From Xanthomonas sp. SI (GTDB lineage: Bacteria; Pseudomonadota; Gammaproteobacteria; Xanthomonadales; Xanthomonadaceae): 64,000 nucleotides of DNA. The notes beneath the pieces are model-generated. The model was not told where the DNA came from. It saw nothing but the letters and a program-made list of their open reading frames with translations, and did not search any database. Positions 1 through 64,000 of this stretch are shown here, piece by piece; the stretch's first letter is position 1, and the number at the start of each line of letters is the position of its first letter. The position numbers and the translations under genes were made by a program. The stretch lies in the NCBI RefSeq assembly GCF_014236855.1, contig NZ_CP051261.1, positions 4,774,001 through 4,838,000 of the forward strand, written 5' to 3'.

Positions 1-162
1 ACGGACCTGTCGATGGACTACGAAATCAGCCGCCAGCTCACGATGGGGATGCGCATCGACAACGTGGCCGACAAGCGCGGCTACACCCACGCCTTCAGCA
101 CCTTCGAAGTGTGGCCGGACATCCCGCGCACGGCGAGCTTCACGGTGTCCTACCGCTACTAG
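1..162 (+). CDS. TonB-dependent receptor, C-terminal end (partial)
   Basis: Only the last 53 codons are in the window; the reading frame is open from base 1. The product ends in alternating hydrophobic/polar strands and a terminal aromatic residue (...FTVSYRY), the usual last beta-strand of an outer-membrane TonB-dependent receptor recognised by the BAM machinery. The segment 'RIDNVADKRGYTHAFSTFEVWP' region resembles the final loop and strand of such barrels. A PepSY-type remnant follows directly, and PepSY membrane proteins often sit behind iron receptors, which supports the call. The substrate cannot be judged from this fragment. Confidence 0.75.
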   Translation, partial: TDLSMDYEISRQLTMGMRIDNVADKRGYTHAFSTFEVWPDIPRTASFTVSYRY

Positions 163-170
163 GCCGCGGC

Positions 171-335
171 GTGCGCCTTCTGCTGGTCCGGCTGCATCGC
201 CATGCCGGCCTGGCGCTTGCGGGCGTGCTGTTCGTTGCCGGCGTGACCCGCAGCCTTATCGCGTTCCAGGAAGAAGCCGACCGCTGGTTGAGCGCGGACC
301 TGTGGTGGCGCAAGCGCGGCGTGCGGCGCAGCTAG
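171..335 (+). pseudogene. PepSY-associated TM protein, N-terminal remnant
   Basis: A GTG at 171, nine bases after the receptor stop, opens a 54-codon frame. Its product starts VRLLLVRLHRHAGLALAG, followed by a hydrophobic helix and 'SLIAFQEEADRWLSADLW'. This is the typical first membrane segment of PepSY-TM proteins (LHRxxGL...TGSLLAFxxELDxWLNPxL), which are usually about 350-500 residues. Here the frame ends in WWRKRGVRRS and a TAG after about 45 conserved residues. None of the remaining PepSY domains can be found before the next gene. I read it as a truncated relic of a gene once co-transcribed with the receptor. Confidence 0.65.
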
Positions 336-493
336 ATGACTGCCGAAGACGCGATGCAGCGCAACGGACCGGTCCAGTTGCATAGTTCTGATCGCCGACG
401 CGAAAAGCGCCCAACCGTCCCCCCTACCTTAGGCACGTTGCCGGCAGCGCCCGAAGCTGCGAGTGTGCGGCTTCGACACGACAAGGCTTGACC

Positions 494-1819
494 ATGCTGG
501 CGTTCCTGACCGCGACGCTCGTCGCCGCCGCGCTTTCCGCGTCCGCGCCACTGGATGCCGTCCCGCAGACCCGCCTGGATGCCGACCTGCGCTGTCTGCT
601 TGGGGTGTATGCGCTGCCTGAGGGGCAGTCGGTGACCATCACCGGCGACGGCGGGAAGCAGCGCGACCTCCACTACACCCTGTCGAACGGCCGGTTCGGC
701 CGCCTGCAGCTGGACGCCAGTGGCGGATACGGCGCAGACGCCGTGTACATCCGTTTCGCCCCCTGCCGTGCCGGCACGCTGCAACTGACCCAGGGCGAGG
801 CCACCGAGACCGGCACCCGCCTGCGCCTGGTCGAAAAGGAAACCACCTTCAGCAGCGATGGCATCGCGCTGCACGGCAAGCTCGTATTGCCCGCCACTGG
901 CCGAGCGACATCGGCGGCGGTATGGGTCGAAGGTTCGAACAACGACCCCACTACCGACGATACCGTCTGGCAATACGAACTCGCGCGCAGAGGCATCGCC
1001 GTCTTCGTCTACGACAAGCGCGGAACCGGCGCCTCCGCCGGCGCACTCTCCTCCGATTTCCATGCGCGCGCACGCGACACCGCGGCCGCGGTCAAGGAAA
1101 CCCGGCGGCTCGCCCCAGGCTTGCGCCGGGTCGGCGTGATCGGCGGCAGCCAGGGCGGCTGGGTCGCGCCGCTGACCGCTACGCTGGTGCCGCTGGATTT
1201 CGTCGTGGCCGCCTTCGCGATGGCGGAAGGGCCGATCGCGCAAGACCGCGAGTTGGTGGAGCAACAGCTGCAGCGCGCAGGGTTCGACGAGACCGCGCTG
1301 GCCGAAGCCAGGGAACTGACCGCCATCACCGAACGCATCGTGCGTTCCAACATGCGCGACGGCTTCGCCGAGCTGGACGCCTTCAAGTCCAGCCATGCCG
1401 ACGCGCCGTGGCTGGCCGCCATCCAGCCCCGCTCCTACACCGGCCTGTTCCTGAAATTCTCGAGCGCCGAACTCCAGGCCAACGGCCCTGCCCTCGCGCA
1501 GGGGTTGAGCTTCGACTACGAGCCGCGGCCGGTGATCGAGGCAATCAAGCCGCACCAACTGTGGCTGCTGGGCGGCAGCGACCGCCAGGCCCCGAACGCC
1601 GCTACCCAAGCAATTCTTCGGCAGCTCCAGCAACGCCGGACGGACCTCGCCGTGGTGGTGTTCCCGAACGCGGACCATGGCCTGATCGAGTCGATCAAAA
1701 CCGCCGACGGCGTGGCAAAGACCCATTCGGCGCACCTGTTCGACGTGACTGCGGATTGGATCGACGACCGCAAGCTTCCGGCGGCAGGGAAGTTCATCGT
1801 GATGCCGGTGGCGGACTGA
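494..1819 (+). CDS. Exported alpha/beta hydrolase
   Basis: The product is 441 residues when started at the ATG at 494, which has AAGG seven bases upstream; an in-frame TTG at 488 is possible but has no better site. A short signal-like hydrophobic stretch (MLAFLTATLVAAALSASA) suggests export to the periplasm. The nucleophile elbow is GGSQGG, the oxyanion-side region reads YDKRGTGAS, and a late ADHG supplies the likely catalytic histidine. This pattern fits the prolyl-oligopeptidase-like/dienelactone-hydrolase side of the alpha/beta-hydrolase fold. The roughly 120-residue N-terminal part before the hydrolase core is a separate module that I do not recognise. The substrate is unknown. Confidence 0.8.
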   Translation: MLAFLTATLVAAALSASAPLDAVPQTRLDADLRCLLGVYALPEGQSVTITGDGGKQRDLHYTLSNGRFGRLQLDASGGYGADAVYIRFAPCRAGTLQLTQGEATETGTRLRLVEKETTFSSDGIALHGKLVLPATGRATSAAVWVEGSNNDPTTDDTVWQYELARRGIAVFVYDKRGTGASAGALSSDFHARARDTAAAVKETRRLAPGLRRVGVIGGSQGGWVAPLTATLVPLDFVVAAFAMAEGPIAQDRELVEQQLQRAGFDETALAEARELTAITERIVRSNMRDGFAELDAFKSSHADAPWLAAIQPRSYTGLFLKFSSAELQANGPALAQGLSFDYEPRPVIEAIKPHQLWLLGGSDRQAPNAATQAILRQLQQRRTDLAVVVFPNADHGLIESIKTADGVAKTHSAHLFDVTADWIDDRKLPAAGKFIVMPVAD

Positions 1820-1946
1820 TTGCCCAAACCGATTACCTGCCAGGGCGTCTCTGCAAGTAGCGATCTCCCTGCGCTCTGTCTGCTACGTGATCGGGACAGA
1901 TGTTTTGGCGCGGCGCATTGAGCGCCATGTTTTTCAATCAAACACG

Positions 1947-2609
1947 TTATGCATAAGCCATCAGCGCAAGTAGGTCCATCAACCCATGCGCGATGATGGC
2001 GGGCCAAAGCCGGCCGGTCCGTGCGAACCACCAGCCGAGTATCAGCCCCACGATGACCAGTGAAATCGCGCCGATGGGTCCCTGGTACAGGTGATACGAG
2101 GCACGGATCGCCACGCTCACGTTCACCGCGAATGCGGGGCTGTGGTTTCGCTGCAAGGCGCGGATCACGTAGGCGCAGACGAACACCTCCTCGAAGATCG
2201 GATTGATCAGCGAGACCGCCACCACCGCAGCTAGCGATAGTTTCCCGGCCACCATGGCATCCATGGAAGGATTCACCGCCTCGTCAATGTCCTTGCCCAG
2301 CCATTCCACGGGATAGCACGCTACGATGCACGCGATCAGCAAGCCGATCGCGGGCCGGATGTCGCGCCCCTGCCACTGCAACCCCAATGCCTGCGGCGTC
2401 CACCCACGGAACCACAGCGCCGGGACGAGCAACGCTACGACAAGCAGCTCGTAGAAAGCCAATCCCCAAAGGCCCTCTGCGGAAAACGAAGGCTCGGCGA
2501 TGGGCGCCAGCACGGCCGAAAGACTCCAATAGATCGGAAGTCCGAATGCGGTTGTTACGACGACCAGGAACTCACCCCATCCCGCGGATGATCTTTCGCG
2601 CCCTTGCAT
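1947..2609 (-). CDS. CPBP family intramembrane metalloprotease
   Basis: A 220-residue polytopic membrane protein with the CPBP (Rce1/Abi-like) motifs. There is a glutamate pair at E140-E141 (FEEVFVCAY), a second motif ending in H173 (RASYHLYQG), and a third at H208 (AHGLMD). Family members cleave or process membrane substrates and in bacteria are often tied to bacteriocin self-protection. The arginine usually found in EExxxR is absent here (EEVFVCAY), so activity may differ. The ATG at 2609 is preceded by AAAGGA. It is transcribed away from the upstream hydrolase, and the flavoprotein gene lies behind its start in the same orientation 51 bp away. Confidence 0.75.
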   Translation of the reverse strand: MQGRERSSAGWGEFLVVVTTAFGLPIYWSLSAVLAPIAEPSFSAEGLWGLAFYELLVVALLVPALWFRGWTPQALGLQWQGRDIRPAIGLLIACIVACYPVEWLGKDIDEAVNPSMDAMVAGKLSLAAVVAVSLINPIFEEVFVCAYVIRALQRNHSPAFAVNVSVAIRASYHLYQGPIGAISLVIVGLILGWWFARTGRLWPAIIAHGLMDLLALMAYA

Positions 2610-2660
2610 CGATGTCCTTTGTTAGCCGGTGATACGCAGTTGGCTGACCTGTCTGGCGCG

Positions 2661-3275
2661 CTAGTACAGCATGTCCTGTGTCCGTTTGGGCAGCTCTCGG
2701 TCGTAAGCGGCGGCATCGAAGTCGCCATCGGCCAGATGGGCGTGCATGGTGCCGGCACTGGGCAACTGCTCGCGCGGCACGTGCCGCGCCGGATCCCACA
2801 AGGTCGATCGCACGATCGCCTTGGAACAATGGAAATAGGCCGCGTCGATGTGCACCACGATCACGCTGCGCGGCAGCTTTCCGCGGATCTCGAAGCGGGC
2901 CAGCAAGGCAGGATCGACGCTGATCTCGGCATGCCCGTTCACGCGCAGGGTCTCGCCGATGCCGGGCACGAGGAACAGCAGCGACATGCGCGGGTCGTGC
3001 AACAGATTGCGCAGATTGTCGATGCGGTTGTTGCCCGGGCGGTCCGGCACCGCCAGCGTGCGCGCATCCAGGATCTGCACGAAGCCGGCCGGGTCGCCCT
3101 TGGGCGAGCAGTCCAGTCCATCGTTTCCCGCCGATGCCAGCACCACGAACGGCGAGGCTCGCACGAACGCCTGGTAGTCGGTGTTCAGATGATCGATCTG
3201 CTTGCGCAGCGAGCGCTCGACGGGTTGGCCGTACAGCGCTTCGAGTGCTTCGAGGGTGGCGATGCGATGGGTCAT
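2661..3275 (-). CDS. Pyridoxamine 5'-phosphate oxidase-family flavoprotein
   Basis: A 204-residue protein with the split-barrel FMN-binding fold of PNPOx-like proteins. Visible hallmarks are SPFVVLASAGNDGLDCSPKGD in the first strands, RPGNNRIDNLRNLL, then LLFLVPGIGETLRVNGHAEI. This matches the MSMEG_1061-type FMN-dependent subgroup in motif order and length. Such proteins bind flavin or F420 and reduce small molecules or degrade haem; the actual substrate is not evident. It ends 51 bp before the CPBP gene start and probably shares its transcript. Confidence 0.75.
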   Translation of the reverse strand: MTHRIATLEALEALYGQPVERSLRKQIDHLNTDYQAFVRASPFVVLASAGNDGLDCSPKGDPAGFVQILDARTLAVPDRPGNNRIDNLRNLLHDPRMSLLFLVPGIGETLRVNGHAEISVDPALLARFEIRGKLPRSVIVVHIDAAYFHCSKAIVRSTLWDPARHVPREQLPSAGTMHAHLADGDFDAAAYDRELPKRTQDMLY

Positions 3276-3311
3276 GCTTGTGTCCTGACGCTGTTCGTGA
3301 TGCAGGCATCA

Positions 3312-4028
3312 CTATAGCGGCCTGGGCGAAGGCGTCCGACTCCTCGCGAATGTCTGGTAGAGCGATGCCGCACGCTCATCCGCCGCGACGCGTTCCACTC
3401 CGCTCAGACCCTGCAATGCCATGCCTGCCGATGCTTTTCCGTCACCCAGCAGGTAAGCCAGCCGCAGGTAGGCCGCACTGTCGACCAGATTCTTTTCCTT
3501 CGTCTCGGCACCATAGACGTCGGACAGTCCGTAGTACGCGTACAGGTTTCCCGACGTCGCCGCATCCCGAAGAATGTCCACGCCTTCCTGAAAGCGGCCA
3601 GCCTCGATCGCGGTCTTCTTGCCATAGATCACGGTCGCGGGTTTGTTGCCTGCTTGCGCCTCCGCTCTCAGCTGCGCGAGACCCATTGTCTCCAGGCGTG
3701 CCAACTCGGCTTCCGTCGGATAGCCGTGTGTCAGTAGCCACTGCGCTTCCGCCTCGGAATTGGCTACCAACGGTCCCCTGATCCTGCAGGCGCTTGCACT
3801 GCCCTGACAAAGATGCTGACTGGCGTCTTGGCGTTGTACCGACGACTGGATACGTTCGTGATGCACTGGATGGGCCGCGGAACGCTGTTCGCTTGGATTG
3901 GCGTCGGATACGGCCATTTCTGGCTGCGGCGGCGCGGAAGTGGTCCCGCCCGTCGGCTTGCCTGGGTTTCCACACGCGGCAAGCGCGATGGAGAGCGCGG
4001 CCATGTACAGAACAACTTCCTTTTTCAT
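3312..4028 (-). CDS. Sel1-like repeat-containing lipoprotein
   Basis: About 238 residues from the ATG at 4028; a GTG one codon earlier is also in frame. An AGG site lies about eight bases upstream. The N-terminus MKKEVVLYMAALSIALAAC is a lipoprotein signal with the lipobox ALAAC, so the protein is probably anchored to a membrane. The C-terminal half has alanine/glycine-rich helical hairpins (AAYLRLAYLLGDGKA) resembling Sel1/TPR-like repeats. These usually mediate protein contacts. No enzyme motif is present. It lies at the edge of the AT-richer accessory stretch. Confidence 0.6.
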   Translation of the reverse strand: MKKEVVLYMAALSIALAACGNPGKPTGGTTSAPPQPEMAVSDANPSEQRSAAHPVHHERIQSSVQRQDASQHLCQGSASACRIRGPLVANSEAEAQWLLTHGYPTEAELARLETMGLAQLRAEAQAGNKPATVIYGKKTAIEAGRFQEGVDILRDAATSGNLYAYYGLSDVYGAETKEKNLVDSAAYLRLAYLLGDGKASAGMALQGLSGVERVAADERAASLYQTFARSRTPSPRPL

Positions 4029-4051
4029 CACATTACCTAGTAAGTACGGAA

Positions 4052-4210
4052 TTACTCTTTTGGAGCAAAGCCATAACTGACGAAAGCACCGCCGGGCTGA
4101 CCACCACTCAGCGGAATCAACCTCTTTTCCCTGCTACAGCCATAGAAAGCAAAGCGATTCACCTCAAATAATGATAAATCATGGGCGAATGCCTTGCTCT
4201 GTATTCCCAT
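4052..4210 (-). CDS. Small hypothetical ORF (52 aa)
   Basis: An ATG at 4210 opens a 52-codon frame ending in TAA at 4052. The product (MGIQSKAFAHDLSLFEV... ending SYGFAPKE) has reasonable amino acid balance but no recognised domain. It lies in the AT-rich stretch behind the Rhs gene, on the same strand as the neighbouring small ORFs. Such stretches often collect orphan toxin tips and immunity genes. It may equally be a chance frame or the tail of a degraded gene. Confidence 0.25.
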   Translation of the reverse strand: MGIQSKAFAHDLSLFEVNRFAFYGCSREKRLIPLSGGQPGGAFVSYGFAPKE

Positions 4211-4223
4211 TAATTCTCTGGCC

Positions 4224-4556
4224 TCAGTAATTTGGACAGAAGAAAACGATGGGACTCCCGCTCAAACTGTCCCATATCGATACGGAAATAAATTCATAAC
4301 TCCCGTCAATGACATAACCCTCAATGCCATTTTTCAGGCGCACATGCAGAGCCGGATAGGATTTTAAGTCGTCGCAGCCTAAAACCGTGGCACGCTCACC
4401 GGCTTGCATTTTCGCTACTGGAGCAGGCCCAGGAACGGGATAGCTGTCTACGGCCACATCGCTTTTCGCTAACAGCACAAGCCGCTGAGCTGCAAATCCC
4501 GCGATAACAGCAAATACCACTACCAACGCCAGCAAGAGCCCGATAAATTTTTTCAT
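4224..4556 (-). CDS. Small membrane-anchored hypothetical protein
   Basis: The product is 110 residues from the ATG at 4556 (MKKFIGLLLALVVVFAVIAGF...), or 114 from an ATG at 4568. It has one N-terminal transmembrane or uncleaved signal helix, then about 70 residues outside (VAKMQAGERATVLGCDDLK...) that look like a small SH3-like beta domain. The start at 4556 forms a TGATG overlap with the stop of a short upstream frame (4556-4660), which favours translation from 4556. It sits in the AT-rich region downstream of rhs. Its function is unknown; an accessory or orphan immunity role is only a guess. Confidence 0.5.
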   Translation of the reverse strand: MKKFIGLLLALVVVFAVIAGFAAQRLVLLAKSDVAVDSYPVPGPAPVAKMQAGERATVLGCDDLKSYPALHVRLKNGIEGYVIDGSYEFISVSIWDSLSGSPIVFFCPNY

Positions 4557-4860
4557 CAGAAGCCCCATAAGAAAGGATTATCAAGAGGCCCACCATCTTT
4601 CGGCGGACCTGGATGGATCGACTTGGGCCGCAATGCTTTTTCGAACTGAAGACCAACCATCTGCAAGCAGTCTTGGACGATAGTCTATGTCTGGACGAAA
4701 GCTACTTTCAGGCAATTTTTGAGGTGTTGTGACAGGTGTATTGGGAACACGCATGCTGATATGACAGCCTCCGGGCCGCAGCTGCGGTGTTGAAGCGACC
4801 CAGCAACGATTCTGGATCAACCTGCTGAGCATCCACAAGACGATCCAGATAAAAGATGAT
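4556..4860 (-). pseudogene. Degraded coding region downstream of the Rhs module
   Basis: This stretch has no single convincing ORF, but protein-like segments appear in successive minus-strand frames. One near 4860-4713 reads IIFYLDRLVDAQQVDPESLL... to a stop. A second reads ...FRPDIDYRPRLLADGWSSVRK. A third from an ATG at 4660 reads MVGLQFEKALRPKSIHPGPP...NPFLWGF and stops at 4556. Frame-hopping like this is what an old orphan cassette with frameshifts would leave. I cannot name the parent gene. Confidence 0.3.
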
Positions 4861-4875
4861 AGCTAAATTATTCGT

Positions 4876-5178
4876 CTAATCTATTTTCTTCAAAAGACTT
4901 TGGGCCTCGCCATTCGTCAAAGTTCGACTAAAGATCTCTTCACCACTACCTATTGAAACAAGTTCCTTGACAAGATTTGTAGAGTGAACTTTCCAGGAAA
5001 TTGTGTACCCATCTAAAGTCCTGTATTCCACCTGATCAGCAAGTGCATCTCGACTTGCTTTTGCATAGGCAAGTTCGGCGGACTCTTCTTGATAGATGCG
5101 CAAATTCTCCTCCCATGCATCTTCGCGAGATGGTGAATACAGTCCAACCATATAGATGTGGAAAATAAAATAATTCAT
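4876..5178 (-). CDS. DUF4288-like protein, candidate immunity to the Rhs toxin tip
   Basis: A 100-residue protein starting MNYFIFHIYMVGLYSP and ending with LVKELVSIGSGEEIFSRTL. The order (beta strand, acidic helix with alternating Ala, GYTISWKVHSTN strand, L/V-E-L then EIFSR) resembles DUF4288 domains. Its ATG overlaps the TGA stop of the Rhs gene by four bases (ATGA), so the two are translationally coupled. A small acidic protein directly coupled behind a polymorphic toxin tip is the classic position of the cognate immunity gene. The region is AT-rich compared with the Rhs core, consistent with joint exchange of tip and immunity. The immunity role is inferred from position. Confidence 0.6.
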   Translation of the reverse strand: MNYFIFHIYMVGLYSPSREDAWEENLRIYQEESAELAYAKASRDALADQVEYRTLDGYTISWKVHSTNLVKELVSIGSGEEIFSRTLTNGEAQSLLKKID

Positions 5179-8100
5179 TTTTTAAACCTACTGTCGTTAA
5201 TTAGCTTCCAGGCTTTTCTTGCCGCAGAATCCCCAGCGTTTTTGTCCCGCAGAAGCTCTTGAAGAGTTTTTTCACGATACTGACCAGGAAATTCGCGATT
5301 GATACTCCCCCTACACTCTTTGGAAACGATATCTCCAACACGGCTATTTAGACGGTCAATTGCTGCTCTTGCCGCAGCTCGCTCTTCATTGGTGGCAGCG
5401 GCTTCAAGAATCGTCTCCAATTCCCCTACATCGCCGCGCATCAATGCCTGCTGGATTGCTGAATCAATCGAGGTTCTAGCAAGACCAAAAGGATCAATAT
5501 AACCCAGAGAACTGCCATTAACATACGCATACGTATCAATGCCACCATCCAGACCTAATGGATCACTCTGACCATACCGACCAGCGCTGGCATCGTAATC
5601 TCGATGGTAGTTCTGATTGAGCCCCGTCGCACTGTCATAACGCTGCCCTGGGAAGCGCATGCCGAACACGAATGCCGTGCCATCGCGATCCGCATCCTGG
5701 TCCGGCGGGGTGTTGCCGAAGGCCTCGCCCTTGATGTCCCACTTCCAGATCGCTACGTCGCGCACTGGATCGATGACTGTCCGTGGCGCGCCGAGGTGAT
5801 CCGGCTGCACGTAGTTCAAGGCGGTGCCGACCAGCACACCCACCGGTAGGTCGTCGAGCCAGATCGCTTGCTGGAGCGACTTACCCGCATCGTCGTAGTC
5901 GCCCAGCCAGTGCCCGGCTTCGTCGTAGACCGTGTAGGTGTTGGTCGTGCCCAGGAAGCGGCGCACCTGCTCGCCGCGGTCGTTGTAGCGATATTCCATC
6001 GCCAGCGTGCCGCTGCGCTTTGCCTGGCTCATGCGCCCGGTTGCGTCGTAGGCGAACTCGCGGGCCGTGCCGTCGATGGCCGTGGTGTTGCCCGCCGCGT
6101 CGTAGCTGCGCGCGGCGCCGGCCACGCTCGCCAGGTGGTGGCTGTCGGTCGGGTAGCTGTAGGTCTGGCTGCTGCCGTTGACCTGGGCGCTAAGCCGGTT
6201 GCCGGTGGCGTCGTAGCTGTAGCCGTCGATCACGGCGCCGGTCGGGCCGTCCTTGAACGCGGTCAACCGGTCCAGGTTGTCGTAGCCCAGGCTCACGACC
6301 GGAGCGGTGTTGCCCGGCGCAGTCAGCGCAGTGAGGTTGCCGACCGGGTCGAAGCCGAAGCCGATGTTGAGGCCGTCGCTGCGGCTGTCCTGGATCGTCA
6401 GCGGGCGGTAGTCCTGGTCGAGCACGCGCTGCAGTGGCCGGCCGTTGCCGTAGGACCAGCCGGCGCTGGGGCCGAACGGGTAATAGGTGGCGCCGCCGAG
6501 CAGTTTCTGTCGCGTGCCACCGGCTGCGGTGACACCTACTTCCGTCGCCTGCCCAAGCGCATTGCGCACGTAGTCCACCACCGCGCCGTCCGGATACGTC
6601 ACCCGGCTCAGGCGGCCACCCTTGGTGTAGGCGTAGCGCACGGTGAACGCCTTGCCGTTGGTGGTCTGCACCTTGCGCACCACGCGGCCGAAGCGGTCGT
6701 AGCAATACTGGGTCAGGCCGCTGCCGTCCTGCAGCTTGCTCAGGCGACCCAACGCGAAGGTCTCGCCGGTGGCGCAAACGGTCTGGCTTGCGTCGTAGGT
6801 ATAGGTCGCAATCAGCGCCTTGTCGGCGTAGGTCGCCTTGGCCAGGCGGCCGAGCGCGTCATAGATGTAGTTGGTCTTGGTGCCGCGCGCGTCGGTCTGT
6901 GTAGCCAGATTACCGGCGCTGTTATAGGTGTAGCTGGTCGCGCCGGTGTCGGGGCTGGTCAGCTTGAGCAGGTCGCCCAGGCCGTTGTATTGGTAACTCG
7001 TCGCCAGGCCCTTGGGATCGGTGACCTTAGTGGTGCGGTCCAGCGCGTCGTAGTCGAACTGGGTCTTCGCGGCGATGCCGCCGACGTCCTGCAGGATCTG
7101 CTTGACCCGGTTCAGCGGGTCGTAGTCGGTCTGCGTCTTGCGCTTGAGTGCGTCGGTGACCAGTTGCACGTTGCCGTTGAGGTCGTAGCTGAAGTCGGTG
7201 GGATCGGCCTCGGCGGTGGCCTGGGTGGCCAGCTGGCCGAGCTTGTTGTAGATCCGCGACAGCGTGTGCTTCAGCGTGCCGGATGCGTCCTTGGTGTCTT
7301 CCTTGAATCGGTTGCCGGATGGGTCCAGCGTGTAGTGGATGCTGTTGCCGGCACCATCGGTCACGTCGGTCAGGCGGTGCGCAGCGTCGTATCCATAGAT
7401 GACGAACGTCCCGTCGGGATCGGTGACCTTGCTGACGTTGCCAACGGCATCGTAGGCGACGAGCGTGGTCTGGTCCTGGTCCGACGGCGTGCCGTCGGCG
7501 CTCGCGCGCAGCGTGCTCGATGCCGCCCAACCGCGCGGGGTGTAGGTGAGGTCGCGGATCAGGCCATTGGCGTCCTGGGTGCGCGTCGGACGGCCATTGC
7601 GATCGTAGGCTACATAGGTCGTCGCCCGACCCAGCGCATCGACCACTTGAGACAGATCCCCGGCGCGATGGCAGGCGCCGCCGACATTGGCGCACCCGGA
7701 TTCGTCGGCGGTCAGGTAGTAGCGATACGTGGTCGTATCCGCGACGTCGGTGCGCGGGCCGTCCTGGCTCAGCACCAGGCCGATTTGCGGGCACTGCGTG
7801 CCATCGACGGTATCGCAATAGCTCGTCCGCCATTGGCGCACACCAGCCGGCGCATTGGCGGCGCTGCCGCAGCTGTAGCTCATGGCAGCGGACACGGCTG
7901 GATCGACCTCGCAACGCGCCGTTTGCTGGCCGCGTGCGTTGTAGGTCCATGCCGTCTTGGCGGCCGTGGCGCCTGCGGCATCGAGCACAATGCGGGTCAG
8001 CGGCACGCGCAGGCTGGTGTTCCAGGTGGTGTTGGTCGTGCGTTGCTGCGCGGTGCCGGATGCATCGATCTGCTGGGTCAGCAGGCCGCCCGCCGCATAC

Positions 8101-9623
8101 GTCGTCTTGGTGATGTTGCCCTTGAAGTCGGTCGTCGAGGCCGGGTAACCATTGGCATCGTAGGTCAGCGACTTCCACGGCTGGTTGCATTGTTCGCCGC
8201 ACGCCGCGCCGGCACCGGTCGGCTTCAGCGATCCATAGCCACTGTCGGTGTAGCCCAGGGTGACCCGCGTCCCCAGTGGCGAGGTGATGGTCGCTGGAAT
8301 GCCCCAGTTGTAGGTCGATGCGGCGTATTCGACCGTCATGGCGTCGACGTTGCCGGCGAAGCTTGAGGAGATCGCCTTGCCGTTGCTGGCGTAGCCGGTG
8401 CTCTCGAAGCGGATGCCCTTCTCGTCGATGACGCCGGTCAGGGCCGTGGGCAGGTTTGCCTTGGAGGTGAGCGTTTGCTCGTTGTAGACGTATTGGCGCG
8501 TCTTGCCATCCGGGTATTGCACAGAGGTCAGGTTGCCGGTGGTGTCGTAGCCGTAGGTCAGCGTGCCGCCATCCGGCAAAGTGACCGTGCTCAGGCGGCT
8601 ATTGCTGTCATAAGCGAAGCTCAGCGCGCGGCCACCCGCGTCGGTCACCCGCTGCAGCAGGTTGGGTGGGGTCTTGGTGCCGGGCACCGTCGGCGGATCG
8701 CTGTAGGACAGGGTCAGCACCGTCTGGCCCATGCGGTCGAAGACCGAGCGCAGCAGGCCAGCAGTGTCGTAGATCTCCGTCTGCTGCGTGGCCCTGACCT
8801 CCAACGCAAAGCCCAGCAACAGGCCTGCGCTGTCGCGGCGCTCGGTCAGGATGTCGGGCATGTCCGGATCCGTCGTCCACACTCCGTTGCTCAGGCGGAA
8901 CCGTTCCACGCCACCATCCGGACGCCGGGCCTCGACCCGGCTGCCGCCATTGGCGACGCTGGACAGCATGACGTCCAGGGTGCGTTCGAACGAATGGCGC
9001 CACTGCTTGCCCAGCGCGACCGGGGTGACGAAGGTCTTGCTGTTGTAGAAGCGGCGCAGCGTCAGCCAGGTCGGCGAATCGTAGTCGGTGTCCTGGCGGA
9101 ACATGTTGCCGGTGGCGGTATTGATCGGGTCGCCTTCGAAGGAACTGCCCCGATGCACGCCACCCTGTTTCAGCGCCGCGTCGCCGCTGCTGCCATGCGG
9201 GCCTGTGTTGTCGCCCTGCTGGCCCAGGCCGCCGGTGCACATGGTGTTGCAGCTGCCCGCATTCTTAGCTGGCGAGCCTTGGCCGGGGATGTTGTCGTTC
9301 GCGAACACCCTCCCCCACTCACGCCCGTTGGAATAAACGTAGGCAACCGTATAACCGTCGCTGTAAGAATCGGTAATGACAGGCGGGTTGACGCAACCTC
9401 CCGTACCGCTTTCACACAGCCGCATGATCCCATCATGGATGAACTGCACCGCTTGGCCGACCGTTGGAAAGGCGGCTGAACCGCTCGGGGAGTTGGCCGA
9501 ATAGGGTGGTCCGTATTGCGGCTGCGGCGCCGCTTGGCTCAGCGGCGAAGCCAGCATCCCGGCAAGCAGCCACAGGCAGGCCACACCGATACGGCGGGAA
9601 AGGCGAACGTGGGGGTTCGACAT
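5175..9623 (-). CDS. Secreted Rhs/YD-repeat protein with variable C-terminal tip
   Basis: The product is 1482 residues from the ATG at 9623, which has AAGGAT nine bases upstream; the frame runs further upstream but has no site there. Residues 1-31 form a Sec signal peptide. Residues 164-173 (GDPINTATGN) open the DUF6531-type region. A long series of YD repeats (YDxxGNL, YDALGRL, YDxLDR) builds the cocoon. The RHS core signature RYDSATGLNQNYHRDYDASAGRYGQ..DPFGLA ends at about residue 1382, where such proteins usually self-cleave. The last 100 residues are the tip, ending in CRGSINREFPGQYREKTLQ...ARKAWKLINDSRFKK. I do not recognise its activity with certainty. No VgrG or PAAR gene is nearby, so delivery may use the signal peptide rather than type VI secretion. 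Confidence 0.9.
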   Translation of the reverse strand: MSNPHVRLSRRIGVACLWLLAGMLASPLSQAAPQPQYGPPYSANSPSGSAAFPTVGQAVQFIHDGIMRLCESGTGGCVNPPVITDSYSDGYTVAYVYSNGREWGRVFANDNIPGQGSPAKNAGSCNTMCTGGLGQQGDNTGPHGSSGDAALKQGGVHRGSSFEGDPINTATGNMFRQDTDYDSPTWLTLRRFYNSKTFVTPVALGKQWRHSFERTLDVMLSSVANGGSRVEARRPDGGVERFRLSNGVWTTDPDMPDILTERRDSAGLLLGFALEVRATQQTEIYDTAGLLRSVFDRMGQTVLTLSYSDPPTVPGTKTPPNLLQRVTDAGGRALSFAYDSNSRLSTVTLPDGGTLTYGYDTTGNLTSVQYPDGKTRQYVYNEQTLTSKANLPTALTGVIDEKGIRFESTGYASNGKAISSSFAGNVDAMTVEYAASTYNWGIPATITSPLGTRVTLGYTDSGYGSLKPTGAGAACGEQCNQPWKSLTYDANGYPASTTDFKGNITKTTYAAGGLLTQQIDASGTAQQRTTNTTWNTSLRVPLTRIVLDAAGATAAKTAWTYNARGQQTARCEVDPAVSAAMSYSCGSAANAPAGVRQWRTSYCDTVDGTQCPQIGLVLSQDGPRTDVADTTTYRYYLTADESGCANVGGACHRAGDLSQVVDALGRATTYVAYDRNGRPTRTQDANGLIRDLTYTPRGWAASSTLRASADGTPSDQDQTTLVAYDAVGNVSKVTDPDGTFVIYGYDAAHRLTDVTDGAGNSIHYTLDPSGNRFKEDTKDASGTLKHTLSRIYNKLGQLATQATAEADPTDFSYDLNGNVQLVTDALKRKTQTDYDPLNRVKQILQDVGGIAAKTQFDYDALDRTTKVTDPKGLATSYQYNGLGDLLKLTSPDTGATSYTYNSAGNLATQTDARGTKTNYIYDALGRLAKATYADKALIATYTYDASQTVCATGETFALGRLSKLQDGSGLTQYCYDRFGRVVRKVQTTNGKAFTVRYAYTKGGRLSRVTYPDGAVVDYVRNALGQATEVGVTAAGGTRQKLLGGATYYPFGPSAGWSYGNGRPLQRVLDQDYRPLTIQDSRSDGLNIGFGFDPVGNLTALTAPGNTAPVVSLGYDNLDRLTAFKDGPTGAVIDGYSYDATGNRLSAQVNGSSQTYSYPTDSHHLASVAGAARSYDAAGNTTAIDGTAREFAYDATGRMSQAKRSGTLAMEYRYNDRGEQVRRFLGTTNTYTVYDEAGHWLGDYDDAGKSLQQAIWLDDLPVGVLVGTALNYVQPDHLGAPRTVIDPVRDVAIWKWDIKGEAFGNTPPDQDADRDGTAFVFGMRFPGQRYDSATGLNQNYHRDYDASAGRYGQSDPLGLDGGIDTYAYVNGSSLGYIDPFGLARTSIDSAIQQALMRGDVGELETILEAAATNEERAAARAAIDRLNSRVGDIVSKECRGSINREFPGQYREKTLQELLRDKNAGDSAARKAWKLINDSRFKK

Positions 9624-10086
9624 TGCGTCATCCTTGAGCTTGATAGAGTTGTAGGCGGGCAACCGCAGTGCGCAGGCATTGCCCAGCGCTAACAATCGTA
9701 TCGCTCCTTTGTTGCAAATTCTGAGACGGCCAAAACTTTTTTGCTGGCCGGCCGCCCCGCTACCGGCCAACAAGCGGTGGGAGCCACGCCTCAGCCACCG
9801 GCCACTCCAGCAAGGTCCACCGCCCTGCCTAGCCCATCGCTGGAGTCGAGCCGCAGGCAGCCAACTGGAGACTGGAAACTCAAAGGTCGAGCGCCGGGTG
9901 CTCCCTGCCAAATCAAAACTTGTCCATCGTCTGGACCAATGCTTGTGCCCATTGTTCGTGTCGCGCGCACGAACGATGGGCGCGTGGCTATAAAACCAAA
10001 ACCACGCGGCAACTCCCAATGCTGACTGGCAATCCGACTCGCGCCCGACCAGCACCGACACGCACTCGATCAGTCGGCGCGATGGC
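9624..10086. other. Intergenic region between symE-like gene and rhs
   Basis: This 463-bp stretch has no convincing gene. The rhs frame stays open through most of it, but its amino acid make-up is not that of an Rhs N-terminus and the signal peptide starts at 9623. It should carry the rhs leader. A GC-rich inverted segment (gctggccgg...ccggccaac around 9743-9772) could form a stem. I see no clear promoter. Confidence 0.5.
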
Positions 10087-10485
10087 TCAGCACCGCTTGG
10101 CGTTCGGCACGGGCGTGATCACCAACGCGCCATCGACGATGGCGATCTGCGGCTTGCTACCCGGCGCGAATCCCAAGGCTTCCAGCCACTGGCCGCTCAA
10201 GCGCAGGGTGGGAATGCGCTGGCTCTGCCGGTGGCCGTCCACCATCACGTCGTGGCAGGTGTAGCCAATGGTGCACTGCGTGGGTTGATGCGGACGCGGC
10301 GCGCGCTTGCGCGGCAGTTCGTCTTCCGTCAGGACCGGATTGAACAGCGTGGTGTACGTCAGGTCGCCGAGCGGGACGCGCGGCATCGGGCCGGGGACGA
10401 AAGGCGTGGCGGGCGACGGCGTGGCATCGCGGGTACGGCGACGGGAGGACGGGTTACTCGTGGGTGCGGTTGCTTTGCGGGACAT
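10087..10485 (-). CDS. symE: SymE-family type I toxin-like protein
   Basis: The product is 132 residues from the ATG at 10485, which has a strong AGGAGAAG site six bases upstream. An earlier in-frame start at 10530 would place the initiation codon inside a leader hairpin. The C-terminal third (IPTLRLSGQWLEALGFAPGSKPQIAIVDGALVITPV) is the AbrB/SpoVT-like fold of SymE, whose E. coli member is an SOS-induced toxin silenced by the antisense RNA SymR. The N-terminal 50 residues are Ser/Thr/Pro/Arg-rich and probably disordered. SymE-like genes recur next to rhs loci in Xanthomonadaceae. Whether this copy is toxic is unknown. Confidence 0.75.
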   Translation of the reverse strand: MSRKATAPTSNPSSRRRTRDATPSPATPFVPGPMPRVPLGDLTYTTLFNPVLTEDELPRKRAPRPHQPTQCTIGYTCHDVMVDGHRQSQRIPTLRLSGQWLEALGFAPGSKPQIAIVDGALVITPVPNAKRC

Positions 10486-10511
10486 AGACGACTTCTCCTG
10501 AGTTGAAAGAA

Positions 10512-10544
10512 GTCCGCCCACTGCTGCCAAGCAGGGTGGCGGAC
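10512..10544 (-). promoter_or_regulatory. Stem-loop in the symE-like leader
   Basis: GTCCGCC (10512-10518) pairs with GGCGGAC (10538-10544), and CTGCT (10521-10525) pairs with AGCAG (10530-10534). This gives a two-part hairpin just upstream of the Shine-Dalgarno of the symE-like gene. In type I systems the leader is where the antisense RNA binds, so this is a candidate pairing or translation-control site. Confidence 0.5.
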
Positions 10545-10640
10545 GGTACGGGTTGGCAGACCGGACTCAGGGACCGGCAGGCCTTGCGGCCTCCACGTAC
10601 CGCCCGCCATGAAGCATGCGAGCTAATCGCCCACGATAAC

Positions 10641-10734
10641 GCCCGGGCAACAAAAAAGCGCCGGGCATCGAAGATGGGCGCTGGTGCGCCTGAGTGGTCG
10701 GGCTGCCAAGCCCGGCTGCGTGATTTAACGCAGC
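10641..10734. other. Cluster of three hairpins upstream of symE
   Basis: Three inverted repeats lie close together. GCCCGG/CCGGGC spans 10641-10666 around an A-rich loop. CGGGCT/AGCCCG spans 10699-10714 with a GCCA loop. GCTGCGT/ACGCAGC spans 10715-10734. A T-rich run follows at 10740-10752. They could be terminator elements or part of an antisense RNA gene opposite the symE leader. The rest of 10486-11026 holds no gene that I can see, and base composition falls sharply from about 10740 towards the ATPase gene. Confidence 0.35.
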
Positions 10735-11026
10735 GATTCAATTTTGTTCTTTGCCAAACCCTGCGTCAACGACTTTTGTAGACAGAAATTCAGGCTATAC
10801 ATAAATAGAAAATCTACTCTGAGCCCGGTATTCGGACCACGGCATTCGGTTCTCTAGAAGGGAACAGAACAAGTACTTGACTGGACCGCTTTCGGCGGCG
10901 CAAAGACGGTTGCGCATGCTAGACAATGCAAGAAAACCGCAGTTAACCTAGCAAAACTGGCACACCTGCCGTGGCTTCAAATGCTTCGAAGGTGAAGCCC
11001 GGCAAGGTTATTCAGAGTTAAATTCT

Positions 11027-12478
11027 CTAGTCAGTCAATGCTAACTGCTGGAATATATCAGCCAAAGAATCGGGCTGAAGCGCCCATCTATAAGCAGGAT
11101 GAATCTCCCAGGCGAAACCAAAATCAGCAAAATTTGAAGATAAATACCTATTTTCTTCGAAGTATCGCCTTACAACCGATTCATCAGGCATGTCCTTTCT
11201 CGCCACAAGAAAATTAATTTTGTACATGAAGGCAGCCAAGGCCTTTTCATCCGCAACCTTCCCATTCGAGAACTGAAACTTTCCCATTTGGGAAATGCCT
11301 CTAATCTTCTCAAGAAGCTTGTCAGTCTGATATACGTAACCCGACCGCGCTTGCCTCTCCCTTTTATTAGGCTTCATGTTGACTAGGAGTCGCTCTATCT
11401 CAGGGAGCTCAAATCGGAATTCATTCACGGTATCTTGAATTCGCCCCTGTGAATATTCGTCAAAGATTGCCTTAAAATCAGATGTCGAAATCTTATCACC
11501 CCCTCGATTGCGAGTCTCTCGTGCAGCAAGCGTTAGTAGCTTAACAAGGTCCCTCGGACGTTTCCTTATTAGGGACATCAGCACGCGATAAATTGGTGCG
11601 TTACGCCACTTACCTTCACCACTAAAGCGACCCTCCATCACCTTAGTTAACGTCTCAGCCAGCTGAGTTTGCTTTAGCGTAACCAAAACCTTTTCATCAC
11701 CAACCTCCCCAAAGAAGGTACGTATACGCTTAACTAACAACGCAAATATTTCGTGATTATTCCAAGCATGCCAAATAACAGACCCTTCAATCTTATCTGT
11801 AGATTCATCTGACGTCCGAACTAAGTAGTAAACATCCGACCGAAGAGAAATTTTAAAGCTCAGCCCTCTATTGTCAGCCGCCAAATCCCTAACTGCATTA
11901 AGGAGAGCCGATATTCGATGTATATCGTGCGGACGCCCCTGCCAGCCACGATCCAAGTCATCTATGTAGATGCTTACACACTTATACTTCAAAAAGTGTT
12001 GAAGTACATTTTTCTTCACCCCTCCAACAAGAGGCTTCTTTTCTTCAAAGAATGCTGCAACCGCATTTAGCAATTGACCACCAACCAGAGCAGCCTTATT
12101 AAGAGCAGTGTTCTCAAACCCAAAGCCAGTAACGATCTTCTCTCCGATTATGGAGACTAGCCCCTCTTTCCAATCTCGAATAGCCCGAATGAAGTCCCCC
12201 GTATCGGAGCCAATTCCGACTATGTCGTCAGGCCTGATGAGAACTGTGAGCCTTCCCTGCTCCTCTGCTTCCGCCATCGCGACCTTGAATAAGGCCGACT
12301 TACCGACACCCTTATGCCCGACAAGAATTCGAAATGGAAGTTCGGACGTTACTTGCTCATAGGTATCGTTTTTAAAATAGTATTCGCGAAGCCGTTCAAT
12401 ATCTTCGCTCTCTGCGGCTTCGTGACCAAAAATTCGCTGAATCTCAAGCTCAGAAAAAGTAAGCGCCTTTATATTCAT
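11027..12478 (-). CDS. P-loop ATPase of the Sll1717 type
   Basis: A 483-residue protein with Walker A GHKGVGKS at residues 54-61 and Walker B CVSIYIDDLDRG at 167-178, followed by a sensor-like strand FKISLRSDVYYLVR. The alpha-helical C-terminal half contains KRPRDLVKLLTLAA. This order fits the uncharacterised Sll1717-type STAND/KAP-like ATPases that turn up in accessory and defence regions. Composition is strikingly AT-rich and uses codons rare in the neighbours, so recent acquisition is likely. Its ATG follows the nrdJb stop by three bases, so it may be co-transcribed with nrdJb. No partner effector gene is evident. The biochemical role is unknown. Confidence 0.8.
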   Translation of the reverse strand: MNIKALTFSELEIQRIFGHEAAESEDIERLREYYFKNDTYEQVTSELPFRILVGHKGVGKSALFKVAMAEAEEQGRLTVLIRPDDIVGIGSDTGDFIRAIRDWKEGLVSIIGEKIVTGFGFENTALNKAALVGGQLLNAVAAFFEEKKPLVGGVKKNVLQHFLKYKCVSIYIDDLDRGWQGRPHDIHRISALLNAVRDLAADNRGLSFKISLRSDVYYLVRTSDESTDKIEGSVIWHAWNNHEIFALLVKRIRTFFGEVGDEKVLVTLKQTQLAETLTKVMEGRFSGEGKWRNAPIYRVLMSLIRKRPRDLVKLLTLAARETRNRGGDKISTSDFKAIFDEYSQGRIQDTVNEFRFELPEIERLLVNMKPNKRERQARSGYVYQTDKLLEKIRGISQMGKFQFSNGKVADEKALAAFMYKINFLVARKDMPDESVVRRYFEENRYLSSNFADFGFAWEIHPAYRWALQPDSLADIFQQLALTD

Positions 12479-12481
12479 AGC

Positions 12482-13321
12482 TCACCCACACTTCGAATAA
12501 CCACAATTCAAACAAGTAGCACACCCGTCCATGATGACCAAGGCCTTGGTGTTGCACTTGTGGCACATCGTGGCCGACGGCGGGAAACTCGCGCCGTCGC
12601 CGGTGACGGCGATGTCTTCTTCGTGGTCGGCGGTTGAGTCGGTCGAAACCGTACCCTCATCCGCCCTTCGGGCACCTTCTCCCGCAGGAGAAGGAACAGC
12701 CGGCTTCATTTCATTGTTTTTTTTTGAGCGGTCTTCGTACTGCTTGCGTTTTTCGTTGATCAGCGCGCGCTGGTGGTCGCTCATCTCCGGGTCGTGCAGC
12801 AGGCCGATGGACTTCATGTGCTCTTCGACGATGCTGCCCAGTTCGGCGACCAGCGAGGGCATGTACACGCCGCCGGCCTTGAAGTAACCGCCCTTGGGGT
12901 CGAACACGGCCTTCATCTCGTCGACCAGGAAGGTGACGTCGCCGCCCTTGCGGAACACGGCGGACATGATGCGGGTCAGCGCCACGATCCACTGGAAGTG
13001 TTCCATGGACTTGGAGTTGACGAAGATCTCGAACGGGCGGCGCAGTTCGTGCTCGGTGCCGGCGTTGAGCACGATGTCGTTGAGGGTCACGTACATGGCG
13101 TGTTCCACCAACGGCGATTTGATCTTGTAGGTGCTGCCGATCAGCACGTCCGGGCGCTCGATGCGCTCGTGCATGTGGATGATGTTGTCCACCGGCACTT
13201 CGGCCTCGGCGGTGGCGCGGTCGATCGACGCGGCGGGCACCGGTGGCGCCGCTTCGCGCGCCTTGTCTTCGGCGGTGACGACGGCGTAGCCCTTGATTTT
13301 CTTGTCGATCTTGACGGCCAT
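12482..13321 (-). CDS. nrdJb: NrdJb-like zinc-ribbon subunit of class II ribonucleotide reductase
   Basis: A 279-residue partner of the adenosylcobalamin-dependent reductase encoded upstream. Residues 45-175 form the TSCPD-type domain (VPVDNIIHMHERIERPDVLIG..., MSAVFRKGGDVTFLVDEMKAVFDPKGGYF). Residues 253-279 are a cysteine-rich ribbon (CHKCNTKALVIMDGCATCLNCGYSKC) that in reductases carries redox cysteines re-reducing the active site. The linker, residues about 205-235, is partly encoded by an inserted intergenic-type palindrome. Splitting the C-terminal part from the main chain resembles the nrdJa/nrdJb arrangement of pseudomonads. The histone-like gene lies between this gene and nrdJ. Confidence 0.8.
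   Translation of the reverse strand: MAVKIDKKIKGYAVVTAEDKAREAAPPVPAASIDRATAEAEVPVDNIIHMHERIERPDVLIGSTYKIKSPLVEHAMYVTLNDIVLNAGTEHELRRPFEIFVNSKSMEHFQWIVALTRIMSAVFRKGGDVTFLVDEMKAVFDPKGGYFKAGGVYMPSLVAELGSIVEEHMKSIGLLHDPEMSDHQRALINEKRKQYEDRSKKNNEMKPAVPSPAGEGARRADEGTVSTDSTADHEEDIAVTGDGASFPPSATMCHKCNTKALVIMDGCATCLNCGYSKCG
12651..12700. repeat. Palindromic repeat inserted in the nrdJb linker
   Basis: The sequence contains CCTTCTCC (12675-12682), loop CGCA, and GGAGAAGG (12687-12694), preceded by an ACCCTCATCCGCCCTTCGGG-type arm. This resembles a dispersed intergenic palindrome of Xanthomonadaceae. It is read in frame as about 16 Ala/Gly/Arg/Pro residues (VPSPAGEGARRADEGT) between the NrdJb core and its zinc ribbon. 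Confidence 0.65.
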
Positions 13322-13362
13322 GATGCGTTCCTGATGTGCGTGTCGTGTTGGGGCGCGCGTCC

Positions 13363-13396
13363 CTCGCCCTGCCCCTCTCCCGCGAACGGGAGAGAG
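13363..13396. repeat. Palindrome of the CTCTCCCG family
   Basis: CTCTCCCG (13375-13382), loop CGAA, CGGGAGAG (13387-13394). It lies between the histone-like gene stop and the nrdJb start and resembles the element inside nrdJb. It could act as a transcript-stabilising or attenuating hairpin between the two genes. Confidence 0.55.
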
Positions 13397-13414
13397 GATG
13401 CAGCGTGGGACGGC

Positions 13415-14134
13415 TTACTTCCGGGCGCGGGTGGCCGCGGCCTTCTTGCCGGCGCTCTTGCGCACGGCGGTCTTCTTCGTTGCGGCGGTCTTCTTGGCGA
13501 CCTTGGCGGTGCTCTTCTTGGCGGCCTTGGCGACCTTCTTCACTGCCTTCTTGGCGACGGCCTTGCGCGCGCCGACGCTCTTCTTGACCGCGGTCTTCTT
13601 GGCGGCCACCGACTTCTTGGCCACGGCCTTCTTGGCGGCGACCTTCTTGACCGCCTTCTTCGGCGCGGCCTTCTTCGCTACCGCCTTCTTCGCTACCGCC
13701 TTCTTGGCCGGCGCCTTCTTCACTGCGGCCTTCTTGGTCGCGGTCTTCTTGGCGGCGGCTTTCTTGGCCGGGGCCTTCTTCGCCGCCGCCTTCTTGGCGG
13801 TCTTCTTGCCGGCCTTCTTCAGCGCGGCGGCTTCGGACTGGGCGTTGGCCTTGGCCGTTTCCAGCTTCTTGCGCGCGTTGGCGACGGTCTTCTTCACCGA
13901 CTTGCTGGCCTTCTCCGCGCGCTTGGCCACGGCCTTCTCGGCCTTCTTGACCGCCTTGCGGGTCTTGGCGACCTGGTCCTGCACGCGCTTCTGCACGTTG
14001 CCGGCGGTCTGCTTGACGCTGGCGACGGCGTCGCTGGCGGTGGCGGCGATCGCATCGCCCATGTTGCTGGCGGTCTCTTTTACGTTTTCGGCGACTTGCG
14101 TCAGCGTCGCCGTCACACCATTACCGTTGCTCAT
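13415..14134 (-). CDS. Histone H1-like lysine/alanine-rich DNA-binding protein
   Basis: A 239-residue protein. Residues 1-60 form an amphipathic helical head (LTQVAENVKETASNMGDAIA...) like small stress-related helical proteins. From about residue 60 to the end it is dominated by KKA, KKT and PAKK repeats, giving an extremely basic, unstructured tail as in eukaryotic H1, AlgP and bacterial Hc proteins. It most likely binds DNA or RNA and compacts the nucleoid. The repetitive coding sequence is prone to in-frame length change. It lies between nrdJ and nrdJb on the same strand; two strong hairpins separate it from nrdJ. Confidence 0.85.
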   Translation of the reverse strand: MSNGNGVTATLTQVAENVKETASNMGDAIAATASDAVASVKQTAGNVQKRVQDQVAKTRKAVKKAEKAVAKRAEKASKSVKKTVANARKKLETAKANAQSEAAALKKAGKKTAKKAAAKKAPAKKAAAKKTATKKAAVKKAPAKKAVAKKAVAKKAAPKKAVKKVAAKKAVAKKSVAAKKTAVKKSVGARKAVAKKAVKKVAKAAKKSTAKVAKKTAATKKTAVRKSAGKKAAATRARK

Positions 14135-14246
14135 AAAAAACCCTCCTCAGGGTGTCAGTGTTTATGTAACGCGGGCGATGCTATACCGATTGGCGTGAAG
14201 CGTGGAACCGGATGCGACGGCAGCCGGCGCGCGGTAGGGAAGCATT

Positions 14247-14313
14247 GGGGAAAGCCGGCCTGCCGCTTTCCCCGTTTCCCCGCCGCCGCCTGTCCCCCGC
14301 CGCTGCGGGGGAC
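14247..14313. terminator. Two stable hairpins between nrdJ and the histone-like gene
   Basis: GGGGAAAGC and GCTTTCCCC enclose a nine-base loop around 14248-14275. GTCCCCCGC (14292-14300) and GCGGGGGAC (14305-14313) enclose CGCT. No long T-run follows in the minus direction, so they may attenuate or process the nrdJ transcript rather than stop it fully. Confidence 0.4.
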
Positions 14314-14329
14314 GCAAAAAACGCGGCGT

Positions 14330-16483
14330 TCAGAACTTGCCGTAATACCCTTCTTTCAGGGCGTCGAACAGGTTGGCGGCGCTGTGCATTTCGCCGTCGT
14401 ATTCGATCTGCTCGTTGCCCTTCACTTCCACCACGCTGCCGTCTTCCAGTTCGAAGCGGTAGGTGGTGTTCTCCAGGTCCGCTTCCTTGACCAGCACGCC
14501 CTGGAAGGCGGCCGGGTTGAAGCGGAACGTGGTGCAGCCCTTCAACCCCTGCTGGTGCGCGTAGCGGTAGATGTCCTTGAACTGCTCGTAGGGGTAGTCG
14601 GTGGGGACGTTGGCGGTCTTGGAGATGGAGCTGTCCACCCACTTCTGCGCCGCGGCCTGCACGTCCACGTGTTCCTTGGGGTGGATGTCGTCGGCGGAGA
14701 TGAAGTAGTCCGGCAACTGCGCGTCGGCGGCCTCGGCGTACGGCATCGCCTTGGCGTTGACCAGGTGGCGGTAAGCCAGCAGCTCGAAGGAGAACACGTC
14801 CACCTTCTCCTTGGACTTCTTGCCTTCGCGGATCACGTTGCGGCTGTAGTGGTGGGCGAAGCTGGGCTCGATGCCGTTGGAGGCGTTGTTGGCCAGGCTC
14901 AGCGAGATGGTGCCGGTGGGGGCGATGGAGCTGTGGTGGGTGAAGCGCGCGCCCACTTCGGCCAGTTCGTCCACCAGTTCCGGCGCCACTTCGGCGATGC
15001 GCTGCATGTAGCGGCTGTACTTGGCGTGCAGCAGCTTGCCTTCGATCTGCTGGCCCACGCGCCAGCCGTCCTTGGCCATTTCCGGGCGCTGGCGCAGCAT
15101 CGCGGCGGTGACCTCGAAGGTCTCCTGCATGATCGGCGCCGGGCCCTTTTCCTTGGCCAGGGTCAGCGCGGTTTCCCAGCCGGCCACGGCCATTTCGCGG
15201 GCGATGGCTTCGGTGAATTCGCAGGAGGCGGCGCTGCCGTACTTCATCTGCAGCATGGTCATGGTCGAGCCCAGGCCGAGGAAGCCCATGCCGTGGCGGC
15301 GCTTGCGCAGGATCTCGTCGCGCTGCTGCTGCAGCGGCAGGCCGTTGACCTCGACCACGTTGTCGAGCATGCGGGTGAACACGCGCACCACTTCCTTGTA
15401 TTCCTCCCAGTCGAAGCGCGCCTGGGCGGTGAACGGGTCGCGCACGAAGTTGGTGAGGTTGATCGAGCCGAGCAGGCAGGCGCCGTACGGCGGCAGCGGC
15501 TGCTCGCCGCAGGGGTTGGTGGCGCGGATGTTCTCGCACCACCAGTTGTTGTTCATCTCGTTGACGCGGTCGATCAGGATGAAGCCCGGCTCGGCGTAGT
15601 CGTAGGTGGAGACCATGATCATGTCCCACAGGTGGCGGGCACGGATCTGCCCGTACACCTTGCACGCGACCAGGCCGTCGTCGCGCACGATGTAGTTGCT
15701 GTGGGTGGGCCAGTCGCGCCAGACCACGTCGGTGGCGCTGGTCAGGTCGATGTCGGCCTCTTCCTTGCGGTTCACCGGGAACACCAGCGGCCAGTCGGCG
15801 TCGGTTTCCACCGCCTGCATGAAGCCGTCGGTGATCAGCAGCGACAGGTTGAACTGGCGCAGGCGCCCGTCCTCGCGCTTGGCGCGGATGAAGTCCTTCA
15901 CGTCCGGGTGCGACACGTCGAAGGTGCCCATCTGCGCGCCGCGGCGGCCGCCGGCCGAGGACACGGTGAAGCACATCTTGTCGAAGATATCCATGAACGA
16001 CATCGGCCCGGAGGTGTAGGCGCCGGCGCCGGCCACGAACGCGCCGCGCGGGCGCAGCGTGCTGAACTCGTAGCCGATGCCGCAGCCGGCCTTGAGGGTC
16101 AGGCCGGCTTCGTGGACCTTCTCCAGGATGCCGTCCATCGAGTCGGTGACGATGCCCGACACGGTGCAGTTGATGGTGCTGGTGGCCGGCTTGTGTTCCA
16201 GCGCGCCGGCGTTGGAGGTGATGCGCCCGGCCGGGATCGCGCCGCGGCGCAGCGCCCAGGCGAAGCGCTCGAACCAGTGGGCGCGCTTTTCCTCGGTGGC
16301 CTCGGCATCGGCCAGCGCGCGCGCCACGCGCTGGTAGGTGCCGTCGATGTCGGCATCCAGCGGTTCGCCCTGCTTGGTCTTCAGGCGGTACTTCTTGTCC
16401 CAGATATCCTGCGACGCAGGCTGCATCGGGATGGGGTTCTGCTTGGACTCGGTCTGGACGACTTCCAGGCGCACCGTGCTCAT
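14330..16483 (-). CDS. nrdJ: Adenosylcobalamin-dependent (class II) ribonucleotide reductase
   Basis: The product is 717 residues from the ATG at 16483, which has GAGGAG upstream; the frame extends further but without a site or family similarity. It reduces ribonucleotides to deoxyribonucleotides using the B12 cofactor to make a thiyl radical. Landmarks are NCTVSG with C106, the glycine-rich SSAGGRRGAQMG (175-186), the signature NPCGE with the thiyl-radical cysteine C325 and E327, and PTGTISLSLANNASNGIEP in the C-terminal barrel. The C-terminal redox tail is missing and is supplied by the separate nrdJb gene. Class II enzymes work with or without oxygen. Confidence 0.9.
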   Translation of the reverse strand: MSTVRLEVVQTESKQNPIPMQPASQDIWDKKYRLKTKQGEPLDADIDGTYQRVARALADAEATEEKRAHWFERFAWALRRGAIPAGRITSNAGALEHKPATSTINCTVSGIVTDSMDGILEKVHEAGLTLKAGCGIGYEFSTLRPRGAFVAGAGAYTSGPMSFMDIFDKMCFTVSSAGGRRGAQMGTFDVSHPDVKDFIRAKREDGRLRQFNLSLLITDGFMQAVETDADWPLVFPVNRKEEADIDLTSATDVVWRDWPTHSNYIVRDDGLVACKVYGQIRARHLWDMIMVSTYDYAEPGFILIDRVNEMNNNWWCENIRATNPCGEQPLPPYGACLLGSINLTNFVRDPFTAQARFDWEEYKEVVRVFTRMLDNVVEVNGLPLQQQRDEILRKRRHGMGFLGLGSTMTMLQMKYGSAASCEFTEAIAREMAVAGWETALTLAKEKGPAPIMQETFEVTAAMLRQRPEMAKDGWRVGQQIEGKLLHAKYSRYMQRIAEVAPELVDELAEVGARFTHHSSIAPTGTISLSLANNASNGIEPSFAHHYSRNVIREGKKSKEKVDVFSFELLAYRHLVNAKAMPYAEAADAQLPDYFISADDIHPKEHVDVQAAAQKWVDSSISKTANVPTDYPYEQFKDIYRYAHQQGLKGCTTFRFNPAAFQGVLVKEADLENTTYRFELEDGSVVEVKGNEQIEYDGEMHSAANLFDALKEGYYGKF

Positions 16484-16957
16484 TCTTTTCTGTTCTCCTC
16501 GAACCTGTCCCGATGGGGCGGATGGGGGTGGACCGTCCGCCGTGTCTCTTATTTGTATGCGGTTTGCGCTGCGCGACGACGACAGCCGCGGCAGCGCGCG
16601 CGGCGCCGCCCTTCGGCCGAATGGGAATGCGTAGGGCGTTCGACCGCCCGTCTCACGTTCACGCCATGCGTCACTGCGTGCGCCCCCTGGGGTCTGGACC
16701 CCAGCGAAAACCCCAGTAGTTGGGTTGCTTTGACGTCTTACCGCTACATGTAGTGGCAAAACGAAGTGCCCACGCTAACCCTGGGCGGGCCCGCTGTCAA
16801 CGCCGAAACCGGCCGGTTCGGCGCCTCCGTACGCCGCCGTGGGTGTGCCCGGCGCCGGGCTTTCACTGGCGGTTAAACGCCGCGCGTTCATCTTGATTTA
16901 TGCGCCCCGGCGCCCATCTGCCTTGCGTCTCCCGCCGCGTCATCCGGAACCCGACCC
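16484..16957. other. Intergenic region between nrdJ and the Do-family protease
   Basis: This 474-bp divergent region should contain the promoters of both genes. I see no gene or clear NrdR-box pair. An almost perfect 16-bp palindrome with core CTACATGTAG lies at 16741-16756 and could be an operator. A GGCG/CGCC inverted repeat lies near 16868-16881. Confidence 0.4.
16741..16756. promoter_or_regulatory. CTACATGTAG palindrome, candidate operator
   Basis: Sixteen bases with dyad symmetry and one mismatch, the 10-bp centre being perfect. It is in the divergent nrdJ/protease intergenic region, about 260 bp before the nrdJ start. The cognate regulator is unknown. Confidence 0.3.
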
Positions 16958-18403
16958 ATGCGACCGCTGCCCACGCTGCTGACCCTGACCGCCGCCGCTG
17001 CCTTCGGCGGTTTCGCCGCCACCGCGATCAACGCGCACCTGGACAACCGCGCCGAGGCCGCGCCCGCCCCCGCCGCGCCGGTGGCGCAGACGCTGGCCGG
17101 CAGCGCCGCCTTGCCGGCCTCGGTGGCCGGCCAGCCGCTGCCGTCGCTGGCGCCGATGCTGCAGCAGACCATGCCGGCGGTGGTCAGCATCAACACCAAG
17201 CAGGTGGTGCGGGTGCGCAATCCGTACTTCAACGATCCGTTCTTCCGCCGCCTGTTCCCGGACATCCCGCAGGAGCGGATCAACGAGTCGCTGGGTTCGG
17301 GCGTGATCATCGACGCCAAGAACGGCTACGTGCTGACCAACCACCACGTGGTGGAGAACGCCGACGACGTGCAGGTGACCCTGGCCGACGGGCGCAGCTT
17401 CAAGGCCGAGTTCATGGGCTCGGACGCGGACACCGACGTGGCGCTGATCCGGATCAAGGCCGACAAGCTCACCGAGATCCGCCTGGGCGACAGCAGCAAG
17501 CTGCGCGTGGGCGATTTTGTAGTGGCGATCGGCAACCCGTTCGGCTTCACCCAGACGGTGACCTCGGGCATCGTCTCGGCGATGGGCCGCAACGGCATCC
17601 GCGGCCTGGGCTACCAGAACTTCATCCAGACCGACGCCTCGATCAACCCGGGCAACTCCGGCGGCGCGCTGGTGGACCTGCACGGCGAGCTGGTCGGCAT
17701 CAACACCGCCAGCTTCAACCCGCAGGGCAGCATGGCCGGCAACATCGGCCTGGGCCTGGCGATCCCGTCGAACCTGGCGCGGGCGGTGGTCGAGCAGTTG
17801 CTGAAGAACAACGGGGTGATGATCCGCGGCACCTTCGGCATCGAGACCCAGAACCTGACCGCGCAGATGGCGCAGGGCCTGGGCCTGGACGCGCCGCGCG
17901 GCGCGCTGGTGACGCGGGTGCTGAGCGGTTCGGCCGCGGCCGGCGCGGGGCTGCAGCCCGGCGACGTGGTGGTGGGCGCCAACGGCGAGCGGCTGGACAG
18001 CGCCGAGGCGCTGCACAACTACGAAGGCCTGCAGCCGGTGGGCAGCACGGTGACGCTGGACGTGCGCCGCGACGGCAAGCCGCTGCAGATCAAGGCCACG
18101 CTGAAGGAGCAGCCGCGCGCGGTGAGCGGCGAATCGCTGGACCCGCGGCTGGGCGGCGCCAGCTTCACCGACCTGCCCGAGTCGCTGCGCCAGTCCGGCA
18201 TCAACGGGGTGCTGGTCGGCACCGTGGCGCGCGGCAGCCGCGCGGCGCGCAACGGCCTGGCCAGCGGCGACATCGTGATGGCCGCCTCCACCGGCGAGTT
18301 CGCCGACCTGGCCAGCTTCCGCGCCAACTTCGCGCGCAAGCCGGCGCAGCTGGTGCTGCGCGTGGTGCGTGGCGGGGCACAGGCGGATTTGTTGATGCAG
18401 TGA
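16958..18403 (+). CDS. degQ: Do-family periplasmic serine endoprotease (DegP/DegQ-like)
   Basis: A 481-residue protein with an N-terminal signal anchor (LLTLTAAAAFGGFAATAI). The trypsin-like domain has H130 in TNHHVV, D160 in DTDVAL and S234 in GNSGG, giving a complete catalytic triad. Two PDZ domains follow at about 285-375 (GIETQNLTAQMAQGLGL..., PGDVVVGANGE) and 390-480. The family degrades misfolded envelope proteins and can act as a chaperone. DegP, DegQ and MucD cannot be told apart from sequence alone; the short Q-linker favours DegQ/MucD. Confidence 0.9.
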   Translation: MRPLPTLLTLTAAAAFGGFAATAINAHLDNRAEAAPAPAAPVAQTLAGSAALPASVAGQPLPSLAPMLQQTMPAVVSINTKQVVRVRNPYFNDPFFRRLFPDIPQERINESLGSGVIIDAKNGYVLTNHHVVENADDVQVTLADGRSFKAEFMGSDADTDVALIRIKADKLTEIRLGDSSKLRVGDFVVAIGNPFGFTQTVTSGIVSAMGRNGIRGLGYQNFIQTDASINPGNSGGALVDLHGELVGINTASFNPQGSMAGNIGLGLAIPSNLARAVVEQLLKNNGVMIRGTFGIETQNLTAQMAQGLGLDAPRGALVTRVLSGSAAAGAGLQPGDVVVGANGERLDSAEALHNYEGLQPVGSTVTLDVRRDGKPLQIKATLKEQPRAVSGESLDPRLGGASFTDLPESLRQSGINGVLVGTVARGSRAARNGLASGDIVMAASTGEFADLASFRANFARKPAQLVLRVVRGGAQADLLMQ

Positions 18404-18423
18404 GGTGGGCGGCGGTGGCGCGC

Positions 18424-18651
18424 TCATTCCAGGCGCGCGGCGTAGTCGTCGCGCACATAGCGGTTGAGATAGGTGCTGAGGCCGCTGCCGGCCTAGGCCA
18501 GGCGCTGCATTTCCGCCACGTGGTAGGGCCCGGGATGGTGGCGGTCGTAGCGGTAGGTGCTGCCGTCGACGAAGCGCAGCACGATCCAGTCCGGTCCCAT
18601 GTCGTAGGCGACCACGCCCGTGCCGCCGAGTTTGTTCCCATAAGCGCGCAT
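18424..18651 (-). pseudogene. KTSC-like small gene interrupted by an amber codon
   Basis: From the ATG at 18651 the frame reads MRAYGNKLGGTGVVAYDMGP..FVDGSTYRYD.. to RLA, meets TAG at 18495-18493 (codon 53), then continues AGSGLSTYLNRYVRDDYAARLE to a TGA at 18424. The two halves joined give a 75-residue protein like KTSC-domain proteins (F-x-G-x-x-Y-x-Y ... L-x-x-x-x-x-G-x-x-Y-x-N-x-x-I/V-R). A single CAG-to-TAG change (Gln to stop) would explain the break. Everything else in the frame is intact, so the mutation is recent or the base is a sequencing error. Confidence 0.6.
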
Positions 18652-18815
18652 CCGTTTCTCCCGGCCCTGGTCGCGGGCACCGCAAGCGGCGACACTGTGG
18701 ATCGCCAGGGCCTAACAAGCCGTACACCGTGCCGATGGTATTGCTGTCGCCCGCGATCCGCGAAGCGTCCGCGCATAGCGGGCGGTATAGCCCCCAAACC
18801 CTCAGGAGACACGCG

Positions 18816-19184
18816 ATGAATGCCAACCCCACCAATACCGAAAACCTCAAGGACAACCTCAGCGAAGCCGGTTCGCACCTGAAGTCGGCCGCCAGCTACG
18901 CCGGCGACGCGATCAAGGGCGCCGCCGGTGCCGCGGGCGACGAGCTGAAGCTGGGCAAGGCCAACGTCAAGGCCGAGCTGTCCGACAGCGCGCTGTCCGG
19001 GCTGGCCGCTGCCGAGTTCGGCGGTGCCGCGGCGAAGGAGCAGGTCGATGTGCTGATGGACAAGGGCCGCGACCTGATCGACAGCGCCGCCGAGCTGATC
19101 CGCGAGCGTCCGCTGGCCTCGTTCGGCGTGGCCTTCGCCACCGGCTGGATCATCGCCAAGCTGGCCCGCAGCAGCGACAAGTAA
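18816..19184 (+). CDS. DUF883/ElaB-YqjD-like membrane-anchored protein
   Basis: The product is 122 residues from the ATG at 18816, with AGGAGA about seven bases upstream. It has a long helical N-terminal part, then DLIDSAAELIRERPLASFGVAFATGWIIAKLARSSDK. That is the conserved C-terminal single membrane helix of the ElaB/YqjD/DUF883 group, which in E. coli tethers inactive ribosomes to the inner membrane in stationary phase. The next gene starts five bases after its stop, and the three genes form a yqjDEK-like set. Confidence 0.75.
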   Translation: MNANPTNTENLKDNLSEAGSHLKSAASYAGDAIKGAAGAAGDELKLGKANVKAELSDSALSGLAAAEFGGAAAKEQVDVLMDKGRDLIDSAAELIRERPLASFGVAFATGWIIAKLARSSDK

Positions 19185-19189
19185 GCCTC

Positions 19190-19681
19190 GTGAGCGACGA
19201 GCAGGCCCGCGACGGCACCGCCGCGCCCGATCCAGCGGAGGCCGAACGGCCCTCGCTGGAGCAATCGTTCCGCGAGTTCGGCCAGGCAGGCCGCGAGGGC
19301 CTGAACGCCACGCTGGAAGCCAGCCGCGCGCTGCGCAAGCTGGTGGTGGCGGACCTGGCCCTGGCGCGTGCCGCACTGGCACGGGCGTTGGTGTGGCTGA
19401 CCATCGCGGTGTCGTTCGGCGCGTCGGCGTGGATGCTGCTGATGGGCGCGCTGATCGCGGTGCTGCAGCGGCTGGGCTGGTCGTGGCTGGCGTCGATCTC
19501 GGCGACGGCTGCGTTCAGTCTGGTGGTCACCGCCCTGGGCGCCTGGCAAGCGCTGCGCTATTTCGAGATGAGCAAGCTCGACGCCACCCGCCGCCAGCTG
19601 GCGAAGCTGGGGATCGGTGGCGACGACGACGAGGATCATGCCGGCGGCAACGCAGCCGCGGCCAGCGAGACGCGCCGATGA
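19190..19681 (+). CDS. Phage-holin-family/YqjE-like membrane protein
   Basis: A 163-residue protein starting at GTG 19190. It has a helical cytoplasmic N-terminus (REFGQAGREGLNATLEASRALRKLVVADLALARAAL) and two adjacent membrane helices (LTIAVSFGASAWMLLMGALIAVL and ISATAAFSLVVTALGAW). This matches the putative holin/YqjE family (Actinobacterial Holin-X-like), whose members are not proven holins. It is coupled to the next gene by a four-base ATGA overlap. Confidence 0.7.
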   Translation: MSDEQARDGTAAPDPAEAERPSLEQSFREFGQAGREGLNATLEASRALRKLVVADLALARAALARALVWLTIAVSFGASAWMLLMGALIAVLQRLGWSWLASISATAAFSLVVTALGAWQALRYFEMSKLDATRRQLAKLGIGGDDDEDHAGGNAAAASETRR

Positions 19682-20145
19682 AATTCGAGCAACTGCAGCA
19701 CCGCATTGCCCGCGCCGAAACGGTGCTGGAAGGCCGCCAGCAGCAGATGCAGACGCAGTGGACCACCCTGCAGCGGGTCTGGCGCGAAGGCTGGACGCCG
19801 CTGCGCATCGTCGCGGTGGGATTGGGCGCCGGTTTTCTGGCCGGACGCGCCGAGCCGGCGGCGGCGATCGGCAAGCTCGGCGGCGCGCGTTGGCTGCAGA
19901 TGCTTAGCGCGGTCTCCAGCCTGCTGACGGCGACCAAGGTCAAGGAAGCGTCCGACCAGGCCGAACGCGCGGCGGACACCGCGCAGGATGCGGCCGAGGC
20001 GGTCGAGACGCCCGCGGCTGCAGGCGTGCCGCGGCCGCCGGTTGCGCCCGCCGTGGCCACCGCGCCGGTCGAGGCGCCGTTCGCCGCAGCGCCGCAGGCA
20101 CCGCCGCGCGCGGCCGAAGCGGCCACCGACGTTTCCGAACGCTGA
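19678..20145 (+). CDS. YqjK-like hypothetical protein
   Basis: A 155-residue protein whose ATG overlaps the TGA of the previous gene. The N-terminus (FEQLQHRIARAETVLEGRQQQMQTQW) is an amphipathic helix. A hydrophobic stretch (LRIVAVGLGAGFLAGRA) and an Ala/Pro-rich tail follow. Position behind DUF883 and YqjE-like genes matches the yqjDEK order. No catalytic motif is present. Its role is unknown. Confidence 0.55.
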   Translation: MKFEQLQHRIARAETVLEGRQQQMQTQWTTLQRVWREGWTPLRIVAVGLGAGFLAGRAEPAAAIGKLGGARWLQMLSAVSSLLTATKVKEASDQAERAADTAQDAAEAVETPAAAGVPRPPVAPAVATAPVEAPFAAAPQAPPRAAEAATDVSER

Positions 20146-20291
20146 GCGCGGCGTAGCGACCCGCTGCGGTCGCCACGCCGCCTTCATACCGCGCAGGCCA
20201 GGATCGGCCTACACTCCGCTTCCCCTTTTTGCGCCGAACGGCGCGTGTCCGCAGGACGCGTGCCGGGGCCACCGTACGCAGCGCAGGTCCG

Positions 20292-21413
20292 ATGAGCACT
20301 CTCTCCGAATCCGTGGCCGACGCCGGCGACGTGGCACCGCCCCCCGAGGACGCTCTGCCGCCAGCGCCCGCACCGCGTCCGCGCGGGCCGATGTCGTTGG
20401 TGGTGCTGGCGACGCTGGCGGTGGGCTACACCCTGTGGGCGGCGCAGGAGGTGATCCTGCCGGTGCTGCTGGCCGCGTTCTTCGCCCTGGTCGGCAATCC
20501 GATCCTGCGTGGGCTGCGGCGGCTGTACGTGCCGCGCTTCCTCGGCGCGCTGCTGGTGCTGCTGTCGGGCATGGCGGTGGCCGCGGCGCTGACCATGCAG
20601 TTGGCCGGGCCGGCCGCCGAGTGGGTGCAACAGGCGCCCGGGCAGATGCGCCACATCGCCACCCAGGTGCGCGACCTGACCAAGCCGATGCAGCAGGCCA
20701 ACCAGGCGGCGGAGAATTTCGCGCGCGCCGCCGGCGGCGACAACGGCCGCCGCGTGCAGGTGATCCGCACCCAGCTGGACGACCCGTACAAGGCGCTGGT
20801 GCGCACCCCGCGGCTGGCCGCCTCGGCGCTGGCGGTGGTGTTGCTGACGTTCTTCTTCATGGTGTTCGGCGAAAACCTGCAGCGGCATGCGATCGCGCTG
20901 CTGCCGAACCGCCAGCAGCAGAAATTCACCACCGACATCCTGCGTTCGATCGAGCGCGAGGTGTCGCGCTATGTGCTCACCATCAGCGTCATCAACACCC
21001 TGGTCGGGCTGATCTTCGCCGGCATCCTGGTGCTGCTGAAGATTCCGCTGCAGGAAGCGCTGTTGTGGGGCACGGTGGTGGCGCTGCTGAACTTCGCCCC
21101 GTACGTGGGCCCGCTGATCGGCGCGATCCTGATGCTGCTGATGGGCTTCGTGGAGTTCCGCGATCCGCTGAGCGCGGCGTTGCCGGCGATCCTGTACCTG
21201 GCGCTGCACATGCTCGAAGGCCAGGTGGTGACGCCGATCGTGCTCGGCCGGCGCATGGCGATCTCGCCGCTGATGCTGATCCTGGCGCTGATGCTGTTCG
21301 GCTGGCTGTGGGGCATGATCGGGCTGCTGCTGGCGGTGCCGCTGCTGGTGTGCATCAAGATGGTGCTGGCGCGGGTGGAAGGCATGCAGCGCTGGGCCAG
21401 GTTGCTGGAATGA
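20292..21413 (+). CDS. AI-2E/PerM-family transporter
   Basis: A 373-residue polytopic protein from the ATG at 20292. It has paired N-terminal helices (AAQEVILPVLLAAFFALVGNPI), a central cytoplasmic or periplasmic helical part, and the conserved second half (SVINTLVGLIFAGILVLLKIP, LLWGTVVALLNFAPYVGPLIGAIL, AILYLALHMLEGQVVTPIVLGRRM). This is the PerM/TqsA/AI-2E family, variously linked to autoinducer-2 export, Na+/H+ exchange and permeability. The substrate cannot be deduced. Confidence 0.85.
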   Translation: MSTLSESVADAGDVAPPPEDALPPAPAPRPRGPMSLVVLATLAVGYTLWAAQEVILPVLLAAFFALVGNPILRGLRRLYVPRFLGALLVLLSGMAVAAALTMQLAGPAAEWVQQAPGQMRHIATQVRDLTKPMQQANQAAENFARAAGGDNGRRVQVIRTQLDDPYKALVRTPRLAASALAVVLLTFFFMVFGENLQRHAIALLPNRQQQKFTTDILRSIEREVSRYVLTISVINTLVGLIFAGILVLLKIPLQEALLWGTVVALLNFAPYVGPLIGAILMLLMGFVEFRDPLSAALPAILYLALHMLEGQVVTPIVLGRRMAISPLMLILALMLFGWLWGMIGLLLAVPLLVCIKMVLARVEGMQRWARLLE

Positions 21414-21418
21414 GTGGC

Positions 21419-21450
21419 GGGACTGGGGACTCGGGACTTGGGGCTCGGAA
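21419..21450. repeat. GGGACTCGGGACTTGGG-type degenerate simple repeat
   Basis: A run of six- to eight-base degenerate units (GGGACTG, GGGACTC, GGGACTT, GGGGCTC) just after the transporter stop. Similar GGGATTC-type runs recur near 42412, 42490 and 50739. Confidence 0.5.
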
Positions 21451-21522
21451 AAGCGGTCGGCGCGGCGCTGGCGGCACGCGTGTCTACCTGGGGCGACGGT
21501 CGCTGCGGCGGGTTCGCGTAAA

Positions 21523-22257
21523 ATGTTGCGAGTGACTTCCTTGCCTTCCTTCCCCGTTCGCGCGATCACGCTGGACCTGGACGACACGCTGTGGCCGTTC
21601 GCGCCGATCGGCGCGCGCATCGAGCAGGTGCTGCACGACTGGCTGCTGCAGCACAGTCCGCGCACCGCCGAGCGGTTCCCGATCGCGGCAATGCGCCAGC
21701 TGCGCGATGAGGTGTTCGCCGCGCATCCGCACCTGGTCCACGACCTGAGCGAGATGCGGCGGCTGACCCTGCGCCGCGCGCTGCGCGACAGCGGCGCCGA
21801 CGAGGCGCTGGTGGAGCCAGCGTTCGCGGTGTTCTATGCCGCGCGCAACCAGGTGGAGTGCTATCCGGACAGCATCGCCGCGCTGCAGCGGATCGCCGCG
21901 CGGGTGCCGGTGGTGGCGCTGAGCAACGGCAATGCAGACCTGGCCACGATCGGCCTGGCCTCGCATTTCGCGTTCCAGCTCAGCGCGCGCGAACACGGCG
22001 CGGCCAAGCCGGACCCGAGCATCTTCCACGCCGCCTGCGCGCGCCTGGGGGTGCCTTGTGCGGAGGTACTGCACGTCGGCGATCACATCGAGATGGACGT
22101 GGTCGGCGCGATGCAGGCCGGGCTGCGCGGTTGCTGGATCAACCGCGACGCGCAGGCCTGGCATCCGCCCACGCCGCCGGACCTGCACTTCGACACTCTC
22201 ACCGGCCTGGCCGACTGGCTGGACGCCACCCAGCCGGCCATCGGCGCGCGCGCATGA
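21523..22257 (+). CDS. HAD-superfamily IA phosphatase (YigB-like)
   Basis: A 244-residue protein with HAD motif I DLDDTLW (nucleophile D18, acid/base D20), motif II LSNG, motif III lysine in AAKPDPSIF, and motif IV GDHIEMD. The helical cap between motifs I and II is of the C1 type. Length and motif spelling resemble YigB, which dephosphorylates FMN and the riboflavin precursor phosphate, but the substrate is not proven. The aminopeptidase starts 73 bp downstream on the same strand. Confidence 0.8.
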   Translation: MLRVTSLPSFPVRAITLDLDDTLWPFAPIGARIEQVLHDWLLQHSPRTAERFPIAAMRQLRDEVFAAHPHLVHDLSEMRRLTLRRALRDSGADEALVEPAFAVFYAARNQVECYPDSIAALQRIAARVPVVALSNGNADLATIGLASHFAFQLSAREHGAAKPDPSIFHAACARLGVPCAEVLHVGDHIEMDVVGAMQAGLRGCWINRDAQAWHPPTPPDLHFDTLTGLADWLDATQPAIGARA

Positions 22258-22330
22258 GCGCCGTCCGCTGCCGCCTCTTCGCCCTGGCCGCGCGCCGCGC
22301 CGGCCGCGCCCGCCCCACAAGGACCCGCTG

Positions 22331-23701
22331 ATGTCCCTGCCTTCCGGCTTCACCGATGCCTCCCCCCACGCGCTGCCGCTGCATGTGCTGGACCGCGAAC
22401 GCCTGGCCGAATGGCGCGCCGCGCAGACGCCGGCCTGGGTGGCGTGGCTGGACGCGCAGCAGTTCGTGGCCGCCCCCGGCACGGTGCTGTTGCTGCCCGG
22501 CGCGGACGGCGTGGCCGCGGCGGTGCTGGGCGTCGGCGACCGCGGCGATGCCTATGCCTACGCGCACGCGCCGCACGCGCTGCCGGCCGGCAGCAGCTGG
22601 CGGCTGGCCAGCGCGCTGAGCGAGGAGGAGCAGGCCGCGTTGCACCTGGGCTGGGGCCTGGGCAGCTACCGCTTCGCCCGCTACAAGCAGCTGACGCGGG
22701 TGCCGGCGCAACTGCTGGCCACGCCGAGCGCGGAGGTGCGCGACCAGTTGGAGGCGTGCGTGCGCGTGCGCGACTGGGTCAACACGCCGGCCGAGGACAT
22801 GGGGCCGGAGCAGCTGGAAGCGGCCGCGCGCGCGATCGCCGACGCGCATGGCGCGCAGTGCGAAAGCATCGTTGGCGAAGAGTTGCTGCTGCGCAATTTC
22901 CCGGCGATCCACGCGGTCGGCCGCGCCTCGCACCGCGCGCCGCGTCTGATCGTGCTGCGCTGGGGCGAAGACGCGCACCCGCACGTGGCGCTGGTCGGCA
23001 AGGGCGTGTGCTTCGACACCGGCGGCCTGGACCTGAAACCGGCCGACGGCATGCGCCACATGAAGAAGGACATGGGCGGCGCGGCGCATGCGCTGGCGCT
23101 GGCCGGGCTGGTGATGGCGCAGCGCTTGCCTCTGCGGCTGACCGTGCTGCTCGCGGCGGTGGAGAACGCGGTCGGCCCGGACGCGTTCCGCCCCGGCGAC
23201 GTGATCGCCACCCGCCAGGGCATCAGCGTGGAGATCGACAACACCGATGCCGAAGGCCGGCTGGTGCTGTGCGACGCGCTGACCTACGCCAGCGAGCAGG
23301 CGCCGGACGCGATCCTGGATTTCGCCACACTGACCGGCGCGGCGCGGGTCGCGCTGGGGCCGGATCTGCCGGCGCTGTTTTCCAACGACGACGCGCTGGC
23401 GCAGGCCTGGATCGCCGCCGGCGAACGCAGCCGCGACCCGGTGTGGCGCATGCCGCTGTGGCGCCCCTACCTGCGCTACCTGACCAGCTCGATCGCCGAC
23501 CTGGCCAATGCCGGCTCGCGCATGGCCGGCGCGGTGACCGCGGCGCTGTACCTGGAGCGCTTCGTCCCGGCGCGGCAGGCCTGGGCGCACCTGGACGTGT
23601 ACGCCTGGAACGACAGCGACCGCCCCGGCCGCCCCGCCGGCGGCGAAGCGCTGGCACTGCGCTCGGCCTACGCGATGCTGAAGGCGCGCTACGCCGGGTA
23701 G
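22331..23701 (+). CDS. M17 leucyl-aminopeptidase-family protein
   Basis: A 456-residue protein from the ATG at 22331. The catalytic C-terminal domain has the metal-binding set K224 (LVGKGVCFDTGG), D229, D247 (KKDMGGAA) and the signature NTDAEGRL at 304-311 with its Asp and Glu ligands. The arginine of the signature is the catalytic one. M17 enzymes are cytosolic hexamers that remove N-terminal residues from peptides and bind two divalent metals. The N-terminal about 150 residues are the divergent regulatory domain. This subgroup is slightly shorter than E. coli PepA. Confidence 0.85.
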   Translation: MSLPSGFTDASPHALPLHVLDRERLAEWRAAQTPAWVAWLDAQQFVAAPGTVLLLPGADGVAAAVLGVGDRGDAYAYAHAPHALPAGSSWRLASALSEEEQAALHLGWGLGSYRFARYKQLTRVPAQLLATPSAEVRDQLEACVRVRDWVNTPAEDMGPEQLEAAARAIADAHGAQCESIVGEELLLRNFPAIHAVGRASHRAPRLIVLRWGEDAHPHVALVGKGVCFDTGGLDLKPADGMRHMKKDMGGAAHALALAGLVMAQRLPLRLTVLLAAVENAVGPDAFRPGDVIATRQGISVEIDNTDAEGRLVLCDALTYASEQAPDAILDFATLTGAARVALGPDLPALFSNDDALAQAWIAAGERSRDPVWRMPLWRPYLRYLTSSIADLANAGSRMAGAVTAALYLERFVPARQAWAHLDVYAWNDSDRPGRPAGGEALALRSAYAMLKARYAG

Positions 23702-23764
23702 GGGTTTGGCGGGGTGTCGGTGTCTATCGACACTGTTCCGGCCACGGCACCTCCACCGCTTCGC

Positions 23765-23965
23765 TCGTCGCGACTGAAGTCGCTACCACAAGGGGCTTGC
23801 GGCTTGCTCGCAGGGTGCACTGTAGGAGCGGCTTCAGCCGCGACAGACAAGCAAAATCGCCGGGTCCCTGACTTCGTTCGTCGCAGCTGAAGCCGCTCCT
23901 ACAGGAACAGGAACTTGCGGCCTGTTCGCTGGGTGCACTGTGGGAGGGACTTCAGTCCCGACGCC
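23765..23965. repeat. Cluster of GGAGCGGCTTCAGCCGC-type palindromes
   Basis: Four related palindromic units lie in this gap: GCGACTGAAGTCGC near 23770, GGAGCGGCTTCAGCCGC near 23825, its inverse GCTGAAGCCGCTCC near 23887, and GGGAGGGACTTCAGTCCC near 23941. Orientation alternates, so folded transcripts would be highly structured. It separates two convergent genes and may help termination. Confidence 0.75.
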
Positions 23966-23976
23966 GTTCCGCTGGC

Positions 23977-24723
23977 TCAGCCCTGCCCGCGCAGCAGCGG
24001 GGCGATCTGGCGCATGCGGGTCTGCGTGGCCGGGCCGACCAGGGCGAAGGCGGTGTTTCCTTCGGACCAATATTGCGCGAGCAAGCGGCCGTCGCGACGC
24101 TCGCCATCGCCGAGGCGGGCGCTGCGCGGGCGCAGGTATAGGCCGATGCGCGCGCCGTCGGCGTCCTGGTAGACCAGCATCGCCGCGGCGCCCTCGGGGG
24201 TGGACAGCAGGCGACCGCCGCGCAGCGCGAAACCCTGCGCCTGCAGGTCCGGCACCGCGCCGGCGTCGCCGAAATGGGTGCGCAGCCAGCCCTGCAAGGC
24301 CACCCGTCGCGCCGGGTCGAATTCCAGCGGCTGCTCGCCGTCGGCGAACAGGCGATACGCGGCCACCGCGTCGGCCATCGGCAGGCGTTCGCCGCCGAGG
24401 CGGCTGTCGCGCAGCTGCCAGCCAAGCGTGATGCCCAGGCCCAGCGTCAGCACGCAGCTGGCCGCCATAGCGGCCAGCGTGCGGCGCCGCTGGCGCGTGC
24501 GGCGGCGCAGGGCCGGCATGGTCAATGCGGGATTGGCGGGCAGCGTCTCGGCACCGGCCCAGGCCGCGCGCAGCGCGTCGGCGTCCTGCTTCCAGCCGGC
24601 CACGCGCGCGGCGTGCTCAGGATTGGCCTGCAGCCATGCGGCGACCTGTGCGCGCCGCGCAGGGTCCAGGCGGCCATCGACATAGGCGTGCAGGGTTTCG
24701 TCGTCGGGGCGCAGCACGGTCAT
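23977..24723 (-). CDS. Anti-sigma factor for the adjacent ECF sigma
   Basis: A 248-residue protein. The N-terminus (DDETLHAYVDGRLDPARRAQVAAWLQANPEHAARV) is the typical anti-sigma helical domain. One membrane helix lies at about residues 82-103 (LAAMAASCVLTLGLGITLGW). The C-terminal 145 residues are periplasmic and probably sense the signal. Its ATG overlaps the TGA of the sigma gene by four bases, so the two are translationally coupled, as expected for a sigma/anti-sigma pair. Confidence 0.8.
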   Translation of the reverse strand: MTVLRPDDETLHAYVDGRLDPARRAQVAAWLQANPEHAARVAGWKQDADALRAAWAGAETLPANPALTMPALRRRTRQRRRTLAAMAASCVLTLGLGITLGWQLRDSRLGGERLPMADAVAAYRLFADGEQPLEFDPARRVALQGWLRTHFGDAGAVPDLQAQGFALRGGRLLSTPEGAAAMLVYQDADGARIGLYLRPRSARLGDGERRDGRLLAQYWSEGNTAFALVGPATQTRMRQIAPLLRGQG

Positions 24724-25232
24724 TTGAGCACTCGCAAGGCAGGGTTGCCGCTGCGGCCTTCGCCGAGCTGGCGCAGTTTCTCGCGGGCGCGCGACAAGCG
24801 CGACATCACCGTGCCGATCGGCAGGTCCAGCGCGGTGGCGGCGTCGCGATAGCTGAAGCCTTCGACGCTGACCAGCAACAGCAGCGCGCGCTGTTCGGCC
24901 GGCAGTTGCGCGAACGCAGCCAGCATCGCGCGGCCGTCGTGCACCTGTTCGGCGGACGGCGCCTGGGTCGGCTGCTGCGGCGCGAACAGGGCCAGCACCC
25001 GCTGCCAGCGCTGCGCGCGCCGGCGCGCGTCGACGAACTGCCGGTACACGATCGCGAACAGCCACGGCTGCAGCGCATCGGCGTCGCGGCGCGTGGACCA
25101 GCGCCGCAGCGCGCGTTCCAGCGCCGCCTGCACCAGGTCGTCGGCACTGGCCGCATCGCCGCTCAGCGACTGGGCGAAGCGTCGCAGTCGGGGCATCAGC
25201 GCACGCAGGGAATCGTCGTCGAGTTCGTCCAT
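24720..25232 (-). CDS. ECF-subfamily RNA polymerase sigma factor
   Basis: The product is 170 residues from the ATG at 25232 (MDELDDDSLRALMPRL). An in-frame GTG at 25271 would give 183, but it falls at the expected transcription start of the promoter described at 25278-25302, so I prefer the later start. Region 2 spans about 15-80 (RFAQSLSGDAASADDLVQAALERAL.., DALQPWLFAIVYRQFVDARRR) and region 4 spans about 110-160 (LPAEQRALLLLVSVEGFSYRDAATALDLPIGTVMSRLSRAREKL). It probably drives both its own operon and the divergent catalase-cytochrome b561 genes. The set resembles described ECF groups that are linked to SrpA-like catalases. Confidence 0.85.
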   Translation of the reverse strand: MDELDDDSLRALMPRLRRFAQSLSGDAASADDLVQAALERALRRWSTRRDADALQPWLFAIVYRQFVDARRRAQRWQRVLALFAPQQPTQAPSAEQVHDGRAMLAAFAQLPAEQRALLLLVSVEGFSYRDAATALDLPIGTVMSRLSRAREKLRQLGEGRSGNPALRVLK

Positions 25233-25277
25233 GGGCAGGGTCGCGTGCAGCGCTCGGGAAGGGGCAATCACAGGTAG

Positions 25278-25302
25278 GACGCACGGCGAGGCGGATTATT
25301 CC
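25278..25302 (-). promoter_or_regulatory. Predicted ECF promoter of the sigma/anti-sigma operon
   Basis: Reading on the minus strand, GGAATA (25302-25297) and CGTC (25281-25278) are separated by 15 bases and preceded by a G. The same two boxes and spacing occur in front of the catalase gene on the other strand. The arrangement fits autoregulation by the encoded sigma factor. Confidence 0.65.
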
Positions 25303-25423
25303 CTGGCCGGGGAGAGCCGCCTGGCTGGGCGGCGACACCCACGCGATTGTGCGGCCTGGCGGGCCGCAAGAAGCCACCGCAGGCGAAAAAGCGCAACGCA
25401 AACGCCGAACAGGCGTCGCCTCG

Positions 25424-25448
25424 GGAATAGAACGCGGCGCCGGACGTC
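25424..25448 (+). promoter_or_regulatory. Predicted ECF promoter of the catalase-cytochrome b561 operon
   Basis: GGAATA at 25424-25429 and CGTC at 25445-25448, 15 bases apart, again with a preceding G. The catalase ATG is 37 bases further on with AGGAG in between. It matches the promoter of the divergent sigma operon box for box. Confidence 0.65.
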
Positions 25449-25484
25449 TCACTCCCAATCGCCAACGCCACAGGAGTCGCCCCC

Positions 25485-26585
25485 ATGTCCCATCCCGCTC
25501 CCACCCCGCCGCCACGCCCGCGGCCCTGGCTGCCGCTGGCCGCCATCGCCGCCATCGCCGCCGCGCTCGCCGCCGCCTTCGCCTGGAGCGCGGGCTGGCT
25601 GGGCGGGCCGCAGCGGCTGACCGCGCAGCGCATGACCGATGCCATCGAAGCCGGCGGCCCGCCGCATCCGGGCTTCCGCCGCGCGCACAGCAAGGGCATG
25701 TGCGTGAGCGGGCATTTCGAAGGCAACGGCCAGGCCAGTGCGCTGTCCTCGGCGCGGGTGTTCGCCCAGGCCTCGGTGCCGGTGCTGGGACGACTGTCGA
25801 TCGGCGGCGGCGATCCGCACGGCGCCGATGCCACGGCGCGGGTGCGCAGCATGGCGCTGCTGCTGCGCAGCGACGACGGCCAGCAGTGGCGCACGGCGAT
25901 GAACAGCTTCCCGTTCTTCGTGGTGGCCACGCCGGAAGGCTTCATGGCACAGACCCTGGCCGCGCAGCCGGACCCGGCCACCGGCAAGCCGGACCCGGCG
26001 AAGATGGCCGCGTTCGCGCAACGCTATCCGGAAGCGAAGAAGTTCCAGCAGTGGGCCAAGACCGCGCCATGGTCCGACAGCTGGGCCAACACCCAGTACA
26101 ACGGGGTCAACAGCTTCCGCTTCATCGCCGCCGACGGCAGCAGCCGCTTCGTGCGCTGGTCGATGCGGCCGCAGACCGCGTTCAAGGAACTGTCCGCGGC
26201 GCAGCGCGCGCAGGCCGACGCCGACTTCCTCGGCGAGGATCTGCAGGCGCGGTTGGCGCAAGGACCGCTGCGCTGGGACTTGGTGCTGACTGTGGCCGCG
26301 CCCGGCGACCCGGTGAACGATCCATCGCAGCCGTGGCCGCAGGATCGGCAACAGATCGTCGCCGGCACGCTGGTGCTCGACCACGCCGAGCCGCAGGCCA
26401 CCGGCCCGTGCCGCGACCTGAACTACGACCCGTTGATCCTGCCGCGCGGCATCGCCGGTTCCGACGACCCGATCCTGGCCGCGCGCTCGGCGGTGTATTC
26501 GCACTCGTTCAACCGCCGCGAGCGCGAGATCGGCCGCGGCCAGGCGCCGGATGCGACCGGCCAGGCGCATGGGGGTGCGCAATGA
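25485..26585 (+). CDS. Catalase-family peroxidase (SrpA-like)
   Basis: The product is 366 residues, shorter than classical catalases (about 480 or more), as is usual for SrpA-type proteins. A membrane helix at 15-36 (WLPLAAIAAIAAALAAAFAWSAG) anchors or exports it. The distal haem pocket has H68 (RRAHSKGMCVSG) and N140 (NSFPFFV); the proximal haem ligand is Y338 in RSAVY. It likely reduces peroxides in the envelope, possibly with electrons from the cytochrome b561 encoded next. The downstream gene overlaps its stop by ATGA. Promoter and neighbours place it under the adjacent ECF sigma. Confidence 0.85.
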   Translation: MSHPAPTPPPRPRPWLPLAAIAAIAAALAAAFAWSAGWLGGPQRLTAQRMTDAIEAGGPPHPGFRRAHSKGMCVSGHFEGNGQASALSSARVFAQASVPVLGRLSIGGGDPHGADATARVRSMALLLRSDDGQQWRTAMNSFPFFVVATPEGFMAQTLAAQPDPATGKPDPAKMAAFAQRYPEAKKFQQWAKTAPWSDSWANTQYNGVNSFRFIAADGSSRFVRWSMRPQTAFKELSAAQRAQADADFLGEDLQARLAQGPLRWDLVLTVAAPGDPVNDPSQPWPQDRQQIVAGTLVLDHAEPQATGPCRDLNYDPLILPRGIAGSDDPILAARSAVYSHSFNRREREIGRGQAPDATGQAHGGAQ

Positions 26586-27169
26586 GCCGCGCGAACGCCT
26601 CCGGGCATTTCAACCTGACCGCGCGCCTGCTGCACTGGCTGATGGCGGCGATGATCCTGACCATGCTGTTCGTCGGCGTGGGCATGGTCGCCTCGGTATC
26701 GCAGCGGCCGTGGCTGCTCGACCTGCACCGCCCGCTGGGCATCGCGATCTTGCTGCTGGCGATCGTGCGCCTGGGCAACCGCCTGCGTCACCGCCCACCG
26801 CCGCTGCCGGCGGACCTGCCGTGGTGGCAGAAAACGGCGGCGCTGGCCTCGCACTGGTTGTTGTATACGCTGATGCTGGCGATGCCGTTGCTAGGCTGGT
26901 CGATGCTATCGGCCGGCGGCTATCCGATCGTGCTGTGGCCGGGGATGCAGCTGCCGCCGATCGCGCCGCACAGCCCGGCGCTGTATGCCTGGTTGCGCAG
27001 TGCGCATGGCTGGCTGGCGTATCTGCTGTTCGCCACGGTGCTGGGGCATCTGTGCGCGGCGCTGTTCCATGCCTGGGTGCGCCGCGATGGAGTGTTTTCG
27101 AGCATGGCGCGGGGTGGTGTGGCACCGGTGGTGGTGGTGGACCAGGCAGCGTCGCGAGAACAGGGCTGA
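26582..27169 (+). CDS. Cytochrome b561-family membrane protein
   Basis: A 195-residue protein with four membrane helices. Candidate haem-ligating histidines are H18 (LLHWL), H49 (LDLHRPLG), H91 (SHWLLY) and H142 (AHGWLAY), the pattern of bacterial two-haem b561 proteins that carry electrons from quinol. Its ATG overlaps the catalase stop (ATGA), indicating a joint function, plausibly as the electron donor to the peroxidase. The product ends 408 bp before the convergent ThuA gene, with a repeat array in between. Confidence 0.85.
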   Translation: MSRANASGHFNLTARLLHWLMAAMILTMLFVGVGMVASVSQRPWLLDLHRPLGIAILLLAIVRLGNRLRHRPPPLPADLPWWQKTAALASHWLLYTLMLAMPLLGWSMLSAGGYPIVLWPGMQLPPIAPHSPALYAWLRSAHGWLAYLLFATVLGHLCAALFHAWVRRDGVFSSMARGGVAPVVVVDQAASREQG

Positions 27170-27251
27170 GGGTTTGCGCTGTGCTGGTTGCGGGCTACCG
27201 GGACGACTTCGGGTGGACCTGGACTATCGGCCGCGATGGGCGTGATCGGTA

Positions 27252-27545
27252 ACGCCCGTCGCGACTGAAGTCGCTCCCACAAAAAGGCGTGCGGCTTGCT
27301 AGCCCGGTGCACTGTAGGAGGGGCTTCAGCCCCGACAGATCGCCTGACGACGGTTCGGTTCCTGTCGCGGCTGAAGCCGCTCCTACAAAAAAGCGGGTGG
27401 CGTGCTGGCCAGGTGCTTCTGTAGGAGGGGCTTCAGCCCCGACAGACCGCCTGACGACGGTTCGGTTCCTGTCGCGGCTGAAGCCGCTCCTACAAAAAAA
27501 CGGGCGGCGTGCTGGCCCGGTGCTTCTGTAGGAGGGGCTTCGGAT
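27252..27545. repeat. Tandem array with 107-bp period
   Basis: GTAGGAGGGGCTTC occurs at 27314, 27421 and 27528, exactly 107 bp apart. Between copies lie an almost identical spacer with CGCCTGACGACGGTTCGG and an inverse unit CGGCTGAAGCCGCTCC. The last copy is cut short. A single related palindrome lies upstream near 27255. It fills the gap between two convergent genes. Confidence 0.85.
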
Positions 27546-27577
27546 TGCCCGGCAGCGATAGTGCGGCGCGGGCGGAT

Positions 27578-28390
27578 TCAGTGCGGGCGCGGCGCGGGCG
27601 GGGCCGCCTCGCCAGCGATGCCGTGGCCGGTGGCGGCCCAGTAGATGCCGCCGTACAGGTGTTCGAGGTAGCGCGGATCGTTGTAGGCCTCGGCCTGGTG
27701 GCCGAGCGCGGTGACGAATACGCGCGCGCCTTCGAAGCGGTGGTACCAGGCCACCGGATGCGGCTTGCCCATGCCCTTGGCGACCTGGCCGGGCCAGATC
27801 AGGGTGGGGTCGTAGCTGGTTTCGTCCACCGTCAGCAGCGTGACCAGGTCGTCGCTGTACGGCGGATCGTATTCGTACCACTCGTCCGACCACAGCCAGC
27901 GCTGCGGCAGGCCGGCAGTGGCCGGGAAGTTGCGATCGACCACATCCACCATCGCGGTCTGCAGGTAGGGATGGGTGCGGAACGAGCGGCCGATCAAACG
28001 GTCGTACCAGTCCCACTGCCCGCGCGCGATCGCGAACGCCTTGTGCACCGCGACCACGCCACCGCCGCCGCGCACGTATTTCTGGAAATTGGCGCGCTGC
28101 GCCGGATTGAGATCGGTGGCCGGCGTATTGAGCAGCACGACGGCCGCGTACTGCGACAGGTCGCCATCGAAGGCCTCGGCGTTCCAGGCCCACACCAGCT
28201 CGAAGTAGTGCTGCCGCGCCAGCGCCTCGAACTGCGGCTTGGCCACCGGGATGTAGTCGTGGTGGTACTTGTTGGGAATCGCCGCGACCAGCACCTTGAA
28301 CTGGCCCTCGGCCGCCATCGCCACGGCGGCGGGCAGCGACCAGGCCAGCAACAGCGCCCCTGCCAACAGCATTGCGCGCATCCACTTCAT
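27578..28390 (-). CDS. ThuA-domain protein, exported
   Basis: A 270-residue protein with a signal peptide (MLLAGALLLAWSLPAAVAMA). The rest is a flavodoxin-like/glutamine-amidotransferase-like ThuA domain (FKVLVAAIPNKYHHDYIPVAKPQFEALA, GGGGVVAVHKAFAI, VFVTALGHQAEAYNDPRYLEHLYGGIYWAATG). ThuA proteins are linked to trehalose or other sugar utilisation in rhizobia and to trehalose-like metabolism elsewhere. Biochemistry is poorly known. An AGGAG site precedes the ATG at 28390. It is convergent to the cytochrome gene and divergent from the siderophore receptor. Confidence 0.8.
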   Translation of the reverse strand: MKWMRAMLLAGALLLAWSLPAAVAMAAEGQFKVLVAAIPNKYHHDYIPVAKPQFEALARQHYFELVWAWNAEAFDGDLSQYAAVVLLNTPATDLNPAQRANFQKYVRGGGGVVAVHKAFAIARGQWDWYDRLIGRSFRTHPYLQTAMVDVVDRNFPATAGLPQRWLWSDEWYEYDPPYSDDLVTLLTVDETSYDPTLIWPGQVAKGMGKPHPVAWYHRFEGARVFVTALGHQAEAYNDPRYLEHLYGGIYWAATGHGIAGEAAPPAPRPH

Positions 28391-29023
28391 CCACGTTCTC
28401 CTGTCCGTCGATCGAGCGCATCACTCGGGATTGGCGGTGATGGCGGTGGGCGGAATCGCACCGCCGTCGAAGACGCTCCTTTCCGGGCACTCCCTGCTTG
28501 GCGCGTCGCTGGATCCGCTTCCGGACAGCATAGTCACTGGCGGCAGCGCCACCGCGCGGGCACGCACAATTTCATAGGCGCCTGCGCTTCCGGCATACCG
28601 ATGACCGCCTGCGCGGCGCAGCAGCGGGCGTGCGCCGCAGCGCCGGCAGGACGTAGCGGCCGATGGACACCGCGCCACGCATCGCGTCCGCGCATCGCCC
28701 CGCCAGAAAGACCCCAGGACGCCACGCGATGTGGCAGCGCCGACATGGCCGCGCCGACCCGACACCGTTACACTTGCCACCGTGGGCGCGCCCCGATCGA
28801 CAGGTCACCACGCCCGTTTCCCCGAACCACCCGTCATGCGCCGGCCGCCCTTCCGAGGCAGCCGGCCGCATCGACAGCGCCAGCCAGGTGTCGACGTCCC
28901 GCGCTCAGGCCTCGCCTGCGCACGGCGCATGTCCCGCTCCAAGCCAGCCTCCAAATCCGACCATCCCGCGGCGCTGCGTGCAGCGCGGTCGATGGCCATG
29001 CCTGCTTGCCACGGAGCCTTGCG
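28391..29023. other. Intergenic region upstream of the siderophore receptor
   Basis: A 633-bp divergent gap. I find no protein-like frame and no convincing Fur box. It presumably contains promoters for thuA-like and receptor genes. Confidence 0.4.
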
Positions 29024-31216
29024 ATGAACCGTTTCCTCCCTCCCCACCGTTTCCCGCGCCGCTCGGCCCTGGCCATGGCCTGCCTGCTCGCCAGCGTGCC
29101 GGCCTTCGCCGCCGACGCGGCCGCCGACACCGCAACCGATCGCGATGTGACCACCCTCGACAAGGTCAGCGTCAAAGGCGAGCGCGCCGAAGGCTACAGC
29201 GTGCGCAAGACCACCGCCGGCACCCGCTTCGAGCTGGCGCCGCGCGAGATCCCGCAGTCGGTGAGCATCATCAGCCACCAGCGCATCGAGGATCAGGGCC
29301 TGGACGACATCATCGACGTGCTGGAGAACACCACCGGCGTGTCCAACACCCGCTCGGACAGCGAGCGCTTCGAGTTCTACGCGCGCGGCTTCTACATCGA
29401 CAACTACCAGTTCGACGGCATCCCGACCACGATGGTGCAGAACTGGAGCTACGGCGACTCGGCGCTGGACCTTGCGCTGTACGACCGCGTGGAAGTGGTG
29501 CGCGGCGCCACCGGGCTGATGACCGGCGCGGGCAATCCGTCGGCCTCGGTCAACCTGATCCGCAAGCACGCCGACAGCGCCGAACTGGCCGGCAGCGTGC
29601 AGGTCACCGCCGGCAGTTGGGGCCGGACCCGCACGACGGTGGACGTCAGCACTCCGCTCAACGCCAGCGGCACGGTGCGCGCGCGGGTGATCGGCAGCTA
29701 CCTGGATACCGATTCGTACGTGGACCGCTACAGCCAGAACAAGACCCTGGGCTATGCGGTGATCGATGCCGACCTGACCCCGGACACCCAGCTGAGCGTG
29801 GGCTACGACTACCAGAAGAAACAGTCCGACGACGTCACCTGGGGCGGCTTCCCGCTGTGGTATTCCGACGGCAGCCGCACCAACTATTCGCGCGCGTTCA
29901 ACCCGGCCGCGGACTGGACGTTCTGGGACACCACCACCAAGCGCGCCTTCGCCACGCTGCAGCACGATTTCGCCAGCGGCTGGAAGATCAAGGCCAACGC
30001 CACCCACGACCAGACCAACGTCACCGACAAGCTGTTCTATCCGTTCTATACGATCTACGGCTTCGACAAGAACACCGGCGCCGGCGTGGTGCCCTACTCC
30101 GGCTACTACGTCACCGAGCGCAAGGTCGATGGCCTGGACGGCTATGCCGAAGGCCCGTTCCAGCTGTTCGGGCGCGAACACGAACTGATGGCCGGGGTCA
30201 GCTACAACCGCCGCCGCTACGTCAACGACGGCGCGTTCGATTTCCCGGTCAAGACTTATGACCCAGTAACTGGGTTTCCTTCCGAATACGTGACGCTACC
30301 TACCTATCTTGGTTGGAGCGGAAATTACCAAGAGCCGACCTGGTCGGCGCTGAGCGAGTTCAGCCGCGGCACCGTCACCCAGAAGGCCGGCTATGCGGCC
30401 GCGCGTTTTTCGCTGGCCGATCCGCTGAAGCTGATCGTCGGCGCGCGCTACACCGACTGGAAGGTAGATGGCGCCGAAAGCGGCGTGGCGTACAGCAGCC
30501 GGCAGAAGGAAACCACGCCGTATGCCGGCCTGGTCTACATGATCGACGCCGTGTGGTCGACCTACGTCAGCTACACCGACATCTTCCAGCCGCAGACCTC
30601 GCGCACCCGCACCGGCGCGTACCTGGATCCGGTGATCGGCAAGAGCTACGAGGCCGGGGTCAAGGCGGCGTGGTTCGAGGATCGCCTCAACGCGTCGCTG
30701 TCGGTGTTCCGCATCGAACAGGACAACGTCGCCCAGGCCACCACCGAGTTCGTGCCGGGTACCACCGAGACCGCGTACGTCGCAGCGCAGGGCACGGTCA
30801 GCCGCGGCTTCGAGTTCGAGCTGAACGGCGAACTGGCGCCGGGCTGGAACGGCACCTTCGGCGCCTCGCGCTACGTCGCCAAGGATGCCGGCGGTGCGGA
30901 CATCAACGCGCAGCTGCCGCAGACCACGCTCAAGCTCTACACCAGCTACACCCCGCGCAGCCTCACCGAGCTGACCTTCGGCGGCGGCGTCAACTGGCAG
31001 AACCGCATCTACTACGTCGATGCGACCTACGGCCGCTTCGAGCAGGACGCCTATGCGCTGGTCAGCGCGTTCGCGCGCTACCGCCTGTCCGACGAATTCA
31101 CGGTGCAGGCCAACCTCAACAACCTGCTGGACAAGAAGTACTACGCGCAGATCTACGGTTACGGCGCCTGGGGCGAACCGCGCAGCGGCTCGCTGAGCTT
31201 CACCTGGTCGTTCTGA
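29024..31216 (+). CDS. TonB-dependent siderophore receptor (FhuE/FpvA-like)
   Basis: The product is 730 residues from the ATG at 29024, with GGAG seven bases upstream. A signal peptide (ALAMACLLASVPAFA) is followed by a TonB-box-like segment (DVTTLDKVSVKG). The plug domain spans about 60-170 (REIPQSVSIISHQRIEDQGLDDIIDVLENTTGV, DRVEVVRGATGLMTGAGNPSASVNLIRK), and a 22-strand barrel ends FTWSF. The plug wording is that of hydroxamate/coprogen-type receptors, so it probably imports a ferric siderophore. A stretch of about 80 bp in the barrel (30254-30335) has unusually low GC and different codon use. Confidence 0.9.
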   Translation: MNRFLPPHRFPRRSALAMACLLASVPAFAADAAADTATDRDVTTLDKVSVKGERAEGYSVRKTTAGTRFELAPREIPQSVSIISHQRIEDQGLDDIIDVLENTTGVSNTRSDSERFEFYARGFYIDNYQFDGIPTTMVQNWSYGDSALDLALYDRVEVVRGATGLMTGAGNPSASVNLIRKHADSAELAGSVQVTAGSWGRTRTTVDVSTPLNASGTVRARVIGSYLDTDSYVDRYSQNKTLGYAVIDADLTPDTQLSVGYDYQKKQSDDVTWGGFPLWYSDGSRTNYSRAFNPAADWTFWDTTTKRAFATLQHDFASGWKIKANATHDQTNVTDKLFYPFYTIYGFDKNTGAGVVPYSGYYVTERKVDGLDGYAEGPFQLFGREHELMAGVSYNRRRYVNDGAFDFPVKTYDPVTGFPSEYVTLPTYLGWSGNYQEPTWSALSEFSRGTVTQKAGYAAARFSLADPLKLIVGARYTDWKVDGAESGVAYSSRQKETTPYAGLVYMIDAVWSTYVSYTDIFQPQTSRTRTGAYLDPVIGKSYEAGVKAAWFEDRLNASLSVFRIEQDNVAQATTEFVPGTTETAYVAAQGTVSRGFEFELNGELAPGWNGTFGASRYVAKDAGGADINAQLPQTTLKLYTSYTPRSLTELTFGGGVNWQNRIYYVDATYGRFEQDAYALVSAFARYRLSDEFTVQANLNNLLDKKYYAQIYGYGAWGEPRSGSLSFTWSF

Positions 31217-31264
31217 TCCGCCACTGCGTCCGGCGCGATGCGCCGGGCGGGCCTGGTTTCAACC

Positions 31265-31295
31265 GAATGCCGGTGGCCCATGTCCACCGGCATTC
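31265..31295. terminator. Hairpin terminator between the receptor and response regulator genes
   Basis: GAATGCCGGTGG (31265-31276) pairs perfectly with CCACCGGCATTC (31284-31295) around a seven-base loop. A short T-rich run follows on the plus side. It lies between two convergent genes and can serve both. Confidence 0.7.
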
Positions 31296-31310
31296 GCGTT
31301 TCCGGCGGCG

Positions 31311-31913
31311 CTACAGCCAGCCTTTCTGTCGCGCCAATCGCGCCGCCTCGATGCGGTTGCCGACGCCGAGCTTGCCGATCGCTTCGGACAGATAATTGCG
31401 CACGGTGCCGTGCGAGAGCCCGAGCTGCGCGGCGATATCGCCGGCCGAGGCGCCCTCGCCGGCCAGGCGCAGCACCTGGCGTTCGCGGTCGTTGAGCGGG
31501 TCGGCTTCGGACCAGGCTTCCAGCGCCAGTTCCGGATCGATCGCGCGGCCGCCGCGGTGCACCTGGCGGATCGCATCGACCAGGCGCTCGGGCGGCGCGT
31601 CCTTCAACAGATAGCCGCCGACGCCAGCGTCCAGCGCGCGGCGCAGGAAGCCGGGACGGGCGAAGGTGGTGACGATGACCACGCGGATCGGCAACTGCTG
31701 GCGCTGCACCCGCTGCGCCAGTTCCAGGCCGCTGAGGCCGGGCATCTCGATGTCGGTGACCAGCAGGTCCGGCGTATGTGCCTGCAGCGCGCGCCAGGCG
31801 GCCTCGCCGTCGGCGGCGCTGGCGACCACGGCGATATCCGCTTCCAGGCCCAGCAGCGCGCTGAGCGCACCGCGCACCATCGCCTGGTCTTCCGCCAGCA
31901 CTAATCGAATCAC
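31311..31913 (-). CDS. NarL/DesR-like response regulator
   Basis: The product is 200 residues from the GTG at 31913, with a GGGG site about seven bases upstream. The receiver domain spans 1-120, with acidic pair E8-D9, phospho-acceptor D54 (LVTDIEMPG) and K104 (YLLKD). A LuxR-type helix-turn-helix spans about 140-195 (LNDRERQVLRLAGEGASAGDIAAQLGLSHGTVRNYLSEAI). It forms a two-component system with the kinase encoded 52 bp upstream, and the pair follows an ABC-2 exporter. The likely target is the exporter operon or membrane-lipid genes, as for DesKR. Confidence 0.85.
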   Translation of the reverse strand: MIRLVLAEDQAMVRGALSALLGLEADIAVVASAADGEAAWRALQAHTPDLLVTDIEMPGLSGLELAQRVQRQQLPIRVVIVTTFARPGFLRRALDAGVGGYLLKDAPPERLVDAIRQVHRGGRAIDPELALEAWSEADPLNDRERQVLRLAGEGASAGDIAAQLGLSHGTVRNYLSEAIGKLGVGNRIEAARLARQKGWL

Positions 31914-31965
31914 GCTTGCCCCCGGTGCTTGTGGGCGCATTGTAGGGCGCCGGCCGCAGTCACGT

Positions 31966-33159
31966 TCAGCGCAACGCGGGATCCTGGCAGCCGCGCGGTT
32001 CCGGCGCGGTCTCCGCTGCGGGCGGTGTCGCAGACGGCGTGCGCGGCAACGGCGCCGACGCCAGCAGGCGGGTGCCCTGGCCGCGTTCGGACTCGATCCG
32101 CAACGCCCCGCCCACCGCCTCCAACCGTTCGCGCATGCTGGCCAGGCCGGTGCCCGGCTGCATCGCGCTGCCGCGGCCATCGTCGCGGATCTCCAGCCAG
32201 GCCTGGTCGCGCTCGCACCACAGCCGCAGCTGCGCATTGCGGGCTTCGGCATGGCGCTGGATGTTGGTGGCGGCCTCGCGCAGCACCATGGCGAACACGG
32301 TCTCCAGCTGTGCGCACTGCGGCAGCGCATCGACCTGATAGCGGAAGGTGACCCCGGAGGATTCCAGCAGCAGTTTGGCCGAGGCCATCTCCGCCGCCAG
32401 CTGCGCGGCGCGGATGCCGCTGACCGCGCGCCGCACCTGGCCCAGCGCCTCGCGCGCGACCTGGCTGACGTCTTCCATCTCCTGCCGTGCCGCGGCCGGA
32501 TCGCGCGCCAGCAGGCGCGCGGCAAGGTCCGACTTCAGCGCCACCAGCGACAGCGTGTGGCCGAGCAGATCGTGCAGATCGCGGCCGATGCGCTCGCGCT
32601 CGGCGACCCCGGCCAGGCGTCGCACTTCCTCATGGCTCAGGCGCAGCTGCGCATCGGCGCGCGCGCGGCGTTCGAAGCTGATGTTCATCAGCCCCACCGA
32701 CAGGCCGATCACCACCGCGCTGGTCATGTACAGCGGCGACCAGCCGCGCAGCCACCAGGCCAGCGCGAAGGCGGCCAGCAACAGCAGCATCGCCGCCAGC
32801 GCGCGCGCCATCGGAAAGCAGAACGCCAGGAACGCGCAGGCATAGATGATGTAGCACTGCGCGCCCGGGTTGTACGGCAGCAGCACGAAGCCCAGTGCCG
32901 CCATGCCGGCCACGCACCAGCGCAGGTAGCGGCGATCGCGGTAGTAGGCGCAGTAGTACAGCGCCAGGAACACGGCGTAGCTGGCCATGGTCGGCCAGAA
33001 CCAGCTGGTGAAGTACTGTGGCTCGTACAGCGGCGTCACGAACAGCCAGATCGACCAGACCAGCGACAGCCACACGAACCACTGCGTGCTGCGCCGGGCA
33101 TTGCTCCAGCCCAGGCGCCGGGCGATCAGCGATTCGGGCGAGGCGTCCAAGGCGATCAC
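31966..33159 (-). CDS. DesK-like sensor histidine kinase
   Basis: The product is 397 residues from the GTG at 33159, chosen because CTGGAG lies eight bases before it; an ATG further upstream has no site. Five to six membrane helices fill residues 25-165. The HisKA_3 dimerisation box is ERERIGRDLHDLLGH with phospho-acceptor H196. The ATPase domain shows the N-box EAATNIQRHAEA and G-box DDGRGS. It partners with the response regulator downstream and probably senses membrane state or a compound exported by the adjacent ABC-2 system. Confidence 0.85.
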   Translation of the reverse strand: MIALDASPESLIARRLGWSNARRSTQWFVWLSLVWSIWLFVTPLYEPQYFTSWFWPTMASYAVFLALYYCAYYRDRRYLRWCVAGMAALGFVLLPYNPGAQCYIIYACAFLAFCFPMARALAAMLLLLAAFALAWWLRGWSPLYMTSAVVIGLSVGLMNISFERRARADAQLRLSHEEVRRLAGVAERERIGRDLHDLLGHTLSLVALKSDLAARLLARDPAAARQEMEDVSQVAREALGQVRRAVSGIRAAQLAAEMASAKLLLESSGVTFRYQVDALPQCAQLETVFAMVLREAATNIQRHAEARNAQLRLWCERDQAWLEIRDDGRGSAMQPGTGLASMRERLEAVGGALRIESERGQGTRLLASAPLPRTPSATPPAAETAPEPRGCQDPALR

Positions 33160-33295
33160 GGCAGGCTCCAGGGGCGGACGCGCTGCCGCGGTGCATAGCA
33201 TAGCGAGCGAGCGCCGGTGCCGCGCAACGGTGCCGACGGCGTGGCTGGAATGGGCGATGCCGGCGTCGCCGTGCCGGCGCGACAGAGGCCGGCCA

Positions 33296-34147
33296 TCAGC
33301 CGCGGCGCAGGCGCCGATGCGCCAGCGCAAAGAACGCCACGGTCACCGCCAGCAGTGCGGCGATGTGGCCGGCGACGCTACTGCCGTTGTCCTGGCCGAC
33401 CACGCGCAACGCGAGTTGGCCCAGGTGGTAGGACGGCCACAGCGGCGCCAGCGTGGTCAGCAGCGATGGCAGCATCTGCAGCGGGATCCACAGGCCGGAC
33501 AGGAACGCCATCGGCAGGTAGATCAGGTTGACCACCGCCGGCGCGCCGCTGCCGCCGACGCGGGCGCCGATGTACAGGCCGATCGCACAGAACGGCAGCG
33601 TGCCCAGTACATCGACCAGCAGCAGCAAGCCGCGCTGCGGCAACGCCAGGTGTACCCCGCCCAGCACGCTGCCGAGCAGTTGCAACAACACCCCGATCGC
33701 CAGCGCGAACAACATCGCCAGCACCGTGCGCGCCAGCAGCATCGCCGCTGGCGGCACCGGCATCGCACGCTTGAGCGTGAGCAGGCCGCGTTCGCGGTCC
33801 AGCGCCAGGCCCACACCGAAGCCGAACAGCGCCGGCGCCATCACCCCGAACACGCCGTAGCTGGCCATCAGGTACACCGCGGCGGCAGGGTTGCCGCGGT
33901 TGAGCACGATGCCGAACAGCAGGTAGAACATCGGCGGGAACAGCAGGGTCGGCAACGCGAAGGATGGGGTGCGCAGCCAGCGCATGAGTTCGTAGCGGAT
34001 TTCGCGCAAGAGCAGCGCGGCATGGTCGCGCAGGAGCAGCGCGGCATGGTCGCGTAGTGGCAATTCGGAGGAGTCGTACAACGGCAGGGGGACGTCGCGG
34101 GCGAGTTCGGCGGCGGAATCGGTGCGACGCGGGTCCAGAGTATTCAT
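33296..34147 (-). CDS. ABC-2-type transporter permease
   Basis: A 283-residue protein with six membrane helices in the ABC-2 pattern (ALPTLLFPPMFYLLFGIVL, GVMAPALFGFGVGLAL, MLLARTVLAMLFALAIGVLLQLLGSVL, LPMAFLSGLWIPLQMLP). Its ATG overlaps the TGA of the ATPase gene (ATGA). Near the N-terminus the eight residues LRDHAALL occur twice in a row because of a 24-bp tandem duplication. It likely exports a lipid, drug or polysaccharide together with the ATPase. The kinase gene starts 136 bp downstream. Confidence 0.85.
   Translation of the reverse strand: MNTLDPRRTDSAAELARDVPLPLYDSSELPLRDHAALLLRDHAALLLREIRYELMRWLRTPSFALPTLLFPPMFYLLFGIVLNRGNPAAAVYLMASYGVFGVMAPALFGFGVGLALDRERGLLTLKRAMPVPPAAMLLARTVLAMLFALAIGVLLQLLGSVLGGVHLALPQRGLLLLVDVLGTLPFCAIGLYIGARVGGSGAPAVVNLIYLPMAFLSGLWIPLQMLPSLLTTLAPLWPSYHLGQLALRVVGQDNGSSVAGHIAALLAVTVAFFALAHRRLRRG
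34010..34060. repeat. 24-bp tandem duplication inside the permease gene
   Basis: Two consecutive, nearly identical 24-bp units containing AGCAGCGCGGCATGGTCGCG encode LRDHAALL twice. The duplication keeps the frame and lies in the cytoplasmic N-terminal part before the first membrane helix. Confidence 0.75.
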
Positions 34148-35052
34148 GCGGCCTCCGCACGGGTGATGGCGAGGAACGCGTCGGCTAGGCCGGCGCGCCT
34201 GACTTCCAGCTCGTCCAGCCCCGGATCGGCGGCGAGCAATTGCGCCACCACCGGCTCGGCCGGTTCGGCGACGATCTCCAGCACGCCGTCGCGGCCGTCC
34301 ACGCGCCGCACCTGCGGCCAGCTCGCCACCTGCGCCGCGTCCAGCACGCTGCGGCAGCGGATCGTGCGCTGCTCGAAGCGCGCGCGCAGCTCTTCCACGC
34401 TGCCCTCGGCGATCAACGTGCCGCGTTGCAGCACCGCGACCCGGTCGGCCAGCGCCTCGGCCTCTTCCAGGTAATGCGTGGTCAGCAGCACCGCGCAGCC
34501 GTCCGCGACCAGCTCCTGGATCGCCCGCCACATGCCCTGCCGCGCCTCGATGTCCAGACCGGTGCTGGGTTCGTCCAGGAACAGCACCTGCGGCCGCCCG
34601 CAGATCGCCATCGCGAACTGCACGCGCCGCTGCTGGCCGCCGGACAAGCCGCCGTAGCGGCGTGCCATCAACCCGTCCAACCCGGCCAATGCCACGCAAT
34701 CGGCGACGCTGCGCGGGCGCCGGTAATAGCCGCGCGTCTGGTCCAGCAGTTCGCCCACCCGCAGCGTGTCCGGCAACCCGGCGGACTGCAGCATCACCCC
34801 GGCCTGGCGCCGCGCGCCGAGCGCGCGCGGATCCTGCCCGCACAGCTGCGCACTGCCGGCGTCGGCCACCTGCAGCCCGAGCAACAGCGCCACCGCCGTG
34901 CTCTTGCCCGCGCCGTTGGCGCCGAGCAGCGCCAGCAACTGGCCGCGCTGAAGTTGCAGATCCACGCCATCCAGCGCGACCACCGCGCCGTAGCGTTTGT
35001 GCACGCCGCGCAGCTGCGCCAGCGGGAGAGTGTCGGGTGCGTGCATCGGCAT
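34144..35052 (-). CDS. ABC transporter ATP-binding protein
   Basis: A 302-residue protein with Walker A GANGAGKST at 44-52, signature LSGGQQRR at 136-143, Walker B VLFLDEP at 156-162 and the H-loop in TTHYLEEAE. The C-terminal 80 residues form the extra domain common in DrrA-like ATPases. With the overlapping ABC-2 permease gene it forms an exporter. The RR/HK pair on the same strand probably belongs to the same transcript. The start is ATG 35052; a second ATG two codons later is equally possible. Confidence 0.9.
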   Translation of the reverse strand: MPMHAPDTLPLAQLRGVHKRYGAVVALDGVDLQLQRGQLLALLGANGAGKSTAVALLLGLQVADAGSAQLCGQDPRALGARRQAGVMLQSAGLPDTLRVGELLDQTRGYYRRPRSVADCVALAGLDGLMARRYGGLSGGQQRRVQFAMAICGRPQVLFLDEPSTGLDIEARQGMWRAIQELVADGCAVLLTTHYLEEAEALADRVAVLQRGTLIAEGSVEELRARFEQRTIRCRSVLDAAQVASWPQVRRVDGRDGVLEIVAEPAEPVVAQLLAADPGLDELEVRRAGLADAFLAITRAEAA

Positions 35053-35296
35053 GGACCGGTCGTGGCAGGAGTGGCCATGCTGCGCTGCGCCGTCGGCGCA
35101 TCCCAGTGCGGCCCGTCAGCCACGGCAGGTGACAGCTGTCACTGGCGATGGCCGCGCGATTGCCGCATGCTGCGCTCCACGCCATGGGGAATGGCGCCGC
35201 ACCTACCGCAGCGCAACGCAGAAAGTGACTTCCGGCAACTTGGAAGCGCGCGCCTCGCCGATCCACACTGCGCCTACCGATTCATCCAGGGACACG

Positions 35297-36541
35297 ATGA
35301 GTACCTCCGCCGAACTGCTCAAAGAACTCCGTATCGACCGCAAGGCACCGCCGAGCGAACCGCCGTCGCGGCGCGGGCTGTGGATCGCCGTGGTCCTGGT
35401 GCTGCTGCTCGCGCTCGGCGTCGGCGGCTGGCTGCTGTTCGGGCGCGGCAAGGCCATCGAAGTGACCACCGCGCCGGTGGTGGCGATCGCCGCCGGCAGC
35501 AGCAGCGCCTCGGTGCTGGACGCCAGCGGCTACGTGGTGGCGCGGCGCATGGCCACGGTGTCGGCGAAGATCACCGGCAAGGTGCGCGAAGTGCTGATCG
35601 AGGAAGGCATGCGCGTGGAGCAGGGCCAGGTGATGGCGACGCTGGACCCGATCGACGCCGGCGCGCAGCGGCAACTGTCGGCCTCGCAGCTGGACGCGGC
35701 ACGCAGCCAGGTGACCAACATGCAGGCGCAGCTGCGCCAGGCCGAGGCCGATGCGCAGCGGCTGCAGACGCTGTCCACGCAGCAGCTGGTGTCGCGCTCG
35801 CAATACGAGCAGGCGCTGTCGCAGCGCGACGCCCTGCGCGCGCAGCTGCAGAGCGCGCAGCGCAACGTGGTGGTGGCCGGCAACCAGCTGTCGATCTCCG
35901 ACCTCAACGTGGACAACACCATCGTGCGCGCGCCCTTCGCTGGCGTGGTCACCGCCAAGGCGGCGCAGCCGGGCGAGATCGTGTCGCCGCTGTCGGCCGG
36001 CGGCGGCTTTACCCGCACCGGCATCGGCACGGTGGTGGACATGGATTCGCTGGAGATCGAGGTGGAAGTGGGCGAGGCCTTCATCGGCCGGGTCAAGCCG
36101 GGCATGCCGGTGGAAGCTGTGCTCAACGCCTACCCGGAGTGGAAGATCCCGGCCGAAGTGATCGCGATCATTCCCTCGGCCGACCGCGGCAAGGCCACGG
36201 TGAAGGTGCGCGTGGCGCTGAAGCAGAAGGACCCGCGGATCGTGCCGGAAATGGGCGTGCGCGTGAGCTTCCTGGAAGCGCCGCAGGCGCAGGCGCAAGA
36301 CAAGCCGCAGGGCGTGCGCGCGCCGGGCGCGGCGATCGTCAAGCGCGGCGGGCAGGAGGTGGCGTTCGCGCTGAAGGAGGACAACACGGTCGAGCAGCGC
36401 GCGCTGAAGACCGGCATCGCGCTGGGCGACGACCGCCAGGTGCTGTCGGGCCTGACGGCGGGCGACACGGTGGTGCTGGATCCGCCGGAGACGTTGCGCG
36501 ACGGTGTCAATGTAAAGATGGCGGAGGCGACCGAGCAATAA
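35297..36541 (+). CDS. Periplasmic adaptor of a MacAB/HlyD-type efflux system
   Basis: A 414-residue protein. One membrane helix lies at about 28-48 (WIAVVLVLLLALGVGGWLLF). A lipoyl-like domain is split by a helical hairpin (ATVSAKITGKVREVLIEEGMRVEQGQVMATLD; SASQLDAARSQVTNMQAQLRQAEADAQRL) and closes with APFAGVVTAKAAQPGEIVSP. Beta-barrel and membrane-proximal domains complete it. It should link an inner-membrane ABC pump to an outer-membrane channel. The probable partners, an ATPase and two FtsX-like permeases, begin 1064 bp downstream beyond a repeat-rich stretch. Confidence 0.85.
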   Translation: MSTSAELLKELRIDRKAPPSEPPSRRGLWIAVVLVLLLALGVGGWLLFGRGKAIEVTTAPVVAIAAGSSSASVLDASGYVVARRMATVSAKITGKVREVLIEEGMRVEQGQVMATLDPIDAGAQRQLSASQLDAARSQVTNMQAQLRQAEADAQRLQTLSTQQLVSRSQYEQALSQRDALRAQLQSAQRNVVVAGNQLSISDLNVDNTIVRAPFAGVVTAKAAQPGEIVSPLSAGGGFTRTGIGTVVDMDSLEIEVEVGEAFIGRVKPGMPVEAVLNAYPEWKIPAEVIAIIPSADRGKATVKVRVALKQKDPRIVPEMGVRVSFLEAPQAQAQDKPQGVRAPGAAIVKRGGQEVAFALKEDNTVEQRALKTGIALGDDRQVLSGLTAGDTVVLDPPETLRDGVNVKMAEATEQ

Positions 36542-36795
36542 CGGCGACCGCATGTGAGGTACCGCGCGTTGGCGCGAACCACTGCATGTCGCCCGTGTCG
36601 TCACCGCCTTGCTCCATCGCCCTAAAGACGGCGGCGCTCGCTTTGTTTCCGTCCCGTTCTTGCCATACCGCGTATCGCCCCAGCTAGTCGTTTCATCGCA
36701 TCGTTTGGTTTCTGCTCGTGCTGGATCAAGCCTGCAATTGGCTGCACAAGCTCCAACTGCCATACCGCTCTTGATATTGCTGTAGCTGTTGCTCT

Positions 36796-36876
36796 GCTCT
36801 GCTGTTGCTACTGCTCTGCTGTTGCTACTGCTCCGCTGTTGCTACTGCTCCGCTGTTGCTGTCGCTCCGCTGTGGC
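36796..36876. repeat. 17-bp variable-number tandem repeat
   Basis: Units starting GCTCTGCTGTTGCTACT occur at 36796, 36813, 36830 (GCTCCGCTG variant), 36847 and a partial one at 36864. Copies differ by one to three bases. The array lies outside coding sequence. Confidence 0.8.
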
Positions 36877-36879
36877 TTT

Positions 36880-37115
36880 TGACTTTCCGGGTTCCCTTCC
36901 GCAGCGGCGGATGGACCGGGGAAAAACCCGAAGGGCGGCGCACATGGATGTGCGCCGTTCGCGGCAGGGGCAGGATGCCCCTTCCGCGAATCCCCGGTGC
37001 ATCCGCGGACCCGGAGCGCGCAGCGCGGAGGGCGCTCGGCAGGGCGCGCTTTCTTTTGGTTACTTTTCTTTGCGCGAGCAAAGAAAAGTGACCCGCCAAG
37101 GGCGGAAGCCTTTGC
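36880..37115 (+). repeat. Inverted-repeat element, left copy
   Basis: From about CCGGGTTCCCTTCCGCAG to GGCGGAAGCCTTTG. It contains GCGCACATGGATGTGCGC, the run GGCAGGGGCAGGATGCCCC, and ends with the hairpin CTTTTCTTTGC...GCAAAGAAAAG. The reverse complement of 37232-37483 matches it along nearly its full length with scattered differences. It could be a non-autonomous, MITE-like element. Confidence 0.7.
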
Positions 37116-37142
37116 TGTTGCTTTTTTGCTTGGGCGTTTGCT

Positions 37143-37212
37143 TTTGTAGGAGCGGCTTCAGCCGCGACACCTTCCTGACAGAATCAGTCGCGGCTGAAGC
37201 CGCTCCTACAGG
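37143..37212. repeat. Pair of GGAGCGGCTTCAGCCGC palindromes in inverse orientation
   Basis: GGAGCGGCTTCAGCCGC near 37149 and its inverse GCGGCTGAAGCCGCTCC near 37190 flank a 20-bp spacer. They sit at the centre of the larger inverted repeat. Confidence 0.7.
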
Positions 37213-37231
37213 GGCTCTAACACTGCAGGAG

Positions 37232-37483
37232 CAAGAGCAAAAGCTTTCGCCTGCGGCGAGTTACTTTTCTTTGCTTGTGCAAAGAAAAGTAACCAAAAGA
37301 AAGCACACCCTACTCCGCGCCCTCCGCGCTGCGCGCTCCGGGTCCGCGAATAGGACGGGATTCGCGGAAGGGGCATCCTGCCCCTGCCGCGAACGGCGCA
37401 CATCCCTGTGCGCCGCCCCTTCGGGGTTTTTCCCGCCCTATTCGCCGCTGCGTAAGGGACCCGGCAGAGCGAAAAGCTGAAGA
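37232..37483 (-). repeat. Inverted-repeat element, right copy
   Basis: Reverse-oriented copy of the element at 36880-37115. It begins with the CTTTTCTTTGC...GCAAAGAAAAG hairpin, then GGTTACTTTTC in inverse, the GGGGCATCCTGCCCC run, GCGCACATCCCTGTGCGC, and ends GGGACCCGGCAGAG. Confidence 0.7.
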
Positions 37484-37504
37484 GCAAAGCAAGGCAAGAC
37501 AAGG

Positions 37505-37532
37505 CAACTGCAACTGCAACTGCAACTGCAAG
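37505..37532. repeat. CAACTG hexanucleotide run
   Basis: Four perfect CAACTG units (37505-37528) followed by CAAG, about 75 bp before the ATPase start codon. Simple repeats at this distance can alter promoter spacing when they change length. Confidence 0.6.
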
Positions 37533-37605
37533 CGACACAAGCATCAGCGAACTGCCTCACCGCAATCGGCACATCCACTACCCGTCCACTGCCAGGAACA
37601 CCACC

Positions 37606-38298
<693 letters not shown>

Positions 38299-38359
38299 AC
38301 CGGCCGCTGCCGCCGCGCGCATTCCGCGCCCCGGCATCCCGTCCCCTGGAGGATCGAAC

Positions 38360-39517
38360 ATGAAATATTTTTCGTTGGTCTGGGCCCAGCTGTTCCGCAG
38401 CAAGACCCGCACCCTGCTGACCCTACTGTCGGTGGTCGCCGCGTTCCTGCTGTTCGGCATGCTCGACTCGGTGCGCGTGGCGTTCAATTCCGGCGGCAGC
38501 GTCGAAGGCGCCAACCGGCTGATCGTGTCCTCGCGCCTGTCGATCACCCAGTCGCTGCCGGTCAGCCTGCAATCGCAGATCGAATCGGTGCCCGGAGTGA
38601 AGAAGGTCACCTACGCGATGTGGTTCGGCGGCATCTACCGCGACCCGAAGAACTTCTTCCCCAACTTCTCGGTGGCGCCGAATTTCTTCGACGTGTACAG
38701 CGAGTACGACGTGCCGCCGGCGCAGCTCAAGGCGTTCCGCGAAACCCGCACCGCGGCGGCCGTAGGCGCGTCGTTGGCCAAGAAGAACGGCTGGAAGATC
38801 GGCGACACTATTCCGCTGCAGGCCACTATCTTCCCGCGCGGCGGCAGCAACGACTGGCCGCTGACCCTGACCACCATCTTCAAGGTCAAGGACGCCAAGA
38901 ACGCGCAGGCCGAGAACCAGTTGATGATGAACTGGAAGTACTTCGACGAATCCAACGACTACATCAAGAACAAGGTCAGCTGGTACACCGTGCAACTCGG
39001 CAGCGCCGACCAGGCCTCGCGGGTGGCGCAGGCGATCGACGCGCTGTCGCTGAACTCCGACCACGAGACCAAGAGCCAGACCGAGGCCGCGTTCTCGCAG
39101 GCCTTCGCCAAGCAGTTCGCCGACGTCGGTCTGATCGTCACTGCGATCATGGCCGCGGTGTTCTTCACCCTGCTGCTGCTCACCGGCAACACCATGGCGC
39201 AGGCGGTGCGCGAGCGCATCCCGGAGCTGGCGGTGCTGAAGACGCTCGGCTTCCGCGACGGCACCGTGCTGACCTTGGTGATGGTGGAGTCGGTGCTGCT
39301 GATCGTGCTCGGCGGCTTGATCGGCATGGGCCTGGCGGCGCTGGTCATCCCCGGCGTGGCCGCGGCCAGCGGCGGCATGATGCCGATGCGCGGCGTGCCG
39401 GCGCAGACCTGGTTGGTGGCGTTGGGGCTGATGGTCGCCATCGGCATCGTGGTCGGGCTGCTGCCGGCGTTGCGCGCGCAGCGCCTGAAGATCGTGGACG
39501 CGCTGGCCGGGCGCTGA
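38360..39517 (+). CDS. FtsX-like ABC transporter permease
   Basis: A 385-residue protein. The first membrane helix is TLLTLLSVVAAFLLFGML. A periplasmic MacB-type core spans about 45-250, and the C-terminal three helices (IMAAVFFTLLLLTGNTMAQAVRERIPELAVLKTLGF, VESVLLIVLGGLIGMGLAALVIPG, TWLVALGLMVAIGIVVGLLPALRAQRL) form the FtsX domain. The GGAGGA site seven bases before the ATG is strong. It probably heterodimerises with the next gene product. Confidence 0.85.
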   Translation: MKYFSLVWAQLFRSKTRTLLTLLSVVAAFLLFGMLDSVRVAFNSGGSVEGANRLIVSSRLSITQSLPVSLQSQIESVPGVKKVTYAMWFGGIYRDPKNFFPNFSVAPNFFDVYSEYDVPPAQLKAFRETRTAAAVGASLAKKNGWKIGDTIPLQATIFPRGGSNDWPLTLTTIFKVKDAKNAQAENQLMMNWKYFDESNDYIKNKVSWYTVQLGSADQASRVAQAIDALSLNSDHETKSQTEAAFSQAFAKQFADVGLIVTAIMAAVFFTLLLLTGNTMAQAVRERIPELAVLKTLGFRDGTVLTLVMVESVLLIVLGGLIGMGLAALVIPGVAAASGGMMPMRGVPAQTWLVALGLMVAIGIVVGLLPALRAQRLKIVDALAGR

Positions 39518-39563
39518 GCCCGCCGCCGCACCGTTCCCTGTCGCATTCTCGGAAGACGCACTG

Positions 39564-40877
39564 ATGAAACTCAAACTCTGGTTGGGAAACCTGCTCTCGC
39601 TGCTGCTGCTCGGCATCGGGCTGGCGCTGTGGATCGCCTTGCCCTGGTACGGCGTGCTGGCGCTGGCGGTCGGCGTGGCGCTGTGGCTGCTGCTGACCCG
39701 CGGCGGCCGCCTGGCGCTGGCCGCCACCCGCATCGGCGTGGCCAGCCTGCCGCAGCGCTGGGGCGCCTCGTCGGTGATCGTGGTCGGCATCGCCGGCGTG
39801 GTCGGCGTGCTGGTGGCGATGCTGGCGATGGGCGAAGGCTTCCAGGCCACGCTCAACAGCACCGGCGACGACAGCACTGCGATCGTGCTGCGCGGCGGCT
39901 CCGGCGCCGAGACCAATTCGGTGATCACCCGCGACCAGGTGCCGCTGATCGCCAGCCTGGCCGGCGTGGCCAAGGGCGCCGACGGCAAGCCGCTGGTGTC
40001 CCCGGAGCTGTCGCAGGTGATCAACCTGCCGAGCAAGGCCGACGGCACCGACACCAACGTGCAGTTCCGCGGCGTTGGCGACGCCGGCTGGGCGGTGCAC
40101 GACAAGCTCAGGATCGTCGAGGGCCGCCGCTTCGGCGCCGGCCTGCGCGAGATCGTGGTCGGCCAGGGCGCCAAGGCGCAGTTCCGCGGCCTGGACGTGG
40201 GCAAGACCCTGAGCCTGGGCCGCGAGCAGTGGACCGTGGTCGGCGTGTTCGCCTCCGGCGATGCGCACGACTCGGAGCTGTGGGCCGACGCGCAGACCCT
40301 GGCGTCCACCTACAACCGCAGCGCCTACCAGTCGATCAACGTGCGTACCGACGGCAAGGACGGCTACGCCCAGTTCAAGGCGGCGATGGCCGCCGACCCG
40401 CGACTCAAGCTCGACGTGGAGACCACCCGTGCCTACTACGCCAAGCAGGGCGGCAACCTCAGCAAGCTGATCAGCATACTCGGCACCGTGATCGGCGCGA
40501 TCATGGCGGTCGGCGCGGTGTTCGGCGCGCTCAACACCATGTACGCGGCGGTGGCCACCCGCGCGCGCGAGATCGCCACGATGCGCGCGATCGGCTTTCG
40601 CGGCACGCCGGTGGTGACCGCGGTGATGCTGGAGACGATGCTGCTGGCGCTGCTCGGCGGGCTGCTCGGCGGGCTGATCGCCTGGGCCGTGTTCAACGGC
40701 TACAGCGTGTCCACCCTGGGCAGCAACTTCAGCCAGGTGGTGTTCCAGTTCAAGGTCTCGCCGGCGCTGCTGTGGAGCGGGCTGAAGTGGGCGCTGGGCA
40801 TCGGCCTGGTCGGCGGGCTGTTCCCGGCGCTGCGCGCGGCGCGGCTGCCGATCACCACCGCCCTGCGCGCGCTGTAG
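39564..40877 (+). CDS. FtsX-like ABC transporter permease
   Basis: A 437-residue protein with two helices near the N-terminus (LLSLLLLGIGLALWIALPWYGVLALAVGVALWLLL) before the MacB-type periplasmic core. The FtsX helices at the C-terminus include IMAVGAVFGALNTMYAAVATRAREIATMRAIGF. It differs from its neighbour in the longer N-terminal membrane part. Two unequal permeases next to one ATPase fit a heterodimeric MacB-like efflux system. A strong hairpin follows the stop. Confidence 0.85.
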   Translation: MKLKLWLGNLLSLLLLGIGLALWIALPWYGVLALAVGVALWLLLTRGGRLALAATRIGVASLPQRWGASSVIVVGIAGVVGVLVAMLAMGEGFQATLNSTGDDSTAIVLRGGSGAETNSVITRDQVPLIASLAGVAKGADGKPLVSPELSQVINLPSKADGTDTNVQFRGVGDAGWAVHDKLRIVEGRRFGAGLREIVVGQGAKAQFRGLDVGKTLSLGREQWTVVGVFASGDAHDSELWADAQTLASTYNRSAYQSINVRTDGKDGYAQFKAAMAADPRLKLDVETTRAYYAKQGGNLSKLISILGTVIGAIMAVGAVFGALNTMYAAVATRAREIATMRAIGFRGTPVVTAVMLETMLLALLGGLLGGLIAWAVFNGYSVSTLGSNFSQVVFQFKVSPALLWSGLKWALGIGLVGGLFPALRAARLPITTALRAL

Positions 40878-40893
40878 CGACTGGCCTGCGTGC

Positions 40894-40918
40894 CCGGGCA
40901 GGCGCCATGCCTGCCCGG
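40894..40918. terminator. Hairpin after the ABC efflux operon
   Basis: CCGGGCAGGC (40894-40903) pairs with GCCTGCCCGG (40909-40918) around GCCAT. There is no T-run, so it may act with Rho or protect the 3' end. The rest of 40878-41250 contains no gene that I can see. Confidence 0.5.
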
Positions 40919-41250
40919 CTCGGCGACCGCGCGGCCGGGCAAGGTCGTTGGCTTGCGCAAGCACCACCCCTGCGGGCCCAAGTCCGGCGTGCCGCAAGCC
41001 GGTAGCGTCGCGCCGACCTGAACGCCAGGCTGCGCCACGCAGCATCCACCGAGCGCCGAACAGACCCGGCGTGGCCCACACGAGCGCCGCGCATGCGCCG
41101 CAGCGCAAGGCGCCGCCGGGAAAACCGGGCCGGCGACCGCACCTCGGCGCCCCGTACCCGCACCGCGTCATCGTTTCGTCATCCAATTGCGGTAGAGCCG
41201 CGTCGGCGAAGGCGCTAGCCTGCGCGGCCGTTCACCCACCGCCTATCGCC

Positions 41251-42408
41251 ATGCCGTCGCGCCTCCGCCTGCTGCTCGTCCTCTGCACCAGCCTGTGCCT
41301 GGCCGCCGGCTGTCTGGCTGCGCGCACCTCCACCTCGCTCAGCGACCGCCTGGTCGCGCCGGGCGGCGTGTCGCCGCTGATGGACGAGGAACGCATCCAG
41401 GGCCTGCTGGCGACGCTGCCCAACCGTAGCGGGCACGTGCTCACCCCGGCCGGCATCCCGATCTTCTGGCGTGCGATCGATCCGGGCGACTACCGCATGC
41501 GCTACCGCTACGAGCATGCAGGCCGCGACGCCAACGGCCACGAGCGCGCCGATTTCGCGATGGACGTGGCCGCGCCGCAGCCCGGCACCCACGCCGCCCC
41601 GCGCGGCACCGTGGTGCTGCTGCACGGCTGGATGATGGACGGCGATTCGTTGCTGCCGTGGTCGCTGGACCTGGCCCAGGCCGGCTACCGCAGCATCAGC
41701 ATCGACCTGCGCAACCACGGCCGCTCCGGCGGCGGCCCGGCCGGCTACGGCACGCGCGAGTCCGACGACGTGGTCGCGGTGATCCGCGCACTGCGCGCCC
41801 GCGGCGAGATCCAGGGCCCGCTGTACCTGTTCGGCGTGTCCTACGGCGCCGCCACCGCGCTGTTCACCGCGCAGAAGCTGGGCGGCGACGTCGACGGCGT
41901 GGTCGCGATGGAATCCTTCGCCAACGCCGGCCGCGGCATCCGCGACATGATCCCGCACATGCTCGCCAGCCGCCCGCAGGGCCTGATGGCCAGCGCGGCG
42001 ATGGACCTGGCGCGCTGGCGCTACGGCGGGCAGAACCTGGACGCGGTCATCGCCAACGCCAACCAGCGCCTGGCGCTGAACCTGGATCAGGTCGACGTGA
42101 CCGCCGCCGCGCGCACCGCGCCGGCCTGCCTGCTCTTGCTGCATGGCAGCGCCGACCAGCACATCCCGGTCGCGCACGGCCGCCTGCTGGCGCTGGACGC
42201 GCCGCGCGCGCACTACCTGGAAATGCCCGGCGAGAACCACATCAGCCTGCCGATGCGGCTGGACCTGCTGGCGCCGACCGTGGAGGACTGGTTCGCCGAA
42301 CTGCCGGCGCAGCGCCACGACGGCCACTGCCCGCCGCCGCTGGCGCCGCGCGTGGACGCCGGGCAGCAGCTGACGGGCAGCCCGGCTGCGAGCGTCGGCC
42401 GCAGTTGA
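41251..42408 (+). CDS. Alpha/beta-hydrolase lipoprotein
   Basis: A 385-residue protein from the ATG at 41251. The N-terminus has a lipoprotein signal with lipobox LAAGC (C21). The hydrolase core shows VVLLHGWMMDGDS, IDLRNHGRSGG, the nucleophile elbow GVSYGA, the acid in GSADQHIP and the histidine in GENHISLP, a full triad. The fold fits serine esterases/peptidases. The C-terminal 30 residues are low-complexity. The natural substrate is unknown; membrane anchoring suggests a role in the envelope. Confidence 0.8.
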   Translation: MPSRLRLLLVLCTSLCLAAGCLAARTSTSLSDRLVAPGGVSPLMDEERIQGLLATLPNRSGHVLTPAGIPIFWRAIDPGDYRMRYRYEHAGRDANGHERADFAMDVAAPQPGTHAAPRGTVVLLHGWMMDGDSLLPWSLDLAQAGYRSISIDLRNHGRSGGGPAGYGTRESDDVVAVIRALRARGEIQGPLYLFGVSYGAATALFTAQKLGGDVDGVVAMESFANAGRGIRDMIPHMLASRPQGLMASAAMDLARWRYGGQNLDAVIANANQRLALNLDQVDVTAAARTAPACLLLLHGSADQHIPVAHGRLLALDAPRAHYLEMPGENHISLPMRLDLLAPTVEDWFAELPAQRHDGHCPPPLAPRVDAGQQLTGSPAASVGRS

Positions 42409-42411
42409 GCC

Positions 42412-42522
42412 GGGATTGGGGATTCGGGAGTGGGGATTCGTAACAGCGGACTGCGCAGGCGACCGGTGCGACTTCTGGGAGCAGGCTCTTGCGAATCACG
42501 AATCCCGAATCCCGGCCCCTCG
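42412..42522. repeat. GGGATTCGGGA-type degenerate repeats, inverted pair
   Basis: GGGATTGGGGATTCGGGAG at 42413-42431 and the inverse ACGAATCCCGAATCCCGG at 42498-42515 flank about 65 bp. Related runs occur at 21419 and 50739. The pair lies between two convergent genes. Confidence 0.6.
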
Positions 42523-43416
42523 CCGCCCCCAACCCGAGCGCCACAGGCTCTCGCCCGCGAACAGCAGCAGCCCGACCCAGATCGCGGCGAAGCCGATCGC
42601 CTTGCCGCTGTCGAACGGTTCGCGGAAGAACCACACCCCCAGCAGCAACTGCAGGCTCGGCGCGATGTACTGCAGCAAGCCGACCAGCGACAGCGGGATG
42701 CGCCGCACGCCGTAGGCGAACCCGATCAGCGGCACCGCGGTGACCACGCCGCCGAACACCAGCAGCAGATCGTTGCGCCAGCCCCAACCGGCGGCGAAGC
42801 CGCCGCCGTGCCCGCTCTCGCTCCACAGCACGAAGCCCAACGCCGGCAGGAACAGGTACAGGCTCTCCACGCCCAGCCCGGCCACCGCATCCACCTGCAC
42901 CAGCTTGCGCAGCAGGCCGTACAGCCCGAACGAGGCGGCCAGACTCAGCGCGATCCACGGCAGCGCACCGGCATCGACGGTGAGCCACGCCACGCCGAGC
43001 GCGGCGCAGGCCACCGCCAGCCACTGCAACGCGCGCAACCGCTCCTTCAGCACCAGCACGCCGAGCAGCACGTTGACCAACGGATTGATGAAGTAGCCCA
43101 GGCTGGCCTCGATCACATGGCCGGCGTTGATCGCCCAGATGTACAGGCCCCAGTTGAACGCGATCGCCAGGCTGCTCAGCGCCAGGATCGACCGCGCGCG
43201 CGGCTGCGCGGCGATGCTGCGCCACCACTGCAGGCGCGCGCTGTACAGCAGCCAGCCCACCACCAGCACCGCGCTCCAGACGATGCGGTGGGCGATGATG
43301 TAGGCCGACGGCACCCCCTTGAGCAGATGCCAGTACACCGGCACCACACCCCACAGCGCGAAGGTCAGCGCGGTGATCAGCAGGCCGCGGCGCGTCTCCT
43401 GCTCGGTGACGCTCAT
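42496..43416 (-). CDS. rarD: RarD-family EamA transporter
   Basis: A 306-residue protein with about ten membrane helices. The start MSVTEQETRRGLLITALTFALWGVVPVYWHLLKGVPSAYIIAHRIVWS is diagnostic of RarD (chloramphenicol-sensitive protein) rather than other EamA members. RarD function is unclear; some homologues export small metabolites. Its ATG overlaps the stop of the upstream EamA gene by four bases (ATGA). The last few codons include part of the GGGATTC-type repeat (AGIRDS), suggesting the C-terminus was extended by repeat sequence. Confidence 0.85.
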   Translation of the reverse strand: MSVTEQETRRGLLITALTFALWGVVPVYWHLLKGVPSAYIIAHRIVWSAVLVVGWLLYSARLQWWRSIAAQPRARSILALSSLAIAFNWGLYIWAINAGHVIEASLGYFINPLVNVLLGVLVLKERLRALQWLAVACAALGVAWLTVDAGALPWIALSLAASFGLYGLLRKLVQVDAVAGLGVESLYLFLPALGFVLWSESGHGGGFAAGWGWRNDLLLVFGGVVTAVPLIGFAYGVRRIPLSLVGLLQYIAPSLQLLLGVWFFREPFDSGKAIGFAAIWVGLLLFAGESLWRSGWGRRGAGIRDS

Positions 43417-44315
43417 CGCCGCGTCCGCGCCACGGTGATGACCACCACGCCGGCCAGGATCACCGCCATCGCACCCAGGTCGCTGGCGCTGAAGCGTTCG
43501 CCGCCGAGCCAGCTGCCCAGCGCCACCGCGATCACCGGATTGACGTAGGCATAGCTGCCGGCCAACACCGGCCGCACGTTTTGCAGCAACCACACGTAGG
43601 CGGTGAATGCCACGATCGAACCGAACACGCACAGGTAGGCGACTGCCATCAGCCCGTGTGGAGTCGGCCAGCCGTGCGAACGTTCGCCGCTCAGCAAACC
43701 CGTGGCGATCAGCAGCACGCCGCCGCACAGCATCTGCCCGGCCGCGGCCATGAACGGGGTCGGCAGATCGCGTCCGCGCGACCACACCGAACCGAACGCC
43801 CAGCCGATCGGCGCGATCAACAGCAGCACCAGGCCCTTGGGGCTGGCGCTGAGGCTGCTGCCGGCGTTGAGCCACAGCACGCCGGCAAACCCGACCACGA
43901 TGCCCAACCATTCGCCGCGGCTGGCGTGCTGCCCGCGCAGCGCGCCGAACAGCGCCATCCACAACGGCACCGAGGCCAGCGCGACCGCGGCCAGGCCCGA
44001 GGACACCTCACGCTCGGCCAGCACCACCATGCCGTTGCCGCACAACAGCAGCAACGCGCCGAGCACGGTCAGCGACCCCCACTGCGCGCGCGTCGGCGCG
44101 GCCACGCCGCGCCAGCGCAGCACCGCATACAGCAGCGAGCCCGCGACCACGAAGCGCAATCCCGACACCATGCTCAGCGGCGGCGTGCCGCCCTCCAGCG
44201 CGAAGCGGATCGCCAGATAGGTCGAGCCCCAGACCACGTAGACCAGCAGCAGCGCAAGGACGACGAAACCGCCGCGCGCAGGAACGGCGGCGACGGGAGA
44301 AGGCGGAGACGACAT
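43413..44315 (-). CDS. yedA: YedA-like EamA-family transporter
   Basis: A 300-residue protein with ten predicted membrane helices in two EamA repeats. The N-terminal VYVVWGSTYLAIRFALEGGTPPL is the wording of YedA-type drug/metabolite transporters, and the second repeat contains YAYVNPVIAVALGSWLGGE. It probably exports an amino acid or similar metabolite. It is translationally coupled to rarD through an ATGA overlap. Confidence 0.85.
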   Translation of the reverse strand: MSSPPSPVAAVPARGGFVVLALLLVYVVWGSTYLAIRFALEGGTPPLSMVSGLRFVVAGSLLYAVLRWRGVAAPTRAQWGSLTVLGALLLLCGNGMVVLAEREVSSGLAAVALASVPLWMALFGALRGQHASRGEWLGIVVGFAGVLWLNAGSSLSASPKGLVLLLIAPIGWAFGSVWSRGRDLPTPFMAAAGQMLCGGVLLIATGLLSGERSHGWPTPHGLMAVAYLCVFGSIVAFTAYVWLLQNVRPVLAGSYAYVNPVIAVALGSWLGGERFSASDLGAMAVILAGVVVITVARTRR

Positions 44316-44540
44316 GCGCAGAAGGACCGGGCGGTGTGGAGATGGATTCTAGGCCAGCGGCGGCGGCCAGCGACAGCAGCGCGGCGCGACGCGCGTGGCA
44401 CGCTGTTTTGCACGTGGCGCACGCGCCCTGTTCGCGACGCATCGACGATGCACGATCGTGATAGCGCACTCGCTCTTCTGCGCAGACACAGCTCTGGCGA
44501 AGTCGGCCCATCGATGCGCTGTGCCGGCGGACTCGCCTGT

Positions 44541-44880
44541 GTCGGGACTGAAGTCCCTCCCACAGTGCACCCAGCACGCTCGCCGCAAACCCCTGTAGGA
44601 GCGGCTTCAGCCGCGACAAGCGAAGTCGGGAGCTGCACCGGCTTCGGACACTGTCTGTCGGGGCTGAAGCCCCTCCTACAGTGCACCCAGCCGACGCGCC
44701 GCAAGCCCCTTGTAGGAGCGGCTTCAGCCGCGACGAACGAAGCGGGGAACTGCACCGGCTGCGGACACTGTCTGTCGCCTCCTACAGTGCACCCAGCCAG
44801 CTCGCCGCAAGGCCCTTGTAGGAGCGGCTTCAGCCGCGACGAACGGAACCGGAAACTGCACCGGCTGCGGACACTGTCTG
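44541..44880. repeat. Tandem array with ~117-bp period (locus 1)
   Basis: GTAGGAGCGGCTTCAG occurs at 44595, 44712 and 44818 (spacings 117 and 106). Each unit joins a GGAGCGGCTTCAGCCGC palindrome, a spacer with CTGCACCGGCT.CGGACACTGTCTG, a GGGGCTGAAGCCCC palindrome and CAGTGCACCCAGCC. The third unit has lost about 12 bp of one palindrome. The upstream part, 44316-44540, contains no gene. Confidence 0.85.
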
Positions 44881-44965
44881 AACCGGTCGATAACCTTCCG
44901 CATGGCGGCGGTTCCTCGCGACTGAGCGGGCGCACCCGCCATCGCGAGGGACACCGCCTGTGCGC

Positions 44966-46192
44966 TTATTTCGGTGTGAGCCGGAACAGGCCACCGGGCT
45001 TGGCATCTTCCAGCAACCACAGCGAGCCATCCGGCGCTTCCTCGACATCGCGGATGCGCTTGCCGATGCTCCAACGATTGACCGCGGTGGCACCGCCCTT
45101 GCTATCGACGGTGACGCGGATGATGCCCTGACTGACCAGGCCGCTGATCAACGCGCTGCCCTTCCACTGCGGGAACAGGGTGCCCTTGTAGAACATCAGG
45201 TTGCCGGGCGCGATCACCGGCACCCAATAGATCGCCGGCCTGGCAAGATCGGGCCGCGTCTCGGGTTTGGGAATCGGCACGCCGTTGTAATTGACGCCAT
45301 ACGAAACCAACGGCCAGCCGTAGTTCTTGCCGCGCTGGATCAGGTTCAGTTCGTCGCCGCCATTGGGACCGTGCTCGAGCTCCCACAGCCGACCGTCGGG
45401 AGCGAAGGCGAGGCCGTAAGGTGTGCGGTGGCCGATGGACCAGGTTTCGGCCGGCGTGAGGTTGGATATGGGGAACGTATACGTGCTGACCACCGGTGCC
45501 GTCTTGGCCGCCTCGGTATCGCTCGCCGGATCGATCAGCGGGATGGTGCGCGCGCCGCCCCTGCCTGCCCACGGGTTGCCCGGCGCGGGCTTGCCGTCCA
45601 GCGTCAACCGCAGGATCTTGCCTACCGGCTGATTGAGATCCTGTGCCGGCGTGAAGCGCTGGCGGTCGCCCACCGTGAGGAACAGGTACCTGCCGTCCGG
45701 CGAAAAGGCGATCTGCGCGCCAGCCTGGCCGCCCTTGCCCGTCGGCATCTGGCGCCACAGCACCTTGAAGTTGTCCAGCCGGGCCTCGCTGCCCTCCATC
45801 ACGAGTCTGCCTCGGCCCATAGCCAGGCCGCCGCCGTAGTCGCCGGGTGCGACATACGTCAGGTACACACTCTTGTCGATGGCGTAGTGGGGCGACAGGA
45901 ACACGCCCAGCATGCCGTTCTGGCCTTCCACGTAACTGGCTGGCACGCCCTTGACCTCGGTCTTGGCGCCTTGCGGGGTCACCAATTGCACGCGACCGAC
46001 CTTCTCGGTGATCAGCATGCGGCCATCAGGCAGGAACGCGATGCGCCAGGGCAGATCGAAGGTGGCCACCTTGGTGACGTTGAAAGGGAGCTCAGGGTCG
46101 GGGTTCTGATTGCCTGCGTTGGTCTGCGCATGCGCGACACTCGTCAGTAGGACTCCGAGCAGGACAGCATTTGCCAGCGTCTTCATCTGCAT
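44966..46192 (-). CDS. PQQ-dependent sugar dehydrogenase-family protein
   Basis: A 408-residue protein from the ATG at 46192, with GAGGAA before it; an ATG two codons later is also possible. A signal peptide (LANAVLLGVLLTSVAHA) sends it to the periplasm. The beta-propeller shows LPWRIAFLPDGRMLITEKVGRV, GGQAGAQIAFSPDGRYLFLTVGD, HRTPYGLAFAPDGRLWELEHGPNGGDELN and NYGWPLVSYGVNY, the hallmarks of soluble PQQ aldose dehydrogenases (YliI/Asd group). It oxidises aldose sugars if PQQ is available. It lies downstream of two SDR genes on the same strand. Confidence 0.85.
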   Translation of the reverse strand: MQMKTLANAVLLGVLLTSVAHAQTNAGNQNPDPELPFNVTKVATFDLPWRIAFLPDGRMLITEKVGRVQLVTPQGAKTEVKGVPASYVEGQNGMLGVFLSPHYAIDKSVYLTYVAPGDYGGGLAMGRGRLVMEGSEARLDNFKVLWRQMPTGKGGQAGAQIAFSPDGRYLFLTVGDRQRFTPAQDLNQPVGKILRLTLDGKPAPGNPWAGRGGARTIPLIDPASDTEAAKTAPVVSTYTFPISNLTPAETWSIGHRTPYGLAFAPDGRLWELEHGPNGGDELNLIQRGKNYGWPLVSYGVNYNGVPIPKPETRPDLARPAIYWVPVIAPGNLMFYKGTLFPQWKGSALISGLVSQGIIRVTVDSKGGATAVNRWSIGKRIRDVEEAPDGSLWLLEDAKPGGLFRLTPK

Positions 46193-46276
46193 GATTCCTC
46201 GCGTCAAGGTGGCGCGAGGAATCGTAGTGTTTTCGACGCCGCCCGGGTGTGACGGCGGCCCGTCCTGGGATGTCGG

Positions 46277-47050
46277 TCAGAATAGCCAGTCGACCAGCAA
46301 CTCCCCGCCGGAGACCTCGAGGACGGTTCCGGTGACATAGGGGTTGGTCATCAGGAACACCGCCGCGTGCCCGACGTCGGCGATCGTGCCGACCCGACGC
46401 GCAGGAAACGCCGTCGCGACCTTCTTGCGCAGGGCCTCGACATCGTCGGCGGGCAGGGCGTCCCAAAATTCCGAGTCGATGAAACCGGGCCGTATCGTGT
46501 TCACCCGGACGGGCGCCAGGTCCAGTGCGAGGGAACGCGACAACGCGTCGACAGCGGCGAACGTCGAGGTGACGGCCGCCATGCCAAGCTTCGCCCTCGC
46601 TCCAATACCGCCGGTAAGGAATGTCATCGAGCCGTCGCGCGCCAGGTGCGCAGCGGCATGGCGGGCGCAAGCCCAGGTCCCCATGAACTTGCCCTCCATG
46701 TAGCTACGGACGCCGCGCATGTCCGGGTCCATGAACGAGCCCCAGGATCCGATCTCCGGTCCCGCGGTGACCACCAGGTGGTCGAACGGCCCGATGGATT
46801 CGAACGCGGCTTGTACCGCCGCCTCGTCACGCATGTCCAGGGCGATCTGCTCGAACGCGGCAAGCTCGGGTTGGTCTTCGATCGCCACCTCGCGGCGACT
46901 GGCCACCGTGACGCGGGCGCCGGCGGCGTGCGCTGCGCGGGCAACGCCCAAGCCGATCGCCCGCTTGCCGCCGACGACGACCACGCGCTTGCCGCTGAGC
47001 CCGAACGACAGGGGCGCCGGGCTTATCTTGTGGGCTGCAACATGATGCAT
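46277..47050 (-). CDS. SDR-family protein lacking the catalytic Tyr/Lys
   Basis: A 257-residue Rossmann-fold protein. The nucleotide-binding loop is VVGGKRAIGLGVA, followed by LDMRDEAAV, LVVTAGP, and the C-terminal RVNTIRPGFIDSEFWD. In the place of the usual YxxxK (YAASKAAL) it has GMAAVTSTFAAVDAL, so both the tyrosine and the lysine are missing. The fold is intact, so it may be a binding or regulatory protein, or use another mechanism. The nearby SDR gene has the canonical residues. It starts 42 bp after that gene's stop and is probably in the same operon under the divergent LysR regulator. Confidence 0.75.
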   Translation of the reverse strand: MHHVAAHKISPAPLSFGLSGKRVVVVGGKRAIGLGVARAAHAAGARVTVASRREVAIEDQPELAAFEQIALDMRDEAAVQAAFESIGPFDHLVVTAGPEIGSWGSFMDPDMRGVRSYMEGKFMGTWACARHAAAHLARDGSMTFLTGGIGARAKLGMAAVTSTFAAVDALSRSLALDLAPVRVNTIRPGFIDSEFWDALPADDVEALRKKVATAFPARRVGTIADVGHAAVFLMTNPYVTGTVLEVSGGELLVDWLF

Positions 47051-47091
47051 GAGCGTGTTTCCTCGGTAGATGCGTGGGGTAAGCAGCTGCT

Positions 47092-47886
47092 TCAGGCGAT
47101 CGTCCGCACGACGCCACCGTCGACGCGCAGCGCCGTACCCGTCGTGCCCGAGGCCTGCTCCGAACAGACATAAACGACCAGGTTGGCGACTTCTTCGGTG
47201 GTGGTGAACCGGTTGAGGAGCGAGGTCGGGCGCATGGTTTTCAGGAACTGCTGTTCCGCTTCCTCCCGCGTAATGCCTTGCGCCTGCGCAGTCGCCTGCA
47301 TCCAGCCATCCATGACTTCCGAATTCGTCGGACCGGGGAGAACCGAATTCACCGTCACGCCCGTGCCACCGACGTCCTCGGCCAGGCCCCGCGCGATCGT
47401 GAGCTGGGCGGTCTTGGTCATGGCGTAGTCGATCATGTCCTTGGGCACGGCCAGCGCGGACTCGCTGCTGATGAAGACGACGCGACCCCAGCCGCGCTTC
47501 TTCATGTTCGCCAGATAGTGGCGCGATGCGCGAACGCCGCTCATGACGTTCAACTGGAAGAGATCGATCCAGTCGCTGTCGGGAACCTCATAGAACGATG
47601 TCATGCGTCCCGCTCCCACGTTGTTGACCAGGATGTCCGCATCGGGCGCTCGCGCGAACAACTCCGCCGCGCCTGCGAGCGTCGCGAGGTCGGCACAGAC
47701 GCCGATGACGTCGGCGTTCGGCAAGGCCTCGCGCAGCTCCCGGAGCGCCGCGTCCACCCGTTGCTCGCTTCGCCCGTTGATGACCACCGCGGCGCCTGCG
47801 CGGGCCAAGCCTGCGGCGATGGCGCGACCGATACCGGCGGTAGAACCCGTGACGACCGCCTTGCGGCCAGTGAGATCGATCTGCAT
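47092..47886 (-). CDS. SDR-family oxidoreductase
   Basis: A 264-residue protein from the ATG at 47886, with AGAGGG nine bases before it. It has TGSTAGIGRAIA (NAD(P) loop), NNVGAG, catalytic Ser in VFISSESALAVP, and YAMTK for the YxxxK pair, then GVTVNSVLPGPTNSE. It is a classical short-chain dehydrogenase; the substrate is unknown. The LysR regulator is encoded divergently 102 bp away and probably controls it. Confidence 0.85.
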   Translation of the reverse strand: MQIDLTGRKAVVTGSTAGIGRAIAAGLARAGAAVVINGRSEQRVDAALRELREALPNADVIGVCADLATLAGAAELFARAPDADILVNNVGAGRMTSFYEVPDSDWIDLFQLNVMSGVRASRHYLANMKKRGWGRVVFISSESALAVPKDMIDYAMTKTAQLTIARGLAEDVGGTGVTVNSVLPGPTNSEVMDGWMQATAQAQGITREEAEQQFLKTMRPTSLLNRFTTTEEVANLVVYVCSEQASGTTGTALRVDGGVVRTIA

Positions 47887-47939
47887 GACGCCGAACCCTC
47901 TCATCGTGGAGAGAGGCGATTGTGGGCAATGCCGTAGCC

Positions 47940-47952
47940 GGGGATAATCCCC
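47940..47952. promoter_or_regulatory. GGGGATAATCCCC palindrome, candidate LysR operator
   Basis: A perfect 13-bp dyad in the 102-bp gap between the divergent SDR and LysR genes. This is where a LysR regulator would bind to control the SDR operon and itself. No other strong dyad is present in the gap. Confidence 0.55.
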
Positions 47953-47988
47953 TTGAACGCGATAACATTAATTCTTCGGGGGAATGAT

Positions 47989-48879
47989 TTGGATCGTTTC
48001 CAGGAACTCAGTGCCTTCATCGCCGTCGTAGAGGCGGGTGGCTTCACCGCGGCGGCGCGCCGGACCGGGGATTCACAGTCGTCGGTCAGCAAGGCCGTCG
48101 GTGCCCTCGAAAAGCGCCTCGGGGTGGCGCTTTTCAACCGGAGCACGCGCAGCGTGACGCTGACCGATCAGGGCCGGCGGTACTACGATCGGGCAAAGCC
48201 ACTTCTCGACGAAATGGACGACGCCGACAGCGAGCTGACCCAAAGCACGAAGGGCGTCTCGGGTCTGCTCAGGATCGCTGCGGCAGGTACGTTTGGCCGT
48301 CTGCACGTCTTGCCGGTGATCCCCGGCCTGCTGTCGCGCCACCCCGGCCTGAAGGTGGACCTCGTCCTTTCGGATTTCGTCCGGGACATGATTGAAGACG
48401 GGATCGATCTTGCGATCCGGGTGGGGACCGTCAACGATCCGGAAGCCATCGTCCGGCGCATTGCCAGCACGCCGCTCGTATGCGTCGGATCGCGCCGCTA
48501 CTTCGAGCAACACGGCATACCGAAGACGCCGGCCGATCTCGTGGATCACAATTGCCTGGTGTATCGCGGGATGACGGAATCGACGCATTGGCCATTCGTC
48601 GGACCCGACGGTCGGTTCAGCGTGTCGGTTGGCGGAACGCTCACGTCCAATAGCGTCGAAGCGATCCGGGCTGGCGTCCTGGACGGCGTGGGCATAGGGC
48701 TGTTTACGCAGGCGTCTTTTATCGACGATCTCCGGGGTCCAGACGTCATCGGCATCCTCGGCGAATTTCTGGACGAGACCAGAGACATCAACATCATCTG
48801 GCCGAGACGTCGTTTCGTGCCCGCCCGGGTGCGACATGCCACCGATTTCTTCGCGCAGGCCATACCGCGACGGATTTGA
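47989..48879 (+). CDS. LysR-family transcriptional regulator
   Basis: The product is 296 residues if started at the TTG at 47989 (DRFQELSAFIAVVEAGGFTAAARRTGDSQSSVSKAVGALEKRLG), which has GGGGGA just before it and gives the normal LysR N-terminus. The winged helix spans 1-62. The effector-binding domain (LLRIAAAGTFGRLHVLPVIPGLL...) completes the protein and is of the CrgA-like class common near SDR genes. It is divergent from the SDR/sugar dehydrogenase genes and probably regulates them. The inducer is unknown. Confidence 0.85.
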   Translation: MDRFQELSAFIAVVEAGGFTAAARRTGDSQSSVSKAVGALEKRLGVALFNRSTRSVTLTDQGRRYYDRAKPLLDEMDDADSELTQSTKGVSGLLRIAAAGTFGRLHVLPVIPGLLSRHPGLKVDLVLSDFVRDMIEDGIDLAIRVGTVNDPEAIVRRIASTPLVCVGSRRYFEQHGIPKTPADLVDHNCLVYRGMTESTHWPFVGPDGRFSVSVGGTLTSNSVEAIRAGVLDGVGIGLFTQASFIDDLRGPDVIGILGEFLDETRDINIIWPRRRFVPARVRHATDFFAQAIPRRI

Positions 48880-48970
48880 GCGCGCTGAGAGGCTACTTCA
48901 GCGAAAGCGCTCAGGTTCGGGAGCGCGCAGGGTGCCCAGGCCAGCGACAGGCGGGCTGACACCACCACCC

Positions 48971-50626
48971 TCAGCGCCGCGCGGCCTCGCTCGCATCGCG
49001 CGCCGGCTTGAACTCCGAGCCATCGTCCCAGCGCGGCCACTCGCGGCTGTCGGCCAGGCGCTGGCCCAGGTCGTACAGCAGCAGCGTGTCGGCGGCATGC
49101 CCGGCCGGATCCCACGACGCGCTCCAGCGATCGCAGGGCTGGTGGTAGCAGTCGGCGAAATAGCGGTCGCGGATCGCCTTGCCTGCCGCCACGCCGCCCT
49201 CCAGCTTGTCCAGCCCCGGCCCCACGGTGATCGCCGGCACGCCGGCGCGGGCGAAGGCGAAGTGGTCGGCGCGGTAGAAGAAGCCCGCCTCCAGGTTCGG
49301 ATCCGGCGAATAGGCGCGGCCGCGCGCCTGCGCCGCGGCGGCCAGGTCGCGCTCCAGCGACACCCGCCCGCGTCCCCACGAGGCGATGTCGCGGGTGGCG
49401 CCGTCGGGGCTGAACATCTCGCTGTTGATCACCGCCACGGTGGTCGCCAGCGGCGCCAGCGGATGCGCGGCGTAATAGGTCGCGCCGAGCAGGCCCTTCT
49501 CCTCGGCGGTGAGCGCGATGAAATACAGCGTGCGCTGCGGCCGCGGCCCGGCGGCGAACACCCGCGCCAGTTCCAGCACGCTGGCCACGCCGGTGGCGTT
49601 GTCGATCGCGCCGCGGCGGATGCGATCGCCGCTGGCGTCGGCCGCACCGATGCCGAACGCGTCCCAATGCGCCGAGTAGATGATGGTCTCCTCCGGGTGC
49701 GTGGCGCCTTCCAGCTTGGCCACCACGTTGTGGGTGACCACCCGCTCGCGCTTGAGCGCGAAGCGCACCGACAGCGCCGCATCGCCCAGCGCCTGCGGGC
49801 GGAAGTCGGCGCGCTGCGCACGTTGCTTCTCCGCCTCGAAATCCAGCCCGGCGCGCTGGAACAGCGACACCGCCAGCGCGCGCTGCATCCAGCCGCGCAC
49901 CGGCACGTGCTGCGCCCGCGCCTGCGCGTCGCTGCGCTCGATGTCGAACAGCGGCGATAGCCCGGAACTCTTCACCGTGGCCCAACCGTATGCGGCCGGC
50001 GCGGTCTCGTGCACGATCAGCACGCCGGCCGCGCCCTGCCGCGCGGCTTCCTCGTACTTGTAGGTCCAGCGCCCGTAGTAGGTGACCGTACGGCCGTCGA
50101 AGGCGCCCGGCTGCGGCGTCTCGAAGTCGGCGTCGTTGATCAGCATCACCGCGATCTTGCCCTTCAGGTCCACGCCCTTGTAGTCGTCCCAGCCGCGCTC
50201 GGGCGCATGGATGCCGTAGCCGACGAACACCAGCGGCGCGTCCTTCAACGTCACCTTGCTGCCGGGGCGCAGGCTCTGCAGCACCACGTCCTCGCCGTTG
50301 ACCAGCGCCTGCGCCGCGCCGGCCACGCGCAACGTCGCCGTCACCGGCCCGTCCACCTGCGCACGCACCAGCGGCACCGCCTGGGTCCAGCCGCCGTCGT
50401 CGCCCGCCGGTTGCACGCCGGCCAGACGGAACTGTTCGCTGAGATAGGCGATGGTCTTGTCCTCGCCCGGCGTGGCCGGCGCGCGGCCTTCGAATTCATC
50501 GGATGCCAGCGTGCGCACATGCCGCTCCAGCGCTTCGGCATCGATGCCGCCACCGGGCAGCACCTCGTTGGCCGCCTGCGCGGCGCCTCCCATGAACAGG
50601 CAGGCGGACAGCAGCAACATGCGCAT
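48971..50626 (-). CDS. M28-family metallopeptidase, exported
   Basis: The product is 551 residues from the ATG at 50626. A signal peptide (MRMLLLSACLFMGGAAQA) precedes a PA-like inserted domain (about 120-260). The peptidase domain has H320 (YSAHWDAFG), D342 (RGAIDNATG), the pair E375-E376 (LTAEEKG) and a late H in YRADHFAFARAGVP, a full co-catalytic zinc set. Position 403 (INSEMFSPDG) has Glu where many relatives have Asp. It probably removes N-terminal residues from peptides in the periplasm. Confidence 0.85.
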   Translation of the reverse strand: MRMLLLSACLFMGGAAQAANEVLPGGGIDAEALERHVRTLASDEFEGRAPATPGEDKTIAYLSEQFRLAGVQPAGDDGGWTQAVPLVRAQVDGPVTATLRVAGAAQALVNGEDVVLQSLRPGSKVTLKDAPLVFVGYGIHAPERGWDDYKGVDLKGKIAVMLINDADFETPQPGAFDGRTVTYYGRWTYKYEEAARQGAAGVLIVHETAPAAYGWATVKSSGLSPLFDIERSDAQARAQHVPVRGWMQRALAVSLFQRAGLDFEAEKQRAQRADFRPQALGDAALSVRFALKRERVVTHNVVAKLEGATHPEETIIYSAHWDAFGIGAADASGDRIRRGAIDNATGVASVLELARVFAAGPRPQRTLYFIALTAEEKGLLGATYYAAHPLAPLATTVAVINSEMFSPDGATRDIASWGRGRVSLERDLAAAAQARGRAYSPDPNLEAGFFYRADHFAFARAGVPAITVGPGLDKLEGGVAAGKAIRDRYFADCYHQPCDRWSASWDPAGHAADTLLLYDLGQRLADSREWPRWDDGSEFKPARDASEAARR

Positions 50627-50738
50627 CGGATTCACGGCAACGACCTGAAAAACCTGGCTGCACAGTGTAAGCGTGGCGCCGTCACGAAACAGCAATGAGA
50701 CGGATAGAGACACGAGGAGCGCAGACACACGCTCTTCC

Positions 50739-50776
50739 CAATCCCGAATCCCAAATCCCGAATCCCGGCCTCTCAG
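50739..50776. repeat. AATCCCGAATCCC-type degenerate repeat
   Basis: CCCAATCCCGAATCCCAAATCCCGAATCCC in units of seven to eight bases, the inverse of the runs at 21419 and 42413. It lies just after the metallo-beta-lactamase gene stop. Confidence 0.55.
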
Positions 50777-51696
50777 CGATCCAGCCAGCAGGCCAGACCC
50801 TGCGCATTGAGCTCGATATCCATCTGCAGCACCCGCTCCACGCCGGCATCGTCGAGCGGGCAGCCATGCAGACGCGCGCGCTCCAGGTACAGCGCGCTCA
50901 GCGCGGCGACCAGGCAGCGATGGCGATCGGAACGCCCGTCGCAGCCGCGCGCGATCGCCACCATCGCGTCCAGTTGCTCGAACAGATCCGCCGCCAGCGT
51001 GTCCGCCGCGCCGACAGGGCCGTAGTGGGTCAGATACAGCGTCTCCGGCGCATGGCCGAGCATGCGCTGGATCGAGGTGCGCATCGCCTCCGGATCGAAC
51101 TGCACCGGCGAGGAGGTCGGGATCACGAACGCGCCCTGCGCGCTGTCCAGTTCGCGGTACGACAGGCCGAAAGTGTCGCCGCTGAACCAGCTGCGGCTGC
51201 GCGCGTCCCATACGCACAGGTGATGGCGCGCGTGGCCGGGCGTATCGATGCACAGCAGTTCGCGCTCGCCCAACCGCAGCCGATGGCCGTCCTCGGCGAC
51301 GACGACGCGCTCGGCCGGCACCGGCACGATCGTGCCGTAGCTGCGCGCGATCTCGGCCTCGCCGTACACCGCGGTGGCGCCGGCGATCAGCCGCGCCGGA
51401 TCGATCATGTGCGGCGCGCCGCGCGGATGCACCAGCAGGCGCGCGTTCGGCAGCTGCTGCAGCAGCGCGCCGGCGCCGCCGGCGTGGTCCAGGTGCACGT
51501 GGGTCAGGATCAGCCAGTCCATGTCGCCCGGCGCCAGGCCGGCGCCATCGAGCGCGGCAAGCATGGCCGGCAGCGAGTGGCTGGTGCCGCAATCGACGAA
51601 CGCGCCGCGCCCGTTCTCCACGATCAGGTAGGCCGCATCGAACTGCGCGCGCTGGAAGCCGGTGTCGATGAGATGGATGCTGGGGTCGCGTGGCAT
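50773..51696 (-). CDS. Metallo-beta-lactamase-fold hydrolase
   Basis: A 307-residue protein from the ATG at 51696. The metal site is THVHLDH (H66, H68, D70, H71), followed by the histidine in TPGHARHHLC, the acidic residue in FSGDTFG and a late histidine in LTHYGPV. This is the glyoxalase-II-like subgroup of the fold. The substrate is not evident; the extra C-terminal 60 residues are helical. It has no signal peptide, so it is probably cytosolic. Confidence 0.8.
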   Translation of the reverse strand: MPRDPSIHLIDTGFQRAQFDAAYLIVENGRGAFVDCGTSHSLPAMLAALDGAGLAPGDMDWLILTHVHLDHAGGAGALLQQLPNARLLVHPRGAPHMIDPARLIAGATAVYGEAEIARSYGTIVPVPAERVVVAEDGHRLRLGERELLCIDTPGHARHHLCVWDARSRSWFSGDTFGLSYRELDSAQGAFVIPTSSPVQFDPEAMRTSIQRMLGHAPETLYLTHYGPVGAADTLAADLFEQLDAMVAIARGCDGRSDRHRCLVAALSALYLERARLHGCPLDDAGVERVLQMDIELNAQGLACWLDR

Positions 51697-51876
51697 GGCG
51701 CAGGGCGGTGGCTGGGCGAAGCTCCATTCTAGGCCGTATGGAAGTTGTTGCCAGCCCTGCTTGGCTACGCCTCGGCCTCCAGGCAATCCATGCCCCCGGC
51801 CTTGTCATCGCGACATGCATTCCTGGGGAGCGCGGCGCGGGTAACTCGCGGTTACAGCCAGCTGCGATCCTGGGCT

Positions 51877-51957
51877 TTTTGTGGGAGGGACTTCAGTCCC
51901 GACGCATTACCGCCAAAGCCTCGTCGGGACTGAAGTCCCTCCCACAACATTGCTGGC
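51877..51957. repeat. Inverted pair of GGGAGGGACTTCAGTCCC palindromes
   Basis: GGGAGGGACTTCAGTCCCG near 51882 and its inverse GGGACTGAAGTCCCTCCC near 51934 flank about 25 bp. It sits directly before the trpS stop. Confidence 0.7.
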
Positions 51958-51975
51958 CTGGACCGTTTTCTGTCC

Positions 51976-53268
51976 TCAGCCCGCGTCGCGCAACCGCTGC
52001 AGCGCCGCCAGCACGGCCTCGACCGGCACCGCCAAGGTGAGGTCCGGAATCTGCAGCGCATCGGCCTGCACGGCCTGCTTGAGCGCGCCGATCACGCGCC
52101 CTGCGTCGCGCGGCGATTCGAAGCCGCCGCTCTGCAGCAGCAGCGCGCCTTCGCCATCGAGCAGCTTGAAGTAGAAGCGGCCGTCGCCTTCGCGGTACTG
52201 CTTGAAGCTCGGCAACGCCTGCCTGGCCTCTGCCGCATCGGCGTGCCCGGCGTCGCGCAGCGACAGGTCGCGCAGGCCCACCGCATGCCGCAGTTCGGCC
52301 AGGAACGGCGTGGCGTAGCGCGCGCGCAGGCGCTGCGCGTTGTCGCGCAGGATCGCCTCGATGTCGCCCGGGCGTGCCATCAGCGCCTCGTAGCGCTCGC
52401 GCATCGGCGCGATCTCCGCATCGATGCGCGCGAACAACTGCTGCTTGGCCTCGCCCCAGCCGATGCCGTCGGCGAAGGCCTGCGCGAACGCGGCGGCTTC
52501 CTCGGCGCTGGCGAAGGCCTGATACAGCTGGAACAGCGCCGAGCCCTCGGTGTCCTTCGGCTCGCCCGGCGCGCGCGAATCGGTGACGATGGAGAACACG
52601 CGCTTCTTCAGTTCCTCGCGCGGGGCGAACAACGGAATCGTGTTGTCGTAGCTCTTGCTCATCTTGCGCCCGTCCAGCCCGGGCAAGGTCGCCACGTTCT
52701 CGTCGATCAGCGCTTCGGGCAGGGTGAAATAGTCGCGGCCGTAGACGTGGTTGAAACGCTGGCCGAAATCGCGCGCCATCTCGATGTGCTGGATCTGGTC
52801 GCGGCCCACCGGCACCTGCTGCGCGTTGAACAGCAGGATGTCGGCGGCCATCAGCACCGGGTACATGAACAGCCCGGCGCTGACCCCGGCGTCGTCGTCC
52901 TCGCCATCGGCGCGGTTCTTGTCCACCGCCGCCTTGTAGGCGTGGGCGCGGTTGAGGATGCCCTTGCCGGCGACGCAGGTCAGGAACCAGGTCAGCTCGT
53001 TGGTTTCCGGCACGTCCGACTGGCGGTAGAACCACACCTTCGACGGATCCAGCCCGGCCGCCAGCCACGAGGCGGCGATCTCCAGGGTCGAGCGCTGGGT
53101 ACGCGCCGGGTCCTGCGCCTTGATCAGGCTGTGCAGGTCGGCCAGGAAATAGAAGCTCTCGATGCCGGGGCGCAGGCTGGCCTGCAACGCCGGGCGGATC
53201 GCGCCGACGTAGTTGCCCAGGTGCGGGGTGCCGGAGGTGGTGATGCCGGTAAGGACGCGGGTGGTCAT
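51976..53268 (-). CDS. trpS: Tryptophan-tRNA ligase
   Basis: A 430-residue class I synthetase charging tRNA-Trp. Signature motifs are the HIGH-like PHLGN at 15-19 and KMSKS at 202-206. It is about 95 residues longer than E. coli TrpS (334). The extra material forms a C-terminal extension (from about 335: LSLRDAGHADAAEARQALPSFKQYREGDGRFYFKLLDGEGALLLQ...). Extensions of this kind are typical of Xanthomonas and Pseudomonas enzymes. It has no evident leader attenuator upstream within 100 bp. Confidence 0.95.
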   Translation of the reverse strand: MTTRVLTGITTSGTPHLGNYVGAIRPALQASLRPGIESFYFLADLHSLIKAQDPARTQRSTLEIAASWLAAGLDPSKVWFYRQSDVPETNELTWFLTCVAGKGILNRAHAYKAAVDKNRADGEDDDAGVSAGLFMYPVLMAADILLFNAQQVPVGRDQIQHIEMARDFGQRFNHVYGRDYFTLPEALIDENVATLPGLDGRKMSKSYDNTIPLFAPREELKKRVFSIVTDSRAPGEPKDTEGSALFQLYQAFASAEEAAAFAQAFADGIGWGEAKQQLFARIDAEIAPMRERYEALMARPGDIEAILRDNAQRLRARYATPFLAELRHAVGLRDLSLRDAGHADAAEARQALPSFKQYREGDGRFYFKLLDGEGALLLQSGGFESPRDAGRVIGALKQAVQADALQIPDLTLAVPVEAVLAALQRLRDAG

Positions 53269-53378
53269 GCGGAGAATCGACGGCCAATGGATAACCCGGC
53301 GAGTTTAACCGCTGCACGGCAACCCCGTTCCGACGCATGGCGCGTTCAACAGCAGGTCCCTTCCGTGGAGTCGCCGTG

Positions 53379-54218
53379 ATGCGCAAGCCCGCCCGCCTGT
53401 TTTTTTCGCCCCGCCCGATCGGCCCGATCTCGATCGCCTTGCTGTGCATCGGCCTGTTGTGCGGTTTCCGCCCCTATCCTGCGCCGCCCGCGCCCGCGCC
53501 GCTGGTGGCGCTGGAGGTGATCGACCGCGATGCCGACGGCGCCAACCTGCCGCAATACAAGCAGCGCGGCGAGCGCTGGATCGCCGCCGAGCCGGGCCAC
53601 CGCTATGCGCTGCGCCTGACCAACCGCAGCGACCGCCGCGTGCTGGTGGTGCTGTCGGTGGACGGGGTCAACGCGGTCAGCGGGCAGACCGCGTCCAGCG
53701 ACCAGCGCGGCTACGTGCTGGACCCATGGCAGAGCAGCGAGATCGCCGGCTGGCGCAAGTCGCAGCGCGAGATCGCGCAGTTCGTGTTCACCGACCTCGC
53801 CGACAGCTACGCCGCGCGCACCGGCCGCCCCGACAACGTCGGCGTGATCGGCATGGCGGTGTTCGACGAGGCGCCGGAGATCGTGCCGCAGGCGAGCGTG
53901 GAGGAAGACCGCGAGCGCGCTGCAGCGCCGATCGCGGCAGCGCCCCCTGCCGCAGCCGCACGCGCAGAAAGCGATGCGGTGCAGGGCAAGATGCAGCGCC
54001 TGGGCACCGGCCATGGCGAACGCGAATGGTCGCCGTCCAGCGTCACCGAATTCGAACGCGCCAGCGACGTGCCGCGGCAGCGCCTGCAACTGCGCTACGA
54101 CAGTCGTGCGCGGCTGGTCGCACGCGGGGTGATCCCGCGGCCGCGCTTCTATCCGCGCGTGGCCGACGTACCGCAGGCCTTTCCCGGCGACTTCGTGCCG
54201 GATCCGCCGTCGCGCTGA
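53379..54218 (+). CDS. Exported hypothetical protein
   Basis: The product is 279 residues from the ATG at 53379, with GGAG eight bases upstream. An N-terminal hydrophobic stretch (IGPISIALLCIGLLCGF) acts as a signal or anchor. The middle part (RYALRLTNRSDRRVLVVLSVDGVNAVSG, VLDPWQSSEIAGWRKSQREIAQFVFTDLADSYAARTG) looks like a beta-sandwich domain. The C-terminus is low-complexity Ala/Pro-rich and then Arg-rich. I recognise no named family. It ends at a strong bidirectional terminator. Confidence 0.65.
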   Translation: MRKPARLFFSPRPIGPISIALLCIGLLCGFRPYPAPPAPAPLVALEVIDRDADGANLPQYKQRGERWIAAEPGHRYALRLTNRSDRRVLVVLSVDGVNAVSGQTASSDQRGYVLDPWQSSEIAGWRKSQREIAQFVFTDLADSYAARTGRPDNVGVIGMAVFDEAPEIVPQASVEEDRERAAAPIAAAPPAAAARAESDAVQGKMQRLGTGHGEREWSPSSVTEFERASDVPRQRLQLRYDSRARLVARGVIPRPRFYPRVADVPQAFPGDFVPDPPSR

Positions 54219-54243
54219 ACCCTGCACCAGCGCGCAAAACGAA

Positions 54244-54268
54244 AAACGGGCCGCATCGCGGCCCGTTT
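54244..54268. terminator. Bidirectional hairpin terminator
   Basis: AAACGGGCCGC (54244-54254) and GCGGCCCGTTT (54258-54268) pair perfectly around ATC, with A-run and T-run flanks on opposite sides. It serves the convergent hypothetical gene and the CsbD gene. Confidence 0.85.
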
Positions 54269-54292
54269 CTACGTCAGAGCGCAGCGCGCGCC

Positions 54293-54508
54293 TCAGTCGC
54301 GGTATTCCTTGCCCAGGCCGTCCTGGAACGTGCGCACCTCTTTTTCGGCGCGGTCGCGATCCCAGCCGTAGCGTTCCTGCAGCTTGCCCGACAGGTACTG
54401 CGCGTTGCCGCTGGCCACGTCGAAATCGTCGTCGGTCAGGTCGCCCCACTGGGCCTTGATCTTGCCCTTGAGCTGGGTCCACTTGCCGGAAATGATGTCT
54501 TTGTTCAT
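54293..54508 (-). CDS. CsbD-family stress protein
   Basis: The product is 71 residues: [29 protein letters not shown].. followed by ..[27 protein letters not shown]. This is the CsbD four-helix-bundle family, induced by general stress in many bacteria (YjbJ in E. coli). The molecular role is unknown. A signal peptide is lacking. It is followed by a strong terminator, and two entericidin-like genes lie upstream on the same strand. Confidence 0.85.
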
Positions 54509-54656
54509 AGCCTCGCTCTCGTTGGATGTTCGCGGCGATTGAACCGCGTGCGCAGCATCGCGCCGCGACCGTTGCCGATCGATCAATGCACCGTCAACGG
54601 CGCATGAGAGCGCTGAAGCGTTTACCACCAACACCCATCGCGATGGCGAAAACGCG

Positions 54657-54687
54657 CAAAAAAAACGGGCCGGCAAGCCGACCCGTC
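54657..54687 (-). terminator. Terminator of the first entericidin-like gene
   Basis: On the minus strand, ACGGGTCGGC and GCCGGCCCGT pair with one mismatch around TT and are followed by a run of eight T. It lies 22 bases beyond the gene stop. Confidence 0.8.
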
Positions 54688-54708
54688 TTTCGTCACCGAG
54701 CGCTAGGC

Positions 54709-54843
54709 TCAGTTCTTGGCGGCGTCTTCGACTTTCTCGCCGGCGCTCTTCACGTCCTTGCCGGCTCCGGCAACCGTGTTGCAGCCCGACAGCAGGCCCA
54801 CCGAAAACATCGCCAGCAGCATCCACGCAAAAGTACGCTTCAT
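54709..54843 (-). CDS. Entericidin-like small lipoprotein
   Basis: A 44-residue protein: [21 protein letters not shown], then [21 protein letters not shown]. Lipobox LLSGC with the cysteine at 21, and the sequence after it (NTVAGAGKD.) is the entericidin A/B signature. Entericidins are a small envelope lipoprotein pair linked to stationary-phase lysis control in E. coli. A longer-distance paralogue lies 98 bp upstream on the same strand. Confidence 0.85.
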
Positions 54844-54941
54844 AGGTCTTACTCCTTCTTGGTCATGGGAACGCGGCGTATGTGCCGCGCTGGGTTACGC
54901 ATTGGCTAATCGGTCGACGCCAAGCCGCTACGGACGATCGA

Positions 54942-55094
54942 TCAGCACTTGCCGTCGCTGCAATCGTCGGCCTTGGTTTCCACCTTATCGCCGGCCTTCT
55001 GCATATCCTTGCCAGCACCGGCCATGGTGTTGCAGCCAGTCAGCATGCCTGCACAGAACAGGGTCAGCATCATCAAGGTGAGCAGTCGCTTCAT
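54942..55094 (-). CDS. Entericidin-like small lipoprotein (second copy)
   Basis: A 50-residue protein: MKRLLTLMMLTLFCAGMLTGC, then NTMAGAGKDMQKAGDKVETKADDCSDGKC. Lipobox MLTGC. It resembles the neighbour but has a C-terminal extension with two further cysteines that could form a disulphide. The pair is probably a tandem duplication. The promoters lie within 55095-55230, close to the end of the convergent arginase context. Confidence 0.85.
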   Translation of the reverse strand: MKRLLTLMMLTLFCAGMLTGCNTMAGAGKDMQKAGDKVETKADDCSDGKC

Positions 55095-55237
55095 TGTGGA
55101 TTCCTCGCAGTGGATCGGGTCTGGGGCGGCGGCGATAGCCGTTGCCGAGCTACCGTCTGGCGGTGAATCTGACTTCACGACTGTGGATTTCACGTGAATG
55201 AAGCGTGGCAATATTCAGTTTCGTATCGAAAACCGCC

Positions 55238-56161
55238 TCAATCGCGCATCAGCGTGGACTTGCCGAACAGGCTCTCGACCAGGTCCACCGCCAGTTCGGC
55301 GGTCAGATTGCGATGGTCCAGCACCGGATTGAGTTCGACGATGTCCAGCGAGCCCATGCGCCCGCTGTCGGCGATCATCTCCATCACTAGCTGCGCTTCG
55401 CGGTAGTTCGGCCCGCCAGGCACGGTGGTGCCGACGCCGGGAGCGATGCTGGGATCGAGGAAATCCACGTCGAAGCTGACGTGCAGGTGGGTATCGGCGT
55501 CCAGCCCGTCCAGCGCCGCCTCCATGGTCCGCTTCATGCCCATCTCATCGATGTAGCGCATGTCGTACACGTCGATGCGGTGCTGCTTGATCAGCCGCTT
55601 CTCGTCCGGATCCACCGAGCGGATGCCGATCTGGCGGACCTGCTCCGGGCGCAGCGCCGGCGCGGTGCCGCCCAGTTCGGTCAGCGCCTGCGGCCCCAGC
55701 CCGCACAGGCAGGCCACCGGCATGCCATGCACATTGCCCGACGGCGTCACCTCGCTGGTATTGAAGTCCGAATGCGCATCCAGCCACAGCACCCGCAGCT
55801 TGCGCCCCTGCTCGCGGCAATACCGCGCCACCGCAGTGATCGAGCCGATGCCTAGGCAATGATCGCCACCGAGCATGATCGGCATGCGCCCGGCACGCAG
55901 TTCGGCGTAGCTGGCCTCCATCAGCGCGCGGTTCCAGGCCACCACTTCGTCCAGGTGGCGATAGCCGGCGACCGGGGATTGCCACGGATTGCGCGGGCCG
56001 TCGAGGTTGCCCAGGTCGCGCACCTCGATGCCGCGATTGGCCAGCGCCTCGTGCAGGCCGGCGATGCGCAGCGCCTCCGGCCCCATGCGCGCGCCGCGGT
56101 GCCCGGCACCGATGTCGGTGGGAACGCCGATCAGGGACACCGGCAGAAAAGAGGAATTCAT
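55238..56161 (-). CDS. rocF: Arginase
   Basis: A 307-residue protein of the ureohydrolase fold. The two-manganese site is H101 (GGDH), D128, H130 and D132 (WLDAHSDFN), and D231 and D233 (SFDVDFLDP). GxxxxxSITA and ERNP-type wording GPNYREAQL support arginase rather than agmatinase. It converts arginine to ornithine and urea and feeds nitrogen catabolism. No signal peptide is present. Confidence 0.9.
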   Translation of the reverse strand: MNSSFLPVSLIGVPTDIGAGHRGARMGPEALRIAGLHEALANRGIEVRDLGNLDGPRNPWQSPVAGYRHLDEVVAWNRALMEASYAELRAGRMPIMLGGDHCLGIGSITAVARYCREQGRKLRVLWLDAHSDFNTSEVTPSGNVHGMPVACLCGLGPQALTELGGTAPALRPEQVRQIGIRSVDPDEKRLIKQHRIDVYDMRYIDEMGMKRTMEAALDGLDADTHLHVSFDVDFLDPSIAPGVGTTVPGGPNYREAQLVMEMIADSGRMGSLDIVELNPVLDHRNLTAELAVDLVESLFGKSTLMRD

Positions 56162-56367
56162 GCGGACGCGCTCCAGCGAAAAATGTGCGCCAGTCTAGCG
56201 AGCCGCTTGCAGCGCGACCCGCCGCGGCGCAGCAGGCGAGCGCCGGCGCTGTGCGCTGGTTGCCGGAAACACATGGGAAGTGCAGCGCGGCGCTTGCAGG
56301 TGCATGCAGTCGACCGGCATGGGGTTGGCGCAGCGTGGCGCTGGCCTGTGCGATGCGATGCGAAAAG

Positions 56368-56443
56368 TGGTGCCGCTTGTCCGAATCGAACGGACGACCT
56401 ACTGATTACAAATCAGTTGCTCTACCGACTGAGCTAAAGCGGC
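56368..56443 (-). tRNA. tRNA-Thr (anticodon UGU)
   Basis: The 76-nt minus-strand gene reads GCCGCTTTAGCTC.. to ..AAGCGGCACCA. Acceptor stem GCCGCTT/AAGCGGC is complete, the anticodon arm is ACTGA-TTTGTAA-TCAGT with anticodon TGT, the T-loop reads GTTCGATTC, and the CCA is encoded. Confidence 0.95.
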
Positions 56444-56578
56444 ACGAGGACTGCACTACCCGCGCTGCGGGCCGTCGCAGTCTACCTGCTGGCAGGCCGC
56501 TGTGGCATATCGCGGCGGCGGCGCTGGACCGCGATCCGCGCCGGCCGCACGCGACCTACGCCGTCGCAGCGCGGCATT

Positions 56579-57427
56579 CTAGCGCAGCGTGGCGCAGTCC
56601 AGCGCACGCTGCCGCTGCGCACCGAGTTGCCGGCGCAGCGCCGTGGCCTGCGCTGCGGAGTCGGTGCGCAGGTCCAGCCACCAGCGCGACTGGCCGCTGC
56701 CGCCGCTGGGAATCAGATCGACGTTGAAGCCGGCCTTGGCCAGTTCGGCCTTGCGGCGTTCGGCGCCTTCGCGGCTGCGGTACTGGCCCAGGGCGATGGC
56801 ATTGCCGGCGTCGCCCTCGCGGATCGGGTAATAGTCGCGGATGCCCGCCGCGACGATGCGATCGACCGCGGCCTTGACCCCGTCCTCGCCGCCGATGGTC
56901 GGCAGCAGCACGCGGAAGTTGGTGGCATCGCCGTCGCCGACCTCGCGCAGGCGCGGGCGCGGCGCGGCGGTGCCGAGCGCGGCGGCGGCGGTCTCGGCGG
57001 CGGCGCGGTCCGGATACGGACCCAGGCTCAGACACACCGGGGCGGCGGCGGCAGGCTCGGCAGCAGCGGCCGCTGCAACGCTGGGTGTCTTGGGCGGCGG
57101 TGACGCGGCGGCCGTTACTGGCGCTGCGGTCGCCGTCACTGCGCTGGACGCAGCTGCGTCCGTTGCAGGAGCGCTGGCGGCCGGAACGTCGGCGGCCGGC
57201 GCGGGCGCGGCGTGGACGGCAGGGGGCGGCGCCGCAGTGGAAGCCGCCGGTGCCGCAGACGCGGCCTGTGGCGCGGCCGCGGACGCCTGCACCAGTTGCA
57301 GCGTCGCCACCCCGGCCGGCAGCGCCGGCATCGGTGCCGGCGCCGGGGTCTGCGGCTGCGTCGCCCACCACAGCGCGACGCCGAGATTGAGAATGGTCAG
57401 GACGACGAGCAGGGCGCGGACGAGCAT
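56579..57427 (-). CDS. SPOR-domain protein
   Basis: A 282-residue protein with one N-terminal membrane helix (MLVRALLVVLTILNLGVALWW). A long Ala/Pro/Thr linker (about 27-125) follows. The folded C-terminal region (VCLSLGPYPDRAAAETAAAALGTAAPRPRL..., FRVLLPTIGGEDGVKAAVDRI, AIALGQYRSREGAERRKAELAKAGFNVDL) contains SPOR-like repeats that bind denuded peptidoglycan at division sites. It may act in septal wall processing. The coaX gene ends 9 bp upstream. Confidence 0.8.
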   Translation of the reverse strand: MLVRALLVVLTILNLGVALWWATQPQTPAPAPMPALPAGVATLQLVQASAAAPQAASAAPAASTAAPPPAVHAAPAPAADVPAASAPATDAAASSAVTATAAPVTAAASPPPKTPSVAAAAAAEPAAAAPVCLSLGPYPDRAAAETAAAALGTAAPRPRLREVGDGDATNFRVLLPTIGGEDGVKAAVDRIVAAGIRDYYPIREGDAGNAIALGQYRSREGAERRKAELAKAGFNVDLIPSGGSGQSRWWLDLRTDSAAQATALRRQLGAQRQRALDCATLR

Positions 57428-57436
57428 GCGCGGATT

Positions 57437-58173
57437 CTACCCGGCGGACCCGGCCGCGGCGTGCGCCTGCGCCCACAGCGCCAGCCCGTCCAGCACCAGC
57501 GATGGCCGCTGCTCGGCCGCCGGCAACGCGTGCAGCAACGGCGGGGCGCCGCCGCCGTGCAGCAGCAGCCGCGGCCGCCGCGCCAGCAGTGCCTCGCCCC
57601 GCTGCAGGCTGCGTTCGATCAGCGCCAGCGCCGCGCCGTCGCAGCCGGAGGCCAGCGCATCGGCGGTATCGGCGGCGAACTCGTGATAGTCGCCGCCCTC
57701 GGCCGGCAGTTGCGCCGCGCGCTGCTGCAGCGCCTGGCGCATCGTGGTCGGCGACGGTGCGATGCGCCCGCCGTGGTGCAGGCCGTCGCGGTCGAGCAGG
57801 TCCAGGGTCAGCGCGGTGCCGACCCCGACCACCAGCACATCGCCGTCGCCGTGCGCGGCGAGCAGCGCCAGGAAGCGGTCCACGCCGAACTTGTGCGGCT
57901 GCGCGTAGGCGATGCGCACGCCGGCGCAGGCGGCCTCGGTGCGCGCCACCCGCACCTGCGCGAAGCGGGTGCGCAAGGCATCCAGCACGGTGGCGGTCAG
58001 TCCCGGCGCGGCGACGCTGGCGACATAGGCGGTGTCGCCGCGCGGCAGCGCCGCCACCGCGGCCGCGTCCATCGCTTCGGCACCGTGCGGCCAGGCCTGC
58101 ACCGCAGCGGCGCGGCCGCGTTCCAGCGCGGCGAACTTGAAGCGCGAATTGCCCAGGTCGAACAACCAGTCGC

Positions 58174-58177
<4 letters not shown>
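57437..58177 (-). CDS. coaX: Type III pantothenate kinase
   Basis: A 246-residue protein from the ATG at 58177, which overlaps the birA stop by four bases. It has the ASKHA-fold phosphate-binding loop DLGNSRFKF at 6-14, HKFGVDRFLALL for pantothenate/ATP contacts, and VVGVGTALTLDLLD. It catalyses the first step of coenzyme A synthesis. CoaX lacks CoA feedback inhibition. The birA-coaX pairing is common in this family. Confidence 0.9.
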
Positions 58178-59145
<968 letters not shown>

Positions 59146-59296
59146 GCCGATTCCATCGCCTCGTTTCAATCCACACGCCCCTGAAGACGTGACTCGGAAC
59201 GGAAAAGTATGCGGGAAGCGCCGGCCCCGCGCCCAGCGCCGGCCTGCACGGGGTGAAAACCGCGTTAGAATCGGGATTCACCGCCGTTCGCCCTGG

Positions 59297-59578
59297 ATGC
59301 CGACGATGCGCCGCTCCCTGCCGTGCCTGATCCTGCTGTTGCTCCCGCTGGCCGCCGTCCACGCGTCCGAAGCGCTGGTGAGCAAGCAGCGCAACGACTG
59401 CGTCTACGCCGACAGCACCGACGCGGACGCCGTCCAGGCACGCCCGGCCTCGACGGCGCGCCCGCCCGCCGCGGCGGCCAAGCCGGCGGCACCGAGCGGC
59501 GGCGGCAGCGACAGCGACCTGGTGCCGCGCCTGCGCATGCCCAAGTGGCACAGCTTCCTACCGGGGATGTTCCGCTGA
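59297..59578 (+). CDS. Small exported hypothetical protein
   Basis: The product is 93 residues from ATG 59297, or 90 from ATG 59306. The signal peptide is MRRSLPCLILLLLPLAAVHA, followed by SEALVSKQRNDCVYADSTD, an Ala/Pro linker and DLVPRLRMPKWHSFLPGMFR. One cysteine only. I recognise no family. Its TGA overlaps the likely start of the MtfA-like gene, so the two may be coupled. Confidence 0.6.
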   Translation: MPTMRRSLPCLILLLLPLAAVHASEALVSKQRNDCVYADSTDADAVQARPASTARPPAAAAKPAAPSGGGSDSDLVPRLRMPKWHSFLPGMFR

Positions 59579-60333
59579 TCCCACGCTGGTTGCGCTGGCT
59601 ACTGCCGACGCCTGTTGCGATCGACGATGCGACCTGGCACCTGGTGCGGCAGCGCTGCGCGTGGGTGGCGGCACTGGATGCGCAGCGCGAGCACACGTTG
59701 CGCACGCTGGCCACGCACTTCCTGCAACGCAAGACCATCTCGCCGCTGGACGGACTGACCCTGGATGCGGCGCAGCGAACCGTACTTGCGGCGCTATGCT
59801 GCCTGCCGTTGCTGGAGTTCGGCGCCGAGGGCCTGCGCGGCTGGTCGCAAGTGCTGGTGTATCCGGATGCGTTCCGCGTGCAGCGCAGCCATGTCGATGC
59901 GGCCGGCGTGCTGCACGAATGGGAAGACGAGCTGATCGGCGAATCCTGGGACAGCGGCCCGCTGATCCTGTCCTGGGCCGATGTGCAGGCGGACCTGGAC
60001 GACCCGCATGCCGGCTACTGCGTGGCGGTGCACGAAATGGCGCACAAGCTCGACGTGCTCGACGGCGCACTGGACGGCACGCCGCCGCTGCCGCGCGACT
60101 GGCAGCGGCGCTGGGCCGCGGATTTCCAGCGCAGCTACGACGCGTTCTGCAAGCGCGTGGACCGCGGCCGCGGCAGCGAGATCGACGCCTACGCCGCCGA
60201 GGCGCCGGAAGAATTCTTCGCGGTGGTCAGCGAATACCATTTCTCCGCGCCGGAGCGGCTGCAGCGCGAGATGCCGGACGTGGCTGCGCATCTGACACGG
60301 TTCTATGGTCGCTCCCCGTTCGCTGGCGCGTGA
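59575..60333 (+). CDS. mtfA: MtfA-like zinc peptidase (M90)
   Basis: A 252-residue product if read from the CTG at 59575, which overlaps the previous stop as CTGA and has GGGGAT just upstream; the next in-frame start is TTG at 59590. No ATG lies near. It has HEMAHKLDVLDG for the HExxH zinc site, EEFFAVVSEYHFSAPE with the third ligand region, and VLVYPDAFRV. MtfA in E. coli inactivates Mlc and has aminopeptidase activity. The start is the weakest part of the call. Confidence 0.8.
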   Translation: MIPRWLRWLLPTPVAIDDATWHLVRQRCAWVAALDAQREHTLRTLATHFLQRKTISPLDGLTLDAAQRTVLAALCCLPLLEFGAEGLRGWSQVLVYPDAFRVQRSHVDAAGVLHEWEDELIGESWDSGPLILSWADVQADLDDPHAGYCVAVHEMAHKLDVLDGALDGTPPLPRDWQRRWAADFQRSYDAFCKRVDRGRGSEIDAYAAEAPEEFFAVVSEYHFSAPERLQREMPDVAAHLTRFYGRSPFAGA

Positions 60334-60442
60334 GCGCTCGGCGTGAGAGGCGAGCAGGCGGCGATCGCGGCATGACGGATGCTTTCCTGCAGGCGCGATT
60401 TCAACCGCGACAAATGCAGCGATGACCCCTGGCTTCGGATGC

Positions 60443-60935
60443 CGTCGGGACTGAAGTCCCTCCCACAGTGCACCCAGCCGGCTAGCCGCAAGCCCCTTGT
60501 AGGAGCGGCTTCAGCCGCGACAAACGATGTCGGAACTGCACCGGCTTCGGACACTATCTGTCGGGGCTGGAGCCCCTCCTACAGGGCACCCGGCCGGCTC
60601 GTCGCAAGTCCCCTTGTAGGAGCGGCTTCAGCCGCGACAAACAAGTCGGAGCTGCACCGGCTTCGGACACTATCTGTCGCGGCTGAAGCCCCTCCTACAG
60701 TGCACCCAGCCAGCCCGCCGTGAGCCCCTTGTAGGAGCGGCTTCAGCCGCGACGAACGAAGTCGGGAACTGCACCGGCTTCGGACACTGTCTGTCGGGGC
60801 TGAAGCCCCTCCTACAGTGCACCCAGCCAGCCCGCCGTGAGCCCCTTGTAGGAGCGGCTTCAGCCGCGACGAACGAAGTCAGGAACTGCACCGACTCCGG
60901 ACACTGTCTGTCGGGGCTGAAGCCCCTCCTACAGT
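60443..60935. repeat. Tandem array with ~117-bp period (locus 2)
   Basis: GTAGGAGCGGCTTCAG occurs at 60499, 60616, 60731 and 60848 (spacings 117, 115, 117). Each unit has the same parts as the array at 44541-44880: GGAGCGGCTTCAGCCGC, a spacer CTGCACCGGCTTCGGACAC, GGGGCTGAAGCCCC, CACCCAGCC. The two arrays are 16 kb apart. It lies between convergent genes. Confidence 0.9.
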
Positions 60936-60983
60936 TCACCCAGCCGGCGCGCGGCCGCTTTGTGCAACGGCGCAGCGCCCACC

Positions 60984-62174
60984 TCACACCAACTGCAGAT
61001 CCCGCGCATGCGCCTGCGGGAACACTTTCTGCAATTGCGCCGGCGACAGGCCCCACATGCGGCTCAGCAGGCCGGCAAATAGGTCGCGGTAGTTGGTCAG
61101 CACCGGGTAGTCGCGATCCTGGAACAGCTTGTCCTTGCTCACCGCGACCTGCTCGCCGGCGATGCGGCCGCCGTTGACCGCGCCGCCCATCACCCAGTAC
61201 GTGGTGCCATGGCCGTGATCGGTACCCTTGTCGCCGTTCTCGCGGAAGGTGCGGCCGAACTCGGACAGCACCACCACCACGGTGTTGCGCCACTCCGTGC
61301 CCAGCGCCTCGGCATAGGCGGCCAGGCCTTCGGACAGGTTGCCGAGGTTGGTCGCCAGCAGGCCGTCGGTGCTGCCCTGGTTGACGTGGGTGTCCCAGCC
61401 GCCGACATCGACGAAGCCGAGCCGGTAGCGCTCGCGCATCAGCGTGGCAATGCGCCGGGTCTCGTCGGCGAAGGTGCGTGCGCTGGCGGCGCCGCGGTTG
61501 GCCTGCTGCATTTCGTCCTGCAGCGCCTGCGACACCTGCTGGCGCAGCGCCAGGCCCTCATGCGCGGCGCTGGCCAGCGGCGTGCCCTGGTACATCTGCG
61601 CCAGGATATCGGCCTGGCGCTGGTCGAAGGCAGGGGTGGGATTGCGCTTGAGCGACAGGTTGGGAATGTCGCCGCCGCCCTGGAAGCTCAGCGGCAGCGA
61701 ATCGGTGAAGGCGATCGCCGGGGTGCCGGTGGCCACCTGCGACAGCCGCGCCAGGAAACCGGAGCGGTAGTCGCTGCGTTGCCCGGCCGGCTGCCCGGCC
61801 TCGATGCTGTCCTGGGTTTCGAAATGGCTGCGCGACAGGTCGTCGGTGCCGGCGAACGGCACGAACGCCAACTGCTTGTCGTTCCACAGCGGCTGCAAGG
61901 TGTCGCGCAGCCGCGGGTTCAATCCCCACTGCGCGTCCAGCGCGATGGCACTGTTGGGGTTGGCCGGATCCGGCCGTGCGATCGCCAGGGTCGGCCGCGA
62001 TGCGTAGTAGAAATCGCTGGCGTAGGGAATCAGCAGGTTGTTGCTGTCGTAGCCGCCGCGCAGGAACACCACCAGCAGGCGTGGCGAGGGTGCCGGCGCG
62101 GCGAACAAGCGCCCGGCGAACGGCAGGCTGGCCGCGGCGGCAGCGGAGGCGAACAGGAAATGGCGGCGGTGCAT
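60984..62174 (-). CDS. DUF1501 protein with twin-arginine-like signal
   Basis: A 396-residue protein. The N-terminus MHRRHFLFASAAAAASLPFAG has an RR-x-FL motif followed by a hydrophobic region, a probable Tat signal. The body (LLVVFLRGGYDSNNLLIPY, DTHVNQGSTDGLLATNLGNLSEGLAAYAEAL, VVVVLSEFGRTFRENGDKGTDHGHGTTYWVMGG) is the DUF1501 domain, related to sulfatase/alkaline phosphatase folds. These proteins accompany DUF1800 proteins in many genomes, but their function is unknown. The DUF1800 gene ends 61 bp upstream. Confidence 0.85.
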   Translation of the reverse strand: MHRRHFLFASAAAAASLPFAGRLFAAPAPSPRLLVVFLRGGYDSNNLLIPYASDFYYASRPTLAIARPDPANPNSAIALDAQWGLNPRLRDTLQPLWNDKQLAFVPFAGTDDLSRSHFETQDSIEAGQPAGQRSDYRSGFLARLSQVATGTPAIAFTDSLPLSFQGGGDIPNLSLKRNPTPAFDQRQADILAQMYQGTPLASAAHEGLALRQQVSQALQDEMQQANRGAASARTFADETRRIATLMRERYRLGFVDVGGWDTHVNQGSTDGLLATNLGNLSEGLAAYAEALGTEWRNTVVVVLSEFGRTFRENGDKGTDHGHGTTYWVMGGAVNGGRIAGEQVAVSKDKLFQDRDYPVLTNYRDLFAGLLSRMWGLSPAQLQKVFPQAHARDLQLV

Positions 62175-62235
62175 GGAGGATCTCCGTGATCGCCGGACGC
62201 GGCGGCGGTCGCCGCGCCCAGCGCTATGGGCCGGA

Positions 62236-63816
62236 TCAGCGATAGTTGAAGTCGGGCGATGCCAGCAAAAACGCGTTCCACTCCTGCTGCGAGCGCGCCT
62301 GCGCCAGCGCCTGGCGGGTGGTCTCGCCGAGCTGCGGCTCGATCGCCTGGTAATACAGCGGCGTGGTCAGTTGCGGAAAACCGCCGCGCTGCTGTCCGTC
62401 GCTGGTGAACAACTGGGTATTGCCGCCGCCGATCGCGCGCGCGATCTCGAAGCGCTGCGCCATCTGCCCGGAACTGTTCCAGGCGCTGGACTGCAGCGGC
62501 CAGCCATCAGGAGTGATGCGCCCATAGCTCGGCTCGCCCATCTGGCTCAGCCAGCCCAGCAGCGGCTGCGGATTGGCGATGGTCTGCCCGTCGTAGGCCA
62601 AGCGCAGCGACGACACCAGGAAGCGGTAGGGGTCCTTGAACTTGTGTGGCGCGCCGGCGGCCATTTCCGGCGCGGTGAACAGCACCTGCAGCACGGCGGC
62701 GATATCGCCATCGCTGCGCTGGAAAGTGCGCGCCATCTTCTCCACCAGCGCCGGCGGCGGATCGTCGGCAACGAAATACTCGGCCATGCGCCGCGACACG
62801 AAATGCGCGCACGCCGGCTGGCGCACGATCAGTTGCACCGCACGTTCGACCTCGTCGAAACCGCCGCCGGCGATGCGCTGGCCGAGCAGGGTCTTGTCGC
62901 CGGACTGGTGCCGCGCCGGATTGAATTCGAACGCGCCACGGCGCAGGTATTGCGCCTGCTGCGGGGGCGGCAATTTCGGCGGTGTATCGCGGTTGGGCGG
63001 GGCGATGCCGACGCCGGTGAGGATCAGCGCCAGTTGCTGCACGTCGTGCTGGCTGTAGCCGCCGTCCACGCCCAGCGTGTGCAGCTCCATCAGTTCGCGC
63101 GCGTAGTTCTCGTTGACCTTGCCCTTGGCATTCTGCGCGTTGTCCAGATATTCGAGCATGGCCGGGCTCTGCAGCGTCGCCATCACCAGGTCGGAGAACT
63201 TGCCCAGCGCATGCGGGCGGATCGCGTTGTCGGTGTAATCGGCGACGGTCCAGTGCAGGCGGCCCTTGTCGGCGAACACGCTGAAGTGATTGAGCCAGAA
63301 CCACACCATCTGCTCGCGCAGCTGGTCGCGCGAATACACCGCGCGCAGCAGCTGCGCCTGCCGGGCCTGCGCCAACAGCGCATCGGCACGCTGCTGCAAG
63401 GCCTTCTTCGCCGCGACCTTGGCCTCGCCGTCGGGCATCGCCTTGATGTACTGCTGGCGCGCATCCAGTTGCTTGAGCAGGTCCTGCACCGGCGTATGCA
63501 GCGCCTCGTAGCCATCCAGTTGCGTGCGTACCGCCGCAGGCAGGGCGGCGTCGCCGCTGGAGGCCTGCAACTGGTCGCGCAGGAAGCGCTTGCGCCCGTC
63601 GTGCTGCAGCTGCGCCACGCTGGCGCTGTCCAGGCCGGTGGTCATCGATTGCAGCCAGCGCGCATCGTCGCGCTCCAGCACCTTCTGGCTGCCGGCGATG
63701 GCGCCGACGGTGAACAGCACCAGCAGCAGCGACAGCAGCAGCCGCTGCGTGTTGCGCAACGCGCGGCGCCCGTGCGCGCGCAGACGCGATACGGGACGAT
63801 GCCGGGGCTTGGGCAT
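62236..63816 (-). CDS. DUF1800-family exported protein
   Basis: A 526-residue protein with an N-terminal anchor (LLLSLLLVLFTVGAIAG). The DUF1800 core runs through REQMVWFWLNHFSVFADKG, NENYARELMELHTLGVDGGYSQHDVQQLALILTG and HKFKDPYRFLVSSLRL. It is helical and usually found beside DUF1501 proteins. The pair is probably exported to the periplasm and may act on the cell surface, but no activity is established. It has an intact start at 63816. Confidence 0.8.
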   Translation of the reverse strand: MPKPRHRPVSRLRAHGRRALRNTQRLLLSLLLVLFTVGAIAGSQKVLERDDARWLQSMTTGLDSASVAQLQHDGRKRFLRDQLQASSGDAALPAAVRTQLDGYEALHTPVQDLLKQLDARQQYIKAMPDGEAKVAAKKALQQRADALLAQARQAQLLRAVYSRDQLREQMVWFWLNHFSVFADKGRLHWTVADYTDNAIRPHALGKFSDLVMATLQSPAMLEYLDNAQNAKGKVNENYARELMELHTLGVDGGYSQHDVQQLALILTGVGIAPPNRDTPPKLPPPQQAQYLRRGAFEFNPARHQSGDKTLLGQRIAGGGFDEVERAVQLIVRQPACAHFVSRRMAEYFVADDPPPALVEKMARTFQRSDGDIAAVLQVLFTAPEMAAGAPHKFKDPYRFLVSSLRLAYDGQTIANPQPLLGWLSQMGEPSYGRITPDGWPLQSSAWNSSGQMAQRFEIARAIGGGNTQLFTSDGQQRGGFPQLTTPLYYQAIEPQLGETTRQALAQARSQQEWNAFLLASPDFNYR

Positions 63817-63967
63817 GCGGCGCTCCTTGGACGGAAAAACCGGCTGTGACGACCCGCGCAGTATCCGCGCCTGCCTGGCGCAGGCGTTAAGCCGATGTCG
63901 GAAACCGCCGCGGCGTTTGCGCGGGATTCACCTGCAGCGCACAGCCCGGCTGCTACGGGCTCGGCTG

Positions 63968-64000
63968 CTACAGCCCCGGCGGCATGGTCACCAGGAAGCG
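63968..64000 (-). CDS. C-terminal end of an unidentified gene (partial)
   Basis: The last ten codons on the minus strand read ..RFLVTMPPGL and end with TAG at 63968-63970; the frame is open to the window edge. The fragment is too short to name. Confidence 0.3.
   Translation of the reverse strand, partial: RFLVTMPPGL

Follow-up and report, generated by a model that had tools for sequence, protein, structure and literature searches.

The gap between two divergent operons in the window, the whole 64,000-nucleotide stretch of Xanthomonas DNA analysed here, carries two copies of GGAATA-N15-CGTC, which probably act as the promoters of a single local sigma factor of the ECF26 type that would be held by its anti-sigma factor and freed by an envelope signal. 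The evidence is the boxes themselves, the order of the genes, their conservation and the joint loss of box and sigma gene, all directly visible in the sequences. The mechanism that we infer, covering promoter activity, sigma specificity, signal and electron path, would run as follows. From the shared gap the sigma factor would drive two operons, its own sigma/anti-sigma operon to the left and the peroxidase/cytochrome b561 operon to the right. In an unstressed cell it would be bound by the anti-sigma factor at the membrane, until a signal in the envelope, probably an oxidant or the product of its damage, acted on the periplasmic RseB-like part and released it. Once free, the sigma factor would activate both GGAATA-N15-CGTC promoters and so yield more of itself and more membrane-anchored heme peroxidase, to which cytochrome b561 would pass electrons from quinol. 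This would supply a likely regulator and promoter sequence for the peroxidase/cytochrome b561 module of plant-associated Xanthomonadaceae and of Burkholderiaceae.

Paired boxes in the gap between the operons

As a preliminary description of this DNA had claimed, GGAATA and CGTC lie exactly 15 bases apart on opposite strands of one gap (Table 1). The two copies point away from each other, at 25302-25278 (-) and 25424-25448 (+), with spacers of 15 nt at 25296-25282 and 25430-25444. GGAATA-N13..17-CGTC was matched twice in the 64 kb, both times by the gap pair, against a mean of 0.25 in shuffled sequence; at least two matches anywhere in the window, divergent placement in one gap not being demanded, arose in 2 of 100 shuffles. 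A pair of matches within a single gap exceeds chance expectation. A consensus scan of 25200-25500 found no sigma-70-like promoter.

Table 1. Features of the sigma/anti-sigma and peroxidase/cytochrome b561 locus (window coordinates).
Feature	Position	Strand	Basis or remark
Anti-sigma factor, 248 aa	23977..24723	-	overlaps sigma gene by 4 nt
ECF sigma factor, 170 aa, start ATG 25232	24720..25232	-	Pfam/NCBIfam; start by comparison with relatives
Predicted transcript start, sigma operon	25268..25270	-	8-10 nt after CGTC; inside GTG 25271-25269
-10 box CGTC, sigma promoter	25278..25281	-	sequence, conserved
-35 box GGAATA, sigma promoter	25297..25302	-	sequence, conserved
-35 box GGAATA, peroxidase promoter	25424..25429	+	sequence, conserved
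-10 box CGTC, peroxidase promoter	25445..25448	+	sequence, conserved
Predicted transcript start, peroxidase operon	25456..25458	+	same offset
AGGAG, likely ribosome-binding site of peroxidase	25471..25475	+	sequence
Catalase-fold heme peroxidase, 366 aa, N-terminal hydrophobic segment (by eye)	25485..26585	+	Pfam Catalase
Cytochrome b561, 195 aa	26582..27169	+	PF01292; overlaps peroxidase gene by 4 nt

A promoter profile was drawn from 40 loci. The -35 was fixed by the search pattern, which makes it invariant in this profile by design, the -10 was allowed as [CT]GT[CT], and one spacer base was removed from N16 sites. On each side the spacing was 15 in 36 of the 40 loci and 16 in the other 4. 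Among distinct sequences, the third base after CGTC was A in 92% (catalase side) and 78% (sigma side), the fourth was C in 84% and 81%, and the base right after GGAATA was A in 73% and 75%. Both window copies have a G directly 5′ of GGAATA, and the motif had first been given as GGGAATA; the GGAATA-N15-CGTC core of that pattern stands, whereas the leading G, found in about half of the distinct sequences (49% of 37 on the catalase side, 56% of 36 on the sigma side), is not part of it.

The sigma factor was found in 8 of 19 other genomes of the genus at 92-98% identity and in one genome of another genus at 68%. All 10 genomes with a sigma of at least 68% identity (the window, these eight and the one of another genus) carried both boxes. 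The preliminary description had named absence of the motif and its spacing from homologous loci as evidence against itself; both are conserved, in Xanthomonadaceae and beyond. Across box pairs the distance from -35 to -35 ranged from 24 to 725 nt, and since the boxes hold while this distance varies, they are best read as two separate promoters rather than a hairpin or a shared operator. An unbiased repeat search did return the box pair as the longest inverted repeat of the gap (26 nt, 73% complementary), as would be expected had the pair been kept as a hairpin or served as the operator of a classical regulator. Neither this nor a chance origin fits the variable distance, the spacers that differ while the boxes hold, the rarity of two chance matches in one gap or the fact that the box goes with the sigma gene, and we regard such explanations as highly improbable.

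A 53% identical sigma factor from another genus (G025, L011) had no such box in its short stretch; in the tree it grouped with a second Xanthomonas ECF sigma factor. A second ECF sigma factor, at 41-49% identity, was seen in other Xanthomonas genomes (L012-L017, L110, L111, L113).

Co-occurrence and co-loss of sigma gene and box

A catalase scan of the named genomes yielded 70 loci, with the sigma gene divergent from the catalase in 31 (the sigma fragment of L066 not counted); catalase and b561 genes without the sigma gene were found in many other Xanthomonas. In 26 genomes without a full adjacent sigma gene, many of them drafts, no full match to the sigma exceeded 49% identity. A strict box was defined as GGAATA, N15/16 and CGTC within 250 nt, and L074, L092 and L109 were set aside before counting (no upstream region, broken catalase frame, fragment). 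Adjacent sigma gene and strict catalase-side box agreed in 66 of the remaining 68 rows (the window and 67 related loci): 30 had both, 36 neither, one a sigma gene without a strict box (L070) and one a box with a sigma fragment (L066). L092, with an intact sigma gene and both boxes, would agree with this pattern. It is an X. phaseoli locus whose best catalase match begins only at residue 161.

Fisher's test over the 68 rows, which ignores kinship, gave p 5e-17. On the catalase tree each trait, sigma gene and box, changed at least 15 times, and of the eight contrasts lying on supported branches an average of 7.8 went in the same direction (sign test, median p 0.0078, range up to 0.07). Distantly related catalases make up some of the sigma-less rows, and these may never have been accompanied by the sigma factor.

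From the family of a Burkholderia genome, 30 loci were taken of the 53 catalase matches listed. A divergent sigma gene (55-56% identity) was present in nine, all with both boxes at N15; at the other 21 Burkholderiaceae catalase loci, which have no close sigma, the CGTC box was found in none. With both sets combined and the window included, the exact box preceded the peroxidase in 39 of 40 loci with a sigma gene (30/31 and 9/9) and was absent from 57 of 58 without one (36/37 and 21/21). Both boxes were present in all 40 sigma-bearing loci when the -10 was taken as [CT]GT[CT], strict CGTC being absent once on each side, in L070 (catalase side, CGTT) and in L091 (sigma side, TGTC).

Comparison of L045 (X. 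arboricola pv. juglandis) with the sigma-less L057, L058 and L073 showed both flanks in common and the sigma and anti-sigma genes gone from between them. A piece of the anti-sigma gene in L059 and a piece of the sigma gene in L066 point to loss of the pair rather than gain. In the sigma-less L055-L059, L061, L065 and L073 the gap could still be aligned: the catalase-side GGAATA was gone, the sigma-side -35 read TATTCG or TATGCG on the plus strand and not TATTCC, and the -10 boxes were often still present. L071 had lost the sigma gene and kept the sigma-side box, with one base changed in the catalase-side GGAATA; in L049, L051-L054 and L077 the gap no longer aligned well. These sigma-loss rows have many ancestors in common and are not independent. 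Two exceptions were L066, with an intact catalase-side box beside a broken sigma gene, and L070, in which the sigma gene is kept, the catalase-side -10 is CGTT and the best aligned part of the anti-sigma factor covers only residues 140-248.

The joint presence and joint loss of sigma gene and boxes support the earlier proposal that one sigma factor serves both operons. Another ECF sigma factor of the cell could instead read one or both boxes and leave the adjacent one with other targets, given that ECF26 sigmas cross-activate in S. meliloti (PMC6180224) and that the window's own genome holds eight matches to the sigma, itself included. The next best of these is 33% identical, and the boxes are gone where the sigma gene is gone while other ECF genes are still present, which makes such an assignment unlikely.

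Gene order varied outside these sets. On two Pantoea plasmids the catalase, b561, sigma and anti-sigma genes all point the same way and a single box lies before the catalase; on a Gluconobacter plasmid the arrangement is divergent and there are two boxes. To judge from these sequences, the number of boxes follows gene order. The annotated Gluconobacter catalase gene (L161:2243-3541, -) starts within the divergent sigma gene and spans both boxes; its true start probably lies further downstream. A Cupriavidus megaplasmid (L162) carries a 56% identical sigma gene and an anti-sigma gene with no catalase or b561 match in 7.5 kb, and no GGAATA-type box was found before the sigma gene; this pair may serve another target.

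A sister sigma lineage with TGTT as the -10

Larger stretches were examined for 12 of the 21 Burkholderiaceae loci without the CGTC box. Near the same catalase, nine (L209-L217) had a sigma gene at 39-43% identity, preceded in all nine by GGAATA-N15/16-TGTT, so that the -10 is changed and the -35 and spacing are kept. The same motif preceded the catalase in six of the seven loci with a divergent catalase, L216 being the exception. The other two, L209 and L210, have the catalase downstream of the sigma gene in the same direction. TGTT-type boxes also preceded catalases with no full sigma gene in the DNA examined, in L192/L218 and in L184, L186, L187, L195, L198 and L199, which were taken with short flanks.

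The sigma proteins of the CGTC and TGTT lineages differed consistently in 30 columns, six of them clustered at window residues 62-69. Region 2 of sigma factors, to which these residues would belong, contacts the -10 element. Y63, R64, Q65 and D68 were found in 37 to 41 of the 43 CGTC-lineage proteins; all nine TGTT-lineage proteins had H63, N64, N68 and Q69, and eight of them V65. None of the 43 has Q69. It does occur in RpoE6 and RpoE5 of S. meliloti, and the promoters of these two, as tabulated in PMC6180224, likewise have TT at that place.

A further protein that resembles an anti-sigma factor by eye was seen after its own GGAATA-N15-TGTT box at L212:2749-3522 (-) and L209:170-955 (+), and the TGTT lineage may have two anti-sigma factors for one sigma.

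We tentatively propose, at slightly less than even confidence, that the system is a portable ECF switch of several proteobacterial families, in which an RseB-like sensor, fused to the anti-sigma factor, controls a periplasmic peroxidase fed by quinol. Its promoter code would have split into CGTC and TGTT with matching region 2 changes from YRQ..D to HNV..NQ. If true, the split amounts to a natural -10 recoding experiment in which the target genes were held constant. The natural losses and the two lineages together make -10 recognition by the sigma factor testable with natural parts.

Transcript starts and the sigma start codon

The printed S. meliloti promoters of SMc01022, SMc01418, SMc04291, sorT, rpoE4 and SMa0142 end 8-10 nt past CGTC or its variant (PMC6180224; counted here). 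These printed sequences were taken to end at the mapped transcript start, and the same offset gives the predicted starts of both operons in Table 1. The sigma transcript had been placed near 25272; the region stands, and the S. meliloti offset shifts the exact place to 25268-25270. With this start, the first base of GTG 25271 would fall just before the transcript. A transcript starting at 25271 itself would revive this GTG as the sigma start.

Consistent with the earlier preference for ATG 25232 over GTG 25271, the ATG is aligned in most relatives and the stretch upstream is variable. Among the 28 other rows listed, 18 had ATG in its column and one had GTG; in most of the others a start codon lay two to four codons before it. 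The stretch 5′ of ATG 25232 varied in length and frame, with in-frame stops in four rows.

An in-frame ATG lies exactly 10 nt past CGTC in 11 Xanthomonas rows (L045, L046 and L069 among them), as part of a GTGATG 7-12 nt past CGTC in the sigma frame; the window has GTGATT. By sequence, leaderless initiation of the sigma factor is possible in those rows, as is the GTGATT being a trace of one.

The peroxidase/cytochrome b561 operon and the signal

The peroxidase carries the signature of a catalase-fold (SrpA-like) heme peroxidase, with the Pfam Catalase match and four residues invariant in 16 aligned rows: His68 and Asn140, which we take to be the distal heme residues of the catalase fold, and Arg334 and Tyr338, presumably the proximal ones. 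Its best PDB relative by sequence was 3e4w. The N-terminal hydrophobic segment suggests that it probably acts in the periplasm, and cytochrome b561 would be the electron donor of the predicted peroxidase. Repeated palindromic units of the type TGTAGGAGGGGCTTCAGCCCCGACAG, REP-like by eye, were noted 3′ of the cytochrome b561 gene at 27264-27540.

Exact GGGAATA-N15/16-CGTC sites elsewhere in 10 genomes were few and mostly not shared. By eye, four other GGAATA-type sites were common to the window's own genome and at least one of three close genomes, two of them within the coding frames of phytochrome and COX1. No further conserved target was found by these comparisons, the conserved sites being the two gap boxes. 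The locus had been called a peroxide regulon; the peroxidase/b561 target and the published H2O2 co-induction of a like pair agree with the first word, and "regulon", which would reach beyond the locus, is too large a word on present evidence.

That like pair is from B. cenocepacia J2315, in which the putative catalase gene BCAL3477 is divergent from the sigma gene BCAL3478 and both rise after H2O2 (PMC2830190). The likeness is one of gene order, annotation and length only: BCAL3478 is 522 nt by its coordinates (PMC2194791), which the ORFs of 519-522 nt in our nine Burkholderiaceae loci fit. By qPCR at 15, 30 and 60 min after H2O2, BCAL3477 rose 1.7-, 6.5- and 23.1-fold, and BCAL3478 was not significantly changed, then 5.5- and 16.6-fold higher; neither rose after 5 min of NaOCl (PMC2830190). 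The peak at 60 min came when only traces of H2O2 had been left since 15 min, and the authors take the catalase to be triggered indirectly and leave the role of the sigma factor open; the sections of PMC2830190 drawn on here name no promoter. A shared sigma factor of the kind described here is a possible explanation for the co-induction that they left open.

By analogy with this pair, peroxide stress is a plausible trigger of the window's sigma factor, and peroxide itself may not be the ligand. A peroxide signal would suit the recurrence of the peroxidase/b561 neighbour in Xanthomonadaceae, Burkholderiaceae, Pantoea and Gluconobacter (the first two sets having been found via the catalase) and the H2O2 induction of BCAL3477/BCAL3478 (PMC2830190). 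The promoters may also be real and the signal be sulfite, lipid peroxides or general envelope damage, with the peroxidase as one output. Sulfite is the known signal of the ECF26 sigmas RpoE1 and RpoE4 of S. meliloti (PMC3511301), and induction of BCAL3477 after H2O2 is late and apparently indirect (PMC2830190). In addition, the predicted periplasmic domain of the anti-sigma factor resembles RseB/MucB, and the anti-sigma alignment contained no invariant cysteine. The probability of a non-peroxide signal is in our estimate just short of one half.

Comparison with known systems

The anti-sigma factor has an N-terminal anti-sigma domain, one hydrophobic segment at about residues 83-102 (by eye) and a periplasmic C-terminal domain, an architecture that, downstream of the sigma gene, is that of ECF26 systems. 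It matched an EcfR1-like protein at 31% over residues 8-241 (E 4e-21), and the latter adjoins a sequence that differs from the mapped rpoE1 promoter by a single mismatch. The periplasmic part of about 120 residues has a predicted fold like the small domain of RseB/MucB. In E. coli RseA/RseB with RpoE, and in Pseudomonas MucA/MucB, RseB is a separate periplasmic protein with a large and a small domain; here, by predicted fold, the small-domain-like part is fused to the anti-sigma factor and the large domain is absent. The predicted RseB-like domain is thereby a candidate sensor of such anti-sigma factors.

In sequence the sigma factor was 42% identical to RpoE6, 39% to an RpoE1-like protein and 38% to RpoE5 (ECF15), and ECF26 and ECF15 references were not set apart in the sigma tree. 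PRK12511 was the best NCBIfam profile for both the sigma factor and the RpoE1-like protein, each below the cut-off. Two other groups were considered and rejected: ECF16 (SigF/EcfF), which needs a -35 of GTAAC, and ECF11 (RpoE/ChrR), which needs TGATC, the window boxes being GGAATA.

The presumably autoregulated sigma/anti-sigma operon recalls the autoregulated EcfF/OsrA operon of Bradyrhizobium japonicum (ECF16), which is peroxide-induced and for which the mapped EcfF transcript start likewise favoured a later start codon (PMC3420878). EcfF/OsrA differs in its promoter, GTAAC(g,a)-N14-15-(c,t)CG(t,a), in its cysteine-based anti-sigma factor and in its targets, which include MetSO reductases (PMC3420878).

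The box pair, with its 15-16 nt spacing, agrees with the ECF26 consensus of -35 GGAAT and -10 CGTC (PMC6527743); S. meliloti promoters of this type have GGAATA/GT and a 1-nt variation in spacing (PMC6180224). GGAAT(A) and CGTC or a near form at 15-16 nt are likewise described for S. meliloti RpoE1, RpoE4 and RpoE6 and for SigE of Starkeya novella (PMC3511301, PMC6180224, PMC6527743). By the same accounts, ECF26 systems encode the sigma factor and a membrane anti-sigma factor in one operon, several are autoregulated, RpoE6 also faces a target divergently, the RpoE1 and RpoE4 regulons are small, and RpoE3 and RpoE1 raise a YceJ-family (b-type) cytochrome gene. The targets named in the portions cited are sulfite oxidase, a serine protease and others, a catalase-fold peroxidase not being among them. 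Judged by its promoter and its anti-sigma factor, the sigma factor of the window would be a new, locally acting member of ECF26 with a catalase-fold peroxidase as its target.
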